From Glacieibacterium frigidum (GTDB lineage: Bacteria > Pseudomonadota > Alphaproteobacteria > Sphingomonadales > Sphingomonadaceae): 64,000 nt of DNA. Of the stretch, positions 1 through 64,000 are shown piece after piece. Both the position numbers and the translations under genes were made by a program. The stretch lies in the NCBI RefSeq assembly GCF_007097155.1, contig NZ_VJWA01000002.1:310001-374000 (forward strand), in the 5' to 3' direction. Numbering within the stretch: the first letter of the stretch is position 1; the number at the start of each line of letters is the position of its first letter. Below the pieces are notes generated by a model. The model was not told the origin of the DNA. It saw only the letters and a program-made list of their open reading frames with translations, and ran no database searches.

Positions 1-1
1 T

Positions 2-97
2 TTCGGCCGCGCCGACGATGCACTGCTGCTCGAGGCGAGCGCACTGGCGGCGGAGGCGATGCCGCTGCCTGCGGAGATGGCGCTGCTACCCGGCTAG
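2..97 (+). CDS. C-terminal end of an unidentified protein (5' partial)
   Basis: An open frame enters from the window edge and stops at TAG 95-97, giving about 31 residues rich in Ala, Leu and Glu and ending in ALLPG. The composition fits the coding style of the neighbours. The piece is too short to place in a family, and it may end a gene that lies almost entirely outside the window. The next gene starts about 50 bases later on the same strand. Confidence 0.4.
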   Translation, partial: FGRADDALLLEASALAAEAMPLPAEMALLPG

Positions 98-150
98 CCG
101 GGCCCGGGCGTCGCTGATACGCTCGCGTCCGGGGCATTCGGGGGATCATC

Positions 151-2070
151 GTGTTCGCATCGCGCTGGCGGATCTTGGCGTGGCTGCTCGCCGCGGTCGC
201 GTCCGCCCCGGCCGCCGCCGCACCCCGGCCGGCCGCCGATTTCGCCGAACTACCGTTCATCGAAGGGCCGGTGCTGTCGCCCGACGGCAAGAATTATGCC
301 GCCAAGCTCGCGGTCAAAGGGGAATTCATCTTCGCGGTGGTGCCGCTCGACGGCAGTGCGCCGCGCTTGTCGAGAGTCGGCAGCCTCGACCTCAACTGGT
401 GGCGCTGGGTCGACGACAACTGGCTGGTCGTCGGAGTCGGCGATACCAAGCCGATCGCGAGCGAGGACTGGTACTTCCGCCGCGCCGTCGCGGTCAGTGC
501 CGATACCAAGACGATCCGCATGCTCGAACCTCGCGGCGGCACCGGCCAGAACGCCGACGACGTGCTGTGGACGTCGACCGCGACCGGCGAGACGCCGCGG
601 CTGCTGCTCGCGGCGCAGCAGTCGATCTACTTCGACGACCCCGGCTTCTACCCGTCGGTGGTCGAGTTCGACCTTGCCAAGGGCACGCAGCGCACCGTCG
701 TGCGGCCGGTCAACGGCGTCTCCAACTGGTTCGCCGATCCGCAGGGCGTCGTGCGCATGGGCATCGGCTATCTCGCCGACGGGCGCTCGTCGCGCCTGTT
801 GTACCGCGCCCAGCCCAGCGAGGGGTTCCGCACCATCGACCGCGCCGACACGCGCAAGCGGACGACGCTGACCGCGCCGGCGCTGTTCCTGCCCGAACCC
901 GGCAAGGCGCTCGCCTTTCACGACGACGACAAGGGCTTCACCACCCTCTACGAATTCGACCTGACCACCCAGACGCTCGGCAAGCCGGTGATCGGCGTGC
1001 CGGACTATGACCTGGCGAGGGTGACCGTCGCGCGCGGCGAGGCCAGGCTGCTGGGCGTCGCCGTCGAGACGACGCGTCCCGAGATCCGCTGGACCGACCC
1101 CGACCTCGCCACCCTGCAGGCCGAGGTCGACAAGTCGGTCGGCGCGGGGCGGCACGCCACCGTCATCTCGATGAGCCGCAACCAGCAGCGCCTGATCATC
1201 CACGTCGGCACGCCTGCCGAGCCGGGGCGCTATTACGCCATGGACCGCGGCGAGGGGGTGATGCGGCCGATCGGTCATGTTGCGATGAAGTTCAAGAAGC
1301 CGCTGCACCCGGTCCGCACCGTCCGCTACACCGCACGCGACGGCGTCTCGATCAGCGCGGTGGTGACCGAGCCCGTCGGCAAGCCGGCCAGGGCGCCACT
1401 GATCGTCATGCCGCACGGCGGCCCGTTCGCGCGCGACACCGAGGGCTGGGACTGGTGGGCGCAGTTCCTCGCCGACCGCGGCTATGTCGTCATCCAGCCG
1501 AACTATCGCGGCTCTTCGGGTTTCGGCACGGCGTTCACGCAGCTTGGCGAGGGGCAGTGGGGCCTCGCCATGCAGGACGACCTCGACGACGCCGTCGCCT
1601 GGGCGGGACGCGAAGGCGTTGCCGATGCGGCACGCGCGTGCATCGTCGGCGCCTCGTACGGCGGCTATGCGGCGATGCGCGCCGCCCAGCGCGGCGGCAA
1701 GCCGTACCGGTGCGCGGTCTCCTACGCCGGCGTCTCCGACCTGCCCCGCCTGCGCCGCTATGACAGCCAGTTCCTGCTGGGCGGGGTCAGGTCCGACTGG
1801 CTGGCGCGCCAGGCGCCCGACCTGCGGCTCGTGTCCCCGCTCAACTATCCCGAACAGGTATCGCTGCCCCTGCTGCTCGTCCACGGCAAGCTCGACAAGC
1901 GCGTGCCGGTCGACCAGTCGCGGGCGATGGCGAGCCGCCTCCGGAAACTGGGCAAGGACGTGACCTACATCGAGCAGCCACTCGCCGACCATCATTTCAG
2001 CCGCGCCGAGGACCGGCTGCAGTTTTTGGAGGCGATGGAGGCGTTTCTGAAGGTGCACAATCCGGCCTAA
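151..2070 (+). CDS. S9 family serine peptidase (prolyl oligopeptidase / acylaminoacyl-peptidase type), exported
   Basis: This 639-residue enzyme has an N-terminal signal peptide (about residues 1-24, ending in APAAAA) and a beta-propeller-like middle. The C-terminal alpha/beta-hydrolase peptidase domain starts near residue 400. The catalytic serine is in GASYGGYA (Ser502), the acid in HGKLDKRVP (Asp582) and the histidine in LADHHF (His614 or 615). The family cleaves peptides after proline or removes acylated N-terminal residues; the signal peptide places this one in the periplasm. The start is GTG at 151, preceded by a GGGGGA ribosome binding site. Substrate specificity cannot be read from the sequence. 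Confidence 0.9.
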   Translation: MFASRWRILAWLLAAVASAPAAAAPRPAADFAELPFIEGPVLSPDGKNYAAKLAVKGEFIFAVVPLDGSAPRLSRVGSLDLNWWRWVDDNWLVVGVGDTKPIASEDWYFRRAVAVSADTKTIRMLEPRGGTGQNADDVLWTSTATGETPRLLLAAQQSIYFDDPGFYPSVVEFDLAKGTQRTVVRPVNGVSNWFADPQGVVRMGIGYLADGRSSRLLYRAQPSEGFRTIDRADTRKRTTLTAPALFLPEPGKALAFHDDDKGFTTLYEFDLTTQTLGKPVIGVPDYDLARVTVARGEARLLGVAVETTRPEIRWTDPDLATLQAEVDKSVGAGRHATVISMSRNQQRLIIHVGTPAEPGRYYAMDRGEGVMRPIGHVAMKFKKPLHPVRTVRYTARDGVSISAVVTEPVGKPARAPLIVMPHGGPFARDTEGWDWWAQFLADRGYVVIQPNYRGSSGFGTAFTQLGEGQWGLAMQDDLDDAVAWAGREGVADAARACIVGASYGGYAAMRAAQRGGKPYRCAVSYAGVSDLPRLRRYDSQFLLGGVRSDWLARQAPDLRLVSPLNYPEQVSLPLLLVHGKLDKRVPVDQSRAMASRLRKLGKDVTYIEQPLADHHFSRAEDRLQFLEAMEAFLKVHNPA

Positions 2071-2085
2071 TACCGGACAGCAAAA

Positions 2086-2113
2086 CGCCGCCGGACCGTA
2101 ACGTCCGACGGCG
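2086..2113. terminator. Bidirectional hairpin between convergent genes
   Basis: The stem CGCCGCCGGAC / GTCCGACGGCG has 11 pairs with one mismatch around a six-base loop. It lies between the S9 peptidase and the PEP-CTERM remnant. On the minus strand it is followed by TTTT, which gives an intrinsic terminator for the PEP-CTERM gene. The plus-strand run (TGTTGT) is weaker. Confidence 0.7.
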
Positions 2114-2129
2114 CTGTTGTGACGAATTC

Positions 2130-2524
2130 TTAGGCGGCGAGCGCGGCGCGGCGGCGGGCGGTGAAGCCGACCATACCGAAACCGGCGATCATCAGGCCCC
2201 AGGTCGCCGGCTCCGGGACCGCGGTGACCGAGATGTTGTCGAGGACGACGCCGCCGCTGTTGCCGCCGCCCGTCGCGGTAATCGCGAAGGTCACGGCGCT
2301 GCCTGTGCCGACGAAGCTGGTCGTGAAGGTCTGCCATGCACCGGTGCCGACGACACCGCCGATCGATCCACCGTTGACGCTCACGTCGGCGCTGCCGGCG
2401 CCGTTGACGGTATAGTCGAGCGAGACATTGTAGACGCGACCGAGGACGGTGCCGGTGCGGCGATGCCGAAAGTAGCCGTGGTGGCAAGCACCAGAACGCT
2501 CGCGAGACGGGGCAGCATACGCAT
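2130..2524 (-). pseudogene. Broken PEP-CTERM protein gene (internal deletion plus frameshift)
   Basis: The gene begins with a good ribosome binding site (AAGGA) and ATG at 2524, and a clean signal peptide (MRMLPRLASVLVLATTATFG). That frame then runs to an early stop. The rest of the protein continues in another frame from about 2460. It is a beta-rich segment (YNVSLDYTVNG, WQTFTTSFVGTGS, VVLDNISV) ending in a textbook sphingomonad PEP-CTERM tail (PEPATWGLMIAGFG then ARRR). Intact relatives have roughly 60-80 more residues between the signal peptide and this point, so an internal deletion with a frame change is the simplest reading. A sequencing indel alone would not restore the usual length. 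PEP-CTERM proteins are sorted by an exosortase; none is in this window. Confidence 0.7.
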
Positions 2525-2709
2525 CTGAAGATCCTTATGACGCAACGGCGGCGATCGCCCTCTGAAAATCCGATGCAACAGCCGTGCCAGACCGCAGCAG
2601 TTCGTTACGGGCAGTTACGGTCATGCGATCTGTAAAATATTCCGACACATTTCGGCCCCGTGACGATGCGAAGCCTTGCCCCGCGCCGTCTCCGCGCTAT
2701 ACCGCGCAC

Positions 2710-3375
2710 ATGTCCGCCGTTGCCTTTTCGTTCGCCGGCGAAACCTTTCGCCCGATGCCGTGCGGCGGGCTGTTCTGGGCGGCGCAGCAGGCGCTGCTCG
2801 TCGCCGACCTACACTTCGAGAAGGCGAGCTGGTACGCGACGCGGCAGCAGTTCCTGCCCCCCTACGACAGCGTCGACACGCTCAACTGCCTGATCGACTC
2901 GATCGAGGCGTCGGGCGCGGCGCGGGTCTGGTGCCTTGGCGACAGCTTCCACGATGCGGGCGGGCCGGCGCGGCTGGGGGACGGTCCGCGTGCCGCGCTG
3001 ATGCAGCTGACGCGCGGGCTCGACTGGGTGTGGATCACCGGCAACCACGACCACGAGGCGGCGCGGTCGCTCGGCGGGCGGGTGATGGCCGAATGCCACG
3101 TGCAGGGCATCGCGCTGCGCCACGAGGCGATCCCGCACGACCCGACGCCCGAGATTTCGGGGCACTACCACCCCAAGCTGCGGCTTACGGTGCGCGGCCG
3201 CGGCATCGCGCGGCGCTGCTTCGCGGTGACCCCGACGAAGATCGTGCTGCCGGCGTTCGGCGCCCTGACCGGCGGCCTCGACGTCGGTGACCCGGCACTC
3301 GCCCGCGCCATCGGGCGGCCGCTGCAGGCACTCGTCGCGACACCGGAGCGGTTGCTCAGCTTCGCGGTCGCCTGA
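2710..3375 (+). CDS. pdeM: Ligase-associated DNA damage response phosphoesterase PdeM
   Basis: This 221-residue calcineurin-type metallophosphoesterase has the family's metal-binding motifs in order: DLHFEK (Asp33, His35), GDSFHD, GNHDHE and GHYHPK. The short length and motif spellings match the PdeM family, which is usually encoded beside an ATP-dependent DNA ligase, a Lhr-type helicase and a metallo-beta-lactamase-like exonuclease. None of those partners lies next to it here. ATG 2710 is preferred over upstream in-frame starts because residues before it do not resemble the family, and the protein begins directly with the first strand of the fold. The upstream 130 bases are shared with the divergent PEP-CTERM remnant. 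Confidence 0.85.
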   Translation: MSAVAFSFAGETFRPMPCGGLFWAAQQALLVADLHFEKASWYATRQQFLPPYDSVDTLNCLIDSIEASGAARVWCLGDSFHDAGGPARLGDGPRAALMQLTRGLDWVWITGNHDHEAARSLGGRVMAECHVQGIALRHEAIPHDPTPEISGHYHPKLRLTVRGRGIARRCFAVTPTKIVLPAFGALTGGLDVGDPALARAIGRPLQALVATPERLLSFAVA

Positions 3376-3381
3376 TCTGGC

Positions 3382-3410
3382 TTGACTTTACGAACCGTAT
3401 CGGTTAATAG
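3382..3410 (+). promoter_or_regulatory. Orphan promoter with palindromic spacer (copy 1)
   Basis: TTGACT (3382-3387) and TAATAG (3405-3410) are separated by exactly 17 bases, a good sigma-70-type promoter. The spacer holds the perfect palindrome AACCG-TAT-CGGTT (3393-3405), the shape of a TetR-family operator. No gene follows in this direction; the element leads into the palindrome at 3478 and then into the 3' end of HPr on the other strand. Similar arrangements occur at 48361-48389 and, on the minus strand, at 20109-20137. Confidence 0.55.
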
Positions 3411-3477
3411 TTGGCCGGTGAGGTGGGCGTGACTTTAGTGTAAATTTAGGGCGAGCAGGTTTTTTGCGAAAATGGGT

Positions 3478-3583
3478 CGTCATCCCCGCGTAGGCGGGGA
3501 CCCAAAGTCACAATCGCGACCATAGGGCACCGAGCAACGCCCACGCGCCGTGACCTTGGGTCCCCGCCTTCGCGGGGATGACG
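3478..3583. repeat. Nested palindrome, family A, copy 1
   Basis: Two 34-base arms (3478-3511 and 3550-3583) are inverted copies of each other. Each arm is itself a small hairpin: GTCAT, stem CCCCGC / GCGGGG around a GTAG or GAAG loop, then ACCCA and a GTCAC-type end. The whole can fold as two hairpins or as one long cruciform. Other copies are at 19899-19974 and 39514-39622. The 300-base gap between pdeM and HPr holds this element, the orphan promoter before it and the 32-base repeat after it, and no gene. Confidence 0.9.
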
Positions 3584-3642
3584 AACTTAAGAGCCGCGAA
3601 GAGCCGATCGACGAAGTAAAACAAGCCGAAATAGCGTTCGCG

Positions 3643-3674
3643 ACCGTCAAATTCGCTTACTTGTTCATCTTCGC
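3643..3674 (-). repeat. 32-base repeat next to a stop codon (copy 1)
   Basis: Read on the minus strand this is GCGAAG, then ATGAACAAGTAAGCGAA, then TTTGACGGT. It begins six bases after the HPr stop codon. The same 32 bases occur without mismatch at 19820-19851, likewise just after a stop codon (M16 peptidase). It contains the minimal reading frame ATG AAC AAG TAA. In both places it is the gene-side flank of a family A palindrome. Confidence 0.85.
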
Positions 3675-3679
3675 GCGGG

Positions 3680-3949
3680 TCAGTCCTCGCCGAACTTGGT
3701 CTCGACCAGCGTGACGAGCGCCGCGAGCGCCTCGTCGGCCTGTGCGCCGGTGGCGGCGATCTCGACCGTGTCGCCGGTCGCGGCGGCGAGCATCATCAGC
3801 CCCATGATCGAGGTGCCGGTGACGCTCGACCCGTCCTTGCAGACGGTGACCACCGCGTCGAAGGTCGACGCGAGCGTGACGAAGCGCGCGCTCGCCCGGG
3901 CGTGCAACCCGCGGCGGTTGACGATGGTGACGTTGACCGGACCCGCCAC
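3680..3949 (-). CDS. ptsH: HPr-family phosphocarrier protein
   Basis: This 89-residue phosphocarrier carries the HPr active-site histidine (RRGLHARAS, His16) and the regulatory serine segment (TSIMGLM, Ser47). In Alphaproteobacteria this protein belongs to a regulatory PTS that passes phosphate from EI to EIIA and is phosphorylated on serine by HprK. It does not take part in sugar uptake. It is the last gene of a minus-strand operon after EIIA, with stop and start abutting (3949/3950). No sugar permease or EI gene is nearby. Confidence 0.93.
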   Translation of the reverse strand: MAGPVNVTIVNRRGLHARASARFVTLASTFDAVVTVCKDGSSVTGTSIMGLMMLAAATGDTVEIAATGAQADEALAALVTLVETKFGED

Positions 3950-4354
3950 TCAGGCCGCCTCGCCGAGGATCTTGGAAGCGACCGAGATATACTTGCGCCC
4001 CGCTTCCTGCGCCGCGACGACGGCCTCGCCCAGCGGGCAGGTCTTGCGGACGCTGGCGAGGCGGATCAGCATCGGCAGGTTGATGCCGGCGATGACCTCC
4101 ACGGGGCCGCTGCCCATCAGCGAGATCGCGAGGTTCGACGGGGTGCCGCCGAACATGTCGGTCAGCAGGATGACGCCCTTGCCGGTGTCGACGTCGAGCA
4201 CCGCCTGGCGGATGTCGGCGCGCCGCACCTCCATATCGTCGTCGGGGCCGATGCAGACCGCGACGATCCGCTCCTGCGGCCCGACGACATGCTCCATCGC
4301 CGCGACGAACTCGACCGCCAGGCGGCCGTGCGTGACCAGCACAAGTCCGATCAT
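3950..4354 (-). CDS. PTS EIIA component, mannose family (regulatory PTS)
   Basis: At 134 residues this matches the usual length of stand-alone EIIA(Man) domains. The phospho-acceptor histidine is His9 in LVLVTHGRL, and the conserved DMFGGTPSN segment is present. It receives phosphate from HPr and reports nitrogen/carbon status to regulators; it has no permease partner here. Its ATG overlaps the stop of the HprK-RapZ gene (ATGA), so the two are translationally coupled. Confidence 0.92.
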   Translation of the reverse strand: MIGLVLVTHGRLAVEFVAAMEHVVGPQERIVAVCIGPDDDMEVRRADIRQAVLDVDTGKGVILLTDMFGGTPSNLAISLMGSGPVEVIAGINLPMLIRLASVRKTCPLGEAVVAAQEAGRKYISVASKILGEAA

Positions 4355-5718
4355 GCGGTGGCGAGCTCCAGCTGGGGGTCGGTCTCGACGGCGGGAAGGA
4401 TCACGTCGGTCTTGTCGCGGTGGATGACGTGCGGCGCATAGCCCGCCGCCGTCAAGCGCTCCGCCACGCCGCGCGCCACGAACACCGAGCGGTGCCGCCC
4501 GCCGGTGCAGCCGAGCGCCACCGTCAGGTACGCCTTGCCCTCGCGGACATAGCCGGGAAGCAGGGTCAGCAGCAGGTCGACGATGCGGTCGAATGCCGGC
4601 TGGAACGCCGGGTCGGCGCGGATATGGTCGGCGACCGCAGCGTCCTCGCCGGTCAGCGGGCGCAGCGCCAGGTTCCAGTGCGGGTTGCTCAGGAAGCGCA
4701 TGTCGAACACCAGGTCGGCATCGCGCGGCAGGCCGCGCGCGAAACCGAACGACAATATGGTCAGCGTCGGGGCATGGCCGGCGCCCGCGTCAAAGCGGTC
4801 GGCGATGTGCTGCCGCAGGTCGGCGGCGCGGAAGTCGGACGTGTCGACCACCACGTCGGCCCAGCGGCGCAAGGGACCCAGCAGGGTGCGCTCGGCGGCG
4901 ATGCCGTCGGCGGCGGGCCGGTCGAGCGCGAGGGGGTGGCGACGGCGCGTCTCGGAGAAGCGGCGCGTCAGCTCGTCGTCGCTGCCGCAGTCGAGGAACA
5001 GCAGGCGGACGTCGACGCCCTCCTCGCGCAGCGCCGCAAGCCGTGCGACGATCGCGTCGGCATCGAAGCCGCGCGTGCGCGAATCGATGCCCAGTGCCAG
5101 GCGGCGCGGCGGGGTCTTGGTGTCGGGCCCAGCCTCGAGCAGCCGGTCGAACAGCGCCAGCGGAAGGTTGTCGACGACCTCGAACCCCAGGTCCTCCAGC
5201 GCGTGCAGCGCGGTCGACTTGCCCGCACCCGACAGACCGCTGACCACCAGCACGGGGGCGGAGTCGACGGACGGAGGCGCTTCGGCGGGCACGGGCGGGG
5301 TATCTAGCGCGACTCCCCACCGCGTCAAAGCGGCTTCGACCTTCAGCGGCGCGCTCGCCTCGAAGGGCGCGAGCGCCAGGCAGGGCAGCGCGACCCCGCC
5401 GATGGCGCGCGCCTGCGGCTCGGGCAGGCGTTCGGGCACCGCGGTCAGATCGAAGGCGAGCGCCACCGGCACGTCGCCCGTGGCCCGCCGCGTGACCAGC
5501 CCGACGCCGCGCATCTCGATCATCCCGGCGATCGTCGGCGGGCACGCGGCGAGCAGACGGTTGCCGTCGCGGCGCAGCTCGACCTGATCGTCGGCGATCA
5601 GTGTCCAGCCGCGGTCGATCAGGCGCAGCGCGAGGTCGGACTTGCCGCTGCCCGGCGGCCCCAGCAGCAGCACCGCGCGCTGGCCCCGCGCGACTGCAGT
5701 GGCATGGACGCGGATCAT
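4351..5718 (-). CDS. HPr kinase/phosphorylase - RapZ fusion protein
   Basis: One uninterrupted 455-residue frame holds two proteins that are normally separate. Residues 1-140 are the short alphaproteobacterial HPr kinase (P-loop GPPGSGKS at 20-27, then ADDQVEL), lacking the N-terminal domain of Firmicutes HprK. Residues 155-455 are RapZ, with its own P-loop (GLSGAGKS, 161-168), VVDNLP, the DTSDF segment, and the C-terminal GCTGGRHRSV. A proline-rich linker (about 138-153) joins them, and I see no stop or obvious internal start with a ribosome binding site. HprK phosphorylates HPr on serine; RapZ is a nucleotide- and RNA-binding adapter that in enterics guides RNase E to GlmZ. Both ends overlap neighbours by ATGA, so chvG, this gene and EIIA are coupled. 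Confidence 0.88.
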   Translation of the reverse strand: MIRVHATAVARGQRAVLLLGPPGSGKSDLALRLIDRGWTLIADDQVELRRDGNRLLAACPPTIAGMIEMRGVGLVTRRATGDVPVALAFDLTAVPERLPEPQARAIGGVALPCLALAPFEASAPLKVEAALTRWGVALDTPPVPAEAPPSVDSAPVLVVSGLSGAGKSTALHALEDLGFEVVDNLPLALFDRLLEAGPDTKTPPRRLALGIDSRTRGFDADAIVARLAALREEGVDVRLLFLDCGSDDELTRRFSETRRRHPLALDRPAADGIAAERTLLGPLRRWADVVVDTSDFRAADLRQHIADRFDAGAGHAPTLTILSFGFARGLPRDADLVFDMRFLSNPHWNLALRPLTGEDAAVADHIRADPAFQPAFDRIVDLLLTLLPGYVREGKAYLTVALGCTGGRHRSVFVARGVAERLTAAGYAPHVIHRDKTDVILPAVETDPQLELATA

Positions 5719-7271
5719 GCGGCCGGCAGGTGGACGAGGAAGCGCGCGCCGCCGCCGCTCTCGACATCGTCGACCTCGACATGGCCGTCGTGCGCCTCGA
5801 CGATGGTGCGGACGATGGCGAGCCCCAGCCCCGAATGCCGCCCGAAGTCCTCGGCCTCGGGCCGCTCGGTATAGAAGCGGCGGAACACGTCGTCGCGGTT
5901 GGCGGGCGGGATGCCCGGCCCCGCGTCGTCGACGCGCAGCAGCACATGATCCTCGGCATGGACGACGGTGACCACCACGAGCCCACCGTCGGGCGAGAAG
6001 GAGATCGCGTTGTCGACCAGGTTGCGCACCACCTGCTCCAGCCGGTCGCCCTCCCCCATCACGAAGCAGGTCGCCGCCTCGGGCCGGGCATAGGCAAGCT
6101 GGACGCCGCGCGGCAGTCCGGCGGTGTCGTAGGCGCGCACCAGCCCGCCCGCGAGCTCGCCGAAGTCGATGCGCTCGAACCGCGTCCGCGACAGCTCGGC
6201 ATCGAGGCGGCTAGCATCGCTGATGTCGGTGATCAGCCGGGCGATGCGCGCCACGTCGTCACGGATGACGGCGAGCAGCTGGCCGGTCTGGGTCTTGTTG
6301 CGTGCCTCTTCGAGCGCATCGACTGCACTGCGCAGCGAGGCGAGCGGGTTCTTGATCTCGTGCGCGACATCGGCGGCAAAAGCCTCGGTGGCGTCGATGC
6401 GCGCCCGCAGCGCATTGGTCATGTCGCTCAGCGCGCGCGCCAGCTGGCCGATCTCGTCGCGGCGGGTGGCGAAGCGCGGCACGGTGACCTCGCGGGCGCG
6501 CCCCAGCCGCACCCGCTGCGCCGACGCCGCGAGCAGGCGCAGCGGCCGCACGATGGTGTTGGCAAGGAAGTTGGAGAACACCAGGCTGAGCGCCAGCACA
6601 CCCAGGAAGACCAGCCCCAACGTGCTGCGCTCGCGCCGCACCAGCTTGGTGATGTCGCGCGTGTCGAAGGTCAGCTGCAGCGCGGTCCCGGGGCCGGCGG
6701 GCGCGGCGGTGGTGATGATCACGGTGCGGTCGGGGGCGCGGCGGAGGCGGTCGGCGACGCGGCCTTGCAAGGCCTCGCGGACCTCAGGCCAGGCGGCGGC
6801 ACTGTCGCGGCGCGGCTCGACATAGTCGGCCAGGTCGGGCCCTGATCCGAAGCCCTCGATGACGATGTCGAGGGCGCGCGCGACATCGCGCTTGAAAGGC
6901 TCGGTCTTGGGGTCGACGAGTTCGAACGTCGGCCCCGTTGCGGTCCAGCTGTCGCTGATCAGCCGTCCGTTGCGATCGTAGAGGCGCAGGCGCGTGCCAC
7001 CGGCCTCGCCGTAGCGCGCCGCGACCGCCGCCTGCGCCGCCGGCGGCGACGCCGCGATCAGGTCGCCGATCAGCGCGACCTGGGTGCGCAGCTCGCCGCG
7101 CCGCTGCTCGATCAGCCGCTCGCGAAAGCTGTCGAGATAGATGACCGCCAGCGCCAGCGCGACCAGCGCGAAGCCGTTGACCGCAAGGATGCGCGGCGCC
7201 AGGCTGAACCACCAGCGCGCCGCCCGGGGCGCGACGGGCTCAGGCCTCGTTGAAGCGGTATCCGACGCCAT
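5715..7271 (-). CDS. chvG: Sensor histidine kinase ChvG-type
   Basis: A membrane histidine kinase of 518 residues. It has a first membrane segment near residues 18-40, a periplasmic domain of about 200 residues and a second membrane segment ([17 protein letters not shown]). A HAMP region, HisKA with the phospho-histidine in DVAHEIKNP, and HATPase boxes [19 protein letters not shown] and GLGLAIV follow. The partner regulator lies directly upstream. I chose ATG 7271, which overlaps the end of chvI by 32 bases; longer versions only read chvI out of frame. ChvG-ChvI systems respond to acid and envelope stress and control metabolic genes; in rhizobia the locus also adjoins pckA, as here. Confidence 0.88.
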
Positions 7272-7950
7272 ACAGCGTCTCGATCCCCTTGAAGTCGCCG
7301 TCGACGGCGCGAAACTTCTTGCGCAGGCGCTTGATATGGCTGTCGATGGTGCGGTCGTCGACGTAGACATCGTCCTGGTACGCGGTGTCCATCAGCTGGT
7401 CGCGCGACTTCACGAAGCCCGGCCGCTGCGCCAGCGCCTCGAGGATCAGGAACTCGGTGACGGTCAATGCGATGTCGTGGCCGTTCCACGCGACGCGGTG
7501 GCGTGCCGGATCCATGCTCAGCCGCCCGCGCGCGATCGCCGGGCCGGGCGCGTCGTCGCCCTCCGCCGCAGGCTCACCTTTGCGGCTCGCGGCGCGGCGC
7601 AGCACGGCGCGGATGCGCTCGATCAGCAGGCGCTGGCTGAACGGCTTGCCGATATAGTCGTCGGCCCCCATCGCAAGGCCCAGCGCCTCGTCGATCTCGG
7701 TATCCTTCGACGTCAGGAAGATCACCGGCAGGTCGGTTTTCTCACGCAGCCGCCGCAGCAGCTCCATGCCGTCCATACGCGGCATCTTGATGTCGAGCAC
7801 CGCGAGATCGGGCGGGCTGTCGCCGATCGACTTCAGCGCCGCCGCGCCGTCCGAATAGAGGCGCACCGCGAAGCCTTCGTTCTGCAGCGCGATCGACACC
7901 GACGTCAGGATATTCCGGTCGTCGTCGACGAGGGCGATCGTGGCGGACAT
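7240..7950 (-). CDS. chvI: Response regulator ChvI (OmpR family)
   Basis: This 236-residue protein has a receiver domain with acidic pocket DDD (9-11), phospho-acceptor Asp53 (VLDIKMP) and the conserved Lys in FLTSKD. A winged-helix DNA-binding domain with the [14 protein letters not shown] recognition segment follows. It is the first gene of the minus-strand run chvI-chvG-hprK/rapZ-EIIA-HPr, all overlapping or abutting, so it probably heads one transcript. Its promoter should lie in 7951-8052, shared with the divergent DUF4142 gene. Confidence 0.92.
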
Positions 7951-8052
7951 GCGGTTGTCGCCATGCCCCGTGCCGCATCCGCTGGCAAGTATCGGAACAT
8001 CGGACCGCCATTCGGGGTTGGGGCAATACCTACTAATTCAGGAGCTTAACCT

Positions 8053-8556
8053 ATGATAAGACTGACACTTTTGGCCGCGACCGCCATGCTCGCGACTGCC
8101 CCCCTCGCTGCCCAGACCACCCAGGCACCCGAGTTCGTCAAGATGGCTGGCGCCAGCGACCTGTACGAGAAGACGTCGAGCCAGATGGTCCTCAAGACCG
8201 CCAAGAACGAGCAGGTTCGCGGCTTCGCGCAGATGATGATCGCCGACCACGGCAAGACCACCGCCCAGGTCAAGGCCGCCGCCAAGACCGACAAGGTCAA
8301 GGTTCCCGCCCCCAAACTGATGCCCGAGCAGGCGCAGATGATCGCCGAACTCAAGGCCGCCAAAGGCGCCGACATGGAGAAGGTCTACGTCCGCCAGCAG
8401 GTCATGGCGCACGAGAAGGCGCTGGCGCTCCACACCGCCTATTCCCAGGGCGGCGACAAGCCCGCGCTGAAGCAGGTTGCGACGGGCGCGGTGCCGATCG
8501 TCAAGACGCACCTCGACCAGGTCCGGTCGATGCAGTCGTCGATGGGCGCGATGTAA
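8053..8556 (+). CDS. DUF4142 exported protein (ferritin-like helical fold)
   Basis: A 167-residue protein with a signal peptide ending at APLAAQ (about residue 21), then a helical domain with the DUF4142 features: FVKMAGASDLYE, VRGFAQMMIADHGK and HTAYSQGG near the end. The family is predicted to be a periplasmic four-helix bundle related to ferritin; its biochemical role is not established. AGGAG at 8040-8044 gives a clear ribosome binding site. It is divergent from chvI. Confidence 0.8.
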   Translation: MIRLTLLAATAMLATAPLAAQTTQAPEFVKMAGASDLYEKTSSQMVLKTAKNEQVRGFAQMMIADHGKTTAQVKAAAKTDKVKVPAPKLMPEQAQMIAELKAAKGADMEKVYVRQQVMAHEKALALHTAYSQGGDKPALKQVATGAVPIVKTHLDQVRSMQSSMGAM

Positions 8557-8864
8557 CCATCAGGCTTAGATGCCCGGAGCGCGGCAATCCCGAGGTCCAT
8601 GCGACCGATAGGCGGATAGTCGCGCGCCGGGCGTTTGCACCGAATGGTGCCTTGGCGCCGTAGACGCGTCCGATCTCCAGCCAGCCGCGATGACGCAATT
8701 CATCTTTGGCAAAGTCGTTTCGATTACTGCCGTTACTCAATCTTTACATGTTTTCAAAGCAGTCTGACCCGATGCGATTTTGACGCCCTGTTGTTCCGGC
8801 TGTATGCGGACCCGATCAGGCGGCGGTCCATGGATCGCCGCCGCCTTGCTTTCAGGAGCTTGAA
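8557..8864. other. Intergenic region upstream of pckA
   Basis: No convincing gene is seen in these 308 bases. A 77-codon frame across it has a composition unlike coding DNA here. The central part (about 8690-8760) is much richer in A and T than the surroundings and is the likely promoter region of pckA, but I cannot fix -35/-10 boxes with confidence. The only structured element is the leader hairpin at 8819-8842. Confidence 0.6.
8819..8842 (+). promoter_or_regulatory. Leader hairpin before pckA
   Basis: A perfect seven-pair stem GGCGGCG / CGCCGCC encloses a ten-base loop that contains the palindrome TCCATGGA. It ends 11 bases before the pckA ribosome binding site (AGGAG, 8854-8858). It could influence translation initiation or be chance in GC-rich DNA. 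Confidence 0.4.
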
Positions 8865-10457
<1,593 letters not shown>

Positions 10458-10469
10458 CGCTACCCGCGG

Positions 10470-12056
10470 CTAGGCCGCCTTCGCGAAGTAATGCGCGTAG
10501 GCGGGCAGCGTCAGGAACGGCTCGAGCTCATCGGCCAGCACCAGCGTCGAGAAGATCTGGGCCGCTTCCTCGTACTTGCCGGCGGCGTAGAAATTGTCGC
10601 CGACTGCTGCTTTCCATTCGTCGAGCTGCTCGGCGGTGACTCGCTCGATCAGCGCTGCGTCGACCGCTTCGCCGGTGTCGAGCGTCGCGCCGGTCGTGCG
10701 CCACTGCCATAGCTGGGTGCGGCTGATCTCGGCGGTAGCGGCGTCCTCCATCATGTTGTGCAGGGGCGCCGCACCGACGCCGCGCAGCCACGACGCAATA
10801 TAGCCGATGCCGACATTGACGTTGTTGGTCAGACCGGCGAGCGACTTCGGCCCCGGCGGTGCGGCGGTCAGTTCCTCCGGCTTCACCGTGCCGGCGGGCA
10901 TCACCGACAGCTGGTTCGGGCCGGGCATGACCTTGTCGAACACCTCGAGCGCGACCGGTACGAGGCCCGGATGCGCGACCCACGTCCCGTCATGGCCGAA
11001 GTCCGCCTCGCGCTGCTTGTCGGCGCGCACTGCGGCGAAGGCCTTGTCGTTGGCGGCCTCGTCGCCCTTGACCGGGATGAAGGCGCTCATGCCGCCCATC
11101 GCGTGCGCGCCGCGCTTGTGGCAGGTGCGGATGACGTGCAGCGCATAGGCCTGCATGAACGGCACGCCCATATTGACCGCCGCGCGGTCGGGCAGGACGT
11201 GCGCCGCCGACTTCCGGAAGGTCTTGATGTAGCTGAAGATATAGTCCCAGCGCCCGCAGTTGAGCGCCGCGATGTGGTCGCGCAGCTCGTACAAGATCTC
11301 GTCCGCCATGAACGCGCCGGGCAGCGTCTCGATCAGCACCGTCGCCTTGATCGTGCCGAGCGGCAGCCCCATCACCGACTGGGCATAAACGAAGACGTTG
11401 TTCCACAGTCGCGCCTCGAGATAATGCTCGAGCTTGGGCAGATAGAAATACGGCCCCGACCCCTTCGCCACCAGCGCGCGGGCATTGTGGAAGAAATACA
11501 GGCCGAAATCGAACAGCGCCCCCGACACCGGCTCGCCATCGACGATCATGTGCGCCTCGGGCAGGTGCCAGCCGCGCGGGCGCGCGATCAGCACCGCGGG
11601 GTCGGCCTTCAGTGCGTAGGACTTGCCCCTGTCCTCCAGTGTGATCGTGCCCGCCACCGCGTCACGCAGGTTGACCTGGCCGTCGACCATGATCTCCCAC
11701 GCCGGGGTCGAGGCATCCTCGAAGCACGCCATGAAGCACTTGGCGCCCGAATTGAGCGCGTTGATGACCATCTTGCGGTCGACGGGACCGGTGATCTCGA
11801 CGCGGCGGTCCTGCAGGTCGGCGGGCGAGCCGGTGATCTTCCAGTCGCCATCGCGGACGCTCGACGTCTCGGGCGCGAAGTCGATGCCGTTGGCGTCATA
11901 GTAGTTCTGCCGATGGTCGCGGGCGCGCAGCAGCGCCTGGCGCGTCGGCTCGTACAGCCGGTGCAGATTGGCGACGAACAGCAGCGCGGGGTCGGTCAGG
12001 ATGGTTTCGAAACCGGGCTTCATCGTGCCGGTGATCTGGACGCCGTCGACGCTCAT
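10470..12056 (-). CDS. aceB: Malate synthase A
   Basis: This 528-residue enzyme condenses glyoxylate with acetyl-CoA to malate, the second step of the glyoxylate shunt. The length is that of the A form rather than the larger G form. Recognisable segments include RPRGWHLPE (catalytic Arg), VLIETLPGAF (metal-binding Glu), NCGRWDYIFSYIKT and GPNQLSV. The ATG at 12056 overlaps the stop of the regulator gene by four bases (ATGA). A much longer frame upstream is only a read-through of that regulator out of frame. It converges on pckA with a 12-base gap. Confidence 0.94.
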   Translation of the reverse strand: MSVDGVQITGTMKPGFETILTDPALLFVANLHRLYEPTRQALLRARDHRQNYYDANGIDFAPETSSVRDGDWKITGSPADLQDRRVEITGPVDRKMVINALNSGAKCFMACFEDASTPAWEIMVDGQVNLRDAVAGTITLEDRGKSYALKADPAVLIARPRGWHLPEAHMIVDGEPVSGALFDFGLYFFHNARALVAKGSGPYFYLPKLEHYLEARLWNNVFVYAQSVMGLPLGTIKATVLIETLPGAFMADEILYELRDHIAALNCGRWDYIFSYIKTFRKSAAHVLPDRAAVNMGVPFMQAYALHVIRTCHKRGAHAMGGMSAFIPVKGDEAANDKAFAAVRADKQREADFGHDGTWVAHPGLVPVALEVFDKVMPGPNQLSVMPAGTVKPEELTAAPPGPKSLAGLTNNVNVGIGYIASWLRGVGAAPLHNMMEDAATAEISRTQLWQWRTTGATLDTGEAVDAALIERVTAEQLDEWKAAVGDNFYAAGKYEEAAQIFSTLVLADELEPFLTLPAYAHYFAKAA

Positions 12057-13432
12057 GGCTGTTCTCCGAATCGGAACGGGGTGATGCCGCGCGTCGCCGC
12101 ATCGATGACGAGGCGTGTCCCGCGCGGCGGCAGGCTGCGCTGGCGACATGCCGTGCGGCGGCACGATGCGCAACCCAGGCCGATCGGCGTCGCTGCCGTA
12201 CGTTCGAGGTCGAGGCCGCTGGCATAGACCAGCGGCCGGGCGTGCGCCGCCTCGCAGCCAATCAGGCAGGCAAACTCTGGCCGCGCCTGGCCGAAGGGCA
12301 TCGCATAGGTTCGCACCGTGCGCGTCACGGTCAGGTACGCAGCTCCATCCTCGGTCTCGACAAGCTGGCGCTGGATGACGCCCGGCCGGTCGAATGCTGC
12401 GTGCAGCGTCCACAGCGGGCAGCCGCCACCCCGCGCCGCGAGGGTCGAGCGCGCGCCGCTGAAACGCTTCGACACATTGCCCGCGCGGTCGACGCGCAGC
12501 ATGAAGAAGGGCACGCCGCGCAGGCCCGGGCGCTGCAGCGTCGTCAGCCGGTGCGCGACCTGCTCGAACCCCGCGCCGAAGCGCGCCTGGAGCAGCTCGA
12601 CGTCATAGCCGAGCGCCTCGCATGCCGCGTGGAAGCGCGCGTAGGGCATCATGATCGCGGCGGCGGCATAGTTGACGAGGCTTTGGACGATCAGCGCGCG
12701 GGTCGCGGGCTCGGTCACTCCGCTGCCCTCCGCGACGCTATCGATCGCGCCGCGCAGTTCGAGGCTCGCGAGCTGCCCCGCGACCGCGAAGGTGCGCGAG
12801 GCGGCGTCGAGAAGCTCGGACAACTGCAGTTGGCGCGCGTGCAGGTCGAGGCGGCGCAGCAGGTCTGGCATTGTTCGCACGGGCAGGATGCGGACCGTCA
12901 AGCCGTGGCGGACGCGCAGCCGGTCGGCGATCGCTGCCGCCGTATCGCCCGACGCCAGCCGCAGTTCATCGGCAAGCGCTTCGCAAGCCGCATCTAGTTC
13001 GGGGAAGTGATTGCGGCGGTCGAGGAGGAACTCGGTGACCGCCTCGATCGGACCCGCCGCCGCCGGGGCGCCGCCGAGCGCGGCGTGAAGGCGCAGCAGC
13101 GCCTGCGCGACACCCGGTGCCGCGGCCGCGACCTCGGCGAGTTCGGCGCGGCCGACTTCGATGCCCGCCAGCGCCGGCTCGGCAAAGACGCGCGCCAGCT
13201 CGGCGGCGACCGCATCGCCGTCGTCGCCGGTCAGCTGGCGGAGATCGAGGTTGTACGTCGCAGCCAGCTTGAGCAGGAAGGCCGCGGTCAGCGGACGCTG
13301 GTTGCGCTCGATCAGGTTGAGGTAGCTGACCGACACGCCGAGGTCGGCGGCCATGCGCGTCTGGGTGACGCCCTGGGCCAGGCGCAGGCGGCGCAGGCGG
13401 GCGCCGGCGAAGAGTTTGCGGTCGGCGGTCAC
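12053..13432 (-). CDS. XRE-family regulator of short-chain acyl-CoA / glyoxylate metabolism (RamB/ScfR type)
   Basis: A 459-residue regulator. Residues 1-70 are an XRE helix-turn-helix (LRLAQGVTQTRMAADLGVS, LNLIERNQRPLT), and the middle resembles an IrrE-like domain. The C-terminal third is a DUF2083-type region with cysteines in CPLW, CLIGCEAAHA and GLGCASCRRTAC. Regulators of this layout (RamB, PrpC2-linked ScfR) sense acyl-CoA or acetate metabolism and control aceA/aceB. Its place between aceB (coupled, downstream) and divergent aceA fits that role. The cysteine cluster could bind a metal or Fe-S cluster; this is inference. Confidence 0.85.
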   Translation of the reverse strand: MTADRKLFAGARLRRLRLAQGVTQTRMAADLGVSVSYLNLIERNQRPLTAAFLLKLAATYNLDLRQLTGDDGDAVAAELARVFAEPALAGIEVGRAELAEVAAAAPGVAQALLRLHAALGGAPAAAGPIEAVTEFLLDRRNHFPELDAACEALADELRLASGDTAAAIADRLRVRHGLTVRILPVRTMPDLLRRLDLHARQLQLSELLDAASRTFAVAGQLASLELRGAIDSVAEGSGVTEPATRALIVQSLVNYAAAAIMMPYARFHAACEALGYDVELLQARFGAGFEQVAHRLTTLQRPGLRGVPFFMLRVDRAGNVSKRFSGARSTLAARGGGCPLWTLHAAFDRPGVIQRQLVETEDGAAYLTVTRTVRTYAMPFGQARPEFACLIGCEAAHARPLVYASGLDLERTAATPIGLGCASCRRTACRQRSLPPRGTRLVIDAATRGITPFRFGEQP

Positions 13433-13626
13433 GATGTAAAGATTTCGACAATCCTACAAGATTCAGATGACGGTTCTACACATCGTGACACGATTTCGAC
13501 AAGCGCGCGATTGACCCGCGCCACCGCCCGGCGCACAGGCGCACCAATGGTTTGGGGGAGGATCGGCGGGAGAGGCTAAACAGTCCCCCGCCGCATCATT
13601 GTAAAGACCGGTCAAAGGGGTCACCC
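13433..13626. promoter_or_regulatory. Divergent control region of the glyoxylate genes
   Basis: This 194-base gap separates the regulator (minus) from aceA (plus). It holds an exact 11-base direct repeat GATTTCGACAA at 13441-13451 and 13492-13502. Overlapping the second copy is a perfect palindrome ATCGTG-A-CACGAT (13482-13494). Repeats of this kind in a divergent promoter next to a regulator gene are good operator candidates. The ribosome binding site of aceA is AAAGGGG at 13614-13620. Confidence 0.6.
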
Positions 13627-15219
13627 ATGTATCAGGATCATATCGCCGCCGTCGGCGACCTCATCGCGAGCAAGGACGGCACGTGGGACGGCATCGGTGC
13701 CGAAGCCGTGGCGCGCATGCGCCTGCAGAACCGCTTCCAGACCGGCCTCGACATCGCGCGCTACACCGCGAAGATCATGCGCGCCGACATGGCCGCCTAC
13801 GACGCCGATCCGGCCGACTACACCCAATCGCTCGGCTGCTGGCACGGCTTCATCGGTCAGCAGAAATTGATCTCCATCAAGAAGCATTTCGGCACCACCA
13901 AAGGCCGCTACCTTTACCTGTCGGGTTGGATGGTTGCGGCGCTGCGCTCCGAATTCGGGCCGCTGCCCGACCAGTCGATGCACGAGAAGACCAGCGTGCC
14001 CGCGCTGATCGAGGAGCTGTACACCTTTCTGCGCCAGGCCGATGCGCGCGAGCTGGGCGGCATGTTCCGCGAGCTCGACGCTGCTCGTGCCAGCGGCAAC
14101 GCGCTGCGTGAGAAGGAACTGCTGGCCGCCGTCGACAAGTACCAGACGCACGTCGTGCCGGTCATCGCCGACATTGACGCGGGCTTCGGCAATGCTGAGG
14201 CCACGTACCTCCTCGCCCGCAAGATGATCGAGGCGGGCGCCTGTGCGCTGCAGATCGAGAACCAGGTCAGCGACGAGAAGCAGTGCGGCCACCAGGACGG
14301 CAAGGTCACCGTGCCGCACGAGGACTTCCTCGCGAAGGTCCGCGCCTGCCGCTACGCCTTCCTCGAGCTCGGGGTCGAGGACGGGATCATCGTGACGCGC
14401 ACCGACTCGCTCGGCGCCGGCCTGACCAAGCAGATCGCGGTGTCCAAGACGCCCGGCGACATCGGCGACCAGTACAACAGCTTCCTCGACTGCGAGGAGA
14501 TCGACCCCGCCACGGCGCGGAACGGCGACGTCATCCTGAACCGCGACGGCAAGCTGCTGCGGCCCAAGCGCCTGCCGTCGAACCTGTTCCAGTTCCGCGA
14601 GGGCACAGGCGCCGATCGCTGCGTGCTCGACTGCATCGTGTCGCTGCAGAACGGCGCCGACCTGCTGTGGATCGAGACCGAGAAGCCGCACATCGAGCAG
14701 ATCGCCAGCATGGTCGACCGCATCCGCGAGGTCGTGCCAAACGCCAAGCTGGTCTACAACAACTCGCCGTCGTTCAACTGGACGCTCAACTTCCGCCAGC
14801 AGGTGTTCGATGCCTGGGCCGCCGAGGGCAAGGACGTGTCGGCGTATGACCGCGCGCGGCTGATGAGCGTCGATTACGACGGCACCGACCTTGGCGCCGA
14901 GGCGGACGAGCGCATCCGCACCTTCCAGGCCGATGCCGCCAAGCGCGCGGGCATCTTCCACCACCTGATCACGCTGCCGACCTACCACACTGCCGCGCTG
15001 TCGACCGACAATCTGGCGAAGGAGTATTTCGGCGACGCGGGGATGCTGGGGTACGTCAAGAACGTCCAGCGCGCCGAGATCCGCCAGGGCATTGCGTGCG
15101 TCCGCCACCAGAACATGTCGGGCTCCGACCTGGGCGACGACCACAAGGAGTATTTCGCGGGCGAGGCGGCGCTGAAGGCCGGTGGCGCGCATAATACGAT
15201 GAACCAGTTCGCGGCGTAG
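13627..15219 (+). CDS. aceA: Isocitrate lyase
   Basis: This 530-residue enzyme splits isocitrate to glyoxylate and succinate. The catalytic loop reads EKQCGHQDGK (Cys220), the spelling of the long Pseudomonas-type isocitrate lyases of about 530 residues rather than the KKCGH form of the 430-residue enzymes. WNWTLNF-like and QNGADLLWIETE segments are also present. ATG 13627 follows a strong AAAGGGG; an earlier in-frame start at 13552 would add 25 unrelated residues. It is divergent from its presumed regulator. Confidence 0.95.
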   Translation: MYQDHIAAVGDLIASKDGTWDGIGAEAVARMRLQNRFQTGLDIARYTAKIMRADMAAYDADPADYTQSLGCWHGFIGQQKLISIKKHFGTTKGRYLYLSGWMVAALRSEFGPLPDQSMHEKTSVPALIEELYTFLRQADARELGGMFRELDAARASGNALREKELLAAVDKYQTHVVPVIADIDAGFGNAEATYLLARKMIEAGACALQIENQVSDEKQCGHQDGKVTVPHEDFLAKVRACRYAFLELGVEDGIIVTRTDSLGAGLTKQIAVSKTPGDIGDQYNSFLDCEEIDPATARNGDVILNRDGKLLRPKRLPSNLFQFREGTGADRCVLDCIVSLQNGADLLWIETEKPHIEQIASMVDRIREVVPNAKLVYNNSPSFNWTLNFRQQVFDAWAAEGKDVSAYDRARLMSVDYDGTDLGAEADERIRTFQADAAKRAGIFHHLITLPTYHTAALSTDNLAKEYFGDAGMLGYVKNVQRAEIRQGIACVRHQNMSGSDLGDDHKEYFAGEAALKAGGAHNTMNQFAA

Positions 15220-15231
15220 GCCGCTGCGCGG

Positions 15232-15278
15232 CCGCGCCTAGCGTAGCGAGCGCGCGAGCGTTCGTGAGCTAGGCGCGG
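15232..15278. repeat. Inverted repeat after aceA
   Basis: The 11-base arms CCGCGCCTAGC (15232-15242) and GCTAGGCGCGG (15268-15278) are a perfect inverted repeat with a 25-base GC-rich interior. It lies between the convergent aceA and M28 peptidase genes and could act as a terminator in both directions, although there is no T run. Confidence 0.6.
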
Positions 15279-15355
15279 ACTCGCGCAAGGCCGGCCGGCG
15301 GCCCGGGCGGCGCACGCCCGGTGCCGTCCGATGGCGCGGCTTTGCCGCGATGCCC

Positions 15356-16969
15356 CTACTTCATCGCCTTCGCCACCCCCGGCGCAAAAGTCTCCCCGAA
15401 GAAGTCCCCCGCATACCAGCGCGGCCGGTGCTTCGCGTCGGCGATCCGCCGCGTCAGCGCGACATTGAGGTCGGTGAAGCGCGCTGCCGCCTGCCAGTCG
15501 AAGGGCAGCGACATGTCGTCCGACGGCTCGTGATACTGGGTCGCGCGGAACGCCTTGTCGGCGGCGCCGCAGCCGTTGCCGCCGCGGTCATCCAAAGGCC
15601 CGGTCTTGATGAACAGCGCGGGGATGCCGGCGCGGACCAGCCGGTAATGGTCGGAGCGCGTGAAGATCGCCTCGATCGGCTGCGGGTCGGGGCTGATCTT
15701 GACGCCCATCTTCGCCGCGACCGCCGCGACGTCGCGGCCCATCGTCGAGTGCGACGCGCCGTAGGGCACGATGCTGCCGAAGCTGCACGTCAGGATCGGC
15801 ATGTCGAGGTCGACCTCTGACACGATGCGCGGCAATGCGACGGTCGGGTGGCGTGCGAAGTAATCGGCGCCCTGCAGCCCGACCTCCTCGCCCGTCGTGG
15901 CGATGAACATCACCGAGCGTGCCGGGCGCTTGCCCGCCGCGAGATCACGCGCCGCTTCGATCAGCATCGCGACGCCGGTCGCATTGTCCTGTGCGCCGTT
16001 GTAGATCGTGTCGCCGCTCGGGTGCGGGCGGATGCCGAGATGGTCGGCGTGGGCAGTCAGCAGCACGACCTCGTCGCGCAGCACCGGCTTGCTGCCGGGC
16101 AGCACCCCGATGACGTTGGGACTGGTGATCCGGTCGAGCGAAGTGGCGCGGTCGAGACGCAGCGTACCCGCCAGTGCGAAGCCCTTCGGGCGTGCGATCG
16201 GCGACGCCGACACCTCGGCGCGCACCGCCGCGAAGGTCGTGGGCGCCCCGTCGAACAGCGCAGTCGCGAGCCGGTCGTTGGCGGTCGCGGCGAAGCGCAG
16301 CGCGGTCGCCGACGGGTCGATGCTGCCGTCGGGATTGAGCCAGTTGAATGCCGGGCGGCGCGCGCCCGGTCCGATCTTGTCCCACGGGCGGCGCACGACA
16401 TCGGCGGCGCTTCGCACCTGCACCAACCCGATCGCACCGCGCTTCGCCGCCGCCTCGCTCTTCGACGCAGCGAGGCTGGCCCCGACCTCCGAATCGAGGC
16501 CCAGCGGCGCGCCCGAGATCGCGACCACGATCTTCCCCCGCACGTCGAGCCCGGCATAGTCGTCGATGCCCAGCGTCGGCGCGTCGAGGCCGAAGCCGAC
16601 GAACACGAGGCTGCCCTGAATGGTCTCGGGCCCCGCCGCGGTGCCCGGGCCGACGGCGAGGTCGGGGCCGTTGACGAACACCGCTTCGGCGCCGCGCGCC
16701 AGGGTCAAAGTCTCGCGCTCGGCCGCCTGGCTGCGGCGCTGGAAGGTGATGCGCTGCATCCAGCCGTCGGTGCCGGCGGGCGTCAGGCCGATCGCGGCGA
16801 ACTGGCTGGCGATGTAGGCGGCGGCGATCTCGTGCCCGCGCACCCCCATGCCACGCCCTTCGAGCCGGTCGTCGCTGAGGAAGCGGGTGTGTGCCTCGAT
16901 CGCGCGGGTGTCCGCGGCGGAGGCCGGAGCTGCGACGATCAGGGCGGCGGCGAGGAGGGAGCGTGACAC
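15356..16969 (-). CDS. M28 family zinc metallopeptidase, exported
   Basis: A 537-residue aminopeptidase-type enzyme with a signal peptide (to PASA, about residue 20), a protease-associated-like insert (GIDDYAGLDVRGKIVVA) and the M28 metal ligands in order. These are AHADHLG (His), YNGAQDNATG (bridging Asp), TTGEEVGLQG (catalytic Glu pair), EVDLDMP (Asp) and YHEPSDD (His). It acts in the periplasm on peptides. GTG 16969 is the best start: it begins directly before the hydrophobic segment, and the longer frame only reads the opposite M16 gene. The 60-base gap to the divergent M16 gene must hold both promoters. Confidence 0.88.
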   Translation of the reverse strand: MSRSLLAAALIVAAPASAADTRAIEAHTRFLSDDRLEGRGMGVRGHEIAAAYIASQFAAIGLTPAGTDGWMQRITFQRRSQAAERETLTLARGAEAVFVNGPDLAVGPGTAAGPETIQGSLVFVGFGLDAPTLGIDDYAGLDVRGKIVVAISGAPLGLDSEVGASLAASKSEAAAKRGAIGLVQVRSAADVVRRPWDKIGPGARRPAFNWLNPDGSIDPSATALRFAATANDRLATALFDGAPTTFAAVRAEVSASPIARPKGFALAGTLRLDRATSLDRITSPNVIGVLPGSKPVLRDEVVLLTAHADHLGIRPHPSGDTIYNGAQDNATGVAMLIEAARDLAAGKRPARSVMFIATTGEEVGLQGADYFARHPTVALPRIVSEVDLDMPILTCSFGSIVPYGASHSTMGRDVAAVAAKMGVKISPDPQPIEAIFTRSDHYRLVRAGIPALFIKTGPLDDRGGNGCGAADKAFRATQYHEPSDDMSLPFDWQAAARFTDLNVALTRRIADAKHRPRWYAGDFFGETFAPGVAKAMK

Positions 16970-17029
16970 TGGCGCGACGCTAGACGCGCAGCTAGGACGT
17001 GTGAAGTCCGGACCACGCGAAGGAAACAC

Positions 17030-19816
17030 ATGCGTAACCTGCTGGCGCTGTTGCTCGCGCTGCTGCTGATCGGCGCCGCGCCCGCGCCGACGGCCGATCT
17101 GGTCCGGCAGGTCGATATCGCGCACGACAGCTTCACGCTCGACAACGGCCTGCGGGTCATCGTCCACACCGACCGCAAGACGCCCGTGGTCGCGGTCAGC
17201 GTCTGGTATCACATCGGGTCGAAGGACGAGCCGGCCGGCAAGACCGGCTTCGCGCATCTGTTCGAGCACCTGATGTACTATGGCTCGGAGAACAACAACG
17301 ACGTGTTCTTCAAGAAGCTGGAGGAGGTCGGCGCGACCGACGCCAACGGTACGACCTATTTCGACCGCACCAACTATTTCGAGAACGTGCCGACCCCGGC
17401 GCTCGAGCTGGCGCTGTTCCTCGAGTCCGACCGCATGGGGCACCTGCTCGGCGCGGTCGACCAGAAGAAGCTCGATGCCCAGCGCGGCGTCGTCCAGAAT
17501 GAGAAGCGGCAGGGCGACAACGAGCCCTATGGCCTCGTCAATTATGCACTGCTCGAGGGCCTGTTCCCGCCCGGCCACCCCTACCGCCACGATACGATCG
17601 GCAGCATGGCCGACCTCGACGCCGCGTCGCTGGACGACGTCAAGAACTGGTTCCGCGCCAACTATGGCCCCAACAATGCCGTGCTGGTGCTGGCGGGCGA
17701 CATCGACGTCGCGACCGCCAGGCCGCTGGTCGCCAAGTATTTCGGCGATATCCTGCGCGGGCCGGAGCCTCGGCGCTTCGCGGCACCGGTGCCCAAGCGC
17801 ACGGCGACGACGCGCGAGACGATGCGCGATGCGGTCGCGAACCCGCGGCTGATCCGCGCCTATGTCCTGCCCGGCCGTGCCGACCCTGCGGTGCCGCTGG
17901 TCGATGTCGCCGCGACCGTGCTGGCGGGCGGCCAGACCTCGCGCCTGTACGATGCGCTGGTCCGCAAGGAGCGGCTGGCGGTCGGTGTCAGCGGCGGCGT
18001 CAATGCGCTGGAGAAGGTCAGCTGGGCGCAGTTCAACATCGACGTCGCCCCCGGCGTCGACCCGGCGAAGGTCGAGGCGCGCGTCGACCAGCTGTTCGCG
18101 CAGTTCCTGAAGACCGGCCCGACCGCCGACGAGGTGCAGCGCGTCGCAACCCGTGCGGTGGCGGGTACGATCCGGGGCCTCGAGTCGGTCGGCGGCTTCG
18201 GCGGCAAGGCGGTCAGCCTCGCCGAGGGCGCGGTCTATATGAACGATCCCGGCTATTATAAGATCGAGCTGGCGCGCTACGCCGACGCCACCCCCGCGAG
18301 CGTCGCGGCGGCGGCGCGGACCTGGCTGGCGCGCGGCGACCATCGCATCGTCGTCCTGCCCGGCACGCGCACCGCGCGCGACATCGCCAAGGCGGTCGAG
18401 GGCAAGGCCGACGCCCCCGTCGGCGTCACCGCCCCGCCGGTGCGCGCGGCGAGCACCCAGCCCGGGGTCGACCGGTCGAAGCTGCCGACGGTCGCAGGGC
18501 TGCCCGACCTGGTCTTCCCGCCGGTCGAGCGCACGACGCTGTCGAACGGCATGCGCGTCACGCTGGCGCGCCGCACGACCATCCCCGTCGTCCGCGTGCT
18601 GCTGTCGTTCGACGCCGGCCTCGCCGCGGACGACCGCGCCAAGCCAGGCACGACCTCGCTGATGCTCGGGCTGCTCGACGAAGGCGCGGGCAAGCGCACA
18701 GGCGTAGAGATCGCCGCCGCCAAGGAGCGGCTGGGTGCCGGTATTGGCACGCCCGCGGGGCTCGACCGCACGCGCGTCACGCTCGATGCGCTGAAGCCCA
18801 ACCTTGCCGCCAGCCTCGACCTGTTCGCCGACATCGTGCGCCGCCCGACCTTCCCGGCGGCCGAGCTCGAGCGGGTTCGCGGCCAGGCGCTGGCGGGCAT
18901 CGCGCAGGAGCTGAGCGACCCCGGCGGCATCGCGCGCCGCACCCTGCCCGCGCTACTGTGGGGGCCGACGCACCCTTATGCGTCGCTGGGATCGGGGACG
19001 CCCGAGGGGGTGAAGGCGGTAACGCGCGCCGATCTGGTCGCCGCCCACGCCCGCACCATCCGCCCCGATACCGGCGAGATCTTCGTGGTCGGCGACACGA
19101 CGATGGCCGAGCTGCGCCCGCTGCTGGAAGCGCGCTTCGGCGACTGGCGTGCGCCCACCGTGCCGCCGGTTAGCAAGACCTTCCCGACCGTCGCGCCGCC
19201 GGCCGCCGGGCGGATCATCCTGATCGACCGCCCGGGGGCGCCACAGTCGCTGATCCGCGGCGGCGTCGTGCTGCCGGTCAAGGGCACCGACGACCTGCTG
19301 GCACTGCGTATCGGCAACGACATCGTCGGCGGGCTATCGACCTCGCGTCTCAACACCGATCTGCGCGAGACCAAGGCGTGGGCGTACGGCGTCGGATCGT
19401 CGATCGGCGACGCGCGCGAGCAGGTGTCGTTCCAGGTGGTGGCGCCCGTGCAGACCGACCGCACGGGCGACAGCATCGCGGCGATCCGCGACATCCTGGC
19501 GAAGGCGAAGGGCGACCGGAAGATCGACGCCGCCGAGGTCAAGGCAGCGACCGAGAACAGCATCCGCACCCTGCCCGGCGACTTCGAGGGCGGCGATACG
19601 CTGCTGTCGGCGCTCGAGCGCAATGCGCTGCTGGGCCGACCCGACGACTTCTACACGACCCTGTCGGGGCGATACCGCAAGCTGGGCGCGCGCGACATCA
19701 ACGCCGCCGCCGCCGCCGCGGTGCAGCCCGACCGGATCATCTGGGTGGTGGTCGGCGACCGGAAATTGGTCGAGCCGCAGCTGCGCAAGCTGGGGCTACC
19801 GGTCGAGGTGCGCTGA
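17030..19816 (+). CDS. M16 family zinc metallopeptidase, two-domain, exported
   Basis: A 928-residue pitrilysin-type protease: a short signal peptide (to GAAPAPT), then two M16 halves. The N-terminal half has the active inverted zinc motif HLFEH (His76, Glu79, His80) and the distal Glu in the QRGVVQNEKRQ segment. The C-terminal half (from about residue 490, TLSNGMRVTLARR) lacks HxxEH, as usual for the inactive partner half. Such proteins degrade peptides in the periplasm. AAGGAAA precedes ATG 17030. Confidence 0.92.
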   Translation: MRNLLALLLALLLIGAAPAPTADLVRQVDIAHDSFTLDNGLRVIVHTDRKTPVVAVSVWYHIGSKDEPAGKTGFAHLFEHLMYYGSENNNDVFFKKLEEVGATDANGTTYFDRTNYFENVPTPALELALFLESDRMGHLLGAVDQKKLDAQRGVVQNEKRQGDNEPYGLVNYALLEGLFPPGHPYRHDTIGSMADLDAASLDDVKNWFRANYGPNNAVLVLAGDIDVATARPLVAKYFGDILRGPEPRRFAAPVPKRTATTRETMRDAVANPRLIRAYVLPGRADPAVPLVDVAATVLAGGQTSRLYDALVRKERLAVGVSGGVNALEKVSWAQFNIDVAPGVDPAKVEARVDQLFAQFLKTGPTADEVQRVATRAVAGTIRGLESVGGFGGKAVSLAEGAVYMNDPGYYKIELARYADATPASVAAAARTWLARGDHRIVVLPGTRTARDIAKAVEGKADAPVGVTAPPVRAASTQPGVDRSKLPTVAGLPDLVFPPVERTTLSNGMRVTLARRTTIPVVRVLLSFDAGLAADDRAKPGTTSLMLGLLDEGAGKRTGVEIAAAKERLGAGIGTPAGLDRTRVTLDALKPNLAASLDLFADIVRRPTFPAAELERVRGQALAGIAQELSDPGGIARRTLPALLWGPTHPYASLGSGTPEGVKAVTRADLVAAHARTIRPDTGEIFVVGDTTMAELRPLLEARFGDWRAPTVPPVSKTFPTVAPPAAGRIILIDRPGAPQSLIRGGVVLPVKGTDDLLALRIGNDIVGGLSTSRLNTDLRETKAWAYGVGSSIGDAREQVSFQVVAPVQTDRTGDSIAAIRDILAKAKGDRKIDAAEVKAATENSIRTLPGDFEGGDTLLSALERNALLGRPDDFYTTLSGRYRKLGARDINAAAAAAVQPDRIIWVVVGDRKLVEPQLRKLGLPVEVR

Positions 19817-19819
19817 GCT

Positions 19820-19851
19820 GCGAAGATGAACAAGTAAGCGAATTTGACGGT
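19820..19851 (+). repeat. 32-base repeat next to a stop codon (copy 2)
   Basis: Identical over 32 bases to the sequence after the HPr stop codon (3643-3674, minus). It starts three bases after the M16 stop codon. It includes ATGAACAAGTAAGCGAA and is followed 47 bases later by a family A palindrome. The order of parts (stop codon, 32-mer, palindrome, outward-facing palindromic promoter) is the same at both loci. Confidence 0.85.
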
Positions 19852-19898
19852 GGTGAGGCGCGTTGACGCTTGCTGAGCAGTTGCTCGACTCCTGAAGT

Positions 19899-19974
19899 CG
19901 TCATCCCCGCGTAGGCGGGGACCCAAAGTCACAGAACTCGGTGACCTTGGGTCCCCGCCTTCGCGGGGATGACG
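19899..19974. repeat. Nested palindrome, family A, copy 2
   Basis: Arms 19899-19932 and 19941-19974 are inverted copies of the same 34-base unit as at 3478-3583, here with only eight bases between them, so the whole can form one long hairpin. A 60-codon frame crosses it and gives the VIPAKAGTQ-type peptide typical of translated palindromes of this kind; I do not regard it as a gene. The rest of the 330-base gap holds the 32-mer, the palindromic promoter at 20109-20137 and nothing else that I recognise. Confidence 0.9.
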
Positions 19975-20108
19975 GAACTTGGGAGGCCTTCCCCGCACTT
20001 CGCCTTAGGACACACTAAGTGAGGCCCACGCACGTACGCTGGCGCCGCCAAAGGCGACCCCAGAACACGTCCAGCCATGAGAAACAGCGAGCAGACCGAC
20101 AACGATCC

Positions 20109-20137
20109 CACGTACCGTATTGGTACGTAATTGTCAA
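20109..20137 (-). promoter_or_regulatory. Orphan promoter with palindromic spacer (copy 2, minus strand)
   Basis: On the minus strand TTGACA (20137-20132) is followed after 17 bases by TACGTG, a weak -10. The region carries the inverted repeat ACGTACC-N5-GGTACGT (20110-20128), the same arrangement as at 3382 and 48361 though with a different arm. It faces the family A palindrome and no gene. It begins right after the end of the truncated RadC-like gene. Confidence 0.45.
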
Positions 20138-20147
20138 GGTCCCCCGC

Positions 20148-20438
20148 CTAGTTTAGCAATCTGCCCCGGCGGTTGTCGGCGCGGAAGGCATTGAGAAGCT
20201 TGATGATTGCAACGGCGCGATTGGTCAGGCCGCCGCGGGTGCGCAGCTCGGCAGGGGTGCTGGCCAGGACGATCTCGACATCGCCGAACTCGGCGAGCAG
20301 CCGGTCGACCAGCGGGCCGACGTGGCGGGTGCCTGCGAAGGTCAGCGCAAAGGCGAGCAGCTCGTTGTCGGCGAGATCGGCCTCGACGAGGCGCGGCGGC
20401 GTCGCGGGCGCCGGACGAATGATCTCAATCTCACGCAT
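20148..20438 (-). pseudogene. Truncated RadC-like protein (N-terminal helical domain only)
   Basis: The 96-residue product matches the N-terminal UPF0758/RadC helix-hairpin-helix region (DNELLAFALTFAG, LAEFGDVEIVLASTPAELRTRGGL, AVAIIKLLNAF). It stops exactly where the JAB metalloprotease-like domain of RadC should begin. The stop lies within 12 bases of the repeat-rich segment holding the minus-strand promoter and family A palindrome, so loss of the C-terminal half by insertion or rearrangement is plausible. ATG 20438 was preferred over the longer frame because of the family-like MREIEI start. It might still be expressed as a small HhH protein. Confidence 0.55.
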
Positions 20439-20534
20439 GGCACGGCCCCCCGGCAGCTGAAGTCGCGCACAATCACCGCGTTGCCGCCGATTCGGCAAGC
20501 GTCGAATCGCGGTACAGGCGAAACAATTGGCGGG

Positions 20535-21785
20535 TCAGGGCTCCGGCGTGGCGGGCGCGAACTCGGTCGCGGTCGGCGCACTCCCCTTCAGCGACGCCGC
20601 GACCCCCTCCGCCGCCGCCATCGCGCGGAGCAGATTGCCGCCCGCCAGCGCGGCGATGTCGGCATCGCTCCAGCCGCGGCGCATCAGCTCGGCGAGCAGC
20701 GCGGGATAGGTCTCGACCCCGGTCAGCCCCGTGGGCGTATCGGGAATGCCGTCGAGGTCGGCGCCGATCCCGACATGCGCATGGCCCGCGACCTTGGCGA
20801 CGTGATCGATATGGTCGGCGACGACGGTCAGCGGCGTGACGGGGCGCGGGTTGGCGGCCTCCCACGCCTTGAGCGCCGCGGCGGCGCGCTCGGGCTGGCC
20901 CGGATAGCCCGTCTTCCCACGTGACTGCTCGGCGCTCTTCGCCTGCTCGTAGGCGAAGCGCGCGGGGTCGATGAAGCTGGGCACCCAGGTCACCATGACC
21001 ACGCCGCCGTTCGCCGCCATGCGCTTCAGGATCGCATCGGGGACGTTGCGCGGATGATCGTTGAGCGCGCGCGCCGATGAGTGCGAGAAGATCACCGGCG
21101 CCTTGGTCGTGTCGAGCGTGTCGGCCATCGTCTTCTCGCTGACGTGGCTGAGGTCGACGAGCATGCCGAGCCGGTTCATCTCGCCGATGACCAGTTTGCC
21201 GAACGGCGTCAGCCCGTTGTGCGCCGGCGCATCGGTCGCCGAGTCCGCCCAGAAATTGTTGAGGCTGTGCGTCAGCGTCATGTAGCGCGCGCCGAGCAGG
21301 TAGAACTGGCGCAGCGCCGGCAGCGATTCGCCGATCTGGTGCCCGCCCTCGACGCCGATCAGCGAGGCGATGCGCCCCGCCTTGTGGATGCGGCGAATGT
21401 CGGCGGCGGTGTACGCCATCTCGAAGCTTGCCGGGTAGCGCGCCGTCAGCCCGCGGACGATGTCGATCTGCTCCAGCGTCGCCTTGATCGCTGCCGGGCC
21501 GCTCAGCGAGGCGGGAACATAGACCGACCAGAATTGCGCGCCGACGCGGCCTGCTTTCAGCCGCGGAATATCGGTGTGCATCGGACGCGGACGGCTACGC
21601 AGGTCGCTGTTCAGGTCGGCGGTCCACCAGCTCTCGGCGAAGTCGCCGCGCAACCGGCCGGGCCAGTCGTTGTGCCCGTCGATCAGCGGCGTCGCCTTGA
21701 GGACGCGGTCGATACGCGCGTCATAGGGGGTGGCAGCGGTCGCCCCGGTGGCGAGCAGCAGGGCAGTCAGGGTCAGGATGCGCAT
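20535..21785 (-). CDS. Membrane dipeptidase (peptidase M19), exported
   Basis: This 416-residue enzyme has a signal peptide (ILTLTALLLATGATA) and the renal-dipeptidase motifs: LIDGHNDWP (His-x-Asp zinc ligands), GVEGGHQI (bridging Glu), VDLSHVSEKT, FSHSSARAL (His ligands) and VGIGADLDGI. It hydrolyses dipeptides, including those with D-residues, in the periplasm. ATG 21785 starts the signal peptide; the longer frame is a read-through of the kinase gene upstream. Together with the M28 and M16 enzymes it forms a peptide-degrading neighbourhood. Confidence 0.92.
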   Translation of the reverse strand: MRILTLTALLLATGATAATPYDARIDRVLKATPLIDGHNDWPGRLRGDFAESWWTADLNSDLRSRPRPMHTDIPRLKAGRVGAQFWSVYVPASLSGPAAIKATLEQIDIVRGLTARYPASFEMAYTAADIRRIHKAGRIASLIGVEGGHQIGESLPALRQFYLLGARYMTLTHSLNNFWADSATDAPAHNGLTPFGKLVIGEMNRLGMLVDLSHVSEKTMADTLDTTKAPVIFSHSSARALNDHPRNVPDAILKRMAANGGVVMVTWVPSFIDPARFAYEQAKSAEQSRGKTGYPGQPERAAAALKAWEAANPRPVTPLTVVADHIDHVAKVAGHAHVGIGADLDGIPDTPTGLTGVETYPALLAELMRRGWSDADIAALAGGNLLRAMAAAEGVAASLKGSAPTATEFAPATPEP

Positions 21786-21823
21786 GCGGACACTTTCGGC
21801 ACGCGGCAACGTAATGGCAAGCG

Positions 21824-24466
21824 TCAGCCGATCAGGCGCGTGACCGCGGCGGCGAGTTCGGCCTGGCGGAACGGCTTGCCGAGGCTGGGCAGCGTCAGGT
21901 CGAGGTCGCGGGCGTCGGCGTAGCCGGTCACCAGCATAGCCGGCAGGCCGGGCCGCAGCCCCTGCGCGGCGCGCGCCAGCTCGGCGCCGTTGGTCTCGGG
22001 CATCAGATAGTCGGTGACCAGCATGTCGATCGTCGTCTCGCTGCCGAGCAGGCGCAGCGCCGCCGCCGCCCCGTCGGCCTCGACGACGGTCAGCCCCAGG
22101 TCGGCGAGCATCGCCGCGGTCGTCGCGCGGACCAGCGGCTCGTCGTCGACGAGGAGCACCGTGCGCCCTTCCAGCGTGACGCCTGCCGGGCCGGCCGACG
22201 CGACCGGCGCCGACGCCGCGATCGGCAGCCACAATGTCGCGACGGTGCCCGCGCCGGGCTCGCTGTCGAGTTCGAGGCGGCCGTCCGACTGCGCCGCCAG
22301 CCCGTGCACCATCGACAGGCCGAGGCCGGTGCCGCGTCCGACGCCGCGCGTCGAGAAGAACGGCTCGATGGCGCGCTTGCGCGTCGTCTCGTCCATCCCC
22401 TCACCCGTGTCGGCGACGCCGATCTTGAGATAGGGGCGCGCCGGCAGCCCGGCCTCGGGCGGCGGCGTCTCGGCGGCGATCGCCAGCGTCAGCACGCCGC
22501 CGCCGGGCATCGCATCGCGGGCGTTGAGGGCCAAGTTGAGCAGCGCGAGTTCGAGCTGCGCTGCGTCGACCTGCGCGGGCGGCAGGTCGGGGGCGGCGTC
22601 GACCGCGACCGCGACATTGGGACCGACCGAGCGCACGATCAGGTCGCGCATCCCGTCGACGAGCTGCGGCAGGTCGGTCGGTGCGGCGCGCAGCTGCTGG
22701 CGGCGCGCGAAGGCGAGCAGGCGCTGGACCAGCGTCTTGGCGCGGTCGGCGGCGGTCAGCGCGCCCTCGACCAGCCGCGCGCTGCGCTCGTCGAGCCCGC
22801 CGCGTCGCTGCATGACATCGAGGCTGCCGATGATGGGGGTAAGCAGATTGTTGAAGTCGTGCGCGACGCCGCCGGTCAGCTGACCCATCGATTCGAGCTG
22901 GCGCATCTCCTGCACCTGCGCCTGCGCGCGTTCGAGCTCAATGCGATTGGCCTTGTCGGCGGTGACGTCGCGGCCGCTGGCGTAGATCGCGTCGCCCGCC
23001 GGTGCCGCGACCCAGGAGATCCAGCGGATCGACCCATCCTGATGGCGATAGCGCTTCTCGAAGGCCGGCAACGGCCCGTGAGCCGCATCGCCGAGCGAAT
23101 AGGCGCTCGACGATTGGCCGTCGGTGACGACGAAGTCGGTGTAATGCCGTCCGACGATCGCCTCGACCGGCCAGCCGAGCGTCGCCGTCCACGCCGGGTT
23201 GGCGGCGGTGACGACGCCGTCCTTGTCGAGGATGAGCAGGATGTCGCGCGAATTGCTCCACGCGCTGTCGCGCTCCAGCGTGGCCTGCGCGACCCGCGCC
23301 TCGAGCGTCGCATTGAGATCGCGCAGCGCGCGTTCGGCGGCGCGCTGCTCGGTGACGTCGGTATGGACGCCGACCCATTCGCGGATCGATCCGTCGGCGG
23401 CGAGGGTCGGGATGGCGCGCACCGCGAAGTCGCGCCAGATGCCGTCGTGCCGGCAGACGCGATGCTCGACGAAATAGGGCCGGCGCGCCGCGACCGAGGC
23501 GTTCCACGCGTCAATGCTGCGCTGCGCATCGTCGGGATGGACCGCCGCAGCCCAGCCGAAGCCTTCGTATTCGGCGGGAGTCTGGCCGGTCAGCGCGCTC
23601 CAGCCGGGCTGGTCGCCGATCATCCGCCCCTCGGCGTCGTTGGTCCACACGACCCCCTCGGTCGCCGCGACCGCGGCGGCGAAGCGGGCGCTGGCGGCGT
23701 CGCGCGCGGCTTCGGCGGCCTTCGGGGTGGTCAGGTCGATTTTGATCCCGACGATGCGCTGGCGCTTGCCGTCGGGACCGCGCACGACGCGCGCCCGGGT
23801 CGCCAGCCAGCGCCAGCCGCCCGCGGCGGTCCGCACGCGGAACTCGCCGGTGAAGAAATCGGCCTCGGTCTCGCGGCCGAGGCGCAGCGCGGCGTCGCGG
23901 TCGTCGGGATGGACGTAGGTCAGCCACTCGTCGACATCCGCCGGGCCCAGCGCGCGGTCGCGGTCGTACAGCGCGAAAACCTCGTCCGACCACAGCATCT
24001 CGGGCGGGTCGTAGCGATACTCCCACGTCCCGGCCTGCGCCGCGGCGAGCGCGAGGTGCGAACGCTCGGCCTCCTCGGCGGCGCGCTGGGCCGCGGCGTG
24101 CTGTTCGGACAGGTCGTAGATCAGGTTGACCGCCCGCCGCGTCTCGCCGTCGGGGTCGGTGACCAGCGTCGCGTGGACGCGGACCCAGAGCTCGCGGCCG
24201 TCGCCGCCGATCAGCCGCGCTTCCTGCTGCGCCGTGCCGGTCGCCGTCAGGCCTGCGTAGAGGTCGTCACGCGCCGCGACGTCGCCTTGATGCACGAGAT
24301 CGCTGGTCTTTTCGAGCAGCGTCGCGCGGTCGTAGGCCAGCATCGCGCACAGCGCGCCGTTGACCGCGACGAAGCGGCGGGTGGCGATATCGATCTGCGC
24401 GATGCCGATATCGGCATTACCGAACAGGGCGCGAAAGTCGGCTGCTAATTCGGCGTCGGTGCCCAT
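21824..24466 (-). CDS. Hybrid sensor histidine kinase with multiple PAS domains and C-terminal receiver
   Basis: About 880 residues, without membrane segments. Several PAS/PAC units occupy residues 1-520 (for example IGIAQIDIATRRFVAVNGAL, ILLILDKDGVVTAANPAW). HisKA follows with GGVAHDFNNLLTPI, then HATPase boxes (LNLALNARDAMPGGG, DTGEGMDE, GTGLGLSMVHG). A receiver domain with VDDEP and phospho-acceptor Asp in VTDYLMPE ends the protein. It is a soluble redox/light/energy-type sensor; the ligand is unknown. No separate response regulator or output gene is adjacent. ATG 24466 (MGTDAEL) is my choice; ATG 24511 or TTG 24514 would add about 15 residues without PAS homology. Confidence 0.85.
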   Translation of the reverse strand: MGTDAELAADFRALFGNADIGIAQIDIATRRFVAVNGALCAMLAYDRATLLEKTSDLVHQGDVAARDDLYAGLTATGTAQQEARLIGGDGRELWVRVHATLVTDPDGETRRAVNLIYDLSEQHAAAQRAAEEAERSHLALAAAQAGTWEYRYDPPEMLWSDEVFALYDRDRALGPADVDEWLTYVHPDDRDAALRLGRETEADFFTGEFRVRTAAGGWRWLATRARVVRGPDGKRQRIVGIKIDLTTPKAAEAARDAASARFAAAVAATEGVVWTNDAEGRMIGDQPGWSALTGQTPAEYEGFGWAAAVHPDDAQRSIDAWNASVAARRPYFVEHRVCRHDGIWRDFAVRAIPTLAADGSIREWVGVHTDVTEQRAAERALRDLNATLEARVAQATLERDSAWSNSRDILLILDKDGVVTAANPAWTATLGWPVEAIVGRHYTDFVVTDGQSSSAYSLGDAAHGPLPAFEKRYRHQDGSIRWISWVAAPAGDAIYASGRDVTADKANRIELERAQAQVQEMRQLESMGQLTGGVAHDFNNLLTPIIGSLDVMQRRGGLDERSARLVEGALTAADRAKTLVQRLLAFARRQQLRAAPTDLPQLVDGMRDLIVRSVGPNVAVAVDAAPDLPPAQVDAAQLELALLNLALNARDAMPGGGVLTLAIAAETPPPEAGLPARPYLKIGVADTGEGMDETTRKRAIEPFFSTRGVGRGTGLGLSMVHGLAAQSDGRLELDSEPGAGTVATLWLPIAASAPVASAGPAGVTLEGRTVLLVDDEPLVRATTAAMLADLGLTVVEADGAAAALRLLGSETTIDMLVTDYLMPETNGAELARAAQGLRPGLPAMLVTGYADARDLDLTLPSLGKPFRQAELAAAVTRLIG

Positions 24467-24691
24467 CGGCTCACTGCCCCGCAAGGTCGGGTGCGCATGC
24501 AAGCCACTCATCAATCCGCCCCGATCGTCGAGAGGCGCCGGGCGCGTCGACTGGATCGCCCGGCAAGATAGCCGGTCGATCGGTGGTGAACGCCGACATG
24601 CGGATCTGGTTCCTGACCTGCATCAATGCGGGAACGACTGGCCCGGCCCGCCGTTCGTGACGCCGACGGTTCATCCTGCGGGAAAATGATA

Positions 24692-25573
24692 ATGGCGGCG
24701 CGCGCGTATTGGTCCGGACAACTTCGTCTCGCTCTCGTTTCGATTCCCGTCGAGATTTATTCGGCGACACGGTCTGCGGCAACCATCGCGCTCAATCAAA
24801 TCCACGAACCGTCGGGCAAGCGGATCAAGTATGAGAAGACCGTGCCCGGGATCGGCGCGGTCGACGCTGACGAGATCGTCAAGGGCTTCCAGGTCGAGAA
24901 GGGCCAGTATGTCCTGCTGACCGACGAGGAGATCGAGGGCGTCAAGCTGGAGAGCAAGCGCACGCTCGAGCTGGTGCAGTTCGTCGATGCGAGCGAGATC
25001 GACCCGATCTATTTCGAGAAGCCCTATTTCGTCGTGCCCAAGGACGAACTGGCCGAGGAGGCGTTCCGCGTCATCCGCGACGCGATGCGCGGCGCGAAGA
25101 AGATCGGGCTGGGCCAGCTGGCGATGCGCGGGCACGAGTATCTGGTCAGTCTAAAACCCTGCGGGCGCGGCATGATCCTCGAGACGCTGCGCTATGAGGA
25201 CGAGGTCAACAAGGCGAGCGGCTTCTTCCGCGCGATCTCCGACGACGAGGCGCCCGAGGAGCTGATGGAGCTCGCCTCCGCGCTGATCGACAAGCGGACG
25301 AAGAAGTTCGACCCCAGCCTGTTCAAGGACCGTTACGACGACGCATTGCGTGCGCTGATCGACGCCAAGCGCGGCAAGAAGGGCGCAGTGGTCGAGACCG
25401 ACAGCGGCGACAAGAAGCCGTCGAACGTCATCGACCTGATGGCGGCGCTCAAGGCCTCGATCGAGAAAGGCGGCGGCAGCGACGCCCCCGCCCCGCCCGA
25501 CATCAAGCCGCGCGCCGCCAAGCCGCCGGCCCGGCGCGCCCCGGCGAAGGCGCCGGCGCGGAAGCGGGCGTAG
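24692..25573 (+). CDS. ku: Ku protein (bacterial NHEJ)
   Basis: This 293-residue homodimeric DNA end-binding protein begins with the family's AARAYWSGQLRLALVSIPVE. It continues with IKYEKTVPG, FVDASEIDPIYFEKPY and the C-terminal core (MELASALIDKRTKKFDPSLF), then a Lys/Ala/Pro-rich tail ending in RKRA. The tail is the usual extended, basic C-terminus that aids DNA binding. ATG 24692 lies nine bases after GGGA; ATG 24686 is a close alternative. The ligD gene starts four bases after the stop, so the two form the classic Ku-LigD pair. Confidence 0.95.
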   Translation: MAARAYWSGQLRLALVSIPVEIYSATRSAATIALNQIHEPSGKRIKYEKTVPGIGAVDADEIVKGFQVEKGQYVLLTDEEIEGVKLESKRTLELVQFVDASEIDPIYFEKPYFVVPKDELAEEAFRVIRDAMRGAKKIGLGQLAMRGHEYLVSLKPCGRGMILETLRYEDEVNKASGFFRAISDDEAPEELMELASALIDKRTKKFDPSLFKDRYDDALRALIDAKRGKKGAVVETDSGDKKPSNVIDLMAALKASIEKGGGSDAPAPPDIKPRAAKPPARRAPAKAPARKRA

Positions 25574-25576
25574 GGC

Positions 25577-28099
25577 GTGGCGCTCGAAAGCTACAACGCC
25601 AAACGCGACTTCGCGAAGACGAAGGAGCCTGCGGGCAAGATCGGGCGCAAGACGGGCAACAGCTTCATGGTGCAGAAGCACGCGGCGTCGCGGCTGCACT
25701 GGGATTTTCGCCTCGAGCTCGACGGCGTGCTGCTTAGCTGGGCGGTGACCAAGCCGCCGAGCGGCGACCCGTCGGTCAAGCGCCTCGCGGTGCGGACCGA
25801 GGACCATCCGCTGAGCTACGCGACCTTCGAGGGGACGATCCCCAAGGGCGAATATGGCGGCGGCACGGTGATGCTGTGGGACCGCGGCAAGTGGGAAAAC
25901 GAGGCCGACCCGCGCGAAGGCGTCAAGAAGGGCAAGCTGCACTTCAAGCTGACCGGCGAGCGCATGAAGGGCGAATGGGTCCTGATCCGCCTGAAACCCG
26001 AGGGCAAGGCGGAGAACTGGCTGCTGGGGAAGATCGCCGACGAGTTCGCGACCGGGGCGGACCTGGATTTCGATACCGGGGTCGCGAGTGGGCTGACGAT
26101 GGAGGAGATTGCCTCTGGGATCGTGCCCACCCCTAACCCCTCCCGTACCGGGAGGGGAACCCGCCTGAAGGTGAACACTCCCCCCAAACAGATTCCCCTC
26201 CCGGTACGGGAGGGGTTAGGGGTGGGCAGTGCCCCGCGCGCGAAGACCAAGGGCAAGGGCACCCCCCCCGCCTTCGTCGAACCCCAGCTCGCAACCCTCG
26301 TCGACACGCCCCCCACCGGCAACGCGTGGCTGCACGAGACCAAGTATGACGGCTACCGCGCCGTCCTCGCCGTCGGCGGCGGCAAGTGCGTCGCCTACAC
26401 CCGCTCGGGCCTCGACTGGACCGACCGCTTCCGCGCGGTCGCCGATGCCGCGGCCGCCCTGCCCTGCGACACCGCGCTGCTCGACGCCGAGATCGTCGCG
26501 CTCGACGAGCAGGGCAAGCCGAGCTTCAGCGCGTTGCAGGCGGCACTCAAGGACGGCGGGCCGATCATCGCTTTCGCGTTCGACGTGCTGCACCTCGACG
26601 GCGACGACCTGACGAAACAGCCGCTGACCGAGCGCAAGGCGGCGCTCAAGACCCTGCTCGCCGGCGCCCTCTCCCCGCTCCACTACGCCGAACATGTCCG
26701 CGGCGGCGGCGAGGCGATGTTCGCGGCGCTGTGCGCGGGCGGCTACGAGGGCGTCATCTCGAAAAAGGCCGATGCGACGTACAAATCGGGCCGCGCGGGA
26801 TCGTGGCTCAAGGCCAAGTGCATCCAGCGGCAGGAATTCGTCATCGGCGGCTGGTCGAAGTCGGAAAAGGGTCGCGGCTTCGCGTCGCTGCTGCTCGGGG
26901 TGCAGGAGGAAGGCGGGCTGCGCTACGCCGGGCGCGTCGGCACAGGCTTCGACGACCGGACGCTCGAGGACCTGACCGAGCGCTTCTCGAAACTGGCCGC
27001 CGACGCGTCGCCCTTCGCGGCAAAGCTGCCTGCGCTGGCCAAGCGGGGCGCGCACTTCGTGCGCCCCGAACTCGTCGCCGAAGTCGCCTTCGCCGAGTTT
27101 ACCGCCGACGGCCATGTCCGCCACGCCAGCTTCATCGGCCTGCGTGGCGACAAGCCAGCGAGCGAGGTGGTCGAGGAAAAGCCCGTCAAGGCGAAGGCCG
27201 CCGCCAAGCCCGCCAAGGCAAAGCCCGCGCCCGCCCCCACCCCCACCGGCGTCGTTATCTCCTCCCCCGACCGCATCGTCTTCCCCGAGCTTGGCCTGAC
27301 CAAGGGCGCGCTTGCCGCCTATTACGAGACCGTCGCCGACGTCATGCTGCCCGACCTCGGCGGCCGCGCGATCAGCCTCGTGCGCTGCCCGCAGGGACGC
27401 GCCAAGCAGTGCTTCTTCCAGAAGCACGACAGCGGCATGTTCGCCGACAGCGTCCATTCGGTCGAGATCGCCGAGAGCGACGGCAAGACCGAGCCCTATC
27501 TCTACGTCGAGGACGCCAAGGGCCTGCTCGCGTGCGTCCAGATGGGGACGATCGAATTCCACGGCTGGGGCAGCCGCGTCGCCGACCTCGAGCGGCCCGA
27601 CCGGCTGGTCATCGACCTCGACCCCGACGAGGCTGTCAACTTCGACGTCGTCAAGCTCGCGGCGGTACTGGTCCGCGACCGGCTGAAGGCGGCGGGGCTC
27701 GACAGCGCGCCGATGCTGACCGGCGGCAAGGGCGTCCACGTCGTCGCGCCGCTGACCCCCAAGGCCGATTGGCCGGCGGTCAAGGCGTGGGCGCGGGCGT
27801 TTGCCGAAAGCCTAGAGGCCGACGAGCCCGACGCCTTCGTCGCGAACATGAGCAAGGCGAAGCGCAAGGGCCGCATCTTCGTCGACTGGCTGCGCAACCA
27901 GCGCGGCGCGACCGCCGTGCTGCCGTTTTCGGTGCGGGCCCGCGAGGGCGCAGGCGTCGCGGTGCCGGTGACGTGGGACGAGCTGAAGTCGGTGACGGCG
28001 GGGAACGCCTTCAGTGCCGCCGATCCGGCCGCGGTGCTCGCGCACGCGCGGATTGCGCGGCCGAAGGTCAAGGCGAAGGTGCTGCCAAGCTCACCCTGA
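25577..28099 (+). CDS. ligD: DNA ligase D (phosphoesterase - ligase - polymerase)
   Basis: This 840-residue multi-enzyme of non-homologous end joining has its domains in this order. First is the 3'-phosphoesterase (residues 10-175: ASRLHWDFRLE, RTEDHPLSYATFEGTIP, GEYGGGTVMLWD). The ATP-dependent ligase follows (about 235-530, adenylated Lys256 in HETKYDGYRA). The primase-type polymerase is last (from about 557: ISSPDRIVFPELGLTK, Asp pair in IDLDPDEA, and GRIFVDWLRN). Residues 183-217 are encoded by a perfect 35-base inverted repeat (26125-26227) inserted in the linker between phosphoesterase and ligase; the frame is kept. The start is GTG 25577, weakly supported by a binding site but placed directly after ku, so probably coupled. 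Confidence 0.94.
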   Translation: MALESYNAKRDFAKTKEPAGKIGRKTGNSFMVQKHAASRLHWDFRLELDGVLLSWAVTKPPSGDPSVKRLAVRTEDHPLSYATFEGTIPKGEYGGGTVMLWDRGKWENEADPREGVKKGKLHFKLTGERMKGEWVLIRLKPEGKAENWLLGKIADEFATGADLDFDTGVASGLTMEEIASGIVPTPNPSRTGRGTRLKVNTPPKQIPLPVREGLGVGSAPRAKTKGKGTPPAFVEPQLATLVDTPPTGNAWLHETKYDGYRAVLAVGGGKCVAYTRSGLDWTDRFRAVADAAAALPCDTALLDAEIVALDEQGKPSFSALQAALKDGGPIIAFAFDVLHLDGDDLTKQPLTERKAALKTLLAGALSPLHYAEHVRGGGEAMFAALCAGGYEGVISKKADATYKSGRAGSWLKAKCIQRQEFVIGGWSKSEKGRGFASLLLGVQEEGGLRYAGRVGTGFDDRTLEDLTERFSKLAADASPFAAKLPALAKRGAHFVRPELVAEVAFAEFTADGHVRHASFIGLRGDKPASEVVEEKPVKAKAAAKPAKAKPAPAPTPTGVVISSPDRIVFPELGLTKGALAAYYETVADVMLPDLGGRAISLVRCPQGRAKQCFFQKHDSGMFADSVHSVEIAESDGKTEPYLYVEDAKGLLACVQMGTIEFHGWGSRVADLERPDRLVIDLDPDEAVNFDVVKLAAVLVRDRLKAAGLDSAPMLTGGKGVHVVAPLTPKADWPAVKAWARAFAESLEADEPDAFVANMSKAKRKGRIFVDWLRNQRGATAVLPFSVRAREGAGVAVPVTWDELKSVTAGNAFSAADPAAVLAHARIARPKVKAKVLPSSP
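26125..26227. repeat. Nested palindrome, family B, inside ligD
   Basis: Two 35-base arms (26125-26159 and 26193-26227) are perfect reverse complements. Each contains a smaller palindrome, CCCCTCCC-GTACC-GGGAGGGG, flanked by a GCCCACCCCTAAC / GTTAGGGGTGGGC outer part. The 33-base interior is also open in the ligD frame. The encoded residues (GIVPTPNPSRTGRG ... PLPVREGLGVG) have no counterpart in the LigD domains. Related elements lie at 35889-36021 and 52994-53026. Confidence 0.93.
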
Positions 28100-28104
28100 G
28101 CTCG

Positions 28105-29001
28105 TCACCCCGCCCACCCCCGCCACACCGCCGCGCCGACATCGACGCGCGCCGGGATGCTGGCGTCGCGGAACAGCGCGTCGGCGATCTCCTGCTCGCG
28201 GGTGATGATCGCAGCCGTGAGCGGTACCAGCGTCAGGTCCTGCCGCGCCGCCACCCGCGTCGCGACGTTGGGGTGGAGCTTGGCCGCGCGGGTGATCAGC
28301 GCCGCCAACGCCGGGCGGTTCGCCGCGGCCCAGCGCGCAGTGCCCGCCAGCGCGTCGAGCGCGGCGGTCAGATCGCGCGGATAGTCGCGCGCGAAATCGC
28401 GATTGGCGAGGATGAACGAATTGCTCGCCGCCAGCGGTCGCCCGGGTACGAGGACGCGCGCCCCTTCCGCCTCGGCCGCGGCGAAATACGGGTCCCACAC
28501 CGCCCAGGCGTCGAGGCTGCCGCCCGCAAAGGCCCCCGCCGCGGCATCGGGCGCGAGGTTGACCGCCTCGATATCGCCGACCGTCAGCCCGGCGTCCGCG
28601 AGCACGCCAGCCACCAGCCCCTGCGCCGACGACCCGCGCAGCCACGCAACGCGCCTGCCGCGCAGGTCGGCCGCCGTGCGCAGGGCCGAGCCGCGCGGCA
28701 CCAGGATCGCCGCCGCCGCGCCGCTGACCGGTTGCGCCGCGACATAGACGATGTTCGCCCCCGACGCCTGCGCGACGATCGGCGGCGTGTCGCCGGTGCC
28801 GCCGAGGTCGAGCCCGCCGACACTCATCGCCTCGAGCAGCGGAGGCCCGCTGGGAAACTCGCGCCAGTCGGCGGCGGGCGTCGCACGCTCGCGCGCGATC
28901 AGCAGCAGGCCGTTCTTCTGATAGCCGATGCGCAGCCGCGCGGGTCCGCCGCACGCCGCGAGCGCGAGCGGTGATCCGACGACGAGGCGGCGCGTCATCA
29001 T
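28105..29001 (-). CDS. ABC transporter substrate-binding lipoprotein, sulfonate/nitrate type
   Basis: About 298 residues starting with a lipoprotein signal (LALAAC, Cys16 counting from ATG 28998; ATG 29001 is adjacent). The body has SsuA/TauA-like features: LRIGYQKNG, GGLDLGGTGDTPP, LRGRRVAWLRGSSAQG and LDAWAVWDPYFAAAE. Such proteins bind aliphatic sulfonates, taurine or nitrate in the periplasm and deliver them to an ABC permease. No permease or ATPase gene lies beside it, so it is an orphan or uses a distant transporter. It converges on ligD with five bases between the stops and is divergent from the TSUP gene. Confidence 0.82.
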   Translation of the reverse strand: MMTRRLVVGSPLALAACGGPARLRIGYQKNGLLLIARERATPAADWREFPSGPPLLEAMSVGGLDLGGTGDTPPIVAQASGANIVYVAAQPVSGAAAAILVPRGSALRTAADLRGRRVAWLRGSSAQGLVAGVLADAGLTVGDIEAVNLAPDAAAGAFAGGSLDAWAVWDPYFAAAEAEGARVLVPGRPLAASNSFILANRDFARDYPRDLTAALDALAGTARWAAANRPALAALITRAAKLHPNVATRVAARQDLTLVPLTAAIITREQEIADALFRDASIPARVDVGAAVWRGWAG

Positions 29002-29098
29002 GGTCCGCGTTTTCGGCGCGTTCGCCGTGCACCGCAACCCCGGCCCCGAACACGGCAAAGGGGGGACATATCGCACCGCCCCCGCTATCGTCGCCCGC

Positions 29099-30010
29099 GT
29101 GTCGATCTACCTCCCCATCGCCGAGATGTCGGTCAACGTCCTCGTCATCATCGGTCTGGGTGCGCTGGTCGGTTTCCTGTCGGGCATGTTCGGGGTCGGC
29201 GGCGGCTTCCTGACCACCCCGCTGCTGATCTTCTACGGCATACCGCCCGCCATCGCGGTCGCATCGTCGGCGACGCAGATCACCGGCGCGAGCGTGTCGG
29301 GCGCGCTGGCGTACTGGCGGCGTGGCGGCGTCGACCTGAAGATGGGCGCGGTGCTGACCGCCGGCGGCGTGGTCGGTGCGGGGCTGGGGTCGGTGGTGTT
29401 CGCTTTCCTCCAGTCGCTCGGCCAGATCGATATCGCGATCGGGCTGATCTACGTGCTGTTCCTCGGCACGATCGGCGGGCTTATGCTGAAGGAGGCGATC
29501 GGCGCGGTGCGGCGGGTGCGCGCCGGGGTCAAGCTGCCCGGCCGCCTCCACCCGCACCACCCCTGGATCGCGGCGCTGCCGTGGAAGACGCGCTTCTACA
29601 AATCGGGCCTGTACATCTCGCCGCTGGCGCCGCTGCTGCTCGGCGTCGCGGTCGGCATCCTGACGGTCATCATGGGCATCGGCGGCGGCTTCATCATGGT
29701 GCCCGCGATGCTCTACCTGCTCGGCATGTCGGCGGGCGTCGTGGTCGGTACCAGCCTGTTCAACATCGTCTTCGTCACCGCCGCGGCGACGATGCTCCAT
29801 TCGGTCGAGTCGCAGACGGTCGACATCGTGCTGGCGCTGCTGCTGCTGTCGGGGGGCGTCGTCGGCGCGCAGCTTGGAGTACGCGCGGCGCAGAAGCTGC
29901 AGCCCGAGAAGCTGCGCCTGTTCCTCGCGCTGCTCGTCGTCGGCGTCGCCATCCGCCTGGCGATCGGCCTGACCTGGACGCCGGCCGAGCTGTTCTCGGT
30001 GCAGGAGTGA
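29099..30010 (+). CDS. TSUP-family membrane exporter (TauE/SafE)
   Basis: A 303-residue protein with about eight membrane segments and the two TSUP repeats. Each repeat carries a glycine motif (LSGMFGVGGGFLTTPLL and VIMGIGGGFIMVPAMLYLL). The family moves sulfite, sulfoacetate or related anions across the inner membrane. GTG 29099 gives the family-like start SIYLPIAEMSVN. Its stop overlaps the next start (GTGA), coupling it to the TIGR02186 gene, a pairing known from other Alphaproteobacteria. Together with the adjacent sulfonate-type binding protein it suggests a role in organosulfur handling. Confidence 0.88.
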   Translation: MSIYLPIAEMSVNVLVIIGLGALVGFLSGMFGVGGGFLTTPLLIFYGIPPAIAVASSATQITGASVSGALAYWRRGGVDLKMGAVLTAGGVVGAGLGSVVFAFLQSLGQIDIAIGLIYVLFLGTIGGLMLKEAIGAVRRVRAGVKLPGRLHPHHPWIAALPWKTRFYKSGLYISPLAPLLLGVAVGILTVIMGIGGGFIMVPAMLYLLGMSAGVVVGTSLFNIVFVTAAATMLHSVESQTVDIVLALLLLSGGVVGAQLGVRAAQKLQPEKLRLFLALLVVGVAIRLAIGLTWTPAELFSVQE

Positions 30011-30759
30011 GGGTCGCCGCCATCCTGGCGCTGTGGCTGGCGCTGAGCGGTGCGGCACCCATCCGCTTGATCACCGACATCAGCCAGCGGCGCATCGACA
30101 TCGTCTACACCTTCCGCGGCGCCGAACTCCTCGTCTTCGGCGCGATCCAGTATCCGCGCGGCGCGGTGCCCGACGAGCCGCCGGGGCTGGCGATCGTCGT
30201 GCGCGGGCCGCCGGTGCCGATCACGGTTCGCAAGAAGGCGCGCGTCGCCGGCATCTGGGTCAACACCAAGAGCGTGCGGTTCGAGACCGCGCCGGGCTTC
30301 TACGCGGTGTCGACCTCCGCCCCGATCGCCAGGCTGGTCGATGAGCGCACCGCCGCGATCTACGAAATCGGCGTCGGCTCGCTGCAGCTGTCGCCCGCCA
30401 GCGGCAACAGCCCGGAGGAGACCACCGAGTTCGAGCGCGGCCTGATCGACCTGCGCCGCCGCGCCGGGCTGTTCGCCGAGCACGAGGGCGCGGTCGGCGT
30501 GACGCAGAACATCCTGTACCGCGCTCGCATTGCGATCCCCTCCGCGGTGCCGGTCGGCGACTACATGGCCGAGATCTTCCTGATCCGCCGCGGCAAGGTG
30601 ATCGCGCGCAGCGAAACCCCGATCAGCATCGACAAGTCGGGCTTCGAACGCTTCGTCTTCGTCGCGGCGCAGCGGTTTTCGCTGCTGTACGGCCTGTTCG
30701 CGGTGGCGGTCGCGCTCCTCGCGGGCTGGATTGCGGGGCTGGTGGTGCGGCGGACCTAG
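30007..30759 (+). CDS. TIGR02186 family membrane-anchored protein
   Basis: A 250-residue protein: N-terminal hydrophobic signal segment, a periplasmic beta-rich domain (ISQRRIDIVYTFRGAELLVFG, GIWVNTKSVRFETAPGFYAVS) and a single C-terminal membrane helix (LLYGLFAVAVALLAGWIAGLVV) with a basic end. This layout and its fusion-like coupling to a TauE/SafE exporter match the TIGR02186 family, for which no biochemical function is established. GTG 30007 overlaps the exporter stop. Confidence 0.82.
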   Translation: MRVAAILALWLALSGAAPIRLITDISQRRIDIVYTFRGAELLVFGAIQYPRGAVPDEPPGLAIVVRGPPVPITVRKKARVAGIWVNTKSVRFETAPGFYAVSTSAPIARLVDERTAAIYEIGVGSLQLSPASGNSPEETTEFERGLIDLRRRAGLFAEHEGAVGVTQNILYRARIAIPSAVPVGDYMAEIFLIRRGKVIARSETPISIDKSGFERFVFVAAQRFSLLYGLFAVAVALLAGWIAGLVVRRT

Positions 30760-30822
30760 GCGACTTTTCACTCTGCCCCCGAAATGATACCTGTCTGATC
30801 GGGCACCGGGTGGGATGGCGAC

Positions 30823-32289
30823 GTGGGCGGCTTAACCCTTTGGCACTGGCTGATCGCGATCCTGGTGCTGGTGTTCATCAGCGCCTCGCTCGGCGACGCA
30901 TTGAACAAGCGGCGAAATCGCGAGAAGCTGTATCCCGCCAGCGATCCGACACGGATCGTGCTTGCGAGCCTGGTGATCAACGGCTTCCTGTTTCGCCGTC
31001 TGATCCTCACCCGGAAGGGCAATCCGTTTCAGGCGCTGGCCCCCGAGCCCGGGCTTGACATGCCGCTGATCCTGGCGGCGTGCCGCGATATCGAGACGCG
31101 GGCACGCTGGCTGGCCTGGGCCGTCGTCGCGGCGACGCTGGTCACGGCAATCGTCGCCGAGCCGGCCGGACTGGTCCTGCTCGTCATCGGCCTGCTGACG
31201 CTGCGCGGCATCGCGCGCTTCCACGACGCCACCCAGTTTCGCCGCAACCGCTACGATGCGGAGGCACAGCGCCAGCGGTATCTGCCAAAGGGTGTGGCGA
31301 CGACCGAGGAGGCGGTTCCGGTCTCCTGCTCGGGGGTTGCCGATCCGTTTCTCGGTCTCGGCATCAATCTGGGGTCGTGGAACCTGTCGTTCGACACGAC
31401 CAGGGGCGCGCGCGGCCGGGATGTACCCCCGGAGCGGCTGGAGGCGCTGGAAGTCGAACTGGCGATGACCCGCGCGGTCGGTCGCCTCCAACTGGCCGGC
31501 GCAACCTTGGGCGAGCGGCTGTTCGTCAGCGGCGTCGATGCCCGCGGGGTCGCCGGCTTGCAGGGCAGCTCCTATGCCCGGCCGGCGAGCAGTGTCAGCG
31601 TCGAGGTCGCGGCGGCGTATCGCAACGTCAGCAGCGCCCGGGGGCGGCTGTACCGCACGATCACGATCGTCGACTGGGGTGGCGAGGTCGTGCTGACCTA
31701 CGCGTTCCGCTGCGTGCCCCGCGGCGCCGCGCTGGCGGTCGAGGTCGTCAAGCTCGCGCTCCCGCCGATCGCCAATTCCTATCGCGGCATCGACGAGATG
31801 CGGTATCTCGGCGTCTGGGGCGCGATCAAGTGGTTCTCGGTCAGCCTCACCCTCATCCCGCTCGACGTCATCGGCGCGTTCGCATCGGCGGCGGCCCAGC
31901 TGCCCGGCGGCGCGCTGAGACTGACGGGCAGCGACGAACGGCGCGAACGCCGCGAGGTCATCGCCAGCCCGGCCTACAACTACGGCGCCACCTGGTCGCT
32001 GCGGCAGCATATTTCGGCGAACACTTACCCGAACTGGTTTCAGAAGATCGACGCCGCCCAGCATTTCAGGATCATCGAGGAGCAGATCTTCGCGGCGCTG
32101 GTCGACCTGCTCGAGAGCCACGGCATCGATTCCACGGCGATATCCGCCCAGGCAAATGTGCTGCAAACAACCAATATCAGCGTCACCGCCGCGCGTGACG
32201 TCACGCTGCAGGGCGTCGCGATCGGTGCCGGTGCGCAGGCGGGCGCAGGCCCGGCACTGGGCCGGCCGGCGTTGCGCAAGGCCGCCTGA
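30823..32289 (+). CDS. Membrane protein of unknown function with C-terminal VAIGxGA motif
   Basis: I do not recognise this 488-residue protein. It has one hydrophobic helix at residues 5-22, a second hydrophobic pair near residues 95-130, then a long soluble domain (150-430) without enzyme motifs that I know. It ends in a short motif, NISVTAARDVTLQGVAIGAGA, near residues 450-470. The next gene starts 11 bases later and carries almost the same motif at its N-terminus. GTG 30823 is the only start that keeps the first helix. Codon use is like the neighbours, although GC is slightly lower in the middle. The two genes look like a functional pair. Confidence 0.75.
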   Translation: MGGLTLWHWLIAILVLVFISASLGDALNKRRNREKLYPASDPTRIVLASLVINGFLFRRLILTRKGNPFQALAPEPGLDMPLILAACRDIETRARWLAWAVVAATLVTAIVAEPAGLVLLVIGLLTLRGIARFHDATQFRRNRYDAEAQRQRYLPKGVATTEEAVPVSCSGVADPFLGLGINLGSWNLSFDTTRGARGRDVPPERLEALEVELAMTRAVGRLQLAGATLGERLFVSGVDARGVAGLQGSSYARPASSVSVEVAAAYRNVSSARGRLYRTITIVDWGGEVVLTYAFRCVPRGAALAVEVVKLALPPIANSYRGIDEMRYLGVWGAIKWFSVSLTLIPLDVIGAFASAAAQLPGGALRLTGSDERRERREVIASPAYNYGATWSLRQHISANTYPNWFQKIDAAQHFRIIEEQIFAALVDLLESHGIDSTAISAQANVLQTTNISVTAARDVTLQGVAIGAGAQAGAGPALGRPALRKAA

Positions 32290-32300
32290 CTGGAGGAACC

Positions 32301-32690
32301 ATGTCGACGAGTAACATCACCATCTCGGCCGGCCGCGATGCCGTCCTCAGCGCGGTCGCGATCGGCGACGGCGCGCGCGCGATGGTCGCGATCGGCACGC
32401 CGGCCCAGTTCGCCGAGGCGTTCACCGCGCTGCGCGGCGGCATCGAGGAGCTGGCGGTGAAGGGTCAGCTCAGCCCGGTGCAGCGTACCGAACTGCTGAC
32501 GGCGGTCGCGGAAACCGAAACCAGCGTCGCGGCACCGGCGGCGATCGACGCCGACCGCGCGACCAAGTCCCTCACCACGCTGGCTGCCAAGTTCCGGGCA
32601 TTCTGTTCCGACCAGCAGACGTCCGGCGTGTTCGCGTGCCTGCAGTCGCTGGCCGCCCTGATCGGGCTGCCGGTGGCGCTGGTAACCTAG
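32301..32690 (+). CDS. Small soluble protein paired with the preceding membrane protein
   Basis: This 129-residue protein of unknown function has a strong GGAGG before ATG 32301. Residues 4-25 ([21 protein letters not shown]) repeat the C-terminal motif of the upstream membrane protein: N-I-S/T-x-x-A-x-R-D-x-x-L-x-x-V-A-I-G-x-G-A. The rest is helical ([35 protein letters not shown]) and ends in a hydrophobic stretch. Glycine-rich short strands of this kind occur in proteins that assemble through shared beta elements in bacterial conflict systems; applying that here is inference. Its stop codon shares the bases CTAG with the convergent kup gene. Confidence 0.75.
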
Positions 32691-34600
32691 ATCTCAACCT
32701 GAGACCCCAGCTCGACCACGCGGTTGGTCGGCAGCTTGAAGAATTCCATCGCGGTTTCGGCGTTCCTGAGCATCCAGGCGAACAGCTTCTCGCGCCAGAT
32801 CGCCATGCCGGGGCGGTCGCTGGCGAGCAGGGTCTGGCGCGCGAGGAAGAAGCTGGTGTCCATCATCTTCAGCTTCGGGCCGCAGTTCTCGACGGTCTTG
32901 AGGACGCCCGGCACGTCGAGCTCCTGCATGAAGCCGTAGCGGATGACGAGGCGGTAGAAGTCCGACCCCAGGTCGCGCACCTCCAGCCGGTCCTCGTCGT
33001 CGACGTAGGGCACCTCGTCGATGACTACCGTCAGGATCATGATGCGCTCGTGCAGCACCTTGTTGTGCTTGAGGTTGTGGAGCAGCGCGTGGGGCACGCC
33101 GACCGCGCTGCTGGTCATGAACACCGCGGTGCCGGGGACGCGCGTCGCGGCGGTCGCGGCCGACTTGATGAACACCTCGATCGGCATCGCGCTCTCGCGC
33201 AGGCGCAGCATCATCAGGTGGCGGCCCTTCGCCCAGGTCGTCAGGAAGGTGAAGGCGACCGCGCCGACGAGCAGCGGAAACCAGCCGCCGTCGGGGATCT
33301 TGGTCAGGTTCGACGCGAGATAGGCGAGGTCGATGATCAGCAGCCCGCCGATCAGCGGCACCGCGATCCAGCGGTTCCACTTCCACACGCTGAACACCAG
33401 CACCGCCATCATCACCGTGGTGATCGTCATCGTGCCGGTCACCGCGATCCCGTACGCGCTGGCGAGGCTGCTCGACGTCCCGAAGGTCACGACGAGCAGG
33501 ATAACCATGATCAGCAGCGCCCAGTTGACCGTCGGAATGTAGATCTGGCCCGCGGCACTCGCCGAGGTGTGGACGATCTTGAGACGCGGCAGAAAGCCGA
33601 GCTGCACCGCCTGCTGGCACACCGAGAAGGCGCCCGAGATGACCGCCTGGCTGGCGATGACGGTCGCGCAGGTCGCGAGGAACACCAGCGGCAGCCGCGC
33701 CCATTCAGGCGCCATCAGGTAGAAGGGATTGACCGCGTTCTGCGGCGCGTCGAGCAGCATCGCGGTCTGGCCGAGATAGTTGAGCAGCAGCGCGGGCAGC
33801 ACGAACCACAGCCAGCTGACGGCGATCGGCTTGCGCCCGAAATGCCCCATGTCGGCGTACAGCGCCTCGGCCCCCGTCACCGCGAGCACCACCGAGCCGA
33901 GCGCGAAGAAGCCGAGCAGCGGGTCGTAGAGGAAGAACTCGACGGCGTAATAGGGGTTGAGCGCCAGCAGGATCTCCGGCGACCGGACCAGCTGGTTGAT
34001 GCCCATCACCGCGATGACGAGGAAATAGAGCAGCATGATCGGCGCGAACACCGCCCCGACCTTGGCCGATCCGCGCGCCTGGATGACGAACAGCCCGACG
34101 AGGATGCCGATCGCCAGCGGCAGGACGTAATCGCTGAAGCCCTGGTCGACGACGGTCAGCCCCTCGACCGCCGACAGCACCGAGATCGCGGGCGTGATGA
34201 TGCAGTCGCCAAAGAACAGCGCGGTCGCCAGCACGCCGAGCAGGATCAGCCCCTTCGACCAGCTGGCGCCCGGCGTCAGGCGGTTGATCAGCGCGAGCAA
34301 TGCGAGACTGCCGCCCTCGCCCCGGTTGTCGGCGCGCAGGATGATCAGGATGTACTTGACGGTGACGACCATCATCATGGTCCAGAAGACGAGGCTCATG
34401 ACGCCGAAGACGTGGAGGTCGTCGGCGGGCATCTTGTGGTGTCCGGTGAAGGTCTCCTTCAGCGCGTAGAGCGGCGACGTCCCGATGTCGCCGAAGACCA
34501 CGCCGATCGCGCCCATCGCGAGCTTGGCCAGCCCCTGCGGCGGGTGGTGTCCCGTCGCGTAGCTGTTGGGCAGCCCCGCCTCGGCAGCGGTCGACGTCAT
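32687..34600 (-). CDS. kup: Kup-family potassium uptake transporter
   Basis: This 637-residue protein has about 12 membrane segments followed by a soluble C-terminal domain. Diagnostic segments are [20 protein letters not shown] at the start, GGTxALYAD-like [12 protein letters not shown], and [22 protein letters not shown]. It imports K+ together with H+. ATG 34600 follows the expected N-terminal cytoplasmic stretch. The stop overlaps that of the convergent small gene by the palindrome CTAG. Confidence 0.95.
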
Positions 34601-34779
34601 GCCAGGCGGCTGCCGGCGCGGGTGCGCTCAGGCGGGCGACGGTGCGTCACGACTGCATTGCCTGTTCGCCCCAATCGGTCACGGCGGGCGCGTTAGCATC
34701 GTGCCGCGGGCTTAGCAACGAGGCGACAAGGCCTCGCCGCGCCGTTATAGCGACCCGCATAAAATATTGGAGCAATGCC

Positions 34780-35877
34780 ATGCACGTCGGTGTCCCCCGG
34801 GAGATCAAGATTCACGAATATCGCGTCGGCCTGACCCCCTCGTCGGTCGCCGAGCTGACCGCCGCGGGGCACCGCGTCACGGTCGAGACGCAGGCCGGCA
34901 TGGGCATCGATTTCACCGACGACGACTATGTCGCCGCGGGTGCCGAGATCGCCGCGACTGCCGCAGAGGTGTTCGCCACGGCCGACCTGATCGTCAAGGT
35001 GAAGGAGCCGCAGCTCCACGAGTGCGCGATGCTGCGCGCCGAGACGACCTTGTTCACCTACCTCCACCTCGCCGCCGACAAGCCGCAGGCGGAGGCGCTG
35101 ATGCACAGCCACGCGACCTGCATCGCCTACGAGACGGTTACCGAGCGCGCCGGCGGCCTGCCGCTGCTGCGCCCGATGTCGGAGGTTGCGGGGCGCATGT
35201 CGGTGCAGGTCGGGGCGCACTACCTGGAGAAGGAACAGGGCGGCCGCGGCATCCTGCTCGGTGGCGTTCCCGGTGTCGCACCGGCGCGCGTCGCGATCCT
35301 GGGCGGGGGTGTCAGCGGCATCAACGCCGCGCAGATGGCGGTCGGCCTGCGTGCCGATGTGACGATCTACGACATCTCCACCAGCCGCCTCGCCGAGATC
35401 GACGAGATGTTCGAGGGCCGGGTCAAGACCGTCTATTCGTCGAAGGCCGCGATCACCGCGATGCTGGAGAGCGCGCATGTCGTCATCGGCGCGGTGCTGA
35501 TCCCGGGGGCCGCAGCGCCGAAGCTGATCACCCGCGACATGCTCAAGCTGATGAAGCGCGGCTCGGTGCTCGTCGACATCGCGATCGACCAGGGCGGGTG
35601 CTTCGAAACCAGCCACCCGACGACGCACCAGGACCCGGTCTACGTCGTCGACGGGATCATCCATTATTGCGTCGCGAACATGCCCGGCGCGGTGGCACGC
35701 ACCTCGGCCTTCGCCCTCAACAACGCGACGCTGCCCTTCGTGCTGCGCCTCGCCAATCTCGGGGCGGAAGCTGCGATGGCCGCCGACCCGCATCTCGCCG
35801 CCGGGCTCAACGTCGCGGGCGGCAAGATCCGCCATGCTGCGGTGGCCGAGGCGTTGGGGCTCGAATACGTGGCGTAG
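34780..35877 (+). CDS. ald: Alanine dehydrogenase
   Basis: This 365-residue NAD-dependent enzyme converts alanine to pyruvate and ammonia reversibly. It starts with [19 protein letters not shown]. It has catalytic Lys and His in KVKEPQ and YLHLAADK, the Rossmann motif [16 protein letters not shown], and [19 protein letters not shown] seven bases before ATG 34780 sets the start; the longer frame from 34642 adds unrelated residues. It can feed pyruvate to, or draw it from, the gluconeogenic enzymes of this region. Confidence 0.95.
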
Positions 35878-35888
35878 CGTCTTCTTCC

Positions 35889-36021
35889 TTCCCCCCTTCC
35901 CTCTTCAGGGAGGGGTCGGGGGTGGGTGCGAGCGTCTTCGCGAGCCCTTCCTTTCGAGACAAGAGCGCGGCAAGGACCGCGCACCCACCCCCGGCCCCTC
36001 CCTGAAGAGGGAGGGGGGGCG
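35889..36021. repeat. Nested palindrome, family B variant, after ald
   Basis: Arms at 35889-35930 and 35980-36021 are inverted copies with about three mismatches. Each arm folds on itself (CCCTC-TTCA-GGGAGGGG type) and carries a GGGGGTGGGTGCG end facing inward. It occupies the whole gap between the convergent ald and lipoprotein genes and may terminate both. Confidence 0.9.
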
Positions 36022-36025
36022 AGAA

Positions 36026-36340
36026 TTATTGCGTGCGGTAGGTCTTCACCACCGACAGGTCGGCCTTGCTCAGCACGACGACCGGTGCGCCGCCCAGCAT
36101 GTCGGCGGGCAGTTCGTAGGTGAAGACCCAGGTGTCGCCGTCCTCGGTGACCGTCGGGGTCTTGCGGGCGGGCGAGAAGTCGGGAAATTTCTCGGCGACG
36201 AGCTTGATGCCGGCCTGCAGCGCCTCGTCGCGCGTATCGTCAGAGGTGGTCGCCATGGTGATCTCCTTGGGCGCGGACTGGCTGCACGACGCAGCGGCAC
36301 TCGCCAGAAGCACCGCCGCCGCCATGTGCAGTCCCTGCAT
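36026..36340 (-). CDS. Small lipoprotein resembling NTF2-fold immunity proteins
   Basis: A 104-residue protein with a lipoprotein signal (LASAAASC, Cys19) and a compact domain. The end of the domain (TVTEDGDTWVFTYELP, MLGGAPVVVLSKADLSVVKTY) resembles the NTF2-fold immunity family of polymorphic toxin loci. Its ATG overlaps the stop of the JAMM-motif gene by one base (TGATG), so the two are translationally coupled. If it is an immunity protein, the lipid anchor would place protection in the periplasm. The family match is made by eye and is moderate. Confidence 0.65.
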   Translation of the reverse strand: MQGLHMAAAVLLASAAASCSQSAPKEITMATTSDDTRDEALQAGIKLVAEKFPDFSPARKTPTVTEDGDTWVFTYELPADMLGGAPVVVLSKADLSVVKTYRTQ

Positions 36341-37080
36341 CAGCGATTGTTAAAATAATACATGCCGTCGTGCGAGCGAATGATGCCGGGGATGCCTGTC
36401 GCATCGGCAAAGCGCTGGTCGGCACTGCTCGGCCCCGAGGTATAGCCCTCGGCGCTGGTGTTCGGGTGGGTGTGGAAGAACGCCACCGTGGTCTTGCCGT
36501 CGATCGCCGGCGGCGCACCCGGGGTGAGCGAGTCGTTGGTACCGTTCGACGGGAACTGGACCACCGAAAGCGCACCAGTGGCGTTGTCGCGGACCACCCA
36601 GAAACCGGTCTCCACCTTCGCACCCGGCGTGTTCGGGTTCGACGCATTCCACGACGCCTCGATCGCCGAGGCGACCACAGGATCGCGCGCGATCGACTCG
36701 AGGCCGGGCACCTGCGCGCTGTCGCTCGCGGCCGGGGGCAGCGTCGCGGCAGGAGGCGCGGTTGGGGTGGTCGCCGCAGAGCCGAACAGGCCGTTGAAAA
36801 ACTTCATGATCGACTCGACCAGCTTCTCGACCGTGTCGGTGATGTCGCGCTGCAGATTGCCCTGCTGGACCGGCGACAGCTGGCTGCCGATGTCGCGGAG
36901 CAGGCTGGCATTCGCCGGTCCGCCGGCCAGCATCGGCCCCAGCACCGCCTGCGCCAGCATGCGCGTGTCGATCGTGCCGAAGGCCGTCGTCGCCTGGTCG
37001 ATCACCGCCTCGGCGGGTGACCGTGTCGTGGGTTGGCTGGTCGTCGCCGACCGAATCCCGATATCGCCCTGCACCTGCAT
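36340..37080 (-). CDS. JAMM-motif protein, possible toxin of a toxin/immunity pair
   Basis: A 246-residue protein. Residues 1-100 are polar and helical with no signal peptide, 100-125 are a Pro/Ala linker, and 130-246 form the C-terminal domain. This domain carries a complete JAMM/MPN+ zinc signature: Glu157 (VETGFWVV), His203-x-His205-Pro206 (FFHTHP) and Ser218-x-x-Asp221 (SSAD). A GIPGIIRSHDGMYYF ending resembles DUF4329-type toxin domains. GGGAGAG precedes ATG 37080. The coupled downstream lipoprotein suggests a toxin and its immunity protein, but a housekeeping peptidase with a lipoprotein partner is possible. How it would be exported is not evident. Confidence 0.65.
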   Translation of the reverse strand: MQVQGDIGIRSATTSQPTTRSPAEAVIDQATTAFGTIDTRMLAQAVLGPMLAGGPANASLLRDIGSQLSPVQQGNLQRDITDTVEKLVESIMKFFNGLFGSAATTPTAPPAATLPPAASDSAQVPGLESIARDPVVASAIEASWNASNPNTPGAKVETGFWVVRDNATGALSVVQFPSNGTNDSLTPGAPPAIDGKTTVAFFHTHPNTSAEGYTSGPSSADQRFADATGIPGIIRSHDGMYYFNNR

Positions 37081-37187
37081 CGCATCTCTCCCAGCCCCCT
37101 GGGTTGTCGCTATTTAACGCAGGACGGCGCTTTCAGCCTCTAGTCGTTTCGACTATGCGCCCCGCAACGACACCCGGGAGAGCCGCA

Positions 37188-37865
37188 ATGACGACGCCGT
37201 TTCACGTCGGTTTCCTGCTGTGGGACGGGCTGACGCAGCTCGACATGACCGGGCCCGCGCAGGTGCTGCACCGCATGCCCGGGGCGCAGCTGCATTATGT
37301 CTGGAAGACGCTCGACCCGGTGATGAGCGACTGCGGCCTGGCGCTGGTTCCGACGGTGACGCTGGCCGACTGCCCGCCGCTCGACATGATCTGCGTGCCC
37401 GGCGGCATACCGGTGACGACGGTGATGAGCGACCCGCAGGTGCTCGACTGGCTGCGCACGCAGGCGGCGGGGGCCGAGCTGGTGACCAGTGTCTGCACGG
37501 GATCGCTGATCCTCGCCGCGGCGGGGCTGCTGACCGGGTACCGCGCCGGCTGCCATTGGGCGTGGGGCGACCAGCTGGCGCAGTTCGGGGTGGAGTTCGT
37601 CGCCGAGCGTACCGTCATCGACCGTAACCGCATCACCGCGGGCGGCGTCACGTCGGGCATCGACTTCGCGTTTCGCGTGATCGAGCAGAAGTTCGGTCGC
37701 GATGTCGCCGAGTCGATCCAGCTGTCGCTCGAATATGATCCGCAGCCGCTGGGCGGCGGCACGCCCGCGACGGCACGGCCCGAGATTCTCGCCCGCGTCA
37801 GTGCCCTGATGGAGCAGCGCTTGGGTAACCGCCGCGCTGAAATCGCCGCGATCGCCGCGCCTTAA
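37188..37865 (+). CDS. DJ-1/PfpI family protein (isonitrile hydratase-like)
   Basis: This 225-residue protein has the PfpI fold (HVGFLLWDGLTQLDMTGPAQVL), the nucleophile in TSVCTGS (Cys103), HWAWGDQL and the C-terminal GGVTSGIDFAFRVIE. The order matches cyclohexyl-isocyanide hydratase-like members, though they also include uncharacterised amidases and glyoxalases. No AraC-type DNA-binding domain is fused. GGGAG precedes ATG 37188; the start is divergent from the JAMM gene. Confidence 0.85.
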   Translation: MTTPFHVGFLLWDGLTQLDMTGPAQVLHRMPGAQLHYVWKTLDPVMSDCGLALVPTVTLADCPPLDMICVPGGIPVTTVMSDPQVLDWLRTQAAGAELVTSVCTGSLILAAAGLLTGYRAGCHWAWGDQLAQFGVEFVAERTVIDRNRITAGGVTSGIDFAFRVIEQKFGRDVAESIQLSLEYDPQPLGGGTPATARPEILARVSALMEQRLGNRRAEIAAIAAP

Positions 37866-37922
37866 GATTGTTTTAACAGCCAAGTTGTGCCATTTTGTCG
37901 CAGTCCGAGGACGGAGGCGGCG

Positions 37923-38555
37923 ATGCGTTGGCTCGTGGCGGGTTTGGCAGCGGCACTGACCTTGGCCGGTCCGGCGCGCGGCGCGGTTATCCATACCGAG
38001 ACCGTCGGTGCCTTCGGCGGCGAGGCGAACGCGCTCAACGCACTGTACGAGCCCTATGTGCTGCAGGCGGGCACGACCTGGATCACGGTCGATCAAGGAC
38101 AACTGACCAGCGGCAACTGGACGATCAACGGCCAGCTCGCGAAATTGTGGTGGGACGAGTTCGGGTCGACCGACGAGGAGGGCAATTACGTGCCGGTCCT
38201 CACGGGAAACGAATATAGCTATTCGCCGAGCTGCAATTCGACGCTGGCGAACCCGGTGTGCGGGACGACCCCGCTGCGCACGACGCTGAGCGGCAATGTG
38301 CTGCGCATCGACTTCGCGCCGCCGCCCGATTTCTACAACTGCACCCCGACCTTTGTCGTGGCCGGCGACTGCGCCGAATCCTACAGCTTCTTCTATGTCG
38401 ATTTCGACCTGTTCGCGACCGGGGTCGGCGACGAGGCGAGTTTCACCTTCTACGACGCCAACCCGGTGCCCGAGCCCGCGACCTGGGCATTGCTGATCGC
38501 GGGCTTCGGGATCACCGGGACGGCAATGCGGCGACGGCGGACCGTCGCCGCCTGA
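37923..38555 (+). CDS. PEP-CTERM sorted exported protein
   Basis: A 210-residue protein with a signal peptide (MRWLVAGLAAALTLAGPARG), a central domain of unknown function with three or four cysteines (SCNSTLANPVCG, NCTPTF, DCAES) and the sorting tail PEPATWALLIAGFG followed by RRRR. An exosortase would cut near PEP. GGAGGCGG precedes ATG 37923. The cysteine-containing domain resembles no enzyme I know; a secreted or biofilm-associated role is typical for the class. Confidence 0.85.
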   Translation: MRWLVAGLAAALTLAGPARGAVIHTETVGAFGGEANALNALYEPYVLQAGTTWITVDQGQLTSGNWTINGQLAKLWWDEFGSTDEEGNYVPVLTGNEYSYSPSCNSTLANPVCGTTPLRTTLSGNVLRIDFAPPPDFYNCTPTFVVAGDCAESYSFFYVDFDLFATGVGDEASFTFYDANPVPEPATWALLIAGFGITGTAMRRRRTVAA

Positions 38556-38559
38556 GGCA

Positions 38560-38868
38560 TCAGCCGCGGCGGCCGTTGGCCTTCAACCGGTCGATGTGGC
38601 GCGCGGCGGCATCCTGCTGATCGTGGATGATCGCCTTTTCGCGGCGGGTGTAGTTGCCGTCGCGCTCGAAGCGGCGCTTGTTGCGCTCGATGGCGTTCTG
38701 CTCGGCGCGCAGCGTGCGTGCCTCGGCGCGGGTCAGCTTGCCGCTGCGCTCGCCCGCATCGATCAGGCGGTCGTGGTTCAGCCCGCGCGCGTTGATGACG
38801 GCGCCGGCGGGGGCCGCGACGGCGAAGATCGACAGCGTGGCGGCGATGGCGGTGATGGTACGCTTCAT
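38560..38868 (-). CDS. Small exported charged protein
   Basis: A 102-residue protein with a signal peptide (MKRTITAIAATLSIFAVAAPAGA) and a mature part rich in Arg, Glu and Asp. It has two EF-hand-like or helical repeats (LIDAGERSGKLTRAEARTLR, FERDGNYTRREKAIIHDQQ). Similar small proteins are common in sphingomonads, with no known function. AGGAG lies seven bases before ATG 38868. Confidence 0.8.
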   Translation of the reverse strand: MKRTITAIAATLSIFAVAAPAGAVINARGLNHDRLIDAGERSGKLTRAEARTLRAEQNAIERNKRRFERDGNYTRREKAIIHDQQDAAARHIDRLKANGRRG

Positions 38869-38923
38869 GGCGCTTCTCCTTGTTAAGCCGCCGGCACAAT
38901 GCGCGACTCCGCACAAAGGTCCG

Positions 38924-40411
38924 TCAGCCGAGCGCCGCGACCCGCTCCCGGATTGCCGTCAGGTCGGCGACGAAGCGGTCGTATTCGAGATCGGCCGCCG
39001 CGCGGTCCTCGATGCGTAGCAGGAAGCTGGGGTGGACGGTGATCCACAGCTCGCTGCCGTCGGCGAGGGTGATCGCGCGGCCGCGCTCGCGGGAGATCGT
39101 CACCGTCTTGCCGGTCAGCGACCGCGCTGCCGTCGCGCCGAGCGCCACGGTGACCGCGGGCTTGATCGCCGCGCGCTCCTGGTCGATCCACCATTTGCAC
39201 GCCTCGATCTCGCCGGTGCCGGGCTTCGAATGGATGCGCCGCTTGCCCCGCGCCTCGAACTTGAAATGCTTGACGGCATTGGTGACGTACGCCCGCGTGC
39301 GGTCGATCCCGGCTGCGGCCAGCGCGCGGTCGAAGACCTGTCCCGCGGGGCCGATGAAGGGCTTGCCCGCCAGATCCTCCTGGTCGCCGGGCTGCTCGCC
39401 GACGAACATCAGCCGCGCGGTCGGCGGCCCTTCGCCGAACACGGTCTGAGTCGCGGGGCCGTAGAGCGGGCAGCGCGTGCAGGCGGCGGCTTCGGTGCGG
39501 AGGGCGTCGATTTCGTCATCCCCGCGAAGGCGGGGACCCAAGGTCGCGCTTTCGGTTGCGGGGATCGCGCCGGTCAGGTCCAAACCCGGTGACTCTGGGT
39601 CCCCGCGTTCGCGGGGATGACGACCTTCGCTTACATCGCGCGGCACGGTGTCGATCATCGCCTGCACCCGCTCGCCCGCGCCCGCGATCAGGTCGGGGAT
39701 CAGCGCCGCCTCGGGTAGGTTCTTCCAGTATTTCTTCGGCATTTCCTTGGTCATCGCGTTCACCTTGAGGCGCGCCGGGTTGAAGATGTGGCTGTAATAG
39801 GTCTTCCACACCGCCTCGATCGGGTCGCCCTCGGGGGCGTCGCCGCGCAGCGCACCGGAGGTGAAGCTCAGCTCGGCCGTGTCCCAATGGACGCACAGCA
39901 GCGGCGTCAGGATCGACCAGCGCATCTGCGCGAAACGGCGCACGAAGAAGCCGGAGTTGAGGCGGACGATGTGATGCTCGGGCTCGAACCACGCCGCGAA
40001 ACGCTCGCCCGCCTCGTCCTCGACTTCGCGAAATCGCACGAAGGCGCGCATCTTGTGGACGTCGCGGCGGACGCCCTTGTCGAGCCGGTACAGGCGCTGG
40101 ACGAGCGGGTCGGCCTGGTCGTCGAGGAGCTTCGGACGGGTGCGCAGCTGCGCAAGTGCTGCGTGGAGCAGCGCGAAACGCTCGGGCTCGACATTGCAGA
40201 CGACGCGCCGCGCCATGTCGATAAACGCCTTGGGCACGGTGAAGCTGGGGTTGCCCGCCACCGGCGCCGCGTCGCCGCCGAGCAGGTCGCCGCCCTCCCC
40301 CGCCACGGTCCAGGTGACCGCACTGGGCGGCGTGCCGTTGGCGACGAGGCTGCGCGCCGCGATGCGCCAGCCATCGAAATCATCGCGGTGAGCGAGGGTG
40401 ACGGTCGGCAA
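38924..40411 (-). CDS. DUF4130 (TIGR03915) - UdgX fusion DNA repair protein
   Basis: A 495-residue fusion. Residues 1-255 match the TIGR03915/DUF4130 family that accompanies a repair radical SAM protein; residues 305-495 are a uracil-DNA glycosylase fold. The latter has GEQPGDQEDLAGKPF, GPAGQVFD and the UdgX-specific KRRIH loop with His394. In characterised UdgX this histidine forms a covalent bond with the abasic site left after uracil removal. Residues 264-300 are encoded by a family A palindrome (39514-39622) in the linker, frame intact. I place the start at TTG 40411 with GGAGGAG just upstream. The longer frame to ATG 40456 would begin inside a family C palindrome. Confidence 0.88.
   Translation of the reverse strand: MPTVTLAHRDDFDGWRIAARSLVANGTPPSAVTWTVAGEGGDLLGGDAAPVAGNPSFTVPKAFIDMARRVVCNVEPERFALLHAALAQLRTRPKLLDDQADPLVQRLYRLDKGVRRDVHKMRAFVRFREVEDEAGERFAAWFEPEHHIVRLNSGFFVRRFAQMRWSILTPLLCVHWDTAELSFTSGALRGDAPEGDPIEAVWKTYYSHIFNPARLKVNAMTKEMPKKYWKNLPEAALIPDLIAGAGERVQAMIDTVPRDVSEGRHPRERGDPESPGLDLTGAIPATESATLGPRLRGDDEIDALRTEAAACTRCPLYGPATQTVFGEGPPTARLMFVGEQPGDQEDLAGKPFIGPAGQVFDRALAAAGIDRTRAYVTNAVKHFKFEARGKRRIHSKPGTGEIEACKWWIDQERAAIKPAVTVALGATAARSLTGKTVTISRERGRAITLADGSELWITVHPSFLLRIEDRAAADLEYDRFVADLTAIRERVAALG
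39514..39622. repeat. Nested palindrome, family A, copy 3, inside the udgX fusion gene
   Basis: Arms 39514-39547 and 39589-39622 match the 34-base family A unit with a few changes (loops GAAG and GAAC in the two stems). The element lies wholly within an open reading frame, in the linker between two folded domains, and encodes RHPRERGDPESP ... LGPRLRGDD. These are typical translations of such palindromes. GTAAGCGAA flanks it, nine bases also found in the 32-base repeat near the other two copies. Confidence 0.9.
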
Positions 40412-40429
40412 CGGCTCCTCCAAACTCTC

Positions 40430-40520
40430 GTCATGCTGGCGCACGCCAGCACCCATTGCCGAGCGAACGCGTCAGGCTCGACTTGGCACCACCATGGGTG
40501 CTGGCGTCCGCCAGCATGAC
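40430..40520. repeat. Nested palindrome, family C, between the radical SAM and udgX genes
   Basis: Arms 40430-40455 and 40495-40520 are 26-base inverted copies: GTCAT, stem GCTGGC / GCCAGC with a short loop, then ACCCA. The outer tags GTCAT and ACCCA are the same as in family A, while the stem is entirely different. It fills most of the 126-base gap between two genes that are normally co-transcribed and could affect readthrough or mRNA stability. Confidence 0.9.
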
Positions 40521-40537
40521 GGCAAACGGGTCGCGTT

Positions 40538-41779
40538 CTACCCGAACAGTTCCAGCTGCGACCGTTCGGCCTTGACCAGTCGCGGCCGCAGGTCGGCGCG
40601 CTCCGCCAAGGCGACGGGGCGCCAGTCGGCGGCGATCAGGAAGGGGCGCAGCTTCTCGATGCCGCGCGTCAGCCGGCCGATGTCGGCAAGCTCCAGCCGT
40701 CGCTGGCGGCGGGCGCGCAGGATGGCGTTGACGCTCTTTACGCCAAGCCCCGGCACGCGCAGCAGCATCTCGCGCGGTGCCTTGTTGACGTCGACCGGGA
40801 AGGACGCGCGGTGCTTCAGCGCCCACGCCGTCTTGGGATCGATGTCGAGCGGCAGCATCCCGGCGTCGGTCGCATCCTGCACCTCGCCGACGTTAAAGCC
40901 GTAGAAGCGCATCAGCCAGTCGGCCTGATACAGGCGATGCTCGCGCATCAGCGGCGGCTGGACGAGCGGCAGCACCGCGCTCGCATCGGGGATCGGCGAG
41001 AAGGCCGAGTAATAGACGCGGCGCAGACCGAACTTGCCGTACAGCGACGAGGCGCTGGCGACGACCGCGCTGTCGTCGGCGGCATCCGCTCCAACGATCA
41101 TCTGCGTCGACTGGCCGGCGGGCGCGAACTTCGGCGCCGAGCGGAATTTGCGCCGCGCCTCCTTGTTCTCCGCGATGCCCGTCTTGAGCCCGCCCATCGC
41201 GAGGCGGATGCGCCCGGCATCCTTGTCGGGGGCGAGCTTGCCCAGCCCCTCGACGGTCGGCAGCTCGACATTGATCGACAGGCGGTCGGCATACATCGCC
41301 GCCTGGTCGAGCAGCTCGGGCGCCGCGTCGGGGATCGTCTTCAGGTGAATATAGCCGCGGAAATCATGGTCGAGGCGCAGCGTCTTCGCGACGCGCACCA
41401 TCGCCTCCATCGTATAGTCCGACGACCCGATGATGCCCGAGGAGAGGAACAGCCCCTCGATGTAATTGCGCTTGTAGAAGCTGAGCGTCAGCCGCACGAC
41501 CTCATCGACGGTAAAGCGCGCGCGGCGGACGTTCGACGATTTGCGATTGATGCAATAATGGCAGTCGAAAATGCAGCTGTTGGTCAACAGGATCTTGAGC
41601 AGCGAGATGCAGCGCCCATCTGGCGCATAGCTATGACAGATGCCCGATCCTTCGGTCGACCCGACCCCCTTGCCGCCGACCGAATTGCGCTTGGCCGTCC
41701 CCGACGACGCGCACGACGCATCGTATTTCGCGGCATCGGCGAGAATCGCGAGCTTGGACCGGGTGTCGAGTTGTGCCAC
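40538..41779 (-). CDS. Putative DNA modification/repair radical SAM protein (TIGR03916)
   Basis: A 413-residue protein with the radical SAM cysteines in CIFDCHYCINR, then GLFLSSGI, RLSINVELP and a C-terminal helix-hairpin-helix region (LLRVPGLGVKSVNAILRAR). It starts with the family segment KLAILADAAKYDASCASSG. The last residues are QLELFG, which fits the beta-clamp binding consensus QL[S/D]LF. The start is GTG 41779. It precedes the DUF4130-UdgX gene in the same direction, the usual pairing. Its reaction is not known; the context points to repair of an unusual base or AP-type lesion. Confidence 0.88.
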   Translation of the reverse strand: MAQLDTRSKLAILADAAKYDASCASSGTAKRNSVGGKGVGSTEGSGICHSYAPDGRCISLLKILLTNSCIFDCHYCINRKSSNVRRARFTVDEVVRLTLSFYKRNYIEGLFLSSGIIGSSDYTMEAMVRVAKTLRLDHDFRGYIHLKTIPDAAPELLDQAAMYADRLSINVELPTVEGLGKLAPDKDAGRIRLAMGGLKTGIAENKEARRKFRSAPKFAPAGQSTQMIVGADAADDSAVVASASSLYGKFGLRRVYYSAFSPIPDASAVLPLVQPPLMREHRLYQADWLMRFYGFNVGEVQDATDAGMLPLDIDPKTAWALKHRASFPVDVNKAPREMLLRVPGLGVKSVNAILRARRQRRLELADIGRLTRGIEKLRPFLIAADWRPVALAERADLRPRLVKAERSQLELFG

Positions 41780-41891
41780 CCGTTCGTTCTATGTTCTTGG
41801 GTTGACAAGGGCAAGCGGCGCGGTGTCGCGGCGGACCGGCGCGGAACCGGCGGTACGGGAAACGATTGAGGCGACGAAGGAGAACGCAACG

Positions 41892-42140
41892 ATGATCGGC
41901 AATCTGATCCGGATGGTAGCGGGACGCGCGGTGGCGCGGCAGGTCGGCGGCGTGTCGGCCGGACCGCTCGGCATGGCGGCGGGCGCGGCGCTGCCGTTCG
42001 TGCTCAAGCGCTTCGGCCCGCTCGGCATGATCGGCGCAGCGGTCGGCGGCTATGCGGTCAAGAAGTATCTCGACAAGCGTAATGCCGGCACCGTCGCAGG
42101 TCGCCCGGGCGGTACCGGCCCCGACCAGACGCGATACTGA
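41892..42140 (+). CDS. Small glycine/alanine-rich protein with hydrophobic core
   Basis: An 82-residue protein of unknown function. AAGGAG lies about nine bases before ATG 41892. The middle (GPLGMAAGAALPFVLKRFGPLGMIGAAVGGYAV) is hydrophobic with glycine repeats and may insert in the membrane; the end is basic then polar (KKYLDKRN). The start region is divergent from the radical SAM gene. The antiporter follows in the same direction. Confidence 0.65.
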   Translation: MIGNLIRMVAGRAVARQVGGVSAGPLGMAAGAALPFVLKRFGPLGMIGAAVGGYAVKKYLDKRNAGTVAGRPGGTGPDQTRY

Positions 42141-42190
42141 TCATCTCGGCGCTGCCCGACTTTGAATTCGAAGGTCTTCACCTCGGACTG

Positions 42191-43399
42191 ATGTGGATCG
42201 GCGCGGGGATCATCCTCGCGTTCTGGCTGCCGCGTTGGGTGTCGGGGCGCGAGCCTGCGGCGGCGCCACTGCTCGTCGCGGCAGGATTCCTGGCGTCGCT
42301 TCTCGTCCCCGGCCTCGGCGATCTCGTCGACCCGATCCGTCATCCGAAAGGATGGGAGATCGGCAGCGAGATCGTCATCGTCGTCGCGCTGTTCGGTGCA
42401 GGCCTGCGGATCGACCGTCTGGTGTCCGCGCCCGAGTGGCGGCCGGCGGCGCGCCTGCTGGTCTTCGCCATGCCGCTGTGCATTGCGGCGGTCACCCTGC
42501 TCGGCTGGCAGTTCGGCGGGCTGACGCTGGCGGCGGCGCTGCTGCTCGGATCGGCACTCGCGCCGACCGATCCGGTGCTGGCGGGCGACGTCCAGGTCGG
42601 CCCGCCGCTCGAAGGCGGCGAGCACCCGGTGCGCTTCACGCTGACCGCCGAGGCAGGGCTCAACGACGGCCTCGCCTTTCCCTTCGTCTTGCTGGCGATG
42701 ATCGTCGCCGGGGCGGGTTGGCATCCGGGCGACCGGGGGCTCGAATGGCTGCTGCGTGACGTCGTCTATCGCATCGTCGCCGGGGTCGCGGGCGGCGCAG
42801 CGGCGGGCTGGCTGCTCGGCAAGCTGCTATTTGCCTGGCCGCGGGGCAATTCGCTTGCCGAGACAGATGCGGGCGTTGTCGCGCTGGCCGGTGCGATGCT
42901 GACCTTCGGGGCGACCGAGCTTGCCGAAGGCTACGGCTTTCTGGCCGCCTTCGTCGCCGGGATCGCGCTGCGCCAATCGGAGCAGAAGCATAAATTCCAC
43001 CGCACGCTGAACGAATTCACCGGGGCGATCGAACACGCCCTGCTCGCCTTGTTGCTCGTCGCGCTGGGCGCGGCACTGCCGGGCCTGTCGATGTGGCTCG
43101 AATGGCCGCTCGCGCTGATCGGCCTCGCGTTGATCTTCGTGCTGCGCCCGCTTGCCGCGTGGCTGTCGCTGATCGGCACCGACCTGAAGGGCCGCGCGCG
43201 GCTGGTCGTGTCGTTCTACGGCGTACGCGGCATTGGCACGATCTATTACCTCGCCTTCGGGCTGGGGGCGCTGCCGCTCGCCGACCGGCGCGAGATGTGG
43301 GCCGCGGCGGTGTTCGTCATCGTGGTTTCGACGATCGTCCACGGCTTGACCGCTGGCGCAGTCGTGGAGCGGGTCACCGAAACCGAACCAAAGGCCTAG
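42191..43399 (+). CDS. Cation:proton antiporter, CPA1/NhaP type
   Basis: A 402-residue protein with 12 or so membrane segments. It has the CPA1 features GSALAPTDPVLAGDVQ and FTLTAEAGLNDGLAFP (the ND motif) and SFYGVRGIGTIYYLAF near the end. It exchanges Na+ or K+ for H+. There is no C-terminal regulatory domain. ATG 42191 is the first standard start. However, upstream in-frame residues (LPDFEFEGLHLGL) look like the usual N-terminus of this family, so a non-standard start a little earlier is possible. The stop shares CTAG with the convergent hydrolase gene. Confidence 0.86.
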   Translation: MWIGAGIILAFWLPRWVSGREPAAAPLLVAAGFLASLLVPGLGDLVDPIRHPKGWEIGSEIVIVVALFGAGLRIDRLVSAPEWRPAARLLVFAMPLCIAAVTLLGWQFGGLTLAAALLLGSALAPTDPVLAGDVQVGPPLEGGEHPVRFTLTAEAGLNDGLAFPFVLLAMIVAGAGWHPGDRGLEWLLRDVVYRIVAGVAGGAAAGWLLGKLLFAWPRGNSLAETDAGVVALAGAMLTFGATELAEGYGFLAAFVAGIALRQSEQKHKFHRTLNEFTGAIEHALLALLLVALGAALPGLSMWLEWPLALIGLALIFVLRPLAAWLSLIGTDLKGRARLVVSFYGVRGIGTIYYLAFGLGALPLADRREMWAAAVFVIVVSTIVHGLTAGAVVERVTETEPKA

Positions 43400-44265
43400 C
43401 GCACCGCGTCGAGCAGGTCGGCGACCGCTGCCGCGGCCTCGGGCTCGCTCAGCGTCGGGGCGTGTCCGACGCGCGGCACCACGACCGTGCGCAGCCCCGG
43501 GTGCCGTGCCGCCATCGCAGCCTGCGTCGCGGCGCTCAGCACGTCCGAAACGCCGCCGCGCACGCTGAGCACCGGCACGCTCGCCAGCGCATCGAACGCC
43601 GTCCACAGGTCGAGTCCCGCATCGCCGCCCGGCAGGCGGAACGCCTCCGCGATGCGCGCATCATAGTCGAACACGATGCGCCCCTGCGGCGTCAGGCGGC
43701 ATAGGCGCTTGGCGAAGTTCAGCCAGTCGGCGAGGCCCCAGTCGGGATAGATCGCGGCGTTGCGCGTCTGGAAGTCGCGCGCCGCGTGCATCCACGTCGG
43801 CCAGTTGGCACCGCGCCCGACATTGCCGCGCAGCCGCGCCTGCCCGCCCGGCTCGACCACCGGCCCGATGTCGTTGAGGATCGCGCCGGCGATGGCATCG
43901 CGGTGCGTCGCGGTCATCAGCATGACGAGCAGCCCGCCGAGCGACGTACCGACACCGACGAAGCGCTCGATCCGCGCCGCGGCCAGCAGCGCGTGCAGGT
44001 CCTGCAGATAGGTCAGCGGCACATAGCTGAGCGGATCCTTGGCATAGGACGACTCGCCGCGCCCGCGCAGGTCGACCGCGACGACGCGCCAGCGCCCGGC
44101 ATGCGCCGCGGCGAACGCCTCGAAGTCGCGCGCCGAGCGCGTCAGCCCGGCGAGGCACAGCAGCACGGGCTTGTCCGGCGGCCCGGCATAGTCGCGGTAG
44201 TGCAGGCGCAGCCCGTCCAGCGACCAGAACCACTCGTCCGTCCAGGCGGAACCTGCGGCCATCAT
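43396..44265 (-). CDS. Alpha/beta hydrolase
   Basis: This 289-residue enzyme of the alpha/beta-hydrolase fold has nucleophile Ser in GVGTSLGGLL, the acid in RGGVSDVL and His in RVGHAPTL. Family-typical DLRGRGESSY and LAGLTRSARDF are present. There is no signal peptide, so it is cytoplasmic. The substrate is unknown. It is divergent from the TetR gene, with 76 bases between the starts, and may be a regulatory target of it. Confidence 0.85.
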   Translation of the reverse strand: MMAAGSAWTDEWFWSLDGLRLHYRDYAGPPDKPVLLCLAGLTRSARDFEAFAAAHAGRWRVVAVDLRGRGESSYAKDPLSYVPLTYLQDLHALLAAARIERFVGVGTSLGGLLVMLMTATHRDAIAGAILNDIGPVVEPGGQARLRGNVGRGANWPTWMHAARDFQTRNAAIYPDWGLADWLNFAKRLCRLTPQGRIVFDYDARIAEAFRLPGGDAGLDLWTAFDALASVPVLSVRGGVSDVLSAATQAAMAARHPGLRTVVVPRVGHAPTLSEPEAAAAVADLLDAVR

Positions 44266-44281
44266 CCCCCGTTCAGAATTT

Positions 44282-44330
44282 TTGACTATGACTCAGTTCG
44301 AGCGTAAGCGTGCGCGTTGGGGATAGGAGA
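44282..44330 (+). promoter_or_regulatory. Promoter of the tetR-selO operon
   Basis: TTGACT (44282-44287) and TAAGCG (44305-44310) are spaced by 17 bases. AGGAGAG follows at 44325-44331, about ten bases before the GTG start. The region is shared with the divergent hydrolase promoter, a likely place for autoregulation by the TetR protein, although I see no clear operator palindrome. Confidence 0.45.
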
Positions 44331-44341
44331 GATCGGTCACA

Positions 44342-44986
44342 GTGGCAACGCGTGCACTTGATGCGCGGGTCGATACCCGTAGCCGTCGGTACGACCCGGC
44401 CGAAACCCGCCAGCGCGTGCTGGCGGCGGCCAACATGCTGTTTTCCAGCCGCGGTTTTTCGAACACCGGCACCGCCGACATCGCTCGCGAGGCCGAAGTC
44501 TCGGAAGGGTCGATCTTCTATCACTTCGGGTCGAAGAAGAACCTGCTCGCCGAACTCGGCCGGAGCTACGGCGAGGCGATGATCGTCGCGATGCAGCAGG
44601 GCGACGCGCTCGAGACGCTGGAGCCCGGCATCATCATCCCGCGCGTCTTCGAATTCTGCGCGACGAACAACATGTGGGAAGTGATCACGGGATCCGAGTG
44701 CGAGGTCGGCGTGCTGGCCGCCACCAAGAATCCCGAGGGCGAGCCCTTCTACAAGGCGTCGAAGGAGACGACCACCGACTGGATCACGCACCAGATGGAG
44801 GTCGCCTTCGCCTATCGCGGCATCACCGGTATCGACGTGCCGATGGCGGCATCGTTCACGCATCACGTCGTCGGCGACGCGATCGAGCTGTATCTGACTG
44901 CCCCCGACGATGCGGTGCGCGAGCGCGTCGTCAAGGAAACGGTCCGCTTCGTCCGCGCGGCGTGCGGCTATCCGACGGGCACGTGA
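44342..44986 (+). CDS. TetR/AcrR family transcriptional regulator
   Basis: This 214-residue regulator has an N-terminal helix-turn-helix (RQRVLAAANMLFSSRGFSNTGTADIAREAEVSEGSIFYHFGSK, residues 22-65). Its ligand-binding domain lacks recognisable signature residues. GTG 44342 follows AGGAGAG. The stop overlaps the selO start (GTGA), so the two are coupled. The divergent alpha/beta hydrolase may be a target. Confidence 0.9.
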   Translation: MATRALDARVDTRSRRYDPAETRQRVLAAANMLFSSRGFSNTGTADIAREAEVSEGSIFYHFGSKKNLLAELGRSYGEAMIVAMQQGDALETLEPGIIIPRVFEFCATNNMWEVITGSECEVGVLAATKNPEGEPFYKASKETTTDWITHQMEVAFAYRGITGIDVPMAASFTHHVVGDAIELYLTAPDDAVRERVVKETVRFVRAACGYPTGT

Positions 44987-46347
44987 CGGACTGGAAGCCG
45001 TCGCAGGCGATCCTCGAACTCGGCGACGGTTTCTACGATCCGGTCTCGGCGGCCGATTTTCCGCAGACCATTTTGCGGTTTCGTAACGACAGGGCAGCCG
45101 CGAGCGTCGGGCTCGATCTCGATGACGCGGCCTGGGTGCAGCATTTCGGGCGGTTCGCGCCCCTGCCGGGTTCGCTGACCACGCCGCTGGCGCTGCGCTA
45201 TCACGGGCATCAGTTCCGCACCTACAACCCCGATCTCGGCGACGGGCGAGGCTTCCTGTTCGCGCAAGGCTTCGACGATCGGGGCCGGCTGCTCGATTTC
45301 GGCACCAAGGGGTCGGGGCAGACGCCGTGGAGCCGCTTCGGTGACGGCCGCCTGACGCTGAAGGGTGGCGTGCGCGAGGTGCTCGCGACGGCGCTGCTCG
45401 AGGCACTGGGCGTGAATACGTCGAAGACCTTCTCGCTGATCGAGACCGGCGAGGAGCTGGCGCGCGGCGACGAGCCCTCGCCGACCCGCTCGGCGGTGAT
45501 GGTGCGCCTCAGCCACAGCCATATCCGCTACGGCAGCTTCCAGCGCCTCGCGACGCTTGGCGATACCGAAGGTCTGGCGCGGCTGACCGATTACGTGCTG
45601 CGCCACTATCTCGAGCCGAGCGCCGACCCCTATGCCGCGCTGCTCGACCATGCCGTGACCAACGCCGCGCGCCAGGCGGCGCAGATGATGGCGGCGGGGT
45701 TCGTCCACGGCGTCCTCAACACCGACAATATCAACATCACCGGCGAAAGCTTCGACTACGGCCCGTACCGCTTCGCGCAGGATTGGGACGAGGAGTTCAC
45801 CGCCGCCTATTTCGACCATCAGGGGCTGTATGCCTTCGGACGCCAGGCCGAGGCGCTGCACTGGAACGTCTTCCAGCTGGCGCTCGCGCTACGCACCGTC
45901 GCGCCGCTGGAGGCGCTGCGGCCGGCGCTCGAAGCCTATCCGGCGCGCTACGAGGCGGCATTCGCGACCGCGATGCTGGCACGCCTGGGGGTCAGGCCGC
46001 GCGGCGACGCCGCCGACGTGGCGCTCGCCGATGCGATGGTCGCGGGGCTGAAGGCGACGGCGATGCCGCTCGACCGCTTCTGGTTCGACTGGCGCGGCGG
46101 GCGGCAGCGCGGCCCAAGCGAGGGCGCGACCTACGCGCGGCCCGAGTTTGCGCCGTTCGTCGTGCAGGTCGCCGACTACGAGCCCGCCGCCAGCCGCGAC
46201 CACCCATACTGGTCGGGCGATGCGCCGTGCGGCCTGCCGATCGGCGAGATCGAGGCGATCTGGGCGCGCATCGCCGACGCCGACGACTGGTCGGCGCTAA
46301 CCGCCAAGCTGGCGGACATCGAGGCGCTGCGCATCGCGATGGTCTGA
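44983..46347 (+). CDS. selO: Protein adenylyltransferase SelO (YdiU family)
   Basis: This 454-residue pseudokinase-fold enzyme transfers AMP to protein hydroxyl groups. Recognisable segments are YHGHQFRTYNPDLGDGRG, GTKGSGQTPWSRFGDGRLTL, GGVREVLATALLEALG and the catalytic GFVHGVLNTDNINITG followed by FDYGPYRF. Many SelO proteins end in a redox Cys or selenocysteine motif; this one ends in ALRIAMV and lacks it. GTG 44983 overlaps the TetR stop by four bases. Confidence 0.9.
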   Translation: MTDWKPSQAILELGDGFYDPVSAADFPQTILRFRNDRAAASVGLDLDDAAWVQHFGRFAPLPGSLTTPLALRYHGHQFRTYNPDLGDGRGFLFAQGFDDRGRLLDFGTKGSGQTPWSRFGDGRLTLKGGVREVLATALLEALGVNTSKTFSLIETGEELARGDEPSPTRSAVMVRLSHSHIRYGSFQRLATLGDTEGLARLTDYVLRHYLEPSADPYAALLDHAVTNAARQAAQMMAAGFVHGVLNTDNINITGESFDYGPYRFAQDWDEEFTAAYFDHQGLYAFGRQAEALHWNVFQLALALRTVAPLEALRPALEAYPARYEAAFATAMLARLGVRPRGDAADVALADAMVAGLKATAMPLDRFWFDWRGGRQRGPSEGATYARPEFAPFVVQVADYEPAASRDHPYWSGDAPCGLPIGEIEAIWARIADADDWSALTAKLADIEALRIAMV

Positions 46348-46419
46348 CCTTCGGGCCATAGTGTAGCGCAGCACCGTTAACGCTCCCGAAACCGGCACGA
46401 GCGTGCCGCAGGAGCGTCC

Positions 46420-47079
46420 ATGCAGATCAAGGCCATCCTCTTCGACATCGACGGCACGCTCGTCGACAGCAACGACATGCACGTCCTCGCCTGGGAGGAG
46501 GCGTTCCTCGGCGTCGGCGCGCGCTTCGACCGCAAGACCGTTCACGACCAGATCGGCAAGGGCACCGACATGCTCGTGCCGACGCTGCTCCCCGACCTCG
46601 ACGAGGCGGCGATCGAGGATCTCGGCGACAAGCGCGGTTCGATCTTCAAGGAGTACTACCTCGACAAGGTCGAGCCCTTCCCGGGCGCGCACGACCTGCT
46701 CGCGCATGCCGCGGCCAACGGGCAGCAGGTCGTGCTGGCGTCGTCGGCCGCCGGGCCCGAACTCGAGCATTACCTCGACCTGCTCGACGCCCGCGACATC
46801 GTCAGCGCGACGACGAGCGGCGACGATGTCGCGCACACCAAGCCCGCCCCCGACATCTTCGCGACCGCGCTGGTCAGGCTCGACGGCATCGGCGCGGGCG
46901 AGGCGATCGTCGTCGGCGACACGCCCTATGACATCGAGGCGGCGGCGAAGTGCGGCATCAAGGCGGTCGCGGTGCGGTCGGGCGGGTTCTCCGACGAGGC
47001 GCTGGGCGGCGCGGTCGCGATCTACGACGATGTCGCGGCGCTGCTCGCGGGCTACGCCAACTCGCCGCTGGGGCGCTGA
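46420..47079 (+). CDS. HAD superfamily phosphatase
   Basis: This 219-residue hydrolase has the nucleophile motif DIDGTLVDS (Asp9, Asp11), motif II VLASSAAG, Lys in TKPAPDIF and motif IV VVGDTPYDIEAAAKCG. A helical cap follows motif I (C1 cap, beta-phosphoglucomutase/phosphoglycolate phosphatase type). The substrate is unknown. AGGAG precedes ATG 46420. The ferritin-like gene starts two bases after the stop. Confidence 0.9.
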   Translation: MQIKAILFDIDGTLVDSNDMHVLAWEEAFLGVGARFDRKTVHDQIGKGTDMLVPTLLPDLDEAAIEDLGDKRGSIFKEYYLDKVEPFPGAHDLLAHAAANGQQVVLASSAAGPELEHYLDLLDARDIVSATTSGDDVAHTKPAPDIFATALVRLDGIGAGEAIVVGDTPYDIEAAAKCGIKAVAVRSGGFSDEALGGAVAIYDDVAALLAGYANSPLGR

Positions 47080-47081
47080 CC

Positions 47082-48326
47082 ATGCCCGACGAAGCCGTCG
47101 TCGCGGAGGTTGCCGGCCAGGCGGTCGTCATCGGCTCGCGCGAACAGCTACTGCACCTGCTCGCGGAAGCCGCGGAGATCGAGCACACCCTGATGTGCAG
47201 CTATCTCTACGCGGCGTTCAGCCTGAAGCGGCCGGGCGAGCCGGGGATCAGCGCCGCGCAGGGCGAACTGCTCGACCGCTGGCGCAAGACGATCATGGAC
47301 GTCGCGGTCGAGGAGATGGGCCACCTCGTCATCGTCGCGAACCTGACCGTCGCGGTCGGCGGCCAGCCGCATTTCGGCCGCCCGAACTTTCCCGTCGCGA
47401 CCGGCTATTTCCCGAGCGGCGTCGCGGTGCGCCTGACCGGCTTCGACGCCGAGACGCTCAAGCATTTCATCTTTCTCGAGCGGCCGCAGGGCGTCGAAGG
47501 CGAGGACAGCGACGCCTTCGTCGGCGACGACTACCGGCGCGAGCAGGCGCACCTCGGCCTGATGCCGAGTGCGCAGGATTACGCCACGATCGGGCATCTG
47601 TACGAGGCGATCCGCGCCAACCTGATCGCCCTGTCGGCCGAACTCGGCGAGGCCGGCCTGTTCATCGGCGACGCCGCGAGCCAGGTCGCCCGCGCGGTCA
47701 TCGACCTCGACGGCGTCGAGCCGATCGTCGACCTCGCGGCCGCACAACGCGCGATCGACGTCGTCGTCGAGCAGGGCGAGGGCTCGTCGGCGGACAGCGA
47801 AGAGTCGCACTACCGCAGCTTCCTGACGATCCAGTCCGAACTCGACGCCGCGACCCGCGACGATGCGGGTTTCGCCGCCGCGTGGTCGGTCGCCGACAGC
47901 CCGGTGCTGCGCCAGCCGCCCGAGCCTGCGGGCAAGACCTTCGTCGACCACCCCGACGCTGCGCCCCTGCTCGACTTCGCGTGCGCGACCTACGGCCTGC
48001 TGCTGCGCTGCCTCGTCCAGTGCTTCGGCCGCGGAGCGGCGGCGGAGAAGGCGCAGGGCGCGCTGATGTCGGCGGCGATCGAGCTGATGCACGTCCTCGG
48101 CGAGGCGTCGACCGCGCTCGCCCGCCTGCCTGCCGCCGCCGACGGCGACCATGGCAATGCCGGCATGACCTTCACCATGCTGCGCGGCGTCGAGCCGATC
48201 CCCGTCCGCGTCGAGCGGGCGATCCTGCGCGAGCGCGTCGCAGCGCTGTCGGGCACGCGTTGCAACCTGTCGGCCAGGGCACGAACCGCGCTGGAACAGG
48301 CTGCCGGGTATCTCGCGTCCTATTGA
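47082..48326 (+). CDS. Ferritin-like domain protein (VioB / iminophenylpyruvate dimer synthase-like)
   Basis: A 414-residue protein. The N-terminal part has the ferritin-like helices of PF12902 with metal-ligand candidates EIEHTLMCSYLYAAFSLK and VAVEEMGHLVIVANL. It continues with GRPNFPVATGYFPSG. Members with this domain include the violacein/rebeccamycin enzymes VioB and RebD, but stand-alone proteins like this are mostly uncharacterised. The rest of a pigment pathway is absent here. It is in an operon with the HAD phosphatase. Confidence 0.8.
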   Translation: MPDEAVVAEVAGQAVVIGSREQLLHLLAEAAEIEHTLMCSYLYAAFSLKRPGEPGISAAQGELLDRWRKTIMDVAVEEMGHLVIVANLTVAVGGQPHFGRPNFPVATGYFPSGVAVRLTGFDAETLKHFIFLERPQGVEGEDSDAFVGDDYRREQAHLGLMPSAQDYATIGHLYEAIRANLIALSAELGEAGLFIGDAASQVARAVIDLDGVEPIVDLAAAQRAIDVVVEQGEGSSADSEESHYRSFLTIQSELDAATRDDAGFAAAWSVADSPVLRQPPEPAGKTFVDHPDAAPLLDFACATYGLLLRCLVQCFGRGAAAEKAQGALMSAAIELMHVLGEASTALARLPAAADGDHGNAGMTFTMLRGVEPIPVRVERAILRERVAALSGTRCNLSARARTALEQAAGYLASY

Positions 48327-48360
48327 GAAGCCTGACGACCTTTCAGAGCGCCCGTTATGC

Positions 48361-48389
48361 TTGACAGAACGAACCGTACTGGTTATACG
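48361..48389 (+). promoter_or_regulatory. Orphan promoter with palindromic spacer (copy 3)
   Basis: TTGACA (48361-48366) and TATACG (48384-48389) are 17 bases apart, close to an ideal sigma-70 promoter. The spacer holds the inverted repeat AACC-GTACT-GGTT (48372-48384). The promoter points into a structured, non-coding segment and away from any nearby start codon. Confidence 0.65.
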
Positions 48390-48395
48390 TAGGAT

Positions 48396-48652
48396 CGGCG
48401 GCGAGGCTTCTCAACCCTCGCCACTGCCTGGCGGTCCGGGGGCGCTACCGGATGACCGAGGCGCGAAGCGATGCGGGGGTCAGACGAGGCCCCGCGCCGG
48501 CTGGACACCACGACCCGATTTCCCCGACCCTGCCCGTTCAGCCGCCTTGCCCCGCATCGTTCCGCTACCCGGCCCCCCGTCCCGTAAGCGCCGGACGGGG
48601 GAACCGCATGAGCCCCTCCGCCCGGCGATAGGACGCCCGGGCGGGGCTTTGC
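48396..48652 (+). ncRNA. Candidate structured non-coding RNA
   Basis: The segment between the orphan promoter and a terminator-like hairpin has no credible reading frame but several strong stems. GGCGAGG / CCTCGCC (48400-48422) is perfect with a nine-base loop. CCCCCGTCC / GGACGGGGG (48574-48601) is also perfect. GCGGGG / CCCCGC lies near 48473-48494. A final stem at 48612-48647 is followed by TTT. The predicted transcript is about 255 nt. I found none of the sequence signatures of tmRNA, SRP RNA, RNase P RNA or the cobalamin riboswitch. The 6S-type single long hairpin also does not fit. The alternative is that it is only a long GC-rich leader or a decayed gene. Confidence 0.45.
48612..48650 (+). 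terminator. Terminator-like hairpin ending the structured segment
   Basis: GCCCC (48612-48616) pairs with GGGGC (48643-48647), and after a three-base bulge GCCCGG (48620-48625) pairs with CCGGGC (48637-48642). The stem is followed by TTT. It lies about 75 bases before the VOC gene, so it would separate any upstream transcript from that gene. Confidence 0.55.
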
Positions 48653-48724
48653 CGCGTCCGCTGCCCTCGACGCTAGCGCGGCCCCCGGCTAGTCTAGAGC
48701 CGAAACAAGACGGGGAGGACACGC

Positions 48725-49108
48725 ATGTTTAGCCATATCATGGTCGGCGCCGACGATACTGCAGCGGCGAAGCGCTTCTACGACGCGACGCTCGGCGTCG
48801 TCGGTGTGCGGCCGGGGATGGTCGACGACAAGGGCCGCGCAATCTACATGACGCCGACCGGCGTGTTCATCATCACCAAACCGATCAACGGCGAGCCCGC
48901 ATCGTGTGCCAACGGTGCGACGATCGGCTTCGCCATGACCTCGCCCGAGCAGGCCGACGCGTGGCACGCCGCGGGCATCGCGAATGGCGGCACGACCTGC
49001 GAGGACCCGCCGGGCCGCCGCGACGGCGCCTTCGGCCCGCTCTACCTGGCCTATCTGCGCGATCCGGCGGGCAACAAATTGTGCGCGATGCATCGCCTGC
49101 CGGCCTGA
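48725..49108 (+). CDS. VOC (glyoxalase/bleomycin resistance/dioxygenase) family protein
   Basis: This 127-residue single VOC module starts with the metal-binding His in FSHIMVGADD and continues with RFYDATLG. It ends with YLAYLRDPAGNKLCAMH, containing the second-half ligands. Proteins of this size dimerise and act as lyases, isomerases or binding proteins; the substrate cannot be told. GGGGAGGA precedes ATG 48725. Confidence 0.88.
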   Translation: MFSHIMVGADDTAAAKRFYDATLGVVGVRPGMVDDKGRAIYMTPTGVFIITKPINGEPASCANGATIGFAMTSPEQADAWHAAGIANGGTTCEDPPGRRDGAFGPLYLAYLRDPAGNKLCAMHRLPA

Positions 49109-49303
49109 CCCGCAAAATTCATTTCGGGTCGTGATGCAACCGCCCCGGCATGTCATGCGTATTTATGGGTAACCCGGTCTCGTAACCAGCGCCGCACCCC
49201 CACGCGCGCCGGACGGGGCCGGGCCGGGTACCATTCGGTAGGGCCGGGCCGTGCGTCGTAGCAGAGTTTTGGCAGCGCACGGTCCTGCTTCCCAACACTA
49301 GCG

Positions 49304-49320
49304 TTAAATTGATAGTTTAA
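49304..49320. promoter_or_regulatory. AT-rich inverted repeat upstream of the ast operon
   Basis: TTAAA-N7-TTTAA stands out as the only AT-rich stretch in the 259-base gap before the arginine catabolic operon and lies about 50 bases from its first start codon. It may be part of the promoter or a regulator site. The rest of the gap is GC-rich with no gene or other structure that I can name. Confidence 0.3.
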
Positions 49321-49367
49321 TCACATCGTGGCTGGCGATGCGCGTGGCGCTGCGCTAGACGCTCGCC

Positions 49368-50582
49368 ATGGGGTCGCCGTCACCTGCCGAATCCGCTGCG
49401 CTGGGGGCCATCGACGGTGCCGCGATGCTGGCGCGCGTCGAGGCCTGGGCAGCGATCAATTCAGGCAGCCGCAACCTGCCCGGCCTCGCGGCGATGGCCG
49501 ATGCATTGGCGCCCGCGCTCGAAGCACTCGGCCGGGTCCGCCGCGTCGATGCGGCGCCCGCGACGATCATCGGCGCTGACGGCGCGACGCGTCCGCTCGC
49601 ACACGGACAGAACCTCCACCTCGTCGTTCGCCCCGATGCGCACGTGCGCGTGCTGCTGACGGGTCACATGGACACGGTCTTCCCCGCCGACTCGCCGTTC
49701 CAAACGTGCCGCTGGCTCGACTCGACGACGCTGAACGGCCCCGGCTCCGCCGACATGAAGGGCGGCATCGCGGTGATGCTCGCGGCGCTGATGGCGTTCG
49801 AGGCATCGCCCTTCGCATCCGCGCTCGGCTACGAAGTCGTGCTGAACAGCGACGAGGAAGTGTCCTCGCCGGGCTCGGCGCCGTTCCTCGCCGAGGCAGC
49901 GCGGCGCTGCCACCTCGGCCTGACCTATGAACCCGCCCTGCCCGACGGCACGCTGGCGGGCGCACGCAAGGGGAGCGGCAATTTCTCGGCCGTGGTGCGA
50001 GGCCGCGCCGCGCATGCGGGGCGTGAGATCGAAGCGGGGCGCAATGCCGTGCTCGCCGCGAGCGACCTCGCGCTGCGCCTCGCCGCGCTGATGCAGACGC
50101 ACCCCGGCACCTCGGTGAACCCCGCGAAGATCGACGGCGGCGGGCCGAACAACATCGTCCCCGACCTCGCCGTGCTGCGCTTCAACGTCCGCCCCGCGAT
50201 GCCCGAAGGGCAGGCGGCGGTCACCGCTGCGATCGATGCCCTGATCGCCGAGGTCGCCGCCGCGCACGACGTCAGCATCACCCTCGACGGCGGCTTCGCC
50301 CGCCCGCCCAAGCCGATGGACGCCAACCAGCTGCGCCTGTTCGAGCTGGTCCGCGACTGCGGCCGCGACCTGGGTCTCGGCATCGCGTGGCGCGACACGG
50401 GGGGCGTCTGCGACGGCAACAATCTCGCCGCGACCGGGCTTGCGGTGGTCGACACGCTTGGGCCCCGCGGCGGCGCGATCCACAGCCACGACGAATATCT
50501 GTGTACTGACAGCCTGGTCGAGCGTGCGCAGCTGTCGGCGCTGCTGCTGATGCGTGTCGCGCAGCATGGCTGGGTGCGCTGA
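49368..50582 (+). CDS. M20 family metallo-hydrolase at the head of the ast operon
   Basis: This 404-residue zinc hydrolase is related to ArgE, DapE and carboxypeptidase G2. Metal ligands and catalytic residues are in LLTGHMDTVFPAD, GPGSADMKGG, LNSDEEVSSPGS (Glu pair), TYEPAL and AIHSHDEYL. Its stop overlaps astA (TGATG). The arginine succinyltransferase pathway needs a succinylglutamate desuccinylase (AstE, normally an M14-type enzyme). No astE is here, and an M20 deacylase coupled to astA is a reasonable substitute; this is inference. ATG 49368 has no obvious ribosome binding site. Confidence 0.85.
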   Translation: MGSPSPAESAALGAIDGAAMLARVEAWAAINSGSRNLPGLAAMADALAPALEALGRVRRVDAAPATIIGADGATRPLAHGQNLHLVVRPDAHVRVLLTGHMDTVFPADSPFQTCRWLDSTTLNGPGSADMKGGIAVMLAALMAFEASPFASALGYEVVLNSDEEVSSPGSAPFLAEAARRCHLGLTYEPALPDGTLAGARKGSGNFSAVVRGRAAHAGREIEAGRNAVLAASDLALRLAALMQTHPGTSVNPAKIDGGGPNNIVPDLAVLRFNVRPAMPEGQAAVTAAIDALIAEVAAAHDVSITLDGGFARPPKPMDANQLRLFELVRDCGRDLGLGIAWRDTGGVCDGNNLAATGLAVVDTLGPRGGAIHSHDEYLCTDSLVERAQLSALLLMRVAQHGWVR

Positions 50583-51598
50583 TGGGCTGGCGCGTCCGCC
50601 CCGCCGCGATCACCGACCTCGACGGTTTCGTCGATCTGGCGATGATGACCGGCGGCGGCTTCACCTCGCTGCCGCAGGACCGCGGCGCGCTCGCCCGCCG
50701 CCTCGAACGCTCGGACCACGCCTTCGCGACGCCGATAGAGGCACCCGCCAACGAGGTCTATGTCCTCGTCCTCGAACAGGCCTCGACCGGACGCATCGGC
50801 GGCACCGCGGTAGTGTTCAGCCGCATCGGCGTCGACTGGCCCTTCTACTCGTACAAGCTCGGCAACCTGCAGCAGTCGTCGCGTGAACTCGGCCGCACGC
50901 TGGCCATCCAGATGCTCAACCTGACCACCGACCACGACGGCGCGAGCGAGGTCGGCGGGCTGTTCCTCCACCCCGAGCTTCGCACCGGCGGGCTGGGCCG
51001 CCTGCTGGCGCGCAGCCGCTATCTGTTCATCGCGGCCCACCGCGCTCGCTTCGGCGACAAGCTGCTGGCGGAGCTGCGCGGCGTGCTGGCCGACGACGGC
51101 GGCTCGCCGTTCTGGGACGGGCTGGGCGCCAAGTTCTTCGGCATGAGTTTCCAGGAGGCCGACGCCTTCAACGGGCTCCACGGCAACCAGTTCATCGCCG
51201 ACCTGATGCCCAAGCACCCGATCTACACGGCGCTCCTCGACGAGCCCGCGCGCTCGGTCATCGGCCAGTGCCACGCCAAGGGCCGCCCGGCGCTGGCGAT
51301 GCTCGAGGCCGAGGGCTTTTCGTACGACGGCTATATCGACATCTTCGACGGCGGCCCGACGGTGACCGCGCGCACCGACCAGGTCCGCACCGTCCGCGAC
51401 GCCCGCGCCCTGCCCGTCACCGCACTGGTCGAGGGCGCGCACGACATGCCCCGCGCGCTGCTGGCGAGCGGGCGGCTGCGCGATTTCCGCGCGTGGATCG
51501 GGCACGCCGATGCGGGCGAGGGGCTGGCTCTGCCGTGCGGCGAGGCCGAGCTGATGACAGTGGGACTGGGCGACGAGGTACGGCATGTCGGGTTCTGA
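50582..51598 (+). CDS. astA: Arginine N-succinyltransferase
   Basis: This 338-residue enzyme of the AST pathway transfers a succinyl group from succinyl-CoA to arginine. The family segments GGGFTSLPQD, SEVGGLFLHPELRTGGLGRLLARSRYLF, LRGVLADDGGSPFWDGLGAKFFGM and PKHPIYTALL are clear. It is coupled to the M20 gene upstream and overlaps astD by 14 bases. Confidence 0.95.
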   Translation: MGWRVRPAAITDLDGFVDLAMMTGGGFTSLPQDRGALARRLERSDHAFATPIEAPANEVYVLVLEQASTGRIGGTAVVFSRIGVDWPFYSYKLGNLQQSSRELGRTLAIQMLNLTTDHDGASEVGGLFLHPELRTGGLGRLLARSRYLFIAAHRARFGDKLLAELRGVLADDGGSPFWDGLGAKFFGMSFQEADAFNGLHGNQFIADLMPKHPIYTALLDEPARSVIGQCHAKGRPALAMLEAEGFSYDGYIDIFDGGPTVTARTDQVRTVRDARALPVTALVEGAHDMPRALLASGRLRDFRAWIGHADAGEGLALPCGEAELMTVGLGDEVRHVGF

Positions 51599-52985
51599 TC
51601 TGATCTCGCTCGATCCCTGCACCGGCGAGACGGTGTGGGAAGGCCCCGCGGGCGACGTCGCCGCCGCTGTCGCCGCGGCGCGTGCGGCGTTCCCGGCGTG
51701 GGCGCGGACAAGCCTCGACGAGCGCATCGCGCACGTGCGCGCCTTTCAGAAGGTCGTGCAGGACCGCGCCGAGCCGTTCGCGCGCCTGATTGCCCGGGAG
51801 ACCGGCAAGCCGTTCTGGGAGACCAAGACCGAGGTCGCGAGCGTCGCCGCCAAGGTCGACATCTCGATCCAGGCGCAGGCCGAGCGTGCCGGCCAGCGCA
51901 CCGGCGAGGTCGGCGGCGTCCGCCAGACGCTGCGGCACAAGCCGCACGGCGTGCTCGGCGTGCTGGGGCCGTATAACTTCCCCGCGCATTTGCCGAACGG
52001 GCACATCGTCCCCGCGCTGCTGGCGGGGAACACAGTGGTGTTCAAGCCGTCCGAGCTGACGCCCGCGGTCGGCGCGTTCATGATCGACTGCTGGGTCGCG
52101 AGCGGCCTGCCCGAGGGTGTGATCACCCTCGTCCAGGGCGGCGGCGACACGGGGCGGGCGCTGGCGGGTGCCGACCTCGACGGGCTGTTGTTCACCGGCT
52201 CGCCGCACACGGGTGCTGCACTGGCACGGCAGTTCGCCGAGACGCCGCACCGCATCCTCGCGCTCGAGATGGGCGGCAACAACCCGCTGATCGTCTGGGA
52301 CGCGGGCGACCTCGACGCGGCGGCGGCGCTGATCGTCCAGTCGGCGTATCTGTCGGCGGGGCAGCGCTGCACCGGCGCGCGGCGGCTAATCCTCGGCCCC
52401 GACGGCGACGCGGTGCTCGACCGCGTCACCGCGCTGATCGACCGGATCATCGTCGGCGCGCCGTTCGACGAGCCGCAGCCGTTCATGGGCCCGGTCATCG
52501 ACGGCCGCGCGGCCGACCGGCTGCAGGCGGGGTTCAGCGACCTGATCTCGCGCGGCGGCGAGGTGCTGCGCCCGCTGTTCCGCCACGACCAGCGCCCCCT
52601 GCTCACCCCCGGCCTGATCGACGTGACGCGCGTGGCCGGCCGCGCCGACGAGGAGTTCTTCGGGCCGCTCCTCCAGGTCATCCGCGTCCCCGATTTCGAC
52701 GCCGCGATCGCCGAGGCGAACGCGACGCGCTTCGGCCTCTCGGCCGGGCTGATCGGCGGCGACGCGGCACTGTACGACCGCTTCTGGCACGAGACCCGCG
52801 CCGGCGTCGTCAACTGGAACCGCCCGACCAACGGCGCGGCGTCGAACGCGCCGTTCGGCGGCGTGGGGCTGAGCGGCAACCACCGGCCGAGCGCGTACTA
52901 CGCAGCGGACTATGTGGCGTTTCCGGTGGCGTCGCTGGAGGCCGATGCGGCGGCGGGGACGATTGCCACGGGGTTACGCGGGTGA
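51585..52985 (+). CDS. astD: Succinylglutamate-semialdehyde dehydrogenase
   Basis: This 466-residue NAD-dependent aldehyde dehydrogenase has [22 protein letters not shown], catalytic Glu228 in ALEMGGNNP and nucleophile Cys262 in [10 protein letters not shown]. It oxidises N-succinylglutamate semialdehyde to N-succinylglutamate, the fourth AST step. The start at ATG 51585 overlaps the end of astA. Another aldehyde specificity is possible, but the position between astA and astB settles the assignment. Confidence 0.94.
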
Positions 52986-52993
52986 GCGGCCCT

Positions 52994-53026
52994 GCTTCCC
53001 CCCTCCCTGAAGAGGGAGGGGAGCAG
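52994..53026. repeat. Half palindrome, family B, providing the astB ribosome binding site
   Basis: The sequence CTTCCCCCCTCCCT / AGAGGGAGGGGAG folds as one hairpin and matches a single arm core of the family B element after ald. It fills the 44-base gap between astD and astB. Its 3' strand GGAGGGG lies about nine bases before ATG 53030, so the element itself seems to supply the Shine-Dalgarno sequence. Confidence 0.75.
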
Positions 53027-53029
53027 AGC

Positions 53030-54271
53030 ATGATCCGCGAGATCAATTTCGACGGCCTGATCGGCCCGACCCACAACTACGCCGGCCTCAGCCTCGGCAA
53101 CATCGCCAGCGCGTCGAATGCCTGGGGCGTGTCGCAGCCCCGTGCCGCCGCGCTGCAGGGGCTCGCCAAAATGCGCGCCTGCCTCGACCTCGGCCTTGCC
53201 CAGGGCCTGTTCGTGCCGCCCGAGCGCCCGGCTCGGGCGTGGCTCGACGCCCTCGGCCTGACCGACCCCGCCGCCGACCCGGTGCTGTTCGCGCAGGCCA
53301 TGTCAGCGTCGAGCATGTGGACCGCGAACGCCGCGACGGTGACCCCCGCCGCCGACAGCGCCGACGGCCGCACCCACCTCGTCACCGCCAATCTGTCGCG
53401 CATGCCGCACCGCAGCCTCGAACACGCGGCGACCGAGGCGCAGCTGCACGTCGCCTTCGCGCACCCCGCCTTCAAGGTCCACGCCGCCGTTCCCGCAGCC
53501 TTCGGCGACGAGGGCGCGGCCAATCACATGCGCATGGCGGCCAGCCACGACGCCCCCGGCATCGGCATCTTCGTTTACGGCGAGGCGGGCGGCCCCTTTC
53601 CCGCGCGCCAGAACCGCCGCGCCAGCGAGGCCGTCGCGCGGCTGTCGGGGGTGCGCCACGCGATCTTCGCGCAGCAGTCCGAAGCCGCGATCGCCGCCGG
53701 TGCCTTCCACAACGACGTCGTTGCGGTCGCCAACGAGACCGTGCTGTTCGCGCACGAACACGCCTTCGCCGATGCGCCCGGGTTGTACGGACAAATTCTC
53801 GCGGCCTTGCCCGAGGCGACGATCATCGAGGTGCCCGCGGCAGAGGTCAGCCTCGCCGACGCCATCGCGAGCTATCTGTTCAACTCGCAGTTGGTCACTT
53901 TGCCCGGCGGCGGCATGGCGCTGATCCTGCCCGCCGAGGCGCGCGCCGCCCCCAGCGTCGCGCGCTATCTCGACACGTTGGTCGCGGGCAACGGCCCCGT
54001 GCGCGCGGTGCATTTCGTCCAGGTTCGCGAGTCGATGCGCAACGGCGGCGGCCCCGCCTGCCTGCGCCTGCGCGTCGTCGCCGACCCCGCGCACGTCGAC
54101 CCGCGCTTCCTCGTCGACCATGCCAAGCTCGACCGGCTCGCGCGCGTCGTCGAGGCGCACTGGCCCGAGTATATCGCCCCCGCCGACCTGCCCGACCCCG
54201 CGCTCTGGGCACAGGCGCGCGCAGCCCGTGCCGCCCTGCTTGTCGAACTCGACCTCACCGATGCGCTTTGA
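53030..54271 (+). CDS. astB: N-succinylarginine dihydrolase
   Basis: This 413-residue enzyme of the amidinotransferase fold converts N-succinylarginine to succinylornithine, CO2 and ammonia. Recognisable are [22 protein letters not shown] at the start, [26 protein letters not shown], and [16 protein letters not shown] with the catalytic Cys. ATG 53030 was chosen over an earlier frame that would translate the upstream palindrome. The pathway's aminotransferase (astC) is not in the window; ArgD often serves. Confidence 0.95.
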
Positions 54272-54941
54272 CCGGCTGGCCCTCGCGGCGGTCGCGCTCG
54301 CGACACTGGCGGCGGCCCCGCGCGCGGACAGCCTCCCGACCGGGCGCCTGACCTACCGCATCACCATCGACGGGCAGCCGCACGGCGAGCAGATCCTGAC
54401 CGTCCGCCGCGCCGCCCCCGACCGCTACGCGATCACGATGGACGCGCCCGCCATCGGCCAGCGCTGGGACGCGAGCAGCGACGGCGACTTCCGTCCCGTC
54501 GCGGCGAAGCTCGAGATGCCGACCCGCGCGGGGCCATACGCCATGGCGCTCGACTACGGCGCGGGGCGCGTCACGGGCACGCACGGCACCACGGCCACCC
54601 CAGTTGATGACGCGCTGCCGCCCGGCACGATCGACCAGCGCATCGACTGGGCCTATGTCGCGGCCGCCCGCCTGCCCCGCGGCGGCCGCCTGGCGTTCAG
54701 GGTCTACGACCCCGCGACCAAGGTCAGCCGCGCCGAGGCGCACGGGCTCGGCCTCCGCTGGGTCGACGTCGGCGGCAGGCGCACGTCGGTCCGCTCGACC
54801 GCCTACCGCATCGTCAAGGCGGGCGGCACCGAGCATTATGTCGTCCACGTCGCCGCCGCCGGACCCGCGATCATGGTGCGTGAGGACATGCCGAACGGCC
54901 TGCGCATCGACCTGATCGATTTCACCGCGTCGCCGCGCTAA
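54261..54941 (+). CDS. Exported protein of unknown function
   Basis: A 226-residue protein with a signal peptide ([18 protein letters not shown]) and a beta-rich mature part ([44 protein letters not shown]). It resembles DUF3108/DUF6134-type periplasmic proteins in style, without a firm match. It overlaps the end of astB by 11 bases, so it is part of the same transcript, yet no link to arginine metabolism is visible. Confidence 0.78.
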
Positions 54942-54969
54942 CGTCGCCTCCGAAACGGGGGAGGCACAT

Positions 54970-56157
54970 ATGCGCAAACGGACCTGGGCACTCGGGGTGC
55001 TCGCGGCGCTGATCGTCGCGGGTGGCGGCTGGTACGCCAGCCTCGACCGCGAGACGCGCGGGCTGCTCGCGGCGCTGCCGACGAACACCGATGTCCTGTC
55101 GTGGTCGGTCGACCAGCGTGATGCGGCGTTCCGCGCGATGGACCGGCTGACCTTCCTCGCCGACGCCGGGACGATCGAGCCAGGCCCGACGCCCACCCCG
55201 CTGCCCGCGGGCAAGCCGCTCGCCCTGCCCGGCATCGACGCCTATTTTGCGGGGCAGCGCGCCGCCGCGCTGATCGTCATCCAGGACGGCAAGGTGCGAT
55301 ACGAGCGCTACGGCCTCGGCTTCGGCCCCGACGGGCGCTGGACGAGCTTCTCGGTCGCCAAGTCCTTCACCTCGACCCTCGTCGGCGCGGCGCTCGCGGA
55401 CGGGTCGATCCGCAGCCTCGACGACAAGGTCAGCGCGTACATCCCCGACCTGCGCGGCTCCGCGTACGACGACGTATCGGTCCGCCAGCTGCTGACGATG
55501 ACCTCCGGCGTGCGCTGGAACGAGGATTACGAGGACCCCAAAGCCGACGTCGCGCTGTTCAACGCAGCCACCCCCGACGAGGGCGTCGACGCGACCGTCA
55601 GCTATATGCGCAAGCTGCCGCGCGCCCACTCGCCCGGCACCGTCTGGCACTACAACACCGGCGAGACCAACCTGATCGGGGTGCTCGTCTCGTCGGCGAC
55701 GAAGCAGTCGCTGTCGGCGTACCTCGAGGCGAAAATCTGGAAGCCCGCCGGGATGGCCGCGAAGGCGACGTGGCTGAAGGGCAAGACGAATCACGAGATC
55801 GCGGGCTGCTGCATCCAGGCGGCGACGCGCGACTATGCGCGCTTCGGGCTGTTCGTCCTCGCCGACGGGGTGGCGGCGGGCAAGCGCATCGTGCCCGCCG
55901 GCTGGTTCGCCGCCGCGACGACGAAGCAGGTCGACATCGGCGATCCGGGCCGCGGCTATGGCTATCAATGGTGGACCTACGACGACGGCTCGGTCGCGGC
56001 GCAGGGCATCTTCGGCCAAGGCATCTTCATCGACCGCAAGCGCCGTCTCGTCATCGCGTCGAACGCCGACTGGACCCGCGCCACCGCCGGACCCGAGGGT
56101 GCGGCGCGCGAGGCATTCTATCGGCAGGTCCAGGCGGCGATCGACGCGGGTGCGTAA
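54970..56157 (+). CDS. Serine hydrolase, beta-lactamase/NylB-like, membrane-anchored or exported
   Basis: A 395-residue protein with an N-terminal hydrophobic segment (TWALGVLAALIVAGGGWYA). The class C beta-lactamase fold has nucleophile and base in FSVAKS (Ser128, Lys131), the tyrosine motif in WHYNTGETN and GIFGQGIFID near the end. The spelling YNTGE is that of NylB-like esterases and 6-aminohexanoate-dimer hydrolases rather than antibiotic-resistance enzymes. GGGGGAGG precedes ATG 54970. It may act on esters or peptides in the periplasm. Confidence 0.87.
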   Translation: MRKRTWALGVLAALIVAGGGWYASLDRETRGLLAALPTNTDVLSWSVDQRDAAFRAMDRLTFLADAGTIEPGPTPTPLPAGKPLALPGIDAYFAGQRAAALIVIQDGKVRYERYGLGFGPDGRWTSFSVAKSFTSTLVGAALADGSIRSLDDKVSAYIPDLRGSAYDDVSVRQLLTMTSGVRWNEDYEDPKADVALFNAATPDEGVDATVSYMRKLPRAHSPGTVWHYNTGETNLIGVLVSSATKQSLSAYLEAKIWKPAGMAAKATWLKGKTNHEIAGCCIQAATRDYARFGLFVLADGVAAGKRIVPAGWFAAATTKQVDIGDPGRGYGYQWWTYDDGSVAAQGIFGQGIFIDRKRRLVIASNADWTRATAGPEGAAREAFYRQVQAAIDAGA

Positions 56158-56252
56158 CGATAATTACTCAAGTGTGAATTTTTCCGCCAACCGGTTGTTT
56201 CGGGTAAAGATTTCTGTACGGTCTGCTAACGCAACTCAGGGGAGTAAGTAGC

Positions 56253-56909
56253 ATGTCGTTCATCAAAGCCTTTGCCGTCGCCGCCGCACTGCTGGCGTCG
56301 GGCGCTGCCAACGCCGCAATCACCGTCTATACCGATCAGGCATCGTTCCTTGCCGCCGTCTCGGCGCCGGGTGTCGACGGCTACGACGGCTTCAACATTT
56401 TCGGGACCACCAATTCGCCGATCACGCGGAGCGCCGGCAGCTATGGCTATACCGCCAGTGCTGGAAACGGCTTCTTCGGGGCCGGCACCGTCGGTGACCC
56501 TTGGCTCTCGACCACTACCGCGACCGATCCGATCGTTCTCAATGCCTTCACGGGTGGCGTGCGCGGCGTGGGCGGCCTGTTCTTCGGCAGCGATATCGGG
56601 GGCAGCTTCCAGGCCGGAGACGTGGTGCTGAACGCCACCGACGCCAGCGGCACGGTCACGCGGACCATCCTGAACGCGACGACGAGCAGCTTCCTCGGCT
56701 TCGTCACCGACGGCGCGTTCACGTCGATCAGCATCGCGTCCGTGCAGCCGGGGCCGGGGAGCTTCCTGTGGCCGACGATCGAGAACCTGACGCTGGCCGG
56801 CGCCGCGGTCGCCCCTGGCGTGCCCGAGCCCGCGAGCTGGGCGCTGATGATCGGTGGTTTCGGCCTCGTCGGCGCCGCGATGCGTCGCAAGGCGCTCGCC
56901 GCCGCCTGA
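56253..56909 (+). CDS. PEP-CTERM sorted exported protein
   Basis: A 218-residue protein with signal peptide (FIKAFAVAAALLASGAANA), a beta-rich domain starting ITVYTDQASFLAAV and containing VRGVGGLFFGSDIGGSFQAG, and the tail PEPASWALMIGGFG followed by MRRKA. The domain resembles secreted PEP-CTERM proteins of sphingomonads without enzyme motifs. AGGGGAG precedes ATG 56253. The 95 bases upstream are markedly AT-rich and should hold a strong promoter. Confidence 0.88.
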   Translation: MSFIKAFAVAAALLASGAANAAITVYTDQASFLAAVSAPGVDGYDGFNIFGTTNSPITRSAGSYGYTASAGNGFFGAGTVGDPWLSTTTATDPIVLNAFTGGVRGVGGLFFGSDIGGSFQAGDVVLNATDASGTVTRTILNATTSSFLGFVTDGAFTSISIASVQPGPGSFLWPTIENLTLAGAAVAPGVPEPASWALMIGGFGLVGAAMRRKALAAA

Positions 56910-56922
56910 ACGGACTTTCCGG

Positions 56923-56949
56923 TGCCGCCCGCCTGAACGGCGGGCGGCA
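56923..56949. terminator. Hairpin between convergent genes
   Basis: A perfect 11-base stem TGCCGCCCGCC / GGCGGGCGGCA with loop TGAAC lies between the PEP-CTERM gene and the convergent SDR gene. It has no T run, so it may stop or merely stabilise both messages. Confidence 0.6.
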
Positions 56950-56958
56950 TCCGGACCC

Positions 56959-57753
56959 TCAGCCCGGGCTCGCCGCCGATCCTGCAAGCAGGCCGCCGTC
57001 GAGGTTGAACTCCGACCCCGTGACGTACGCGGCCTCGTCCGACGCGAGATAGGCGACCAGCGCCGCGACCTCATCGACCGTGCCGAAGCGTTTGAGCGGC
57101 GTATCCTTGACGAACGCCGCCATCGCCGCCTCGCGGTCCTCCGCACCCGCCAACATCGCATCCCAGATCGGCGTCAGGATTGCCGCCGGATGGACCGAGT
57201 TGCACCGCACCCGCAGCCCCTGCTGCGCGCAATAGAGCGCCACCGATTTGCTGTGATTGCGCACCGCCGCCTTCGACGAGGCATAGGCCGCGGCACCCGG
57301 AATGCCGACCAGCCCCGACCGCGACGAGATGTTGACGATCGACCCGTCGCCCGTCGCCCGCATCGCGCGGATCGCATGCTTGCAGCCGAGGAACACGCCA
57401 TCGAGGTTGACCGCATGGACGCGGTGCCATTCGGCGAGCGTCGCATGCTCGGGGTCGTGCGCGGCGGGGCCGTCCTCGAAGCCGGTGATGCCGGCATTGT
57501 TGACCAGGATGTCGAGTCGGCCGTCGCGCTCCAGTACCTGCGCGAAGGTGGCGACCCACGCCTCCTCGTCGCGCACGTCGAGCCGCGTGAACCGCGCCGC
57601 CGCACCCAGTTCGGCGGCGATCGCCACACCCGCGTCGTCGATATCGGTCAGCCACACGATCGCCCCCTCGGCGGCGAAGCGCCGCGCGACCGCTTCGCCA
57701 ATCCCGCGCGCGGCGCCGGTGATCAGCGCGACCTTGTCCGTCAATCGATGCAT
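56959..57753 (-). CDS. Short-chain dehydrogenase/reductase
   Basis: This 264-residue classical SDR has the cofactor loop TGAARGIG, acidic switch in TDIDD (pointing to NAD rather than NADP), NNAG, the catalytic Ser in NISSRSG and YASSKAA. AGGAGA precedes ATG 57753; the longer frame to 57840 is not supported. The substrate is unknown. Its upstream region is shared with a divergent hypothetical gene. Confidence 0.9.
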
Positions 57754-57905
57754 GTCCGTCTCCTGCCGGGCACGCGCATAGCAGCGCACCCGGCCGCGCG
57801 CTTGGCAAAGCGTCGTGCTGAAACTAGCAAAGCGCGACACATTCGGGGGTTTCGCGTGGACGCTTGCGCCAGCTCGATGATCGCCGCCGGTCGCGGCGAT
57901 CGACC

Positions 57906-58394
57906 GTGACGGCCCTGCAGGACCGCCTCGCGGCCATGCGCGAGCGCGCCAGGCAGCGCGCCTTCGTCGCCGACCGTGCCGACTATGTCCGCAGCGTGCC
58001 AGTCCTCGCCACGCTGGAAGCCAATGGCGATGCCTACGACTCGTTCGACTATCGCCGCATCAGGGGTCCGCTGAACGAATGGGCGCACGACCCCGCCCGC
58101 TGGCCGATCGTCGTCGAGGCATGCCGCGATCTTCCCGCCGGTCCCGCCGAGCGCGATGCAGCGATCGTCGCCGAAGTCGCCCGGGTGTTCGGCGACGTGC
58201 CCGAACTGACGGTCATCCTGCGCCGGGAGTCGCTGGTCCTCGAGGTGCCGGTCCCGGTGTTCGCCAGCCGGCTTGCCGTGCTGATCGCCAGCGCCGGGGC
58301 GTCCGAAATCGGCGTCACGGCCCCACCCTTCGACCGCATCATCGAGGTGCACCCCCCGACGATCGCCATCGGCACCTTGCCACCGGCGCGCTAA
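57906..58394 (+). CDS. Hypothetical protein
   Basis: A 162-residue soluble protein that I do not recognise. It is helical at the start ([25 protein letters not shown]) with a later alternating strand/helix pattern ([28 protein letters not shown]). Codon use is like the neighbours, which supports a real gene. A perfect hairpin GATCGCCGC / GCGGCGATC (57879-57901) ends four bases before GTG 57906 and could hide the start; no ribosome binding site is obvious. An internal ATG at MRERARQ is an alternative start. Confidence 0.55.
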
Positions 58395-58483
58395 TCCTAG
58401 CGGCGCCCTAGGCAATCGATCCTTCACCCCGCCGCAGATTTGCTTGCTTTCATCGCGCGCCCCGAGCGCCCATCTGCTCGCCC

Positions 58484-59242
58484 ATGAACATGCCAACCGG
58501 GCGCGTCCTGCTCGTCGGAGCCGGACCGGGTGCCCCCGACCTCCTCACCCTGCGTGCCGCGCGTGCCCTCACGAGCGCCGACGTCGTCGTGCATGACGGG
58601 CTGATCGACCCGGCGGTGCTCGACCTCGCGCCGAACGCGCGCCGCGTCGACGTCAGCAAGCGGCGGGCGCGCCACACGCTGCCGCAGGACGAGATCGGCG
58701 CGCTGCTGGTGCGCGAGGCGCAGGCCGGCAATATCGTCGTGCGGCTGAAGGGCGGCGACCCGTTCGTCTTCGGGCGGGGCGGCGAGGAAGTCTCGGCATG
58801 CGTCGATGCCGGCGTTGCGGTCGAGGTCATCCCCGGGGTGTCGTCGGCACTCGGTGCGGCGGCGCAGGCGCAGATGCCGCTGACGCACCGCGATCACGCC
58901 TCGACGCTCAGCTTCGTCGCGGGCACCTGCCAGGGCCTCGCCGAACAGGACTGGACGGGGCTGGCGGGCCACGGCCGCACGCTCGTCATCTACATGGGCG
59001 TCGCGACCGCGCAGCTGATCGCCGAGAAGTTGATGGCCGACGGCCTGTCGCCCGATACGCCGTGCGCGATCCTCGAGCGCGGCACCCACGACGATGCGCG
59101 CGCGCTGCGCACCCTGCTCGCCGACCTCGGCGACGCGGTGGCGCGCGAGGGCGTGCGCTCGCCGGCGCTCATCGTCGTCGGCGCGGTCGCGGCGCTCGGG
59201 ACCGCGACCGACGTGCTCAACCGATTGAAGGCTTTCGCATGA
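58484..59242 (+). CDS. cobA: Uroporphyrinogen-III C-methyltransferase
   Basis: This 252-residue SAM-dependent enzyme makes precorrin-2 from uroporphyrinogen III, here for siroheme. The N-terminal glycine motif VGAGPGAPDLLTLRA, VVRLKGGDPFVFGRGGEE and VIPGVSSALGAAA are clear. It lacks the CysG ferrochelatase part. It heads the sulfite reductase operon and overlaps the next gene by ATGA, so siroheme synthesis is coupled to its user CysI. Confidence 0.94.
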   Translation: MNMPTGRVLLVGAGPGAPDLLTLRAARALTSADVVVHDGLIDPAVLDLAPNARRVDVSKRRARHTLPQDEIGALLVREAQAGNIVVRLKGGDPFVFGRGGEEVSACVDAGVAVEVIPGVSSALGAAAQAQMPLTHRDHASTLSFVAGTCQGLAEQDWTGLAGHGRTLVIYMGVATAQLIAEKLMADGLSPDTPCAILERGTHDDARALRTLLADLGDAVAREGVRSPALIVVGAVAALGTATDVLNRLKAFA

Positions 59243-59496
59243 TCAAGCTGCTGACCGGCAACGAGCTTCTGACCGGCGACGTGCTGTGGTGGACGGGCGC
59301 GGGGTGGAGCCTCCACCTGCGCGACGCCGTCGCGGTCGACGACCCTGCGCTGCTCGCGCGCATCGTCGCCGAGGAGCGCGTCAACGATCCGACCTTCATC
59401 GACGCCGAGCCCGGCAATCCGCCGGTACCGCGCACGGCACGCGAACGCATCCGCGGGGTCGGCCCCTCCGTCCGCCCCGATCTGGCGAGGATCTGA
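59239..59496 (+). CDS. DUF2849 domain protein
   Basis: This 85-residue protein starts with IKLLTGNELLTGDVLWWTG and contains VNDPTFIDAEPG, typical of DUF2849. The family is regularly found just before alphaproteobacterial cysI and has no proven function; a role in the reductase complex or its assembly is inferred from context. It overlaps cobA (ATGA) and cysI (TGATG). Confidence 0.85.
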   Translation: MIKLLTGNELLTGDVLWWTGAGWSLHLRDAVAVDDPALLARIVAEERVNDPTFIDAEPGNPPVPRTARERIRGVGPSVRPDLARI

Positions 59497-61133
59497 TGTA
59501 CAAGTACGACCAATACGACCAGGCGCTCGTCGATGCGCGCGTCGACGAGTTCCGCGACCAGGTGGCGCGGCGGCTGGCGGGCGAGATCACCGAGGACCAG
59601 TTCAAGCCGCTGCGGCTGATGAACGGCCTGTACCTGCAGCTGCACGCGTACATGCTGCGCGTCGCCATCCCCTATGGCACGCTGTCGTCGCCGCAGCTGC
59701 GCATGCTCGCGCACATCTCGCGCAAGTACGACCGCGACTACGCGCATTTCACGACCCGGCAGAACATCCAGTACAACTGGATCAAGCTGGAGCAGGCGCC
59801 CGACCTGATGGCCGACTTGGCGTCGGTCGAGATGCACGCCATCCAGACCAGCGGCAACTGCATCCGCAACATCAGCAGCGATCAGTTCGCCGGTGCCGCC
59901 GCCGACGAGGTGGCCGACCCGCGCCCCTATGCCGAGCTGCTGCGCCAATGGTCGAGCTTCCATCCCGAATTCAGCTTCCTGCCGCGCAAGTTCAAGATCG
60001 CGGTGACCGCCAGCGACACCGACCGTGCGGCGATCCAGCTCCACGACATCGGGCTCCAGCTGGTCCGCAAGGACGGGCAGCTGGGTTTCCGCGTCCTCGT
60101 CGGAGGCGGCATGGGCCGCACCCCGATGATCGGGCACTGGGTACGCGAGTTCATCCCCGTGTCGCAGTATCTGACCTATTGCGAGGCGATCCTGCGCGTC
60201 TACAACCGCTACGGACGCCGCGACAACATCTACAAGGCGCGGATCAAGATCCTCGTCCACGAGCTCGGCGCCGAGGAATTCACGCGGCAGGTCGAGGCCG
60301 AGTTCGCGGCGATGTCGGACCTGGGCCTCGACGCCCCGCAGGCCGAGGTCGACCGCATCGCCGCGCAGTTCGCCGATCCGGAGTACGACGCCGGCGCGCC
60401 AGACACGCTCGATCGTTCGGACCCCGACTTCGCCGTCTGGGTCGACCAGAACGTGCATGCCCACAAGCATGCCGGCTATGCGATCGCGACGATCAGCCTG
60501 AAGCCGCCGCGCGGCATCCCGGGCGACGCGTCGTCGGCACAGATGGACCTGATCGCCGACCTGGCGGAGCGCTACAGCTTCGGCGAGCTGCGCGTCACGC
60601 ACAGCCAGAACCTCGTCCTCGCGCATGTCCGCAAGGCCGACCTGTACGCGCTGTGGCAGGCACTGGCCGAGGCGGACCTCGCGACGCCGAACCTCGACCT
60701 CGTCACCGACATCATCGCCTGCCCCGGCCTCGATTACTGCACGCTGGCTAACGCGCGCTCGATCCCCGTCGCGCAGAAGATCGCGGCGCGCTTCGAAAGC
60801 GACCTTGCCCGCCAGCGCGACATCGGCGAGCTGAAGATCAAGGTGTCGGGCTGCATCAACGCCTGCGGCCACCACCACGCCGGGCACATCGGCATCCTCG
60901 GCGTCGACCGGAAGGGCGAGGAGAGCTACCAGCTCAGCCTCGGCGGGTCGGGCGCGGAGGACGCGAGCCTGGCGAAGATCCTCGGCCCCGGCTTCAACAA
61001 GGCGGGCGTCGTCGATGCGGTCGAGAAGATCATCGAACGCTACCGCAGCGTCCGCAGCGGACCCGACGAGCGGTTCCTCGACACCTATCGCCGCCTCGGC
61101 GACGCGCCTTTCAAGGAAGCGGTCTATGGGTAG
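59496..61133 (+). CDS. cysI: Sulfite reductase, siroheme/4Fe-4S hemoprotein
   Basis: This 545-residue enzyme reduces sulfite to sulfide with six electrons. The ferredoxin-like repeats include FTTRQNIQYNWI and RVTHSQNLVL. The cluster and siroheme cysteines are Cys409 and Cys415 (CPGLDYC) and Cys453 and Cys457 (CINAC). No flavoprotein subunit gene is nearby, so electrons probably come from ferredoxin or a distant reductase. A nitrite reductase role is less likely because cysH shares the operon. Confidence 0.93.
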   Translation: MYKYDQYDQALVDARVDEFRDQVARRLAGEITEDQFKPLRLMNGLYLQLHAYMLRVAIPYGTLSSPQLRMLAHISRKYDRDYAHFTTRQNIQYNWIKLEQAPDLMADLASVEMHAIQTSGNCIRNISSDQFAGAAADEVADPRPYAELLRQWSSFHPEFSFLPRKFKIAVTASDTDRAAIQLHDIGLQLVRKDGQLGFRVLVGGGMGRTPMIGHWVREFIPVSQYLTYCEAILRVYNRYGRRDNIYKARIKILVHELGAEEFTRQVEAEFAAMSDLGLDAPQAEVDRIAAQFADPEYDAGAPDTLDRSDPDFAVWVDQNVHAHKHAGYAIATISLKPPRGIPGDASSAQMDLIADLAERYSFGELRVTHSQNLVLAHVRKADLYALWQALAEADLATPNLDLVTDIIACPGLDYCTLANARSIPVAQKIAARFESDLARQRDIGELKIKVSGCINACGHHHAGHIGILGVDRKGEESYQLSLGGSGAEDASLAKILGPGFNKAGVVDAVEKIIERYRSVRSGPDERFLDTYRRLGDAPFKEAVYG

Positions 61134-61527
61134 CCGTGTCGCGGTGTTTCCCGCCGGCCGGCAGGACCTCTATACCCGCAACCGCTACTCGGCGGCGGTC
61201 GCGTCGGGTGGCTTCCTGTTCGTTTCCGGCCAGGTCGGCAGCCGCGAGGACGGCAGCCCCGAACCCGATCCGGAGGCGCAGCTGCGCCTGGCCTTCCAGA
61301 ACCTCAACGCCGTGCTTGTCGCGGGCGGCTGCAGCTTCGACGACGTGATCGACTTCACCATCTACCTGACCGACCCCGAGAATGATTTTGCATATTGGGG
61401 GACGGTCGCGCCGGAGTTCTGGGGCGAACCCCCCTATCCGACGCTGACCGGCATCGGCGTGACGTGGCTCTACGGCTTTCGTTTCGAACTCAAGGTCACG
61501 GCCAGAATTCCCGGGGAAACCGCATGA
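61126..61527 (+). CDS. RidA family protein
   Basis: This 133-residue protein of the RidA/YjgF fold has GGFLFVSGQVGSREDGS, FQNLNAVLVAGGCSFDDVIDFTIYLTD and PTLTGIGVTWLYGFRFELKVTA. The last segment lacks the canonical arginine of imine-deaminating RidA (usually in R-x-x-V/A-x-V near this point), so it may belong to another subgroup. It overlaps the end of cysI by eight bases and the next gene by ATGA, an unusual member of a sulfur operon. Confidence 0.85.
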   Translation: MGSRVAVFPAGRQDLYTRNRYSAAVASGGFLFVSGQVGSREDGSPEPDPEAQLRLAFQNLNAVLVAGGCSFDDVIDFTIYLTDPENDFAYWGTVAPEFWGEPPYPTLTGIGVTWLYGFRFELKVTARIPGETA

Positions 61528-62006
61528 GCGACGTTCAAGACCAGTCCCCCGTCGCCGACGCCGCGCCGGTGCCGTTCGACGATGCACCCGCGCGGCTGCG
61601 CTTCCGCGACGACGCGCCCGACGACGGCCCGCTGGTGTCGCTGGCGGACCTGCTGCTCGACAGCAATGCCGCCGCGGTCCGTCTCGACCCCGCCGACGAC
61701 GCGCGCAAGCTGCTGCCGCACCTCGGCCGCCTGCGGCTGATCGAGGTGACCTTCCCCAAGTATCGCGACGGGCGCGGCTATTCGACCGCGCGCATCGTGC
61801 GCGAGGCGGGCTTCACCGGCGAACTGCGCGCCGCCGGCGACGTGCTGCTCGACCAGATCGTCTTCATGCGCCGCGTCGGCTTCGACAGCTTCGCGCCGGT
61901 CAAGCCGCTCGACCCGGCGCAGGTCGAGACCGCGCTGAAGCGCTTCCCGTTCGTGTATCAAAAGGCCGCCGATGATCAGCAGCCCGTCTGGGCACTTCGT
62001 GGCTAA
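61524..62006 (+). CDS. DUF934 domain protein
   Basis: A 160-residue protein with the DUF934 core: LRLIEVTFPKYRDGRGYSTARIVRE, GELRAAGDVLLDQIVFMRRVGFDSF. The family lies between cysI and cysH in many Proteobacteria and is thought to help sulfite reduction; its exact task is unknown. Its end overlaps cysH by 35 bases. Confidence 0.9.
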   Translation: MSDVQDQSPVADAAPVPFDDAPARLRFRDDAPDDGPLVSLADLLLDSNAAAVRLDPADDARKLLPHLGRLRLIEVTFPKYRDGRGYSTARIVREAGFTGELRAAGDVLLDQIVFMRRVGFDSFAPVKPLDPAQVETALKRFPFVYQKAADDQQPVWALRG

Positions 62007-62730
62007 TCCGCAGCGCATCCCCGAAATCATCGACACCGCGCCGGCGTTCACCCCCGTCGACGTCGAGCGCCTGACCGCGAAATATGCCGGCGTCGACACC
62101 ATGACGATGCTCGCCGACCTGCTGACGGGCGAACTGCGCGGGCGCGTCGCGGCGGTATCGTCGTTCGGCGCCGAGAGCGCGGTGCTCCTCGACCTCGTTG
62201 CCGCGGTCGACCGCGACGTGCCGGTGATTTTCGTCAACACGCAGAAGATCTTCGGCGAGACGCTGGCGTATCGCGACGAGCTCGCCGAGCGGCTGGGTTT
62301 CACCGACCTGCGCGTCTACCGCCCCGATCCGTACCTGCTGGCGCAGAAGGACAAGACCAGCCTGCGCTGGAGCTATGACCCCGACGGCTGCTGCGACCTG
62401 CGCAAGGTCGAGCCGCTGCGCCGTGCGCTGGCGCCGTTCGACGCGTGGATCAGCGGCCGCAAGGGTTTCGGCAGTCGCGCCGGGCTGCCGCGCTTCGAGA
62501 TCGACGAGGGGCGGCTGAAGATCAACGCGCTCGCCGACTGGTCGAAGGCCGACCTCGACGCGCACTTCGCCGCCGCCGCGCTGCCCCGGCATCCGCTGGA
62601 AGCACAGGGCTATCCGTCGGTCGGCTGCGTGCCGTGCACCTCGCAGGTCGCGCCGGGCGAGGACCCGCGTGCGGGCCGCTGGCGCGGCTGGGACAAGACC
62701 GAGTGCGGCATCCACGAACCGGTGTTCTGA
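61972..62730 (+). CDS. cysH: Adenylyl-sulfate reductase (thioredoxin-dependent, 4Fe-4S type)
   Basis: A 252-residue protein. It carries paired cysteines Cys140-Cys141 (GCCDLRKVEPL), Cys219-x-x-Cys222 (GCVPCTSQ) and the catalytic Cys245 (ECGIHEP). The CC plus CxxC set binds a 4Fe-4S cluster and marks enzymes that reduce APS directly rather than PAPS. It provides sulfite for CysI. It is the last gene of the operon, which lacks the ATP sulfurylase genes. Confidence 0.92.
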   Translation: MISSPSGHFVANPQRIPEIIDTAPAFTPVDVERLTAKYAGVDTMTMLADLLTGELRGRVAAVSSFGAESAVLLDLVAAVDRDVPVIFVNTQKIFGETLAYRDELAERLGFTDLRVYRPDPYLLAQKDKTSLRWSYDPDGCCDLRKVEPLRRALAPFDAWISGRKGFGSRAGLPRFEIDEGRLKINALADWSKADLDAHFAAAALPRHPLEAQGYPSVGCVPCTSQVAPGEDPRAGRWRGWDKTECGIHEPVF

Positions 62731-64000
62731 TCAGTCCTCGATCAGGCTCTTGTCGCGCGTGTCGGGGAGCAGCAGCGCCACGGTCAGCGATACCGCCAGC
62801 ATCGCGGTGACGTACCAGTAGAAGCCGGTCTCGATCCCCTCGTCCTTGAACTTGAGCGCGACATATTCCGCCGTGCCGCCGAACAGCGACACCGACACCG
62901 CGTAGGGCAACCCGACGCCCAATGCGCGGACCGAGGCGGGGAACAGCTCGGCCTTCACGACGCCGCTGATCGCGGTGTAGCAGCTAAGCACGGTCAGCGC
63001 CGCGAGGATCAGCGCGAAGCCTTCGAGATGGTTTTGCGCGGTCGACAGCGCGGTTAGCACCGGCACCGTGCCGATCACGCCGAGCGCCCCGAAGGCGATC
63101 AGCTGAGGCCGCCGTCCGAAGCGATCCGACAGCGCGCCGAACAGCGGCTGGATGAGCATGAACACCAGCAGCGTCCCCGCCGACACCAGGCTCGCCTCGG
63201 GCTTGGTCCAACCCGCTGTATTGACCAGGAATTTCTGCATGTACGTGGTGAAGGTGTAGAAGGCGAGGCTGCCGCCCGCCCCCAGCCCGACGACGAGCAG
63301 CGCCGACTTGCGATGCTCCCACAACCGGCTCCAGCGTCCGCGCGCGGCCTCGGCCGATGCCTCGAAGGCGCTCGTCTCGGCGATCGAGCGGCGCAGCCAC
63401 AGCGCGACGATCGCCCCCAGCGCACCGATGAAGAAGGGGATGCGCCAGCCCCACTCGGTCAGGTCGGCCTCGCTCATCGTGCGCTGCAGGATCAGCAGTA
63501 CACCGAGCGCCAGCAGCTGCCCGGCGATCAGCGTGACGTACTGAAACGATGCGATGAAGCCGCGATTACCGGGGCGCGACATCTCGCTCATGTAGGTCGC
63601 GGACGCGCCGTACTCGCCGCCGACCGACAGGCCCTGCCCCAGCCGCGCGATGACGAGGATGATCGGCGCCGCGATCCCGATGCTGGCATAGGGCGGGCAC
63701 ACCGCGACGAGCAGCGAGCCGCCTGCCATCAGCAGCACCGACAGGCTGAGCGCCGCCTTGCGCCCGTGGCGGTCGGCGTACACCCCCAGCCACCAGCCGC
63801 CGACGGGCCGCATCAGGAAGCCGACGGCGAATACGGCGGCCGCGCTCAGCAGCTGTGCGGTCGTGTCGCCCTTGGGAAAGAAGGCGCTCGCGAAGTACAG
63901 CGAGAACGCCGAATAGACGTAGAAGTCGTACCATTCGACGAGATTGCCGATCGACCCCCCGACCAGCGACTTGACGCGCGATGTCTCGCCCGGCCCCCCG
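62731..64000 (-). CDS. MFS transporter, metabolite:H+ symporter family (KgtP/ProP-like), 5' partial
   Basis: About 423 residues are visible; the frame runs past the window edge, where it begins within the cytoplasmic N-terminus (ETSRVKSLVGGSIGNLVEWYDFYVY). MHS signatures are present: GFLMRPVGGWWLGVYADRHGRK, ARLGQGLSVGGEYG and LFGALSDRFGRR. The family carries dicarboxylates, 2-oxoglutarate, proline/betaine or citrate with protons. Similarity of the start to KgtP suggests an organic acid. Its stop abuts the cysH stop in convergent orientation. Confidence 0.88.
   Translation of the reverse strand, partial: GGPGETSRVKSLVGGSIGNLVEWYDFYVYSAFSLYFASAFFPKGDTTAQLLSAAAVFAVGFLMRPVGGWWLGVYADRHGRKAALSLSVLLMAGGSLLVAVCPPYASIGIAAPIILVIARLGQGLSVGGEYGASATYMSEMSRPGNRGFIASFQYVTLIAGQLLALGVLLILQRTMSEADLTEWGWRIPFFIGALGAIVALWLRRSIAETSAFEASAEAARGRWSRLWEHRKSALLVVGLGAGGSLAFYTFTTYMQKFLVNTAGWTKPEASLVSAGTLLVFMLIQPLFGALSDRFGRRPQLIAFGALGVIGTVPVLTALSTAQNHLEGFALILAALTVLSCYTAISGVVKAELFPASVRALGVGLPYAVSVSLFGGTAEYVALKFKDEGIETGFYWYVTAMLAVSLTVALLLPDTRDKSLIED

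Follow-up and report, generated by a model that had tools for sequence, protein, structure and literature searches.

An in-frame palindromic repeat in ligD of Glacieibacterium frigidum and the association of its family with DUF559 nuclease genes

For many bacterial palindromic repeats, no mobilising enzyme is known. In the window analysed here, a stretch of 64,000 nucleotides from Glacieibacterium frigidum, the ligD gene harbours a perfect inverted repeat across which the reading frame stays open, and this raises the question of where such an insert comes from, whether it serves LigD, and which enzyme may have spread it.

The inverted repeat in ligD and its copies

The ligD gene (25577-28099, forward strand) codes for a protein of 840 residues, in which a Pfam scan recognises LigD_N phosphoesterase, ATP-dependent ligase and Prim-Pol domains, and its partner gene ku (24626-25573, forward strand; Pfam PF02735) lies just upstream. 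The inserted element (26124-26228) comprises 105 bp, corresponding to 35 codons, and is organised as a tail-hairpin arm, a loop and a hairpin-tail arm. The first-pass annotation had described a perfect inverted repeat of 35 bases in frame in ligD; the repeat is real, and its arms, 100% complementary and 33 nt apart, measure 36 bp rather than 35. The left arm, TGCCCACCCCTAACCCCTCCCGTACCGGGAGGGGAA (26124-26159, forward strand), belongs to a set of nine arms found genome-wide with at most three mismatches. The right arm (26193-26228, reverse strand), identified by the inverted-repeat and arm searches, is its perfect reverse complement, and the intervening 33-nt loop (26160-26192) is, by eye, the least conserved part among the copies. 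Each arm carries a REP-like hairpin (CCCCTCCCGTACCGGGAGGGG) and a G-rich tail (TTAGGGGTGGGCA). A hairpin search placed the cores at 26138-26156 in the left arm (CCCTCCCGTACCGGGAGGG) and at 26196-26214 in the right one, such a core being expected 0.01 times by chance in the window. The 3' side of the hairpin and the tail jointly form a G-quadruplex-type motif with four G runs, read in the sequence as GGGAGGGGTTAGGGGTGGG (26208-26226, forward strand), with its complement at 26126-26144.

The element reaches an inverted-repeat score of 36, whereas the 31 control windows of the same length taken from ligD score 9 at best. The frame remains open across both arms and the loop, adding approximately residues 183-218 (VPTPNPSRTGRGTRLKVNTPPKQIPLPVREGLGVGS) between the phosphoesterase and ligase domains, and the open reading frame and the Pfam domains thereby bear out the earlier claim of some 35 residues gained in that linker with the frame kept. 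Stop codons are absent from two of the three frames of each arm. The segment hosting the element is a linker modelled as disordered, with a pLDDT below 50 for residues 186-226 in the AlphaFold2 model. Folded as RNA, the element has a predicted energy of -97.6 kcal/mol (z = -10 versus shuffles), and the very stable mRNA stem that had been foreseen holds as a prediction. In an Rfam scan, nothing passed the threshold; the matches below it were to microRNA hairpins of animals and plants, of the kind that any long stem gives.

The insert is a dispersed repeat with the form of a REPIN-like doublet, that is, two inverted REP hairpins in a short dispersed pair. In the 3.43-Mb genome, three more paired copies of about 105 bp share 87-88% identity with the ligD element, and further arms of the family occur singly or paired in the opposite arrangement. 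One of the paired copies also leaves a gene's frame open, that of mutL, where it occupies the linker (C1:1072887-1072989) and is read in a frame that differs from that of ligD (GPPLTPPVPGGG...), and the other two are apparently intergenic, judging by their context. The mutL element is common to this genome (G000) and its sister species G001 (L002/L294, L295), and no comparable palindrome was seen in the other MutLs aligned; the insertion is therefore probably older than the split of the two species. At the four full copies, all of them filled sites, no target-site duplication was seen by eye.

DUF559 genes and the hairpins that bracket them

This genome has four DUF559 genes, and every one of them stands between hairpins of a separate family. 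Arms of the ligD family, at C1:1231906-1231946 and C1:1232286-1232391, bracket the DUF559 gene C1:1231953-1232264, which adjoins dnaG. A second family, with the loop CTCTTCAG, brackets G000:C2:460923-461222 and is represented in the window by an intergenic paired palindrome (35894-36016) and an intergenic single hairpin (53000-53021). Three of the four bracketing families are dispersed in this genome, the copy numbers of cognate arms being lower bounds, and for the gene at C1:1833755 no dispersed copies of its hairpins were seen. A DUF559 protein of this genome matches the solved DUF559 structure PDB 3hrl with an E value of 8e-21. Since the repeat belongs to a widespread class with copies that bracket DUF559 genes, the DUF559 nuclease is a candidate for the missing enzyme that spreads such repeats. 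In the open-access literature searched, with subscription papers and preprints outside the search, no report linking DUF559 to repeats was found.

The same arrangement is met across bacteria. When a locus was called bracketed if matching hairpins stood within 350 bp on both sides, 115 of 185 Pseudomonadota DUF559 loci qualified, compared with 1 of 359 windows displaced inside these loci and 1 of 1554 control windows from LigD neighbourhoods. The hairpins form an inverted pair in 90 of the 115 bracketed loci, and four-run G motifs lie on both sides in 51 of them (0/2397 control windows). Examples include Azospirillum lipoferum 4B AZO_p3 (WP_014249377.1), Sinorhizobium meliloti Ak57 (UIJ94135.1), Sphingomonas parapaucimobilis YK209 (WP_347091088.1, beside dnaG, and WP_347093239.1, between sufB and sufC), Deinococcus aetherius (WP_264778003.1) and D. 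proteolyticus (WP_041223130.1). Synechocystis DUF559 passed the test only partly, and that of Neisseria gonorrhoeae did not pass it. Cognate arms are dispersed in the genomes carrying their bracketed DUF559 genes. A nuclease gene that is bracketed by its own repeat family across genomes makes the question of the mobiliser testable. In other respects, the S. parapaucimobilis gene between sufB and sufC, with its hairpins, is located on plasmid unnamed5 (L360).

With regard to hairpin load, 150 Pseudomonadota genomes, which are not phylogenetically independent, were searched with a generic hairpin pattern. The median number of hairpins was 36.5 in genomes with DUF559 and 1 in those without, and at least 12 hairpins were present in 28 of 36 and 5 of 114 genomes, respectively. 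This contrast is seen within the class as well as outside it, and a reversed control pattern gave equal counts. Two genomes stand out by their hairpin numbers, G083 with 287 (and ten or more DUF559 matches) and G117 with 364, and both would be suitable as models. Furthermore, the more alike two DUF559 proteins are, the more alike their arms tend to be (Mantel rho 0.31, 0/999 permutations as high), and 13 of 14 DUF559 pairs at least 60% identical share the arm versus about 2.6% of pairs at 30-40% identity, a co-divergence that is confounded by joint vertical inheritance. An alignment of 88 DUF559 proteins shows D55, F56, E66, D68 and G69 (numbered in the L179 reading frame) to be 100% conserved, the invariance of the acidic residues being partly due to selection, as extraction required a D...E-x-D motif.

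We consider it probable, as a whole, that the ligD insert represents a non-autonomous doublet within a C-rich class of REPs that bear no tag, that such a doublet is tolerated in the linker, and that its class is mobilised by DUF559 nucleases. The doublet would have landed in frame in the disordered LigD linker and persisted there, the linker presumably tolerating about 35 extra residues and two of the three arm frames offering no stop. The class would be mobilised in trans by DUF559 nucleases (PD-(D/E)XK, Vsr-like), whose own genes stand between cognate inverted hairpins, as RAYT genes do between GTAG REPs, and the partner of the ligD element would be G000:C1:1231953-1232264. The nuclease may nick or cleave the hairpin or the tail, possibly in a G-quadruplex or single-stranded form at the fork, and copying may then proceed via repair. 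In favour of the proposal, the Caulobacter DUF559 protein VsrA provokes an SOS response when the methyltransferase ScmA is missing (PMC12907096). We also lean, with some reserve, towards the broader proposal that DUF559 nucleases serve specifically to mobilise a large REP class that bears no tag and extends over Pseudomonadota, Deinococcota and perhaps cyanobacteria, and that they are a source of in-frame insertions such as that in ligD.

Several observations count against mobilisation by DUF559. Five of the 114 DUF559-free genomes reach the threshold of 12 hairpins, and G001 has about ten matches to the CTTCAG family, which thus persists there, the DUF559 gene of that family being found only in G000. 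The dnaG-side gene looks immobile because its locus is syntenic in both species, and the C1:1833755 family is not dispersed. Seventy of the 185 loci were not called bracketed, some of them being cut by contig ends or having a weak second hairpin. Finally, the authors of the VsrA study take this protein to be a nuclease of mismatch repair (PMC12907096).

This reading of VsrA favours an alternative in which the host uses DUF559 as a nuclease for repair or defence and the DUF559 gene is a cargo, another transposase recognising the hairpins or the hairpins preferring adjacent insertion. DUF559 genes do occupy conserved places, e.g., beside dnaG in G000, G001 and S. parapaucimobilis, and lie inside operons such as sufB-sufC. 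However, the hairpin family is particular to each DUF559 gene, and similar DUF559 proteins go with the same arm in relatives. We know of no other enzyme common to these loci, which would count against the cargo explanation, and we regard it as unlikely, if worth keeping in mind. As a separate observation, the order dnaG, DUF559, GatB/YqeY, carA is kept in G000, G001 and S. parapaucimobilis (L179, L164, L359), with hairpins always around DUF559.

It appears improbable that the element is an ordinary REPIN spread by a RAYT, a tyrosine HUH transposase, that has since been lost, with DUF559 as an unrelated neighbour. The doublet has the same anatomy as REPINs, and RAYT genes can be lost according to the 2013 REP survey (PMC3733652). 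Nevertheless, a profile search for RAYT (Y1_Tnp, PF01797) gave no match in this genome and did give matches in control genomes, which led us to reject a RAYT as partner of the element. No GTAG tag stands at the foot of the hairpin in TGCCCACCCCTAACCCCTCCCGTACCGGGAGGGGAA or its complement. The bracketing frequencies (115/185 versus 1/359) and a hairpin load that follows the presence of DUF559 also stand against a lost RAYT.

The LigD linker in relatives

The comparison of 98 LigD proteins, nearly all alphaproteobacterial, gave a length of the linker region ranging from 66 to 157 aa. An inverted repeat scoring at least 13 is present in 19 of these linkers, and in 18 of the 19 no other window of the gene scores so high. 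The palindromes have arms of several different families, which makes the linker, judging from sequence, a recurrent and tolerated landing place for palindromes of various kinds. It can be regarded as a natural archive of protein insertions that recurred and were tolerated. In one Sphingomonadaceae MAG (L098), three palindromes, belonging to two types or more, stand in a row in a linker of 157 aa with the frame open.

Repeats from DUF559 flanks match 18 of the 98 LigD linkers, at 45 bits or more, versus 1 of 1168 control segments taken from these genes. This test is cleaner than a rank test that set LigD inserts against the DUF559 flanks of the same genome, in which the own genome came first in 5 of 20 cases; the latter result is equivocal because repeat families are shared between species. 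The inserts of L106, L078 and L093 have no strong match among the part of the DUF559 flanks that was fetched from their own genomes, a point to be held against mobilisation by DUF559. No match to DUF559 flanks was found for the inserts of L069, L072, L074, L077 and L082 either. By eye, these five show a short palindrome preceded by CGTC or GTC, and they are probably of the known CGTC type, as most of the inserts without a DUF559-flank match look to be. The CGTC-like palindromes of sphingomonad LigD linkers are apparently without a DUF559 partner.

If the palindrome was inserted, LigD of close relatives was expected to lack the segment as a clean in-frame gap. Insertion in the linker is supported by the relative L070 (68% best-segment identity), whose short linker contains no palindrome, and by the spread of linker lengths. 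The gap itself is only rough, owing to the hypervariable nature of the linker and to the other palindromes that several relatives, including the sister species, have at this place. Inheritance of the ligD insertion from an ancestor shared with the sister species was rejected, since the G001 linker carries a different hairpin (CCCCTCCCTGAACAGGGAGGGG), and the two ligD insertions are more likely independent.

These comparisons bear on whether the insert was kept for a benefit to LigD, its mRNA hairpin regulating translation or its peptide serving as a functional linker. The predicted stem is very stable and the arms are still perfect, which speaks for such a role; however, the linkers of relatives hold different families, frames and lengths, many hold none, and this variety suggests tolerance rather than one selected peptide, leaving a benefit to LigD as a very doubtful reason for the insert. 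An identity as Rickettsia palindromic element or CGTC-tagged REP is scarcely credible for this insert: its in-frame position in a protein gene and the CGTC-like palindromes in other sphingomonad LigD linkers (L072, L074, L077, L082, L069) are in favour, but its own arms lack the CGTC tag with an 8-9 bp stem and CCA tail, and they have a C-rich stem and form a different dispersed family.

Comparison with known repeat systems

The presence of REPs in frame in repair genes is not new. In 2013, Di Nocera et al. described DNA repair genes with in-frame doublets of REPs, 20-30 or more codons long, a pattern that the ligD and mutL inserts fit, although neither gene is among the examples named in the sections of that survey consulted here (PMC3733652). 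In that survey, the intragenic REPs are tagged with GTAG or CGTC, in contrast to the untagged ligD/mutL family, and the enzyme mobilising the CGTC class, like that of untagged repeats, is left open; with respect to this source, the new element is the link with DUF559.

Rickettsia palindromic elements (RPEs) likewise stand in frame in protein genes and are tolerated by the protein (review PMC10969869), and the resemblance in manner noted by the first-pass annotation, a palindromic element in frame in a linker, is supported. Kinship finds no such support: the arms come from a C-rich REP family that is local and has dispersed copies of its own and a bracketed DUF559 gene. RPE-4 and RPE-6 are of the CGTC type according to PMC3733652, and the ligD element has neither a tag in common nor a demonstrated family relation with RPEs.

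With regard to the proposed partner, DUF559 and Vsr-like nucleases such as Caulobacter VsrA and PDB 3hrl belong to the same protein family. The S. meliloti repeats beside the DUF559 gene have the tail-hairpin...hairpin-tail design, occur in many copies, and may, we presume, be Rhizobium intergenic mosaic elements (RIME1) or related palindromes, so that these would share the design with the ligD element.

The closest parallel is the REPIN-RAYT system, which has in common with the present one short tailed hairpins, dispersed and in inverted pairs, a nuclease-type gene bracketed by cognate hairpins, and one nuclease per hairpin family. It differs by its GTAG tag and HUH tyrosine transposase, whereas the repeats described here are untagged, with C-rich arms and, in many families, a G-quadruplex-type tail, and go with DUF559, of the PD-(D/E)XK fold, in a genome without RAYT. 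If the proposal holds, DUF559, a common domain of unknown function, would gain a role, and bacteria would possess a second REP-nuclease system with a mechanism unlike that of the HUH RAYTs.
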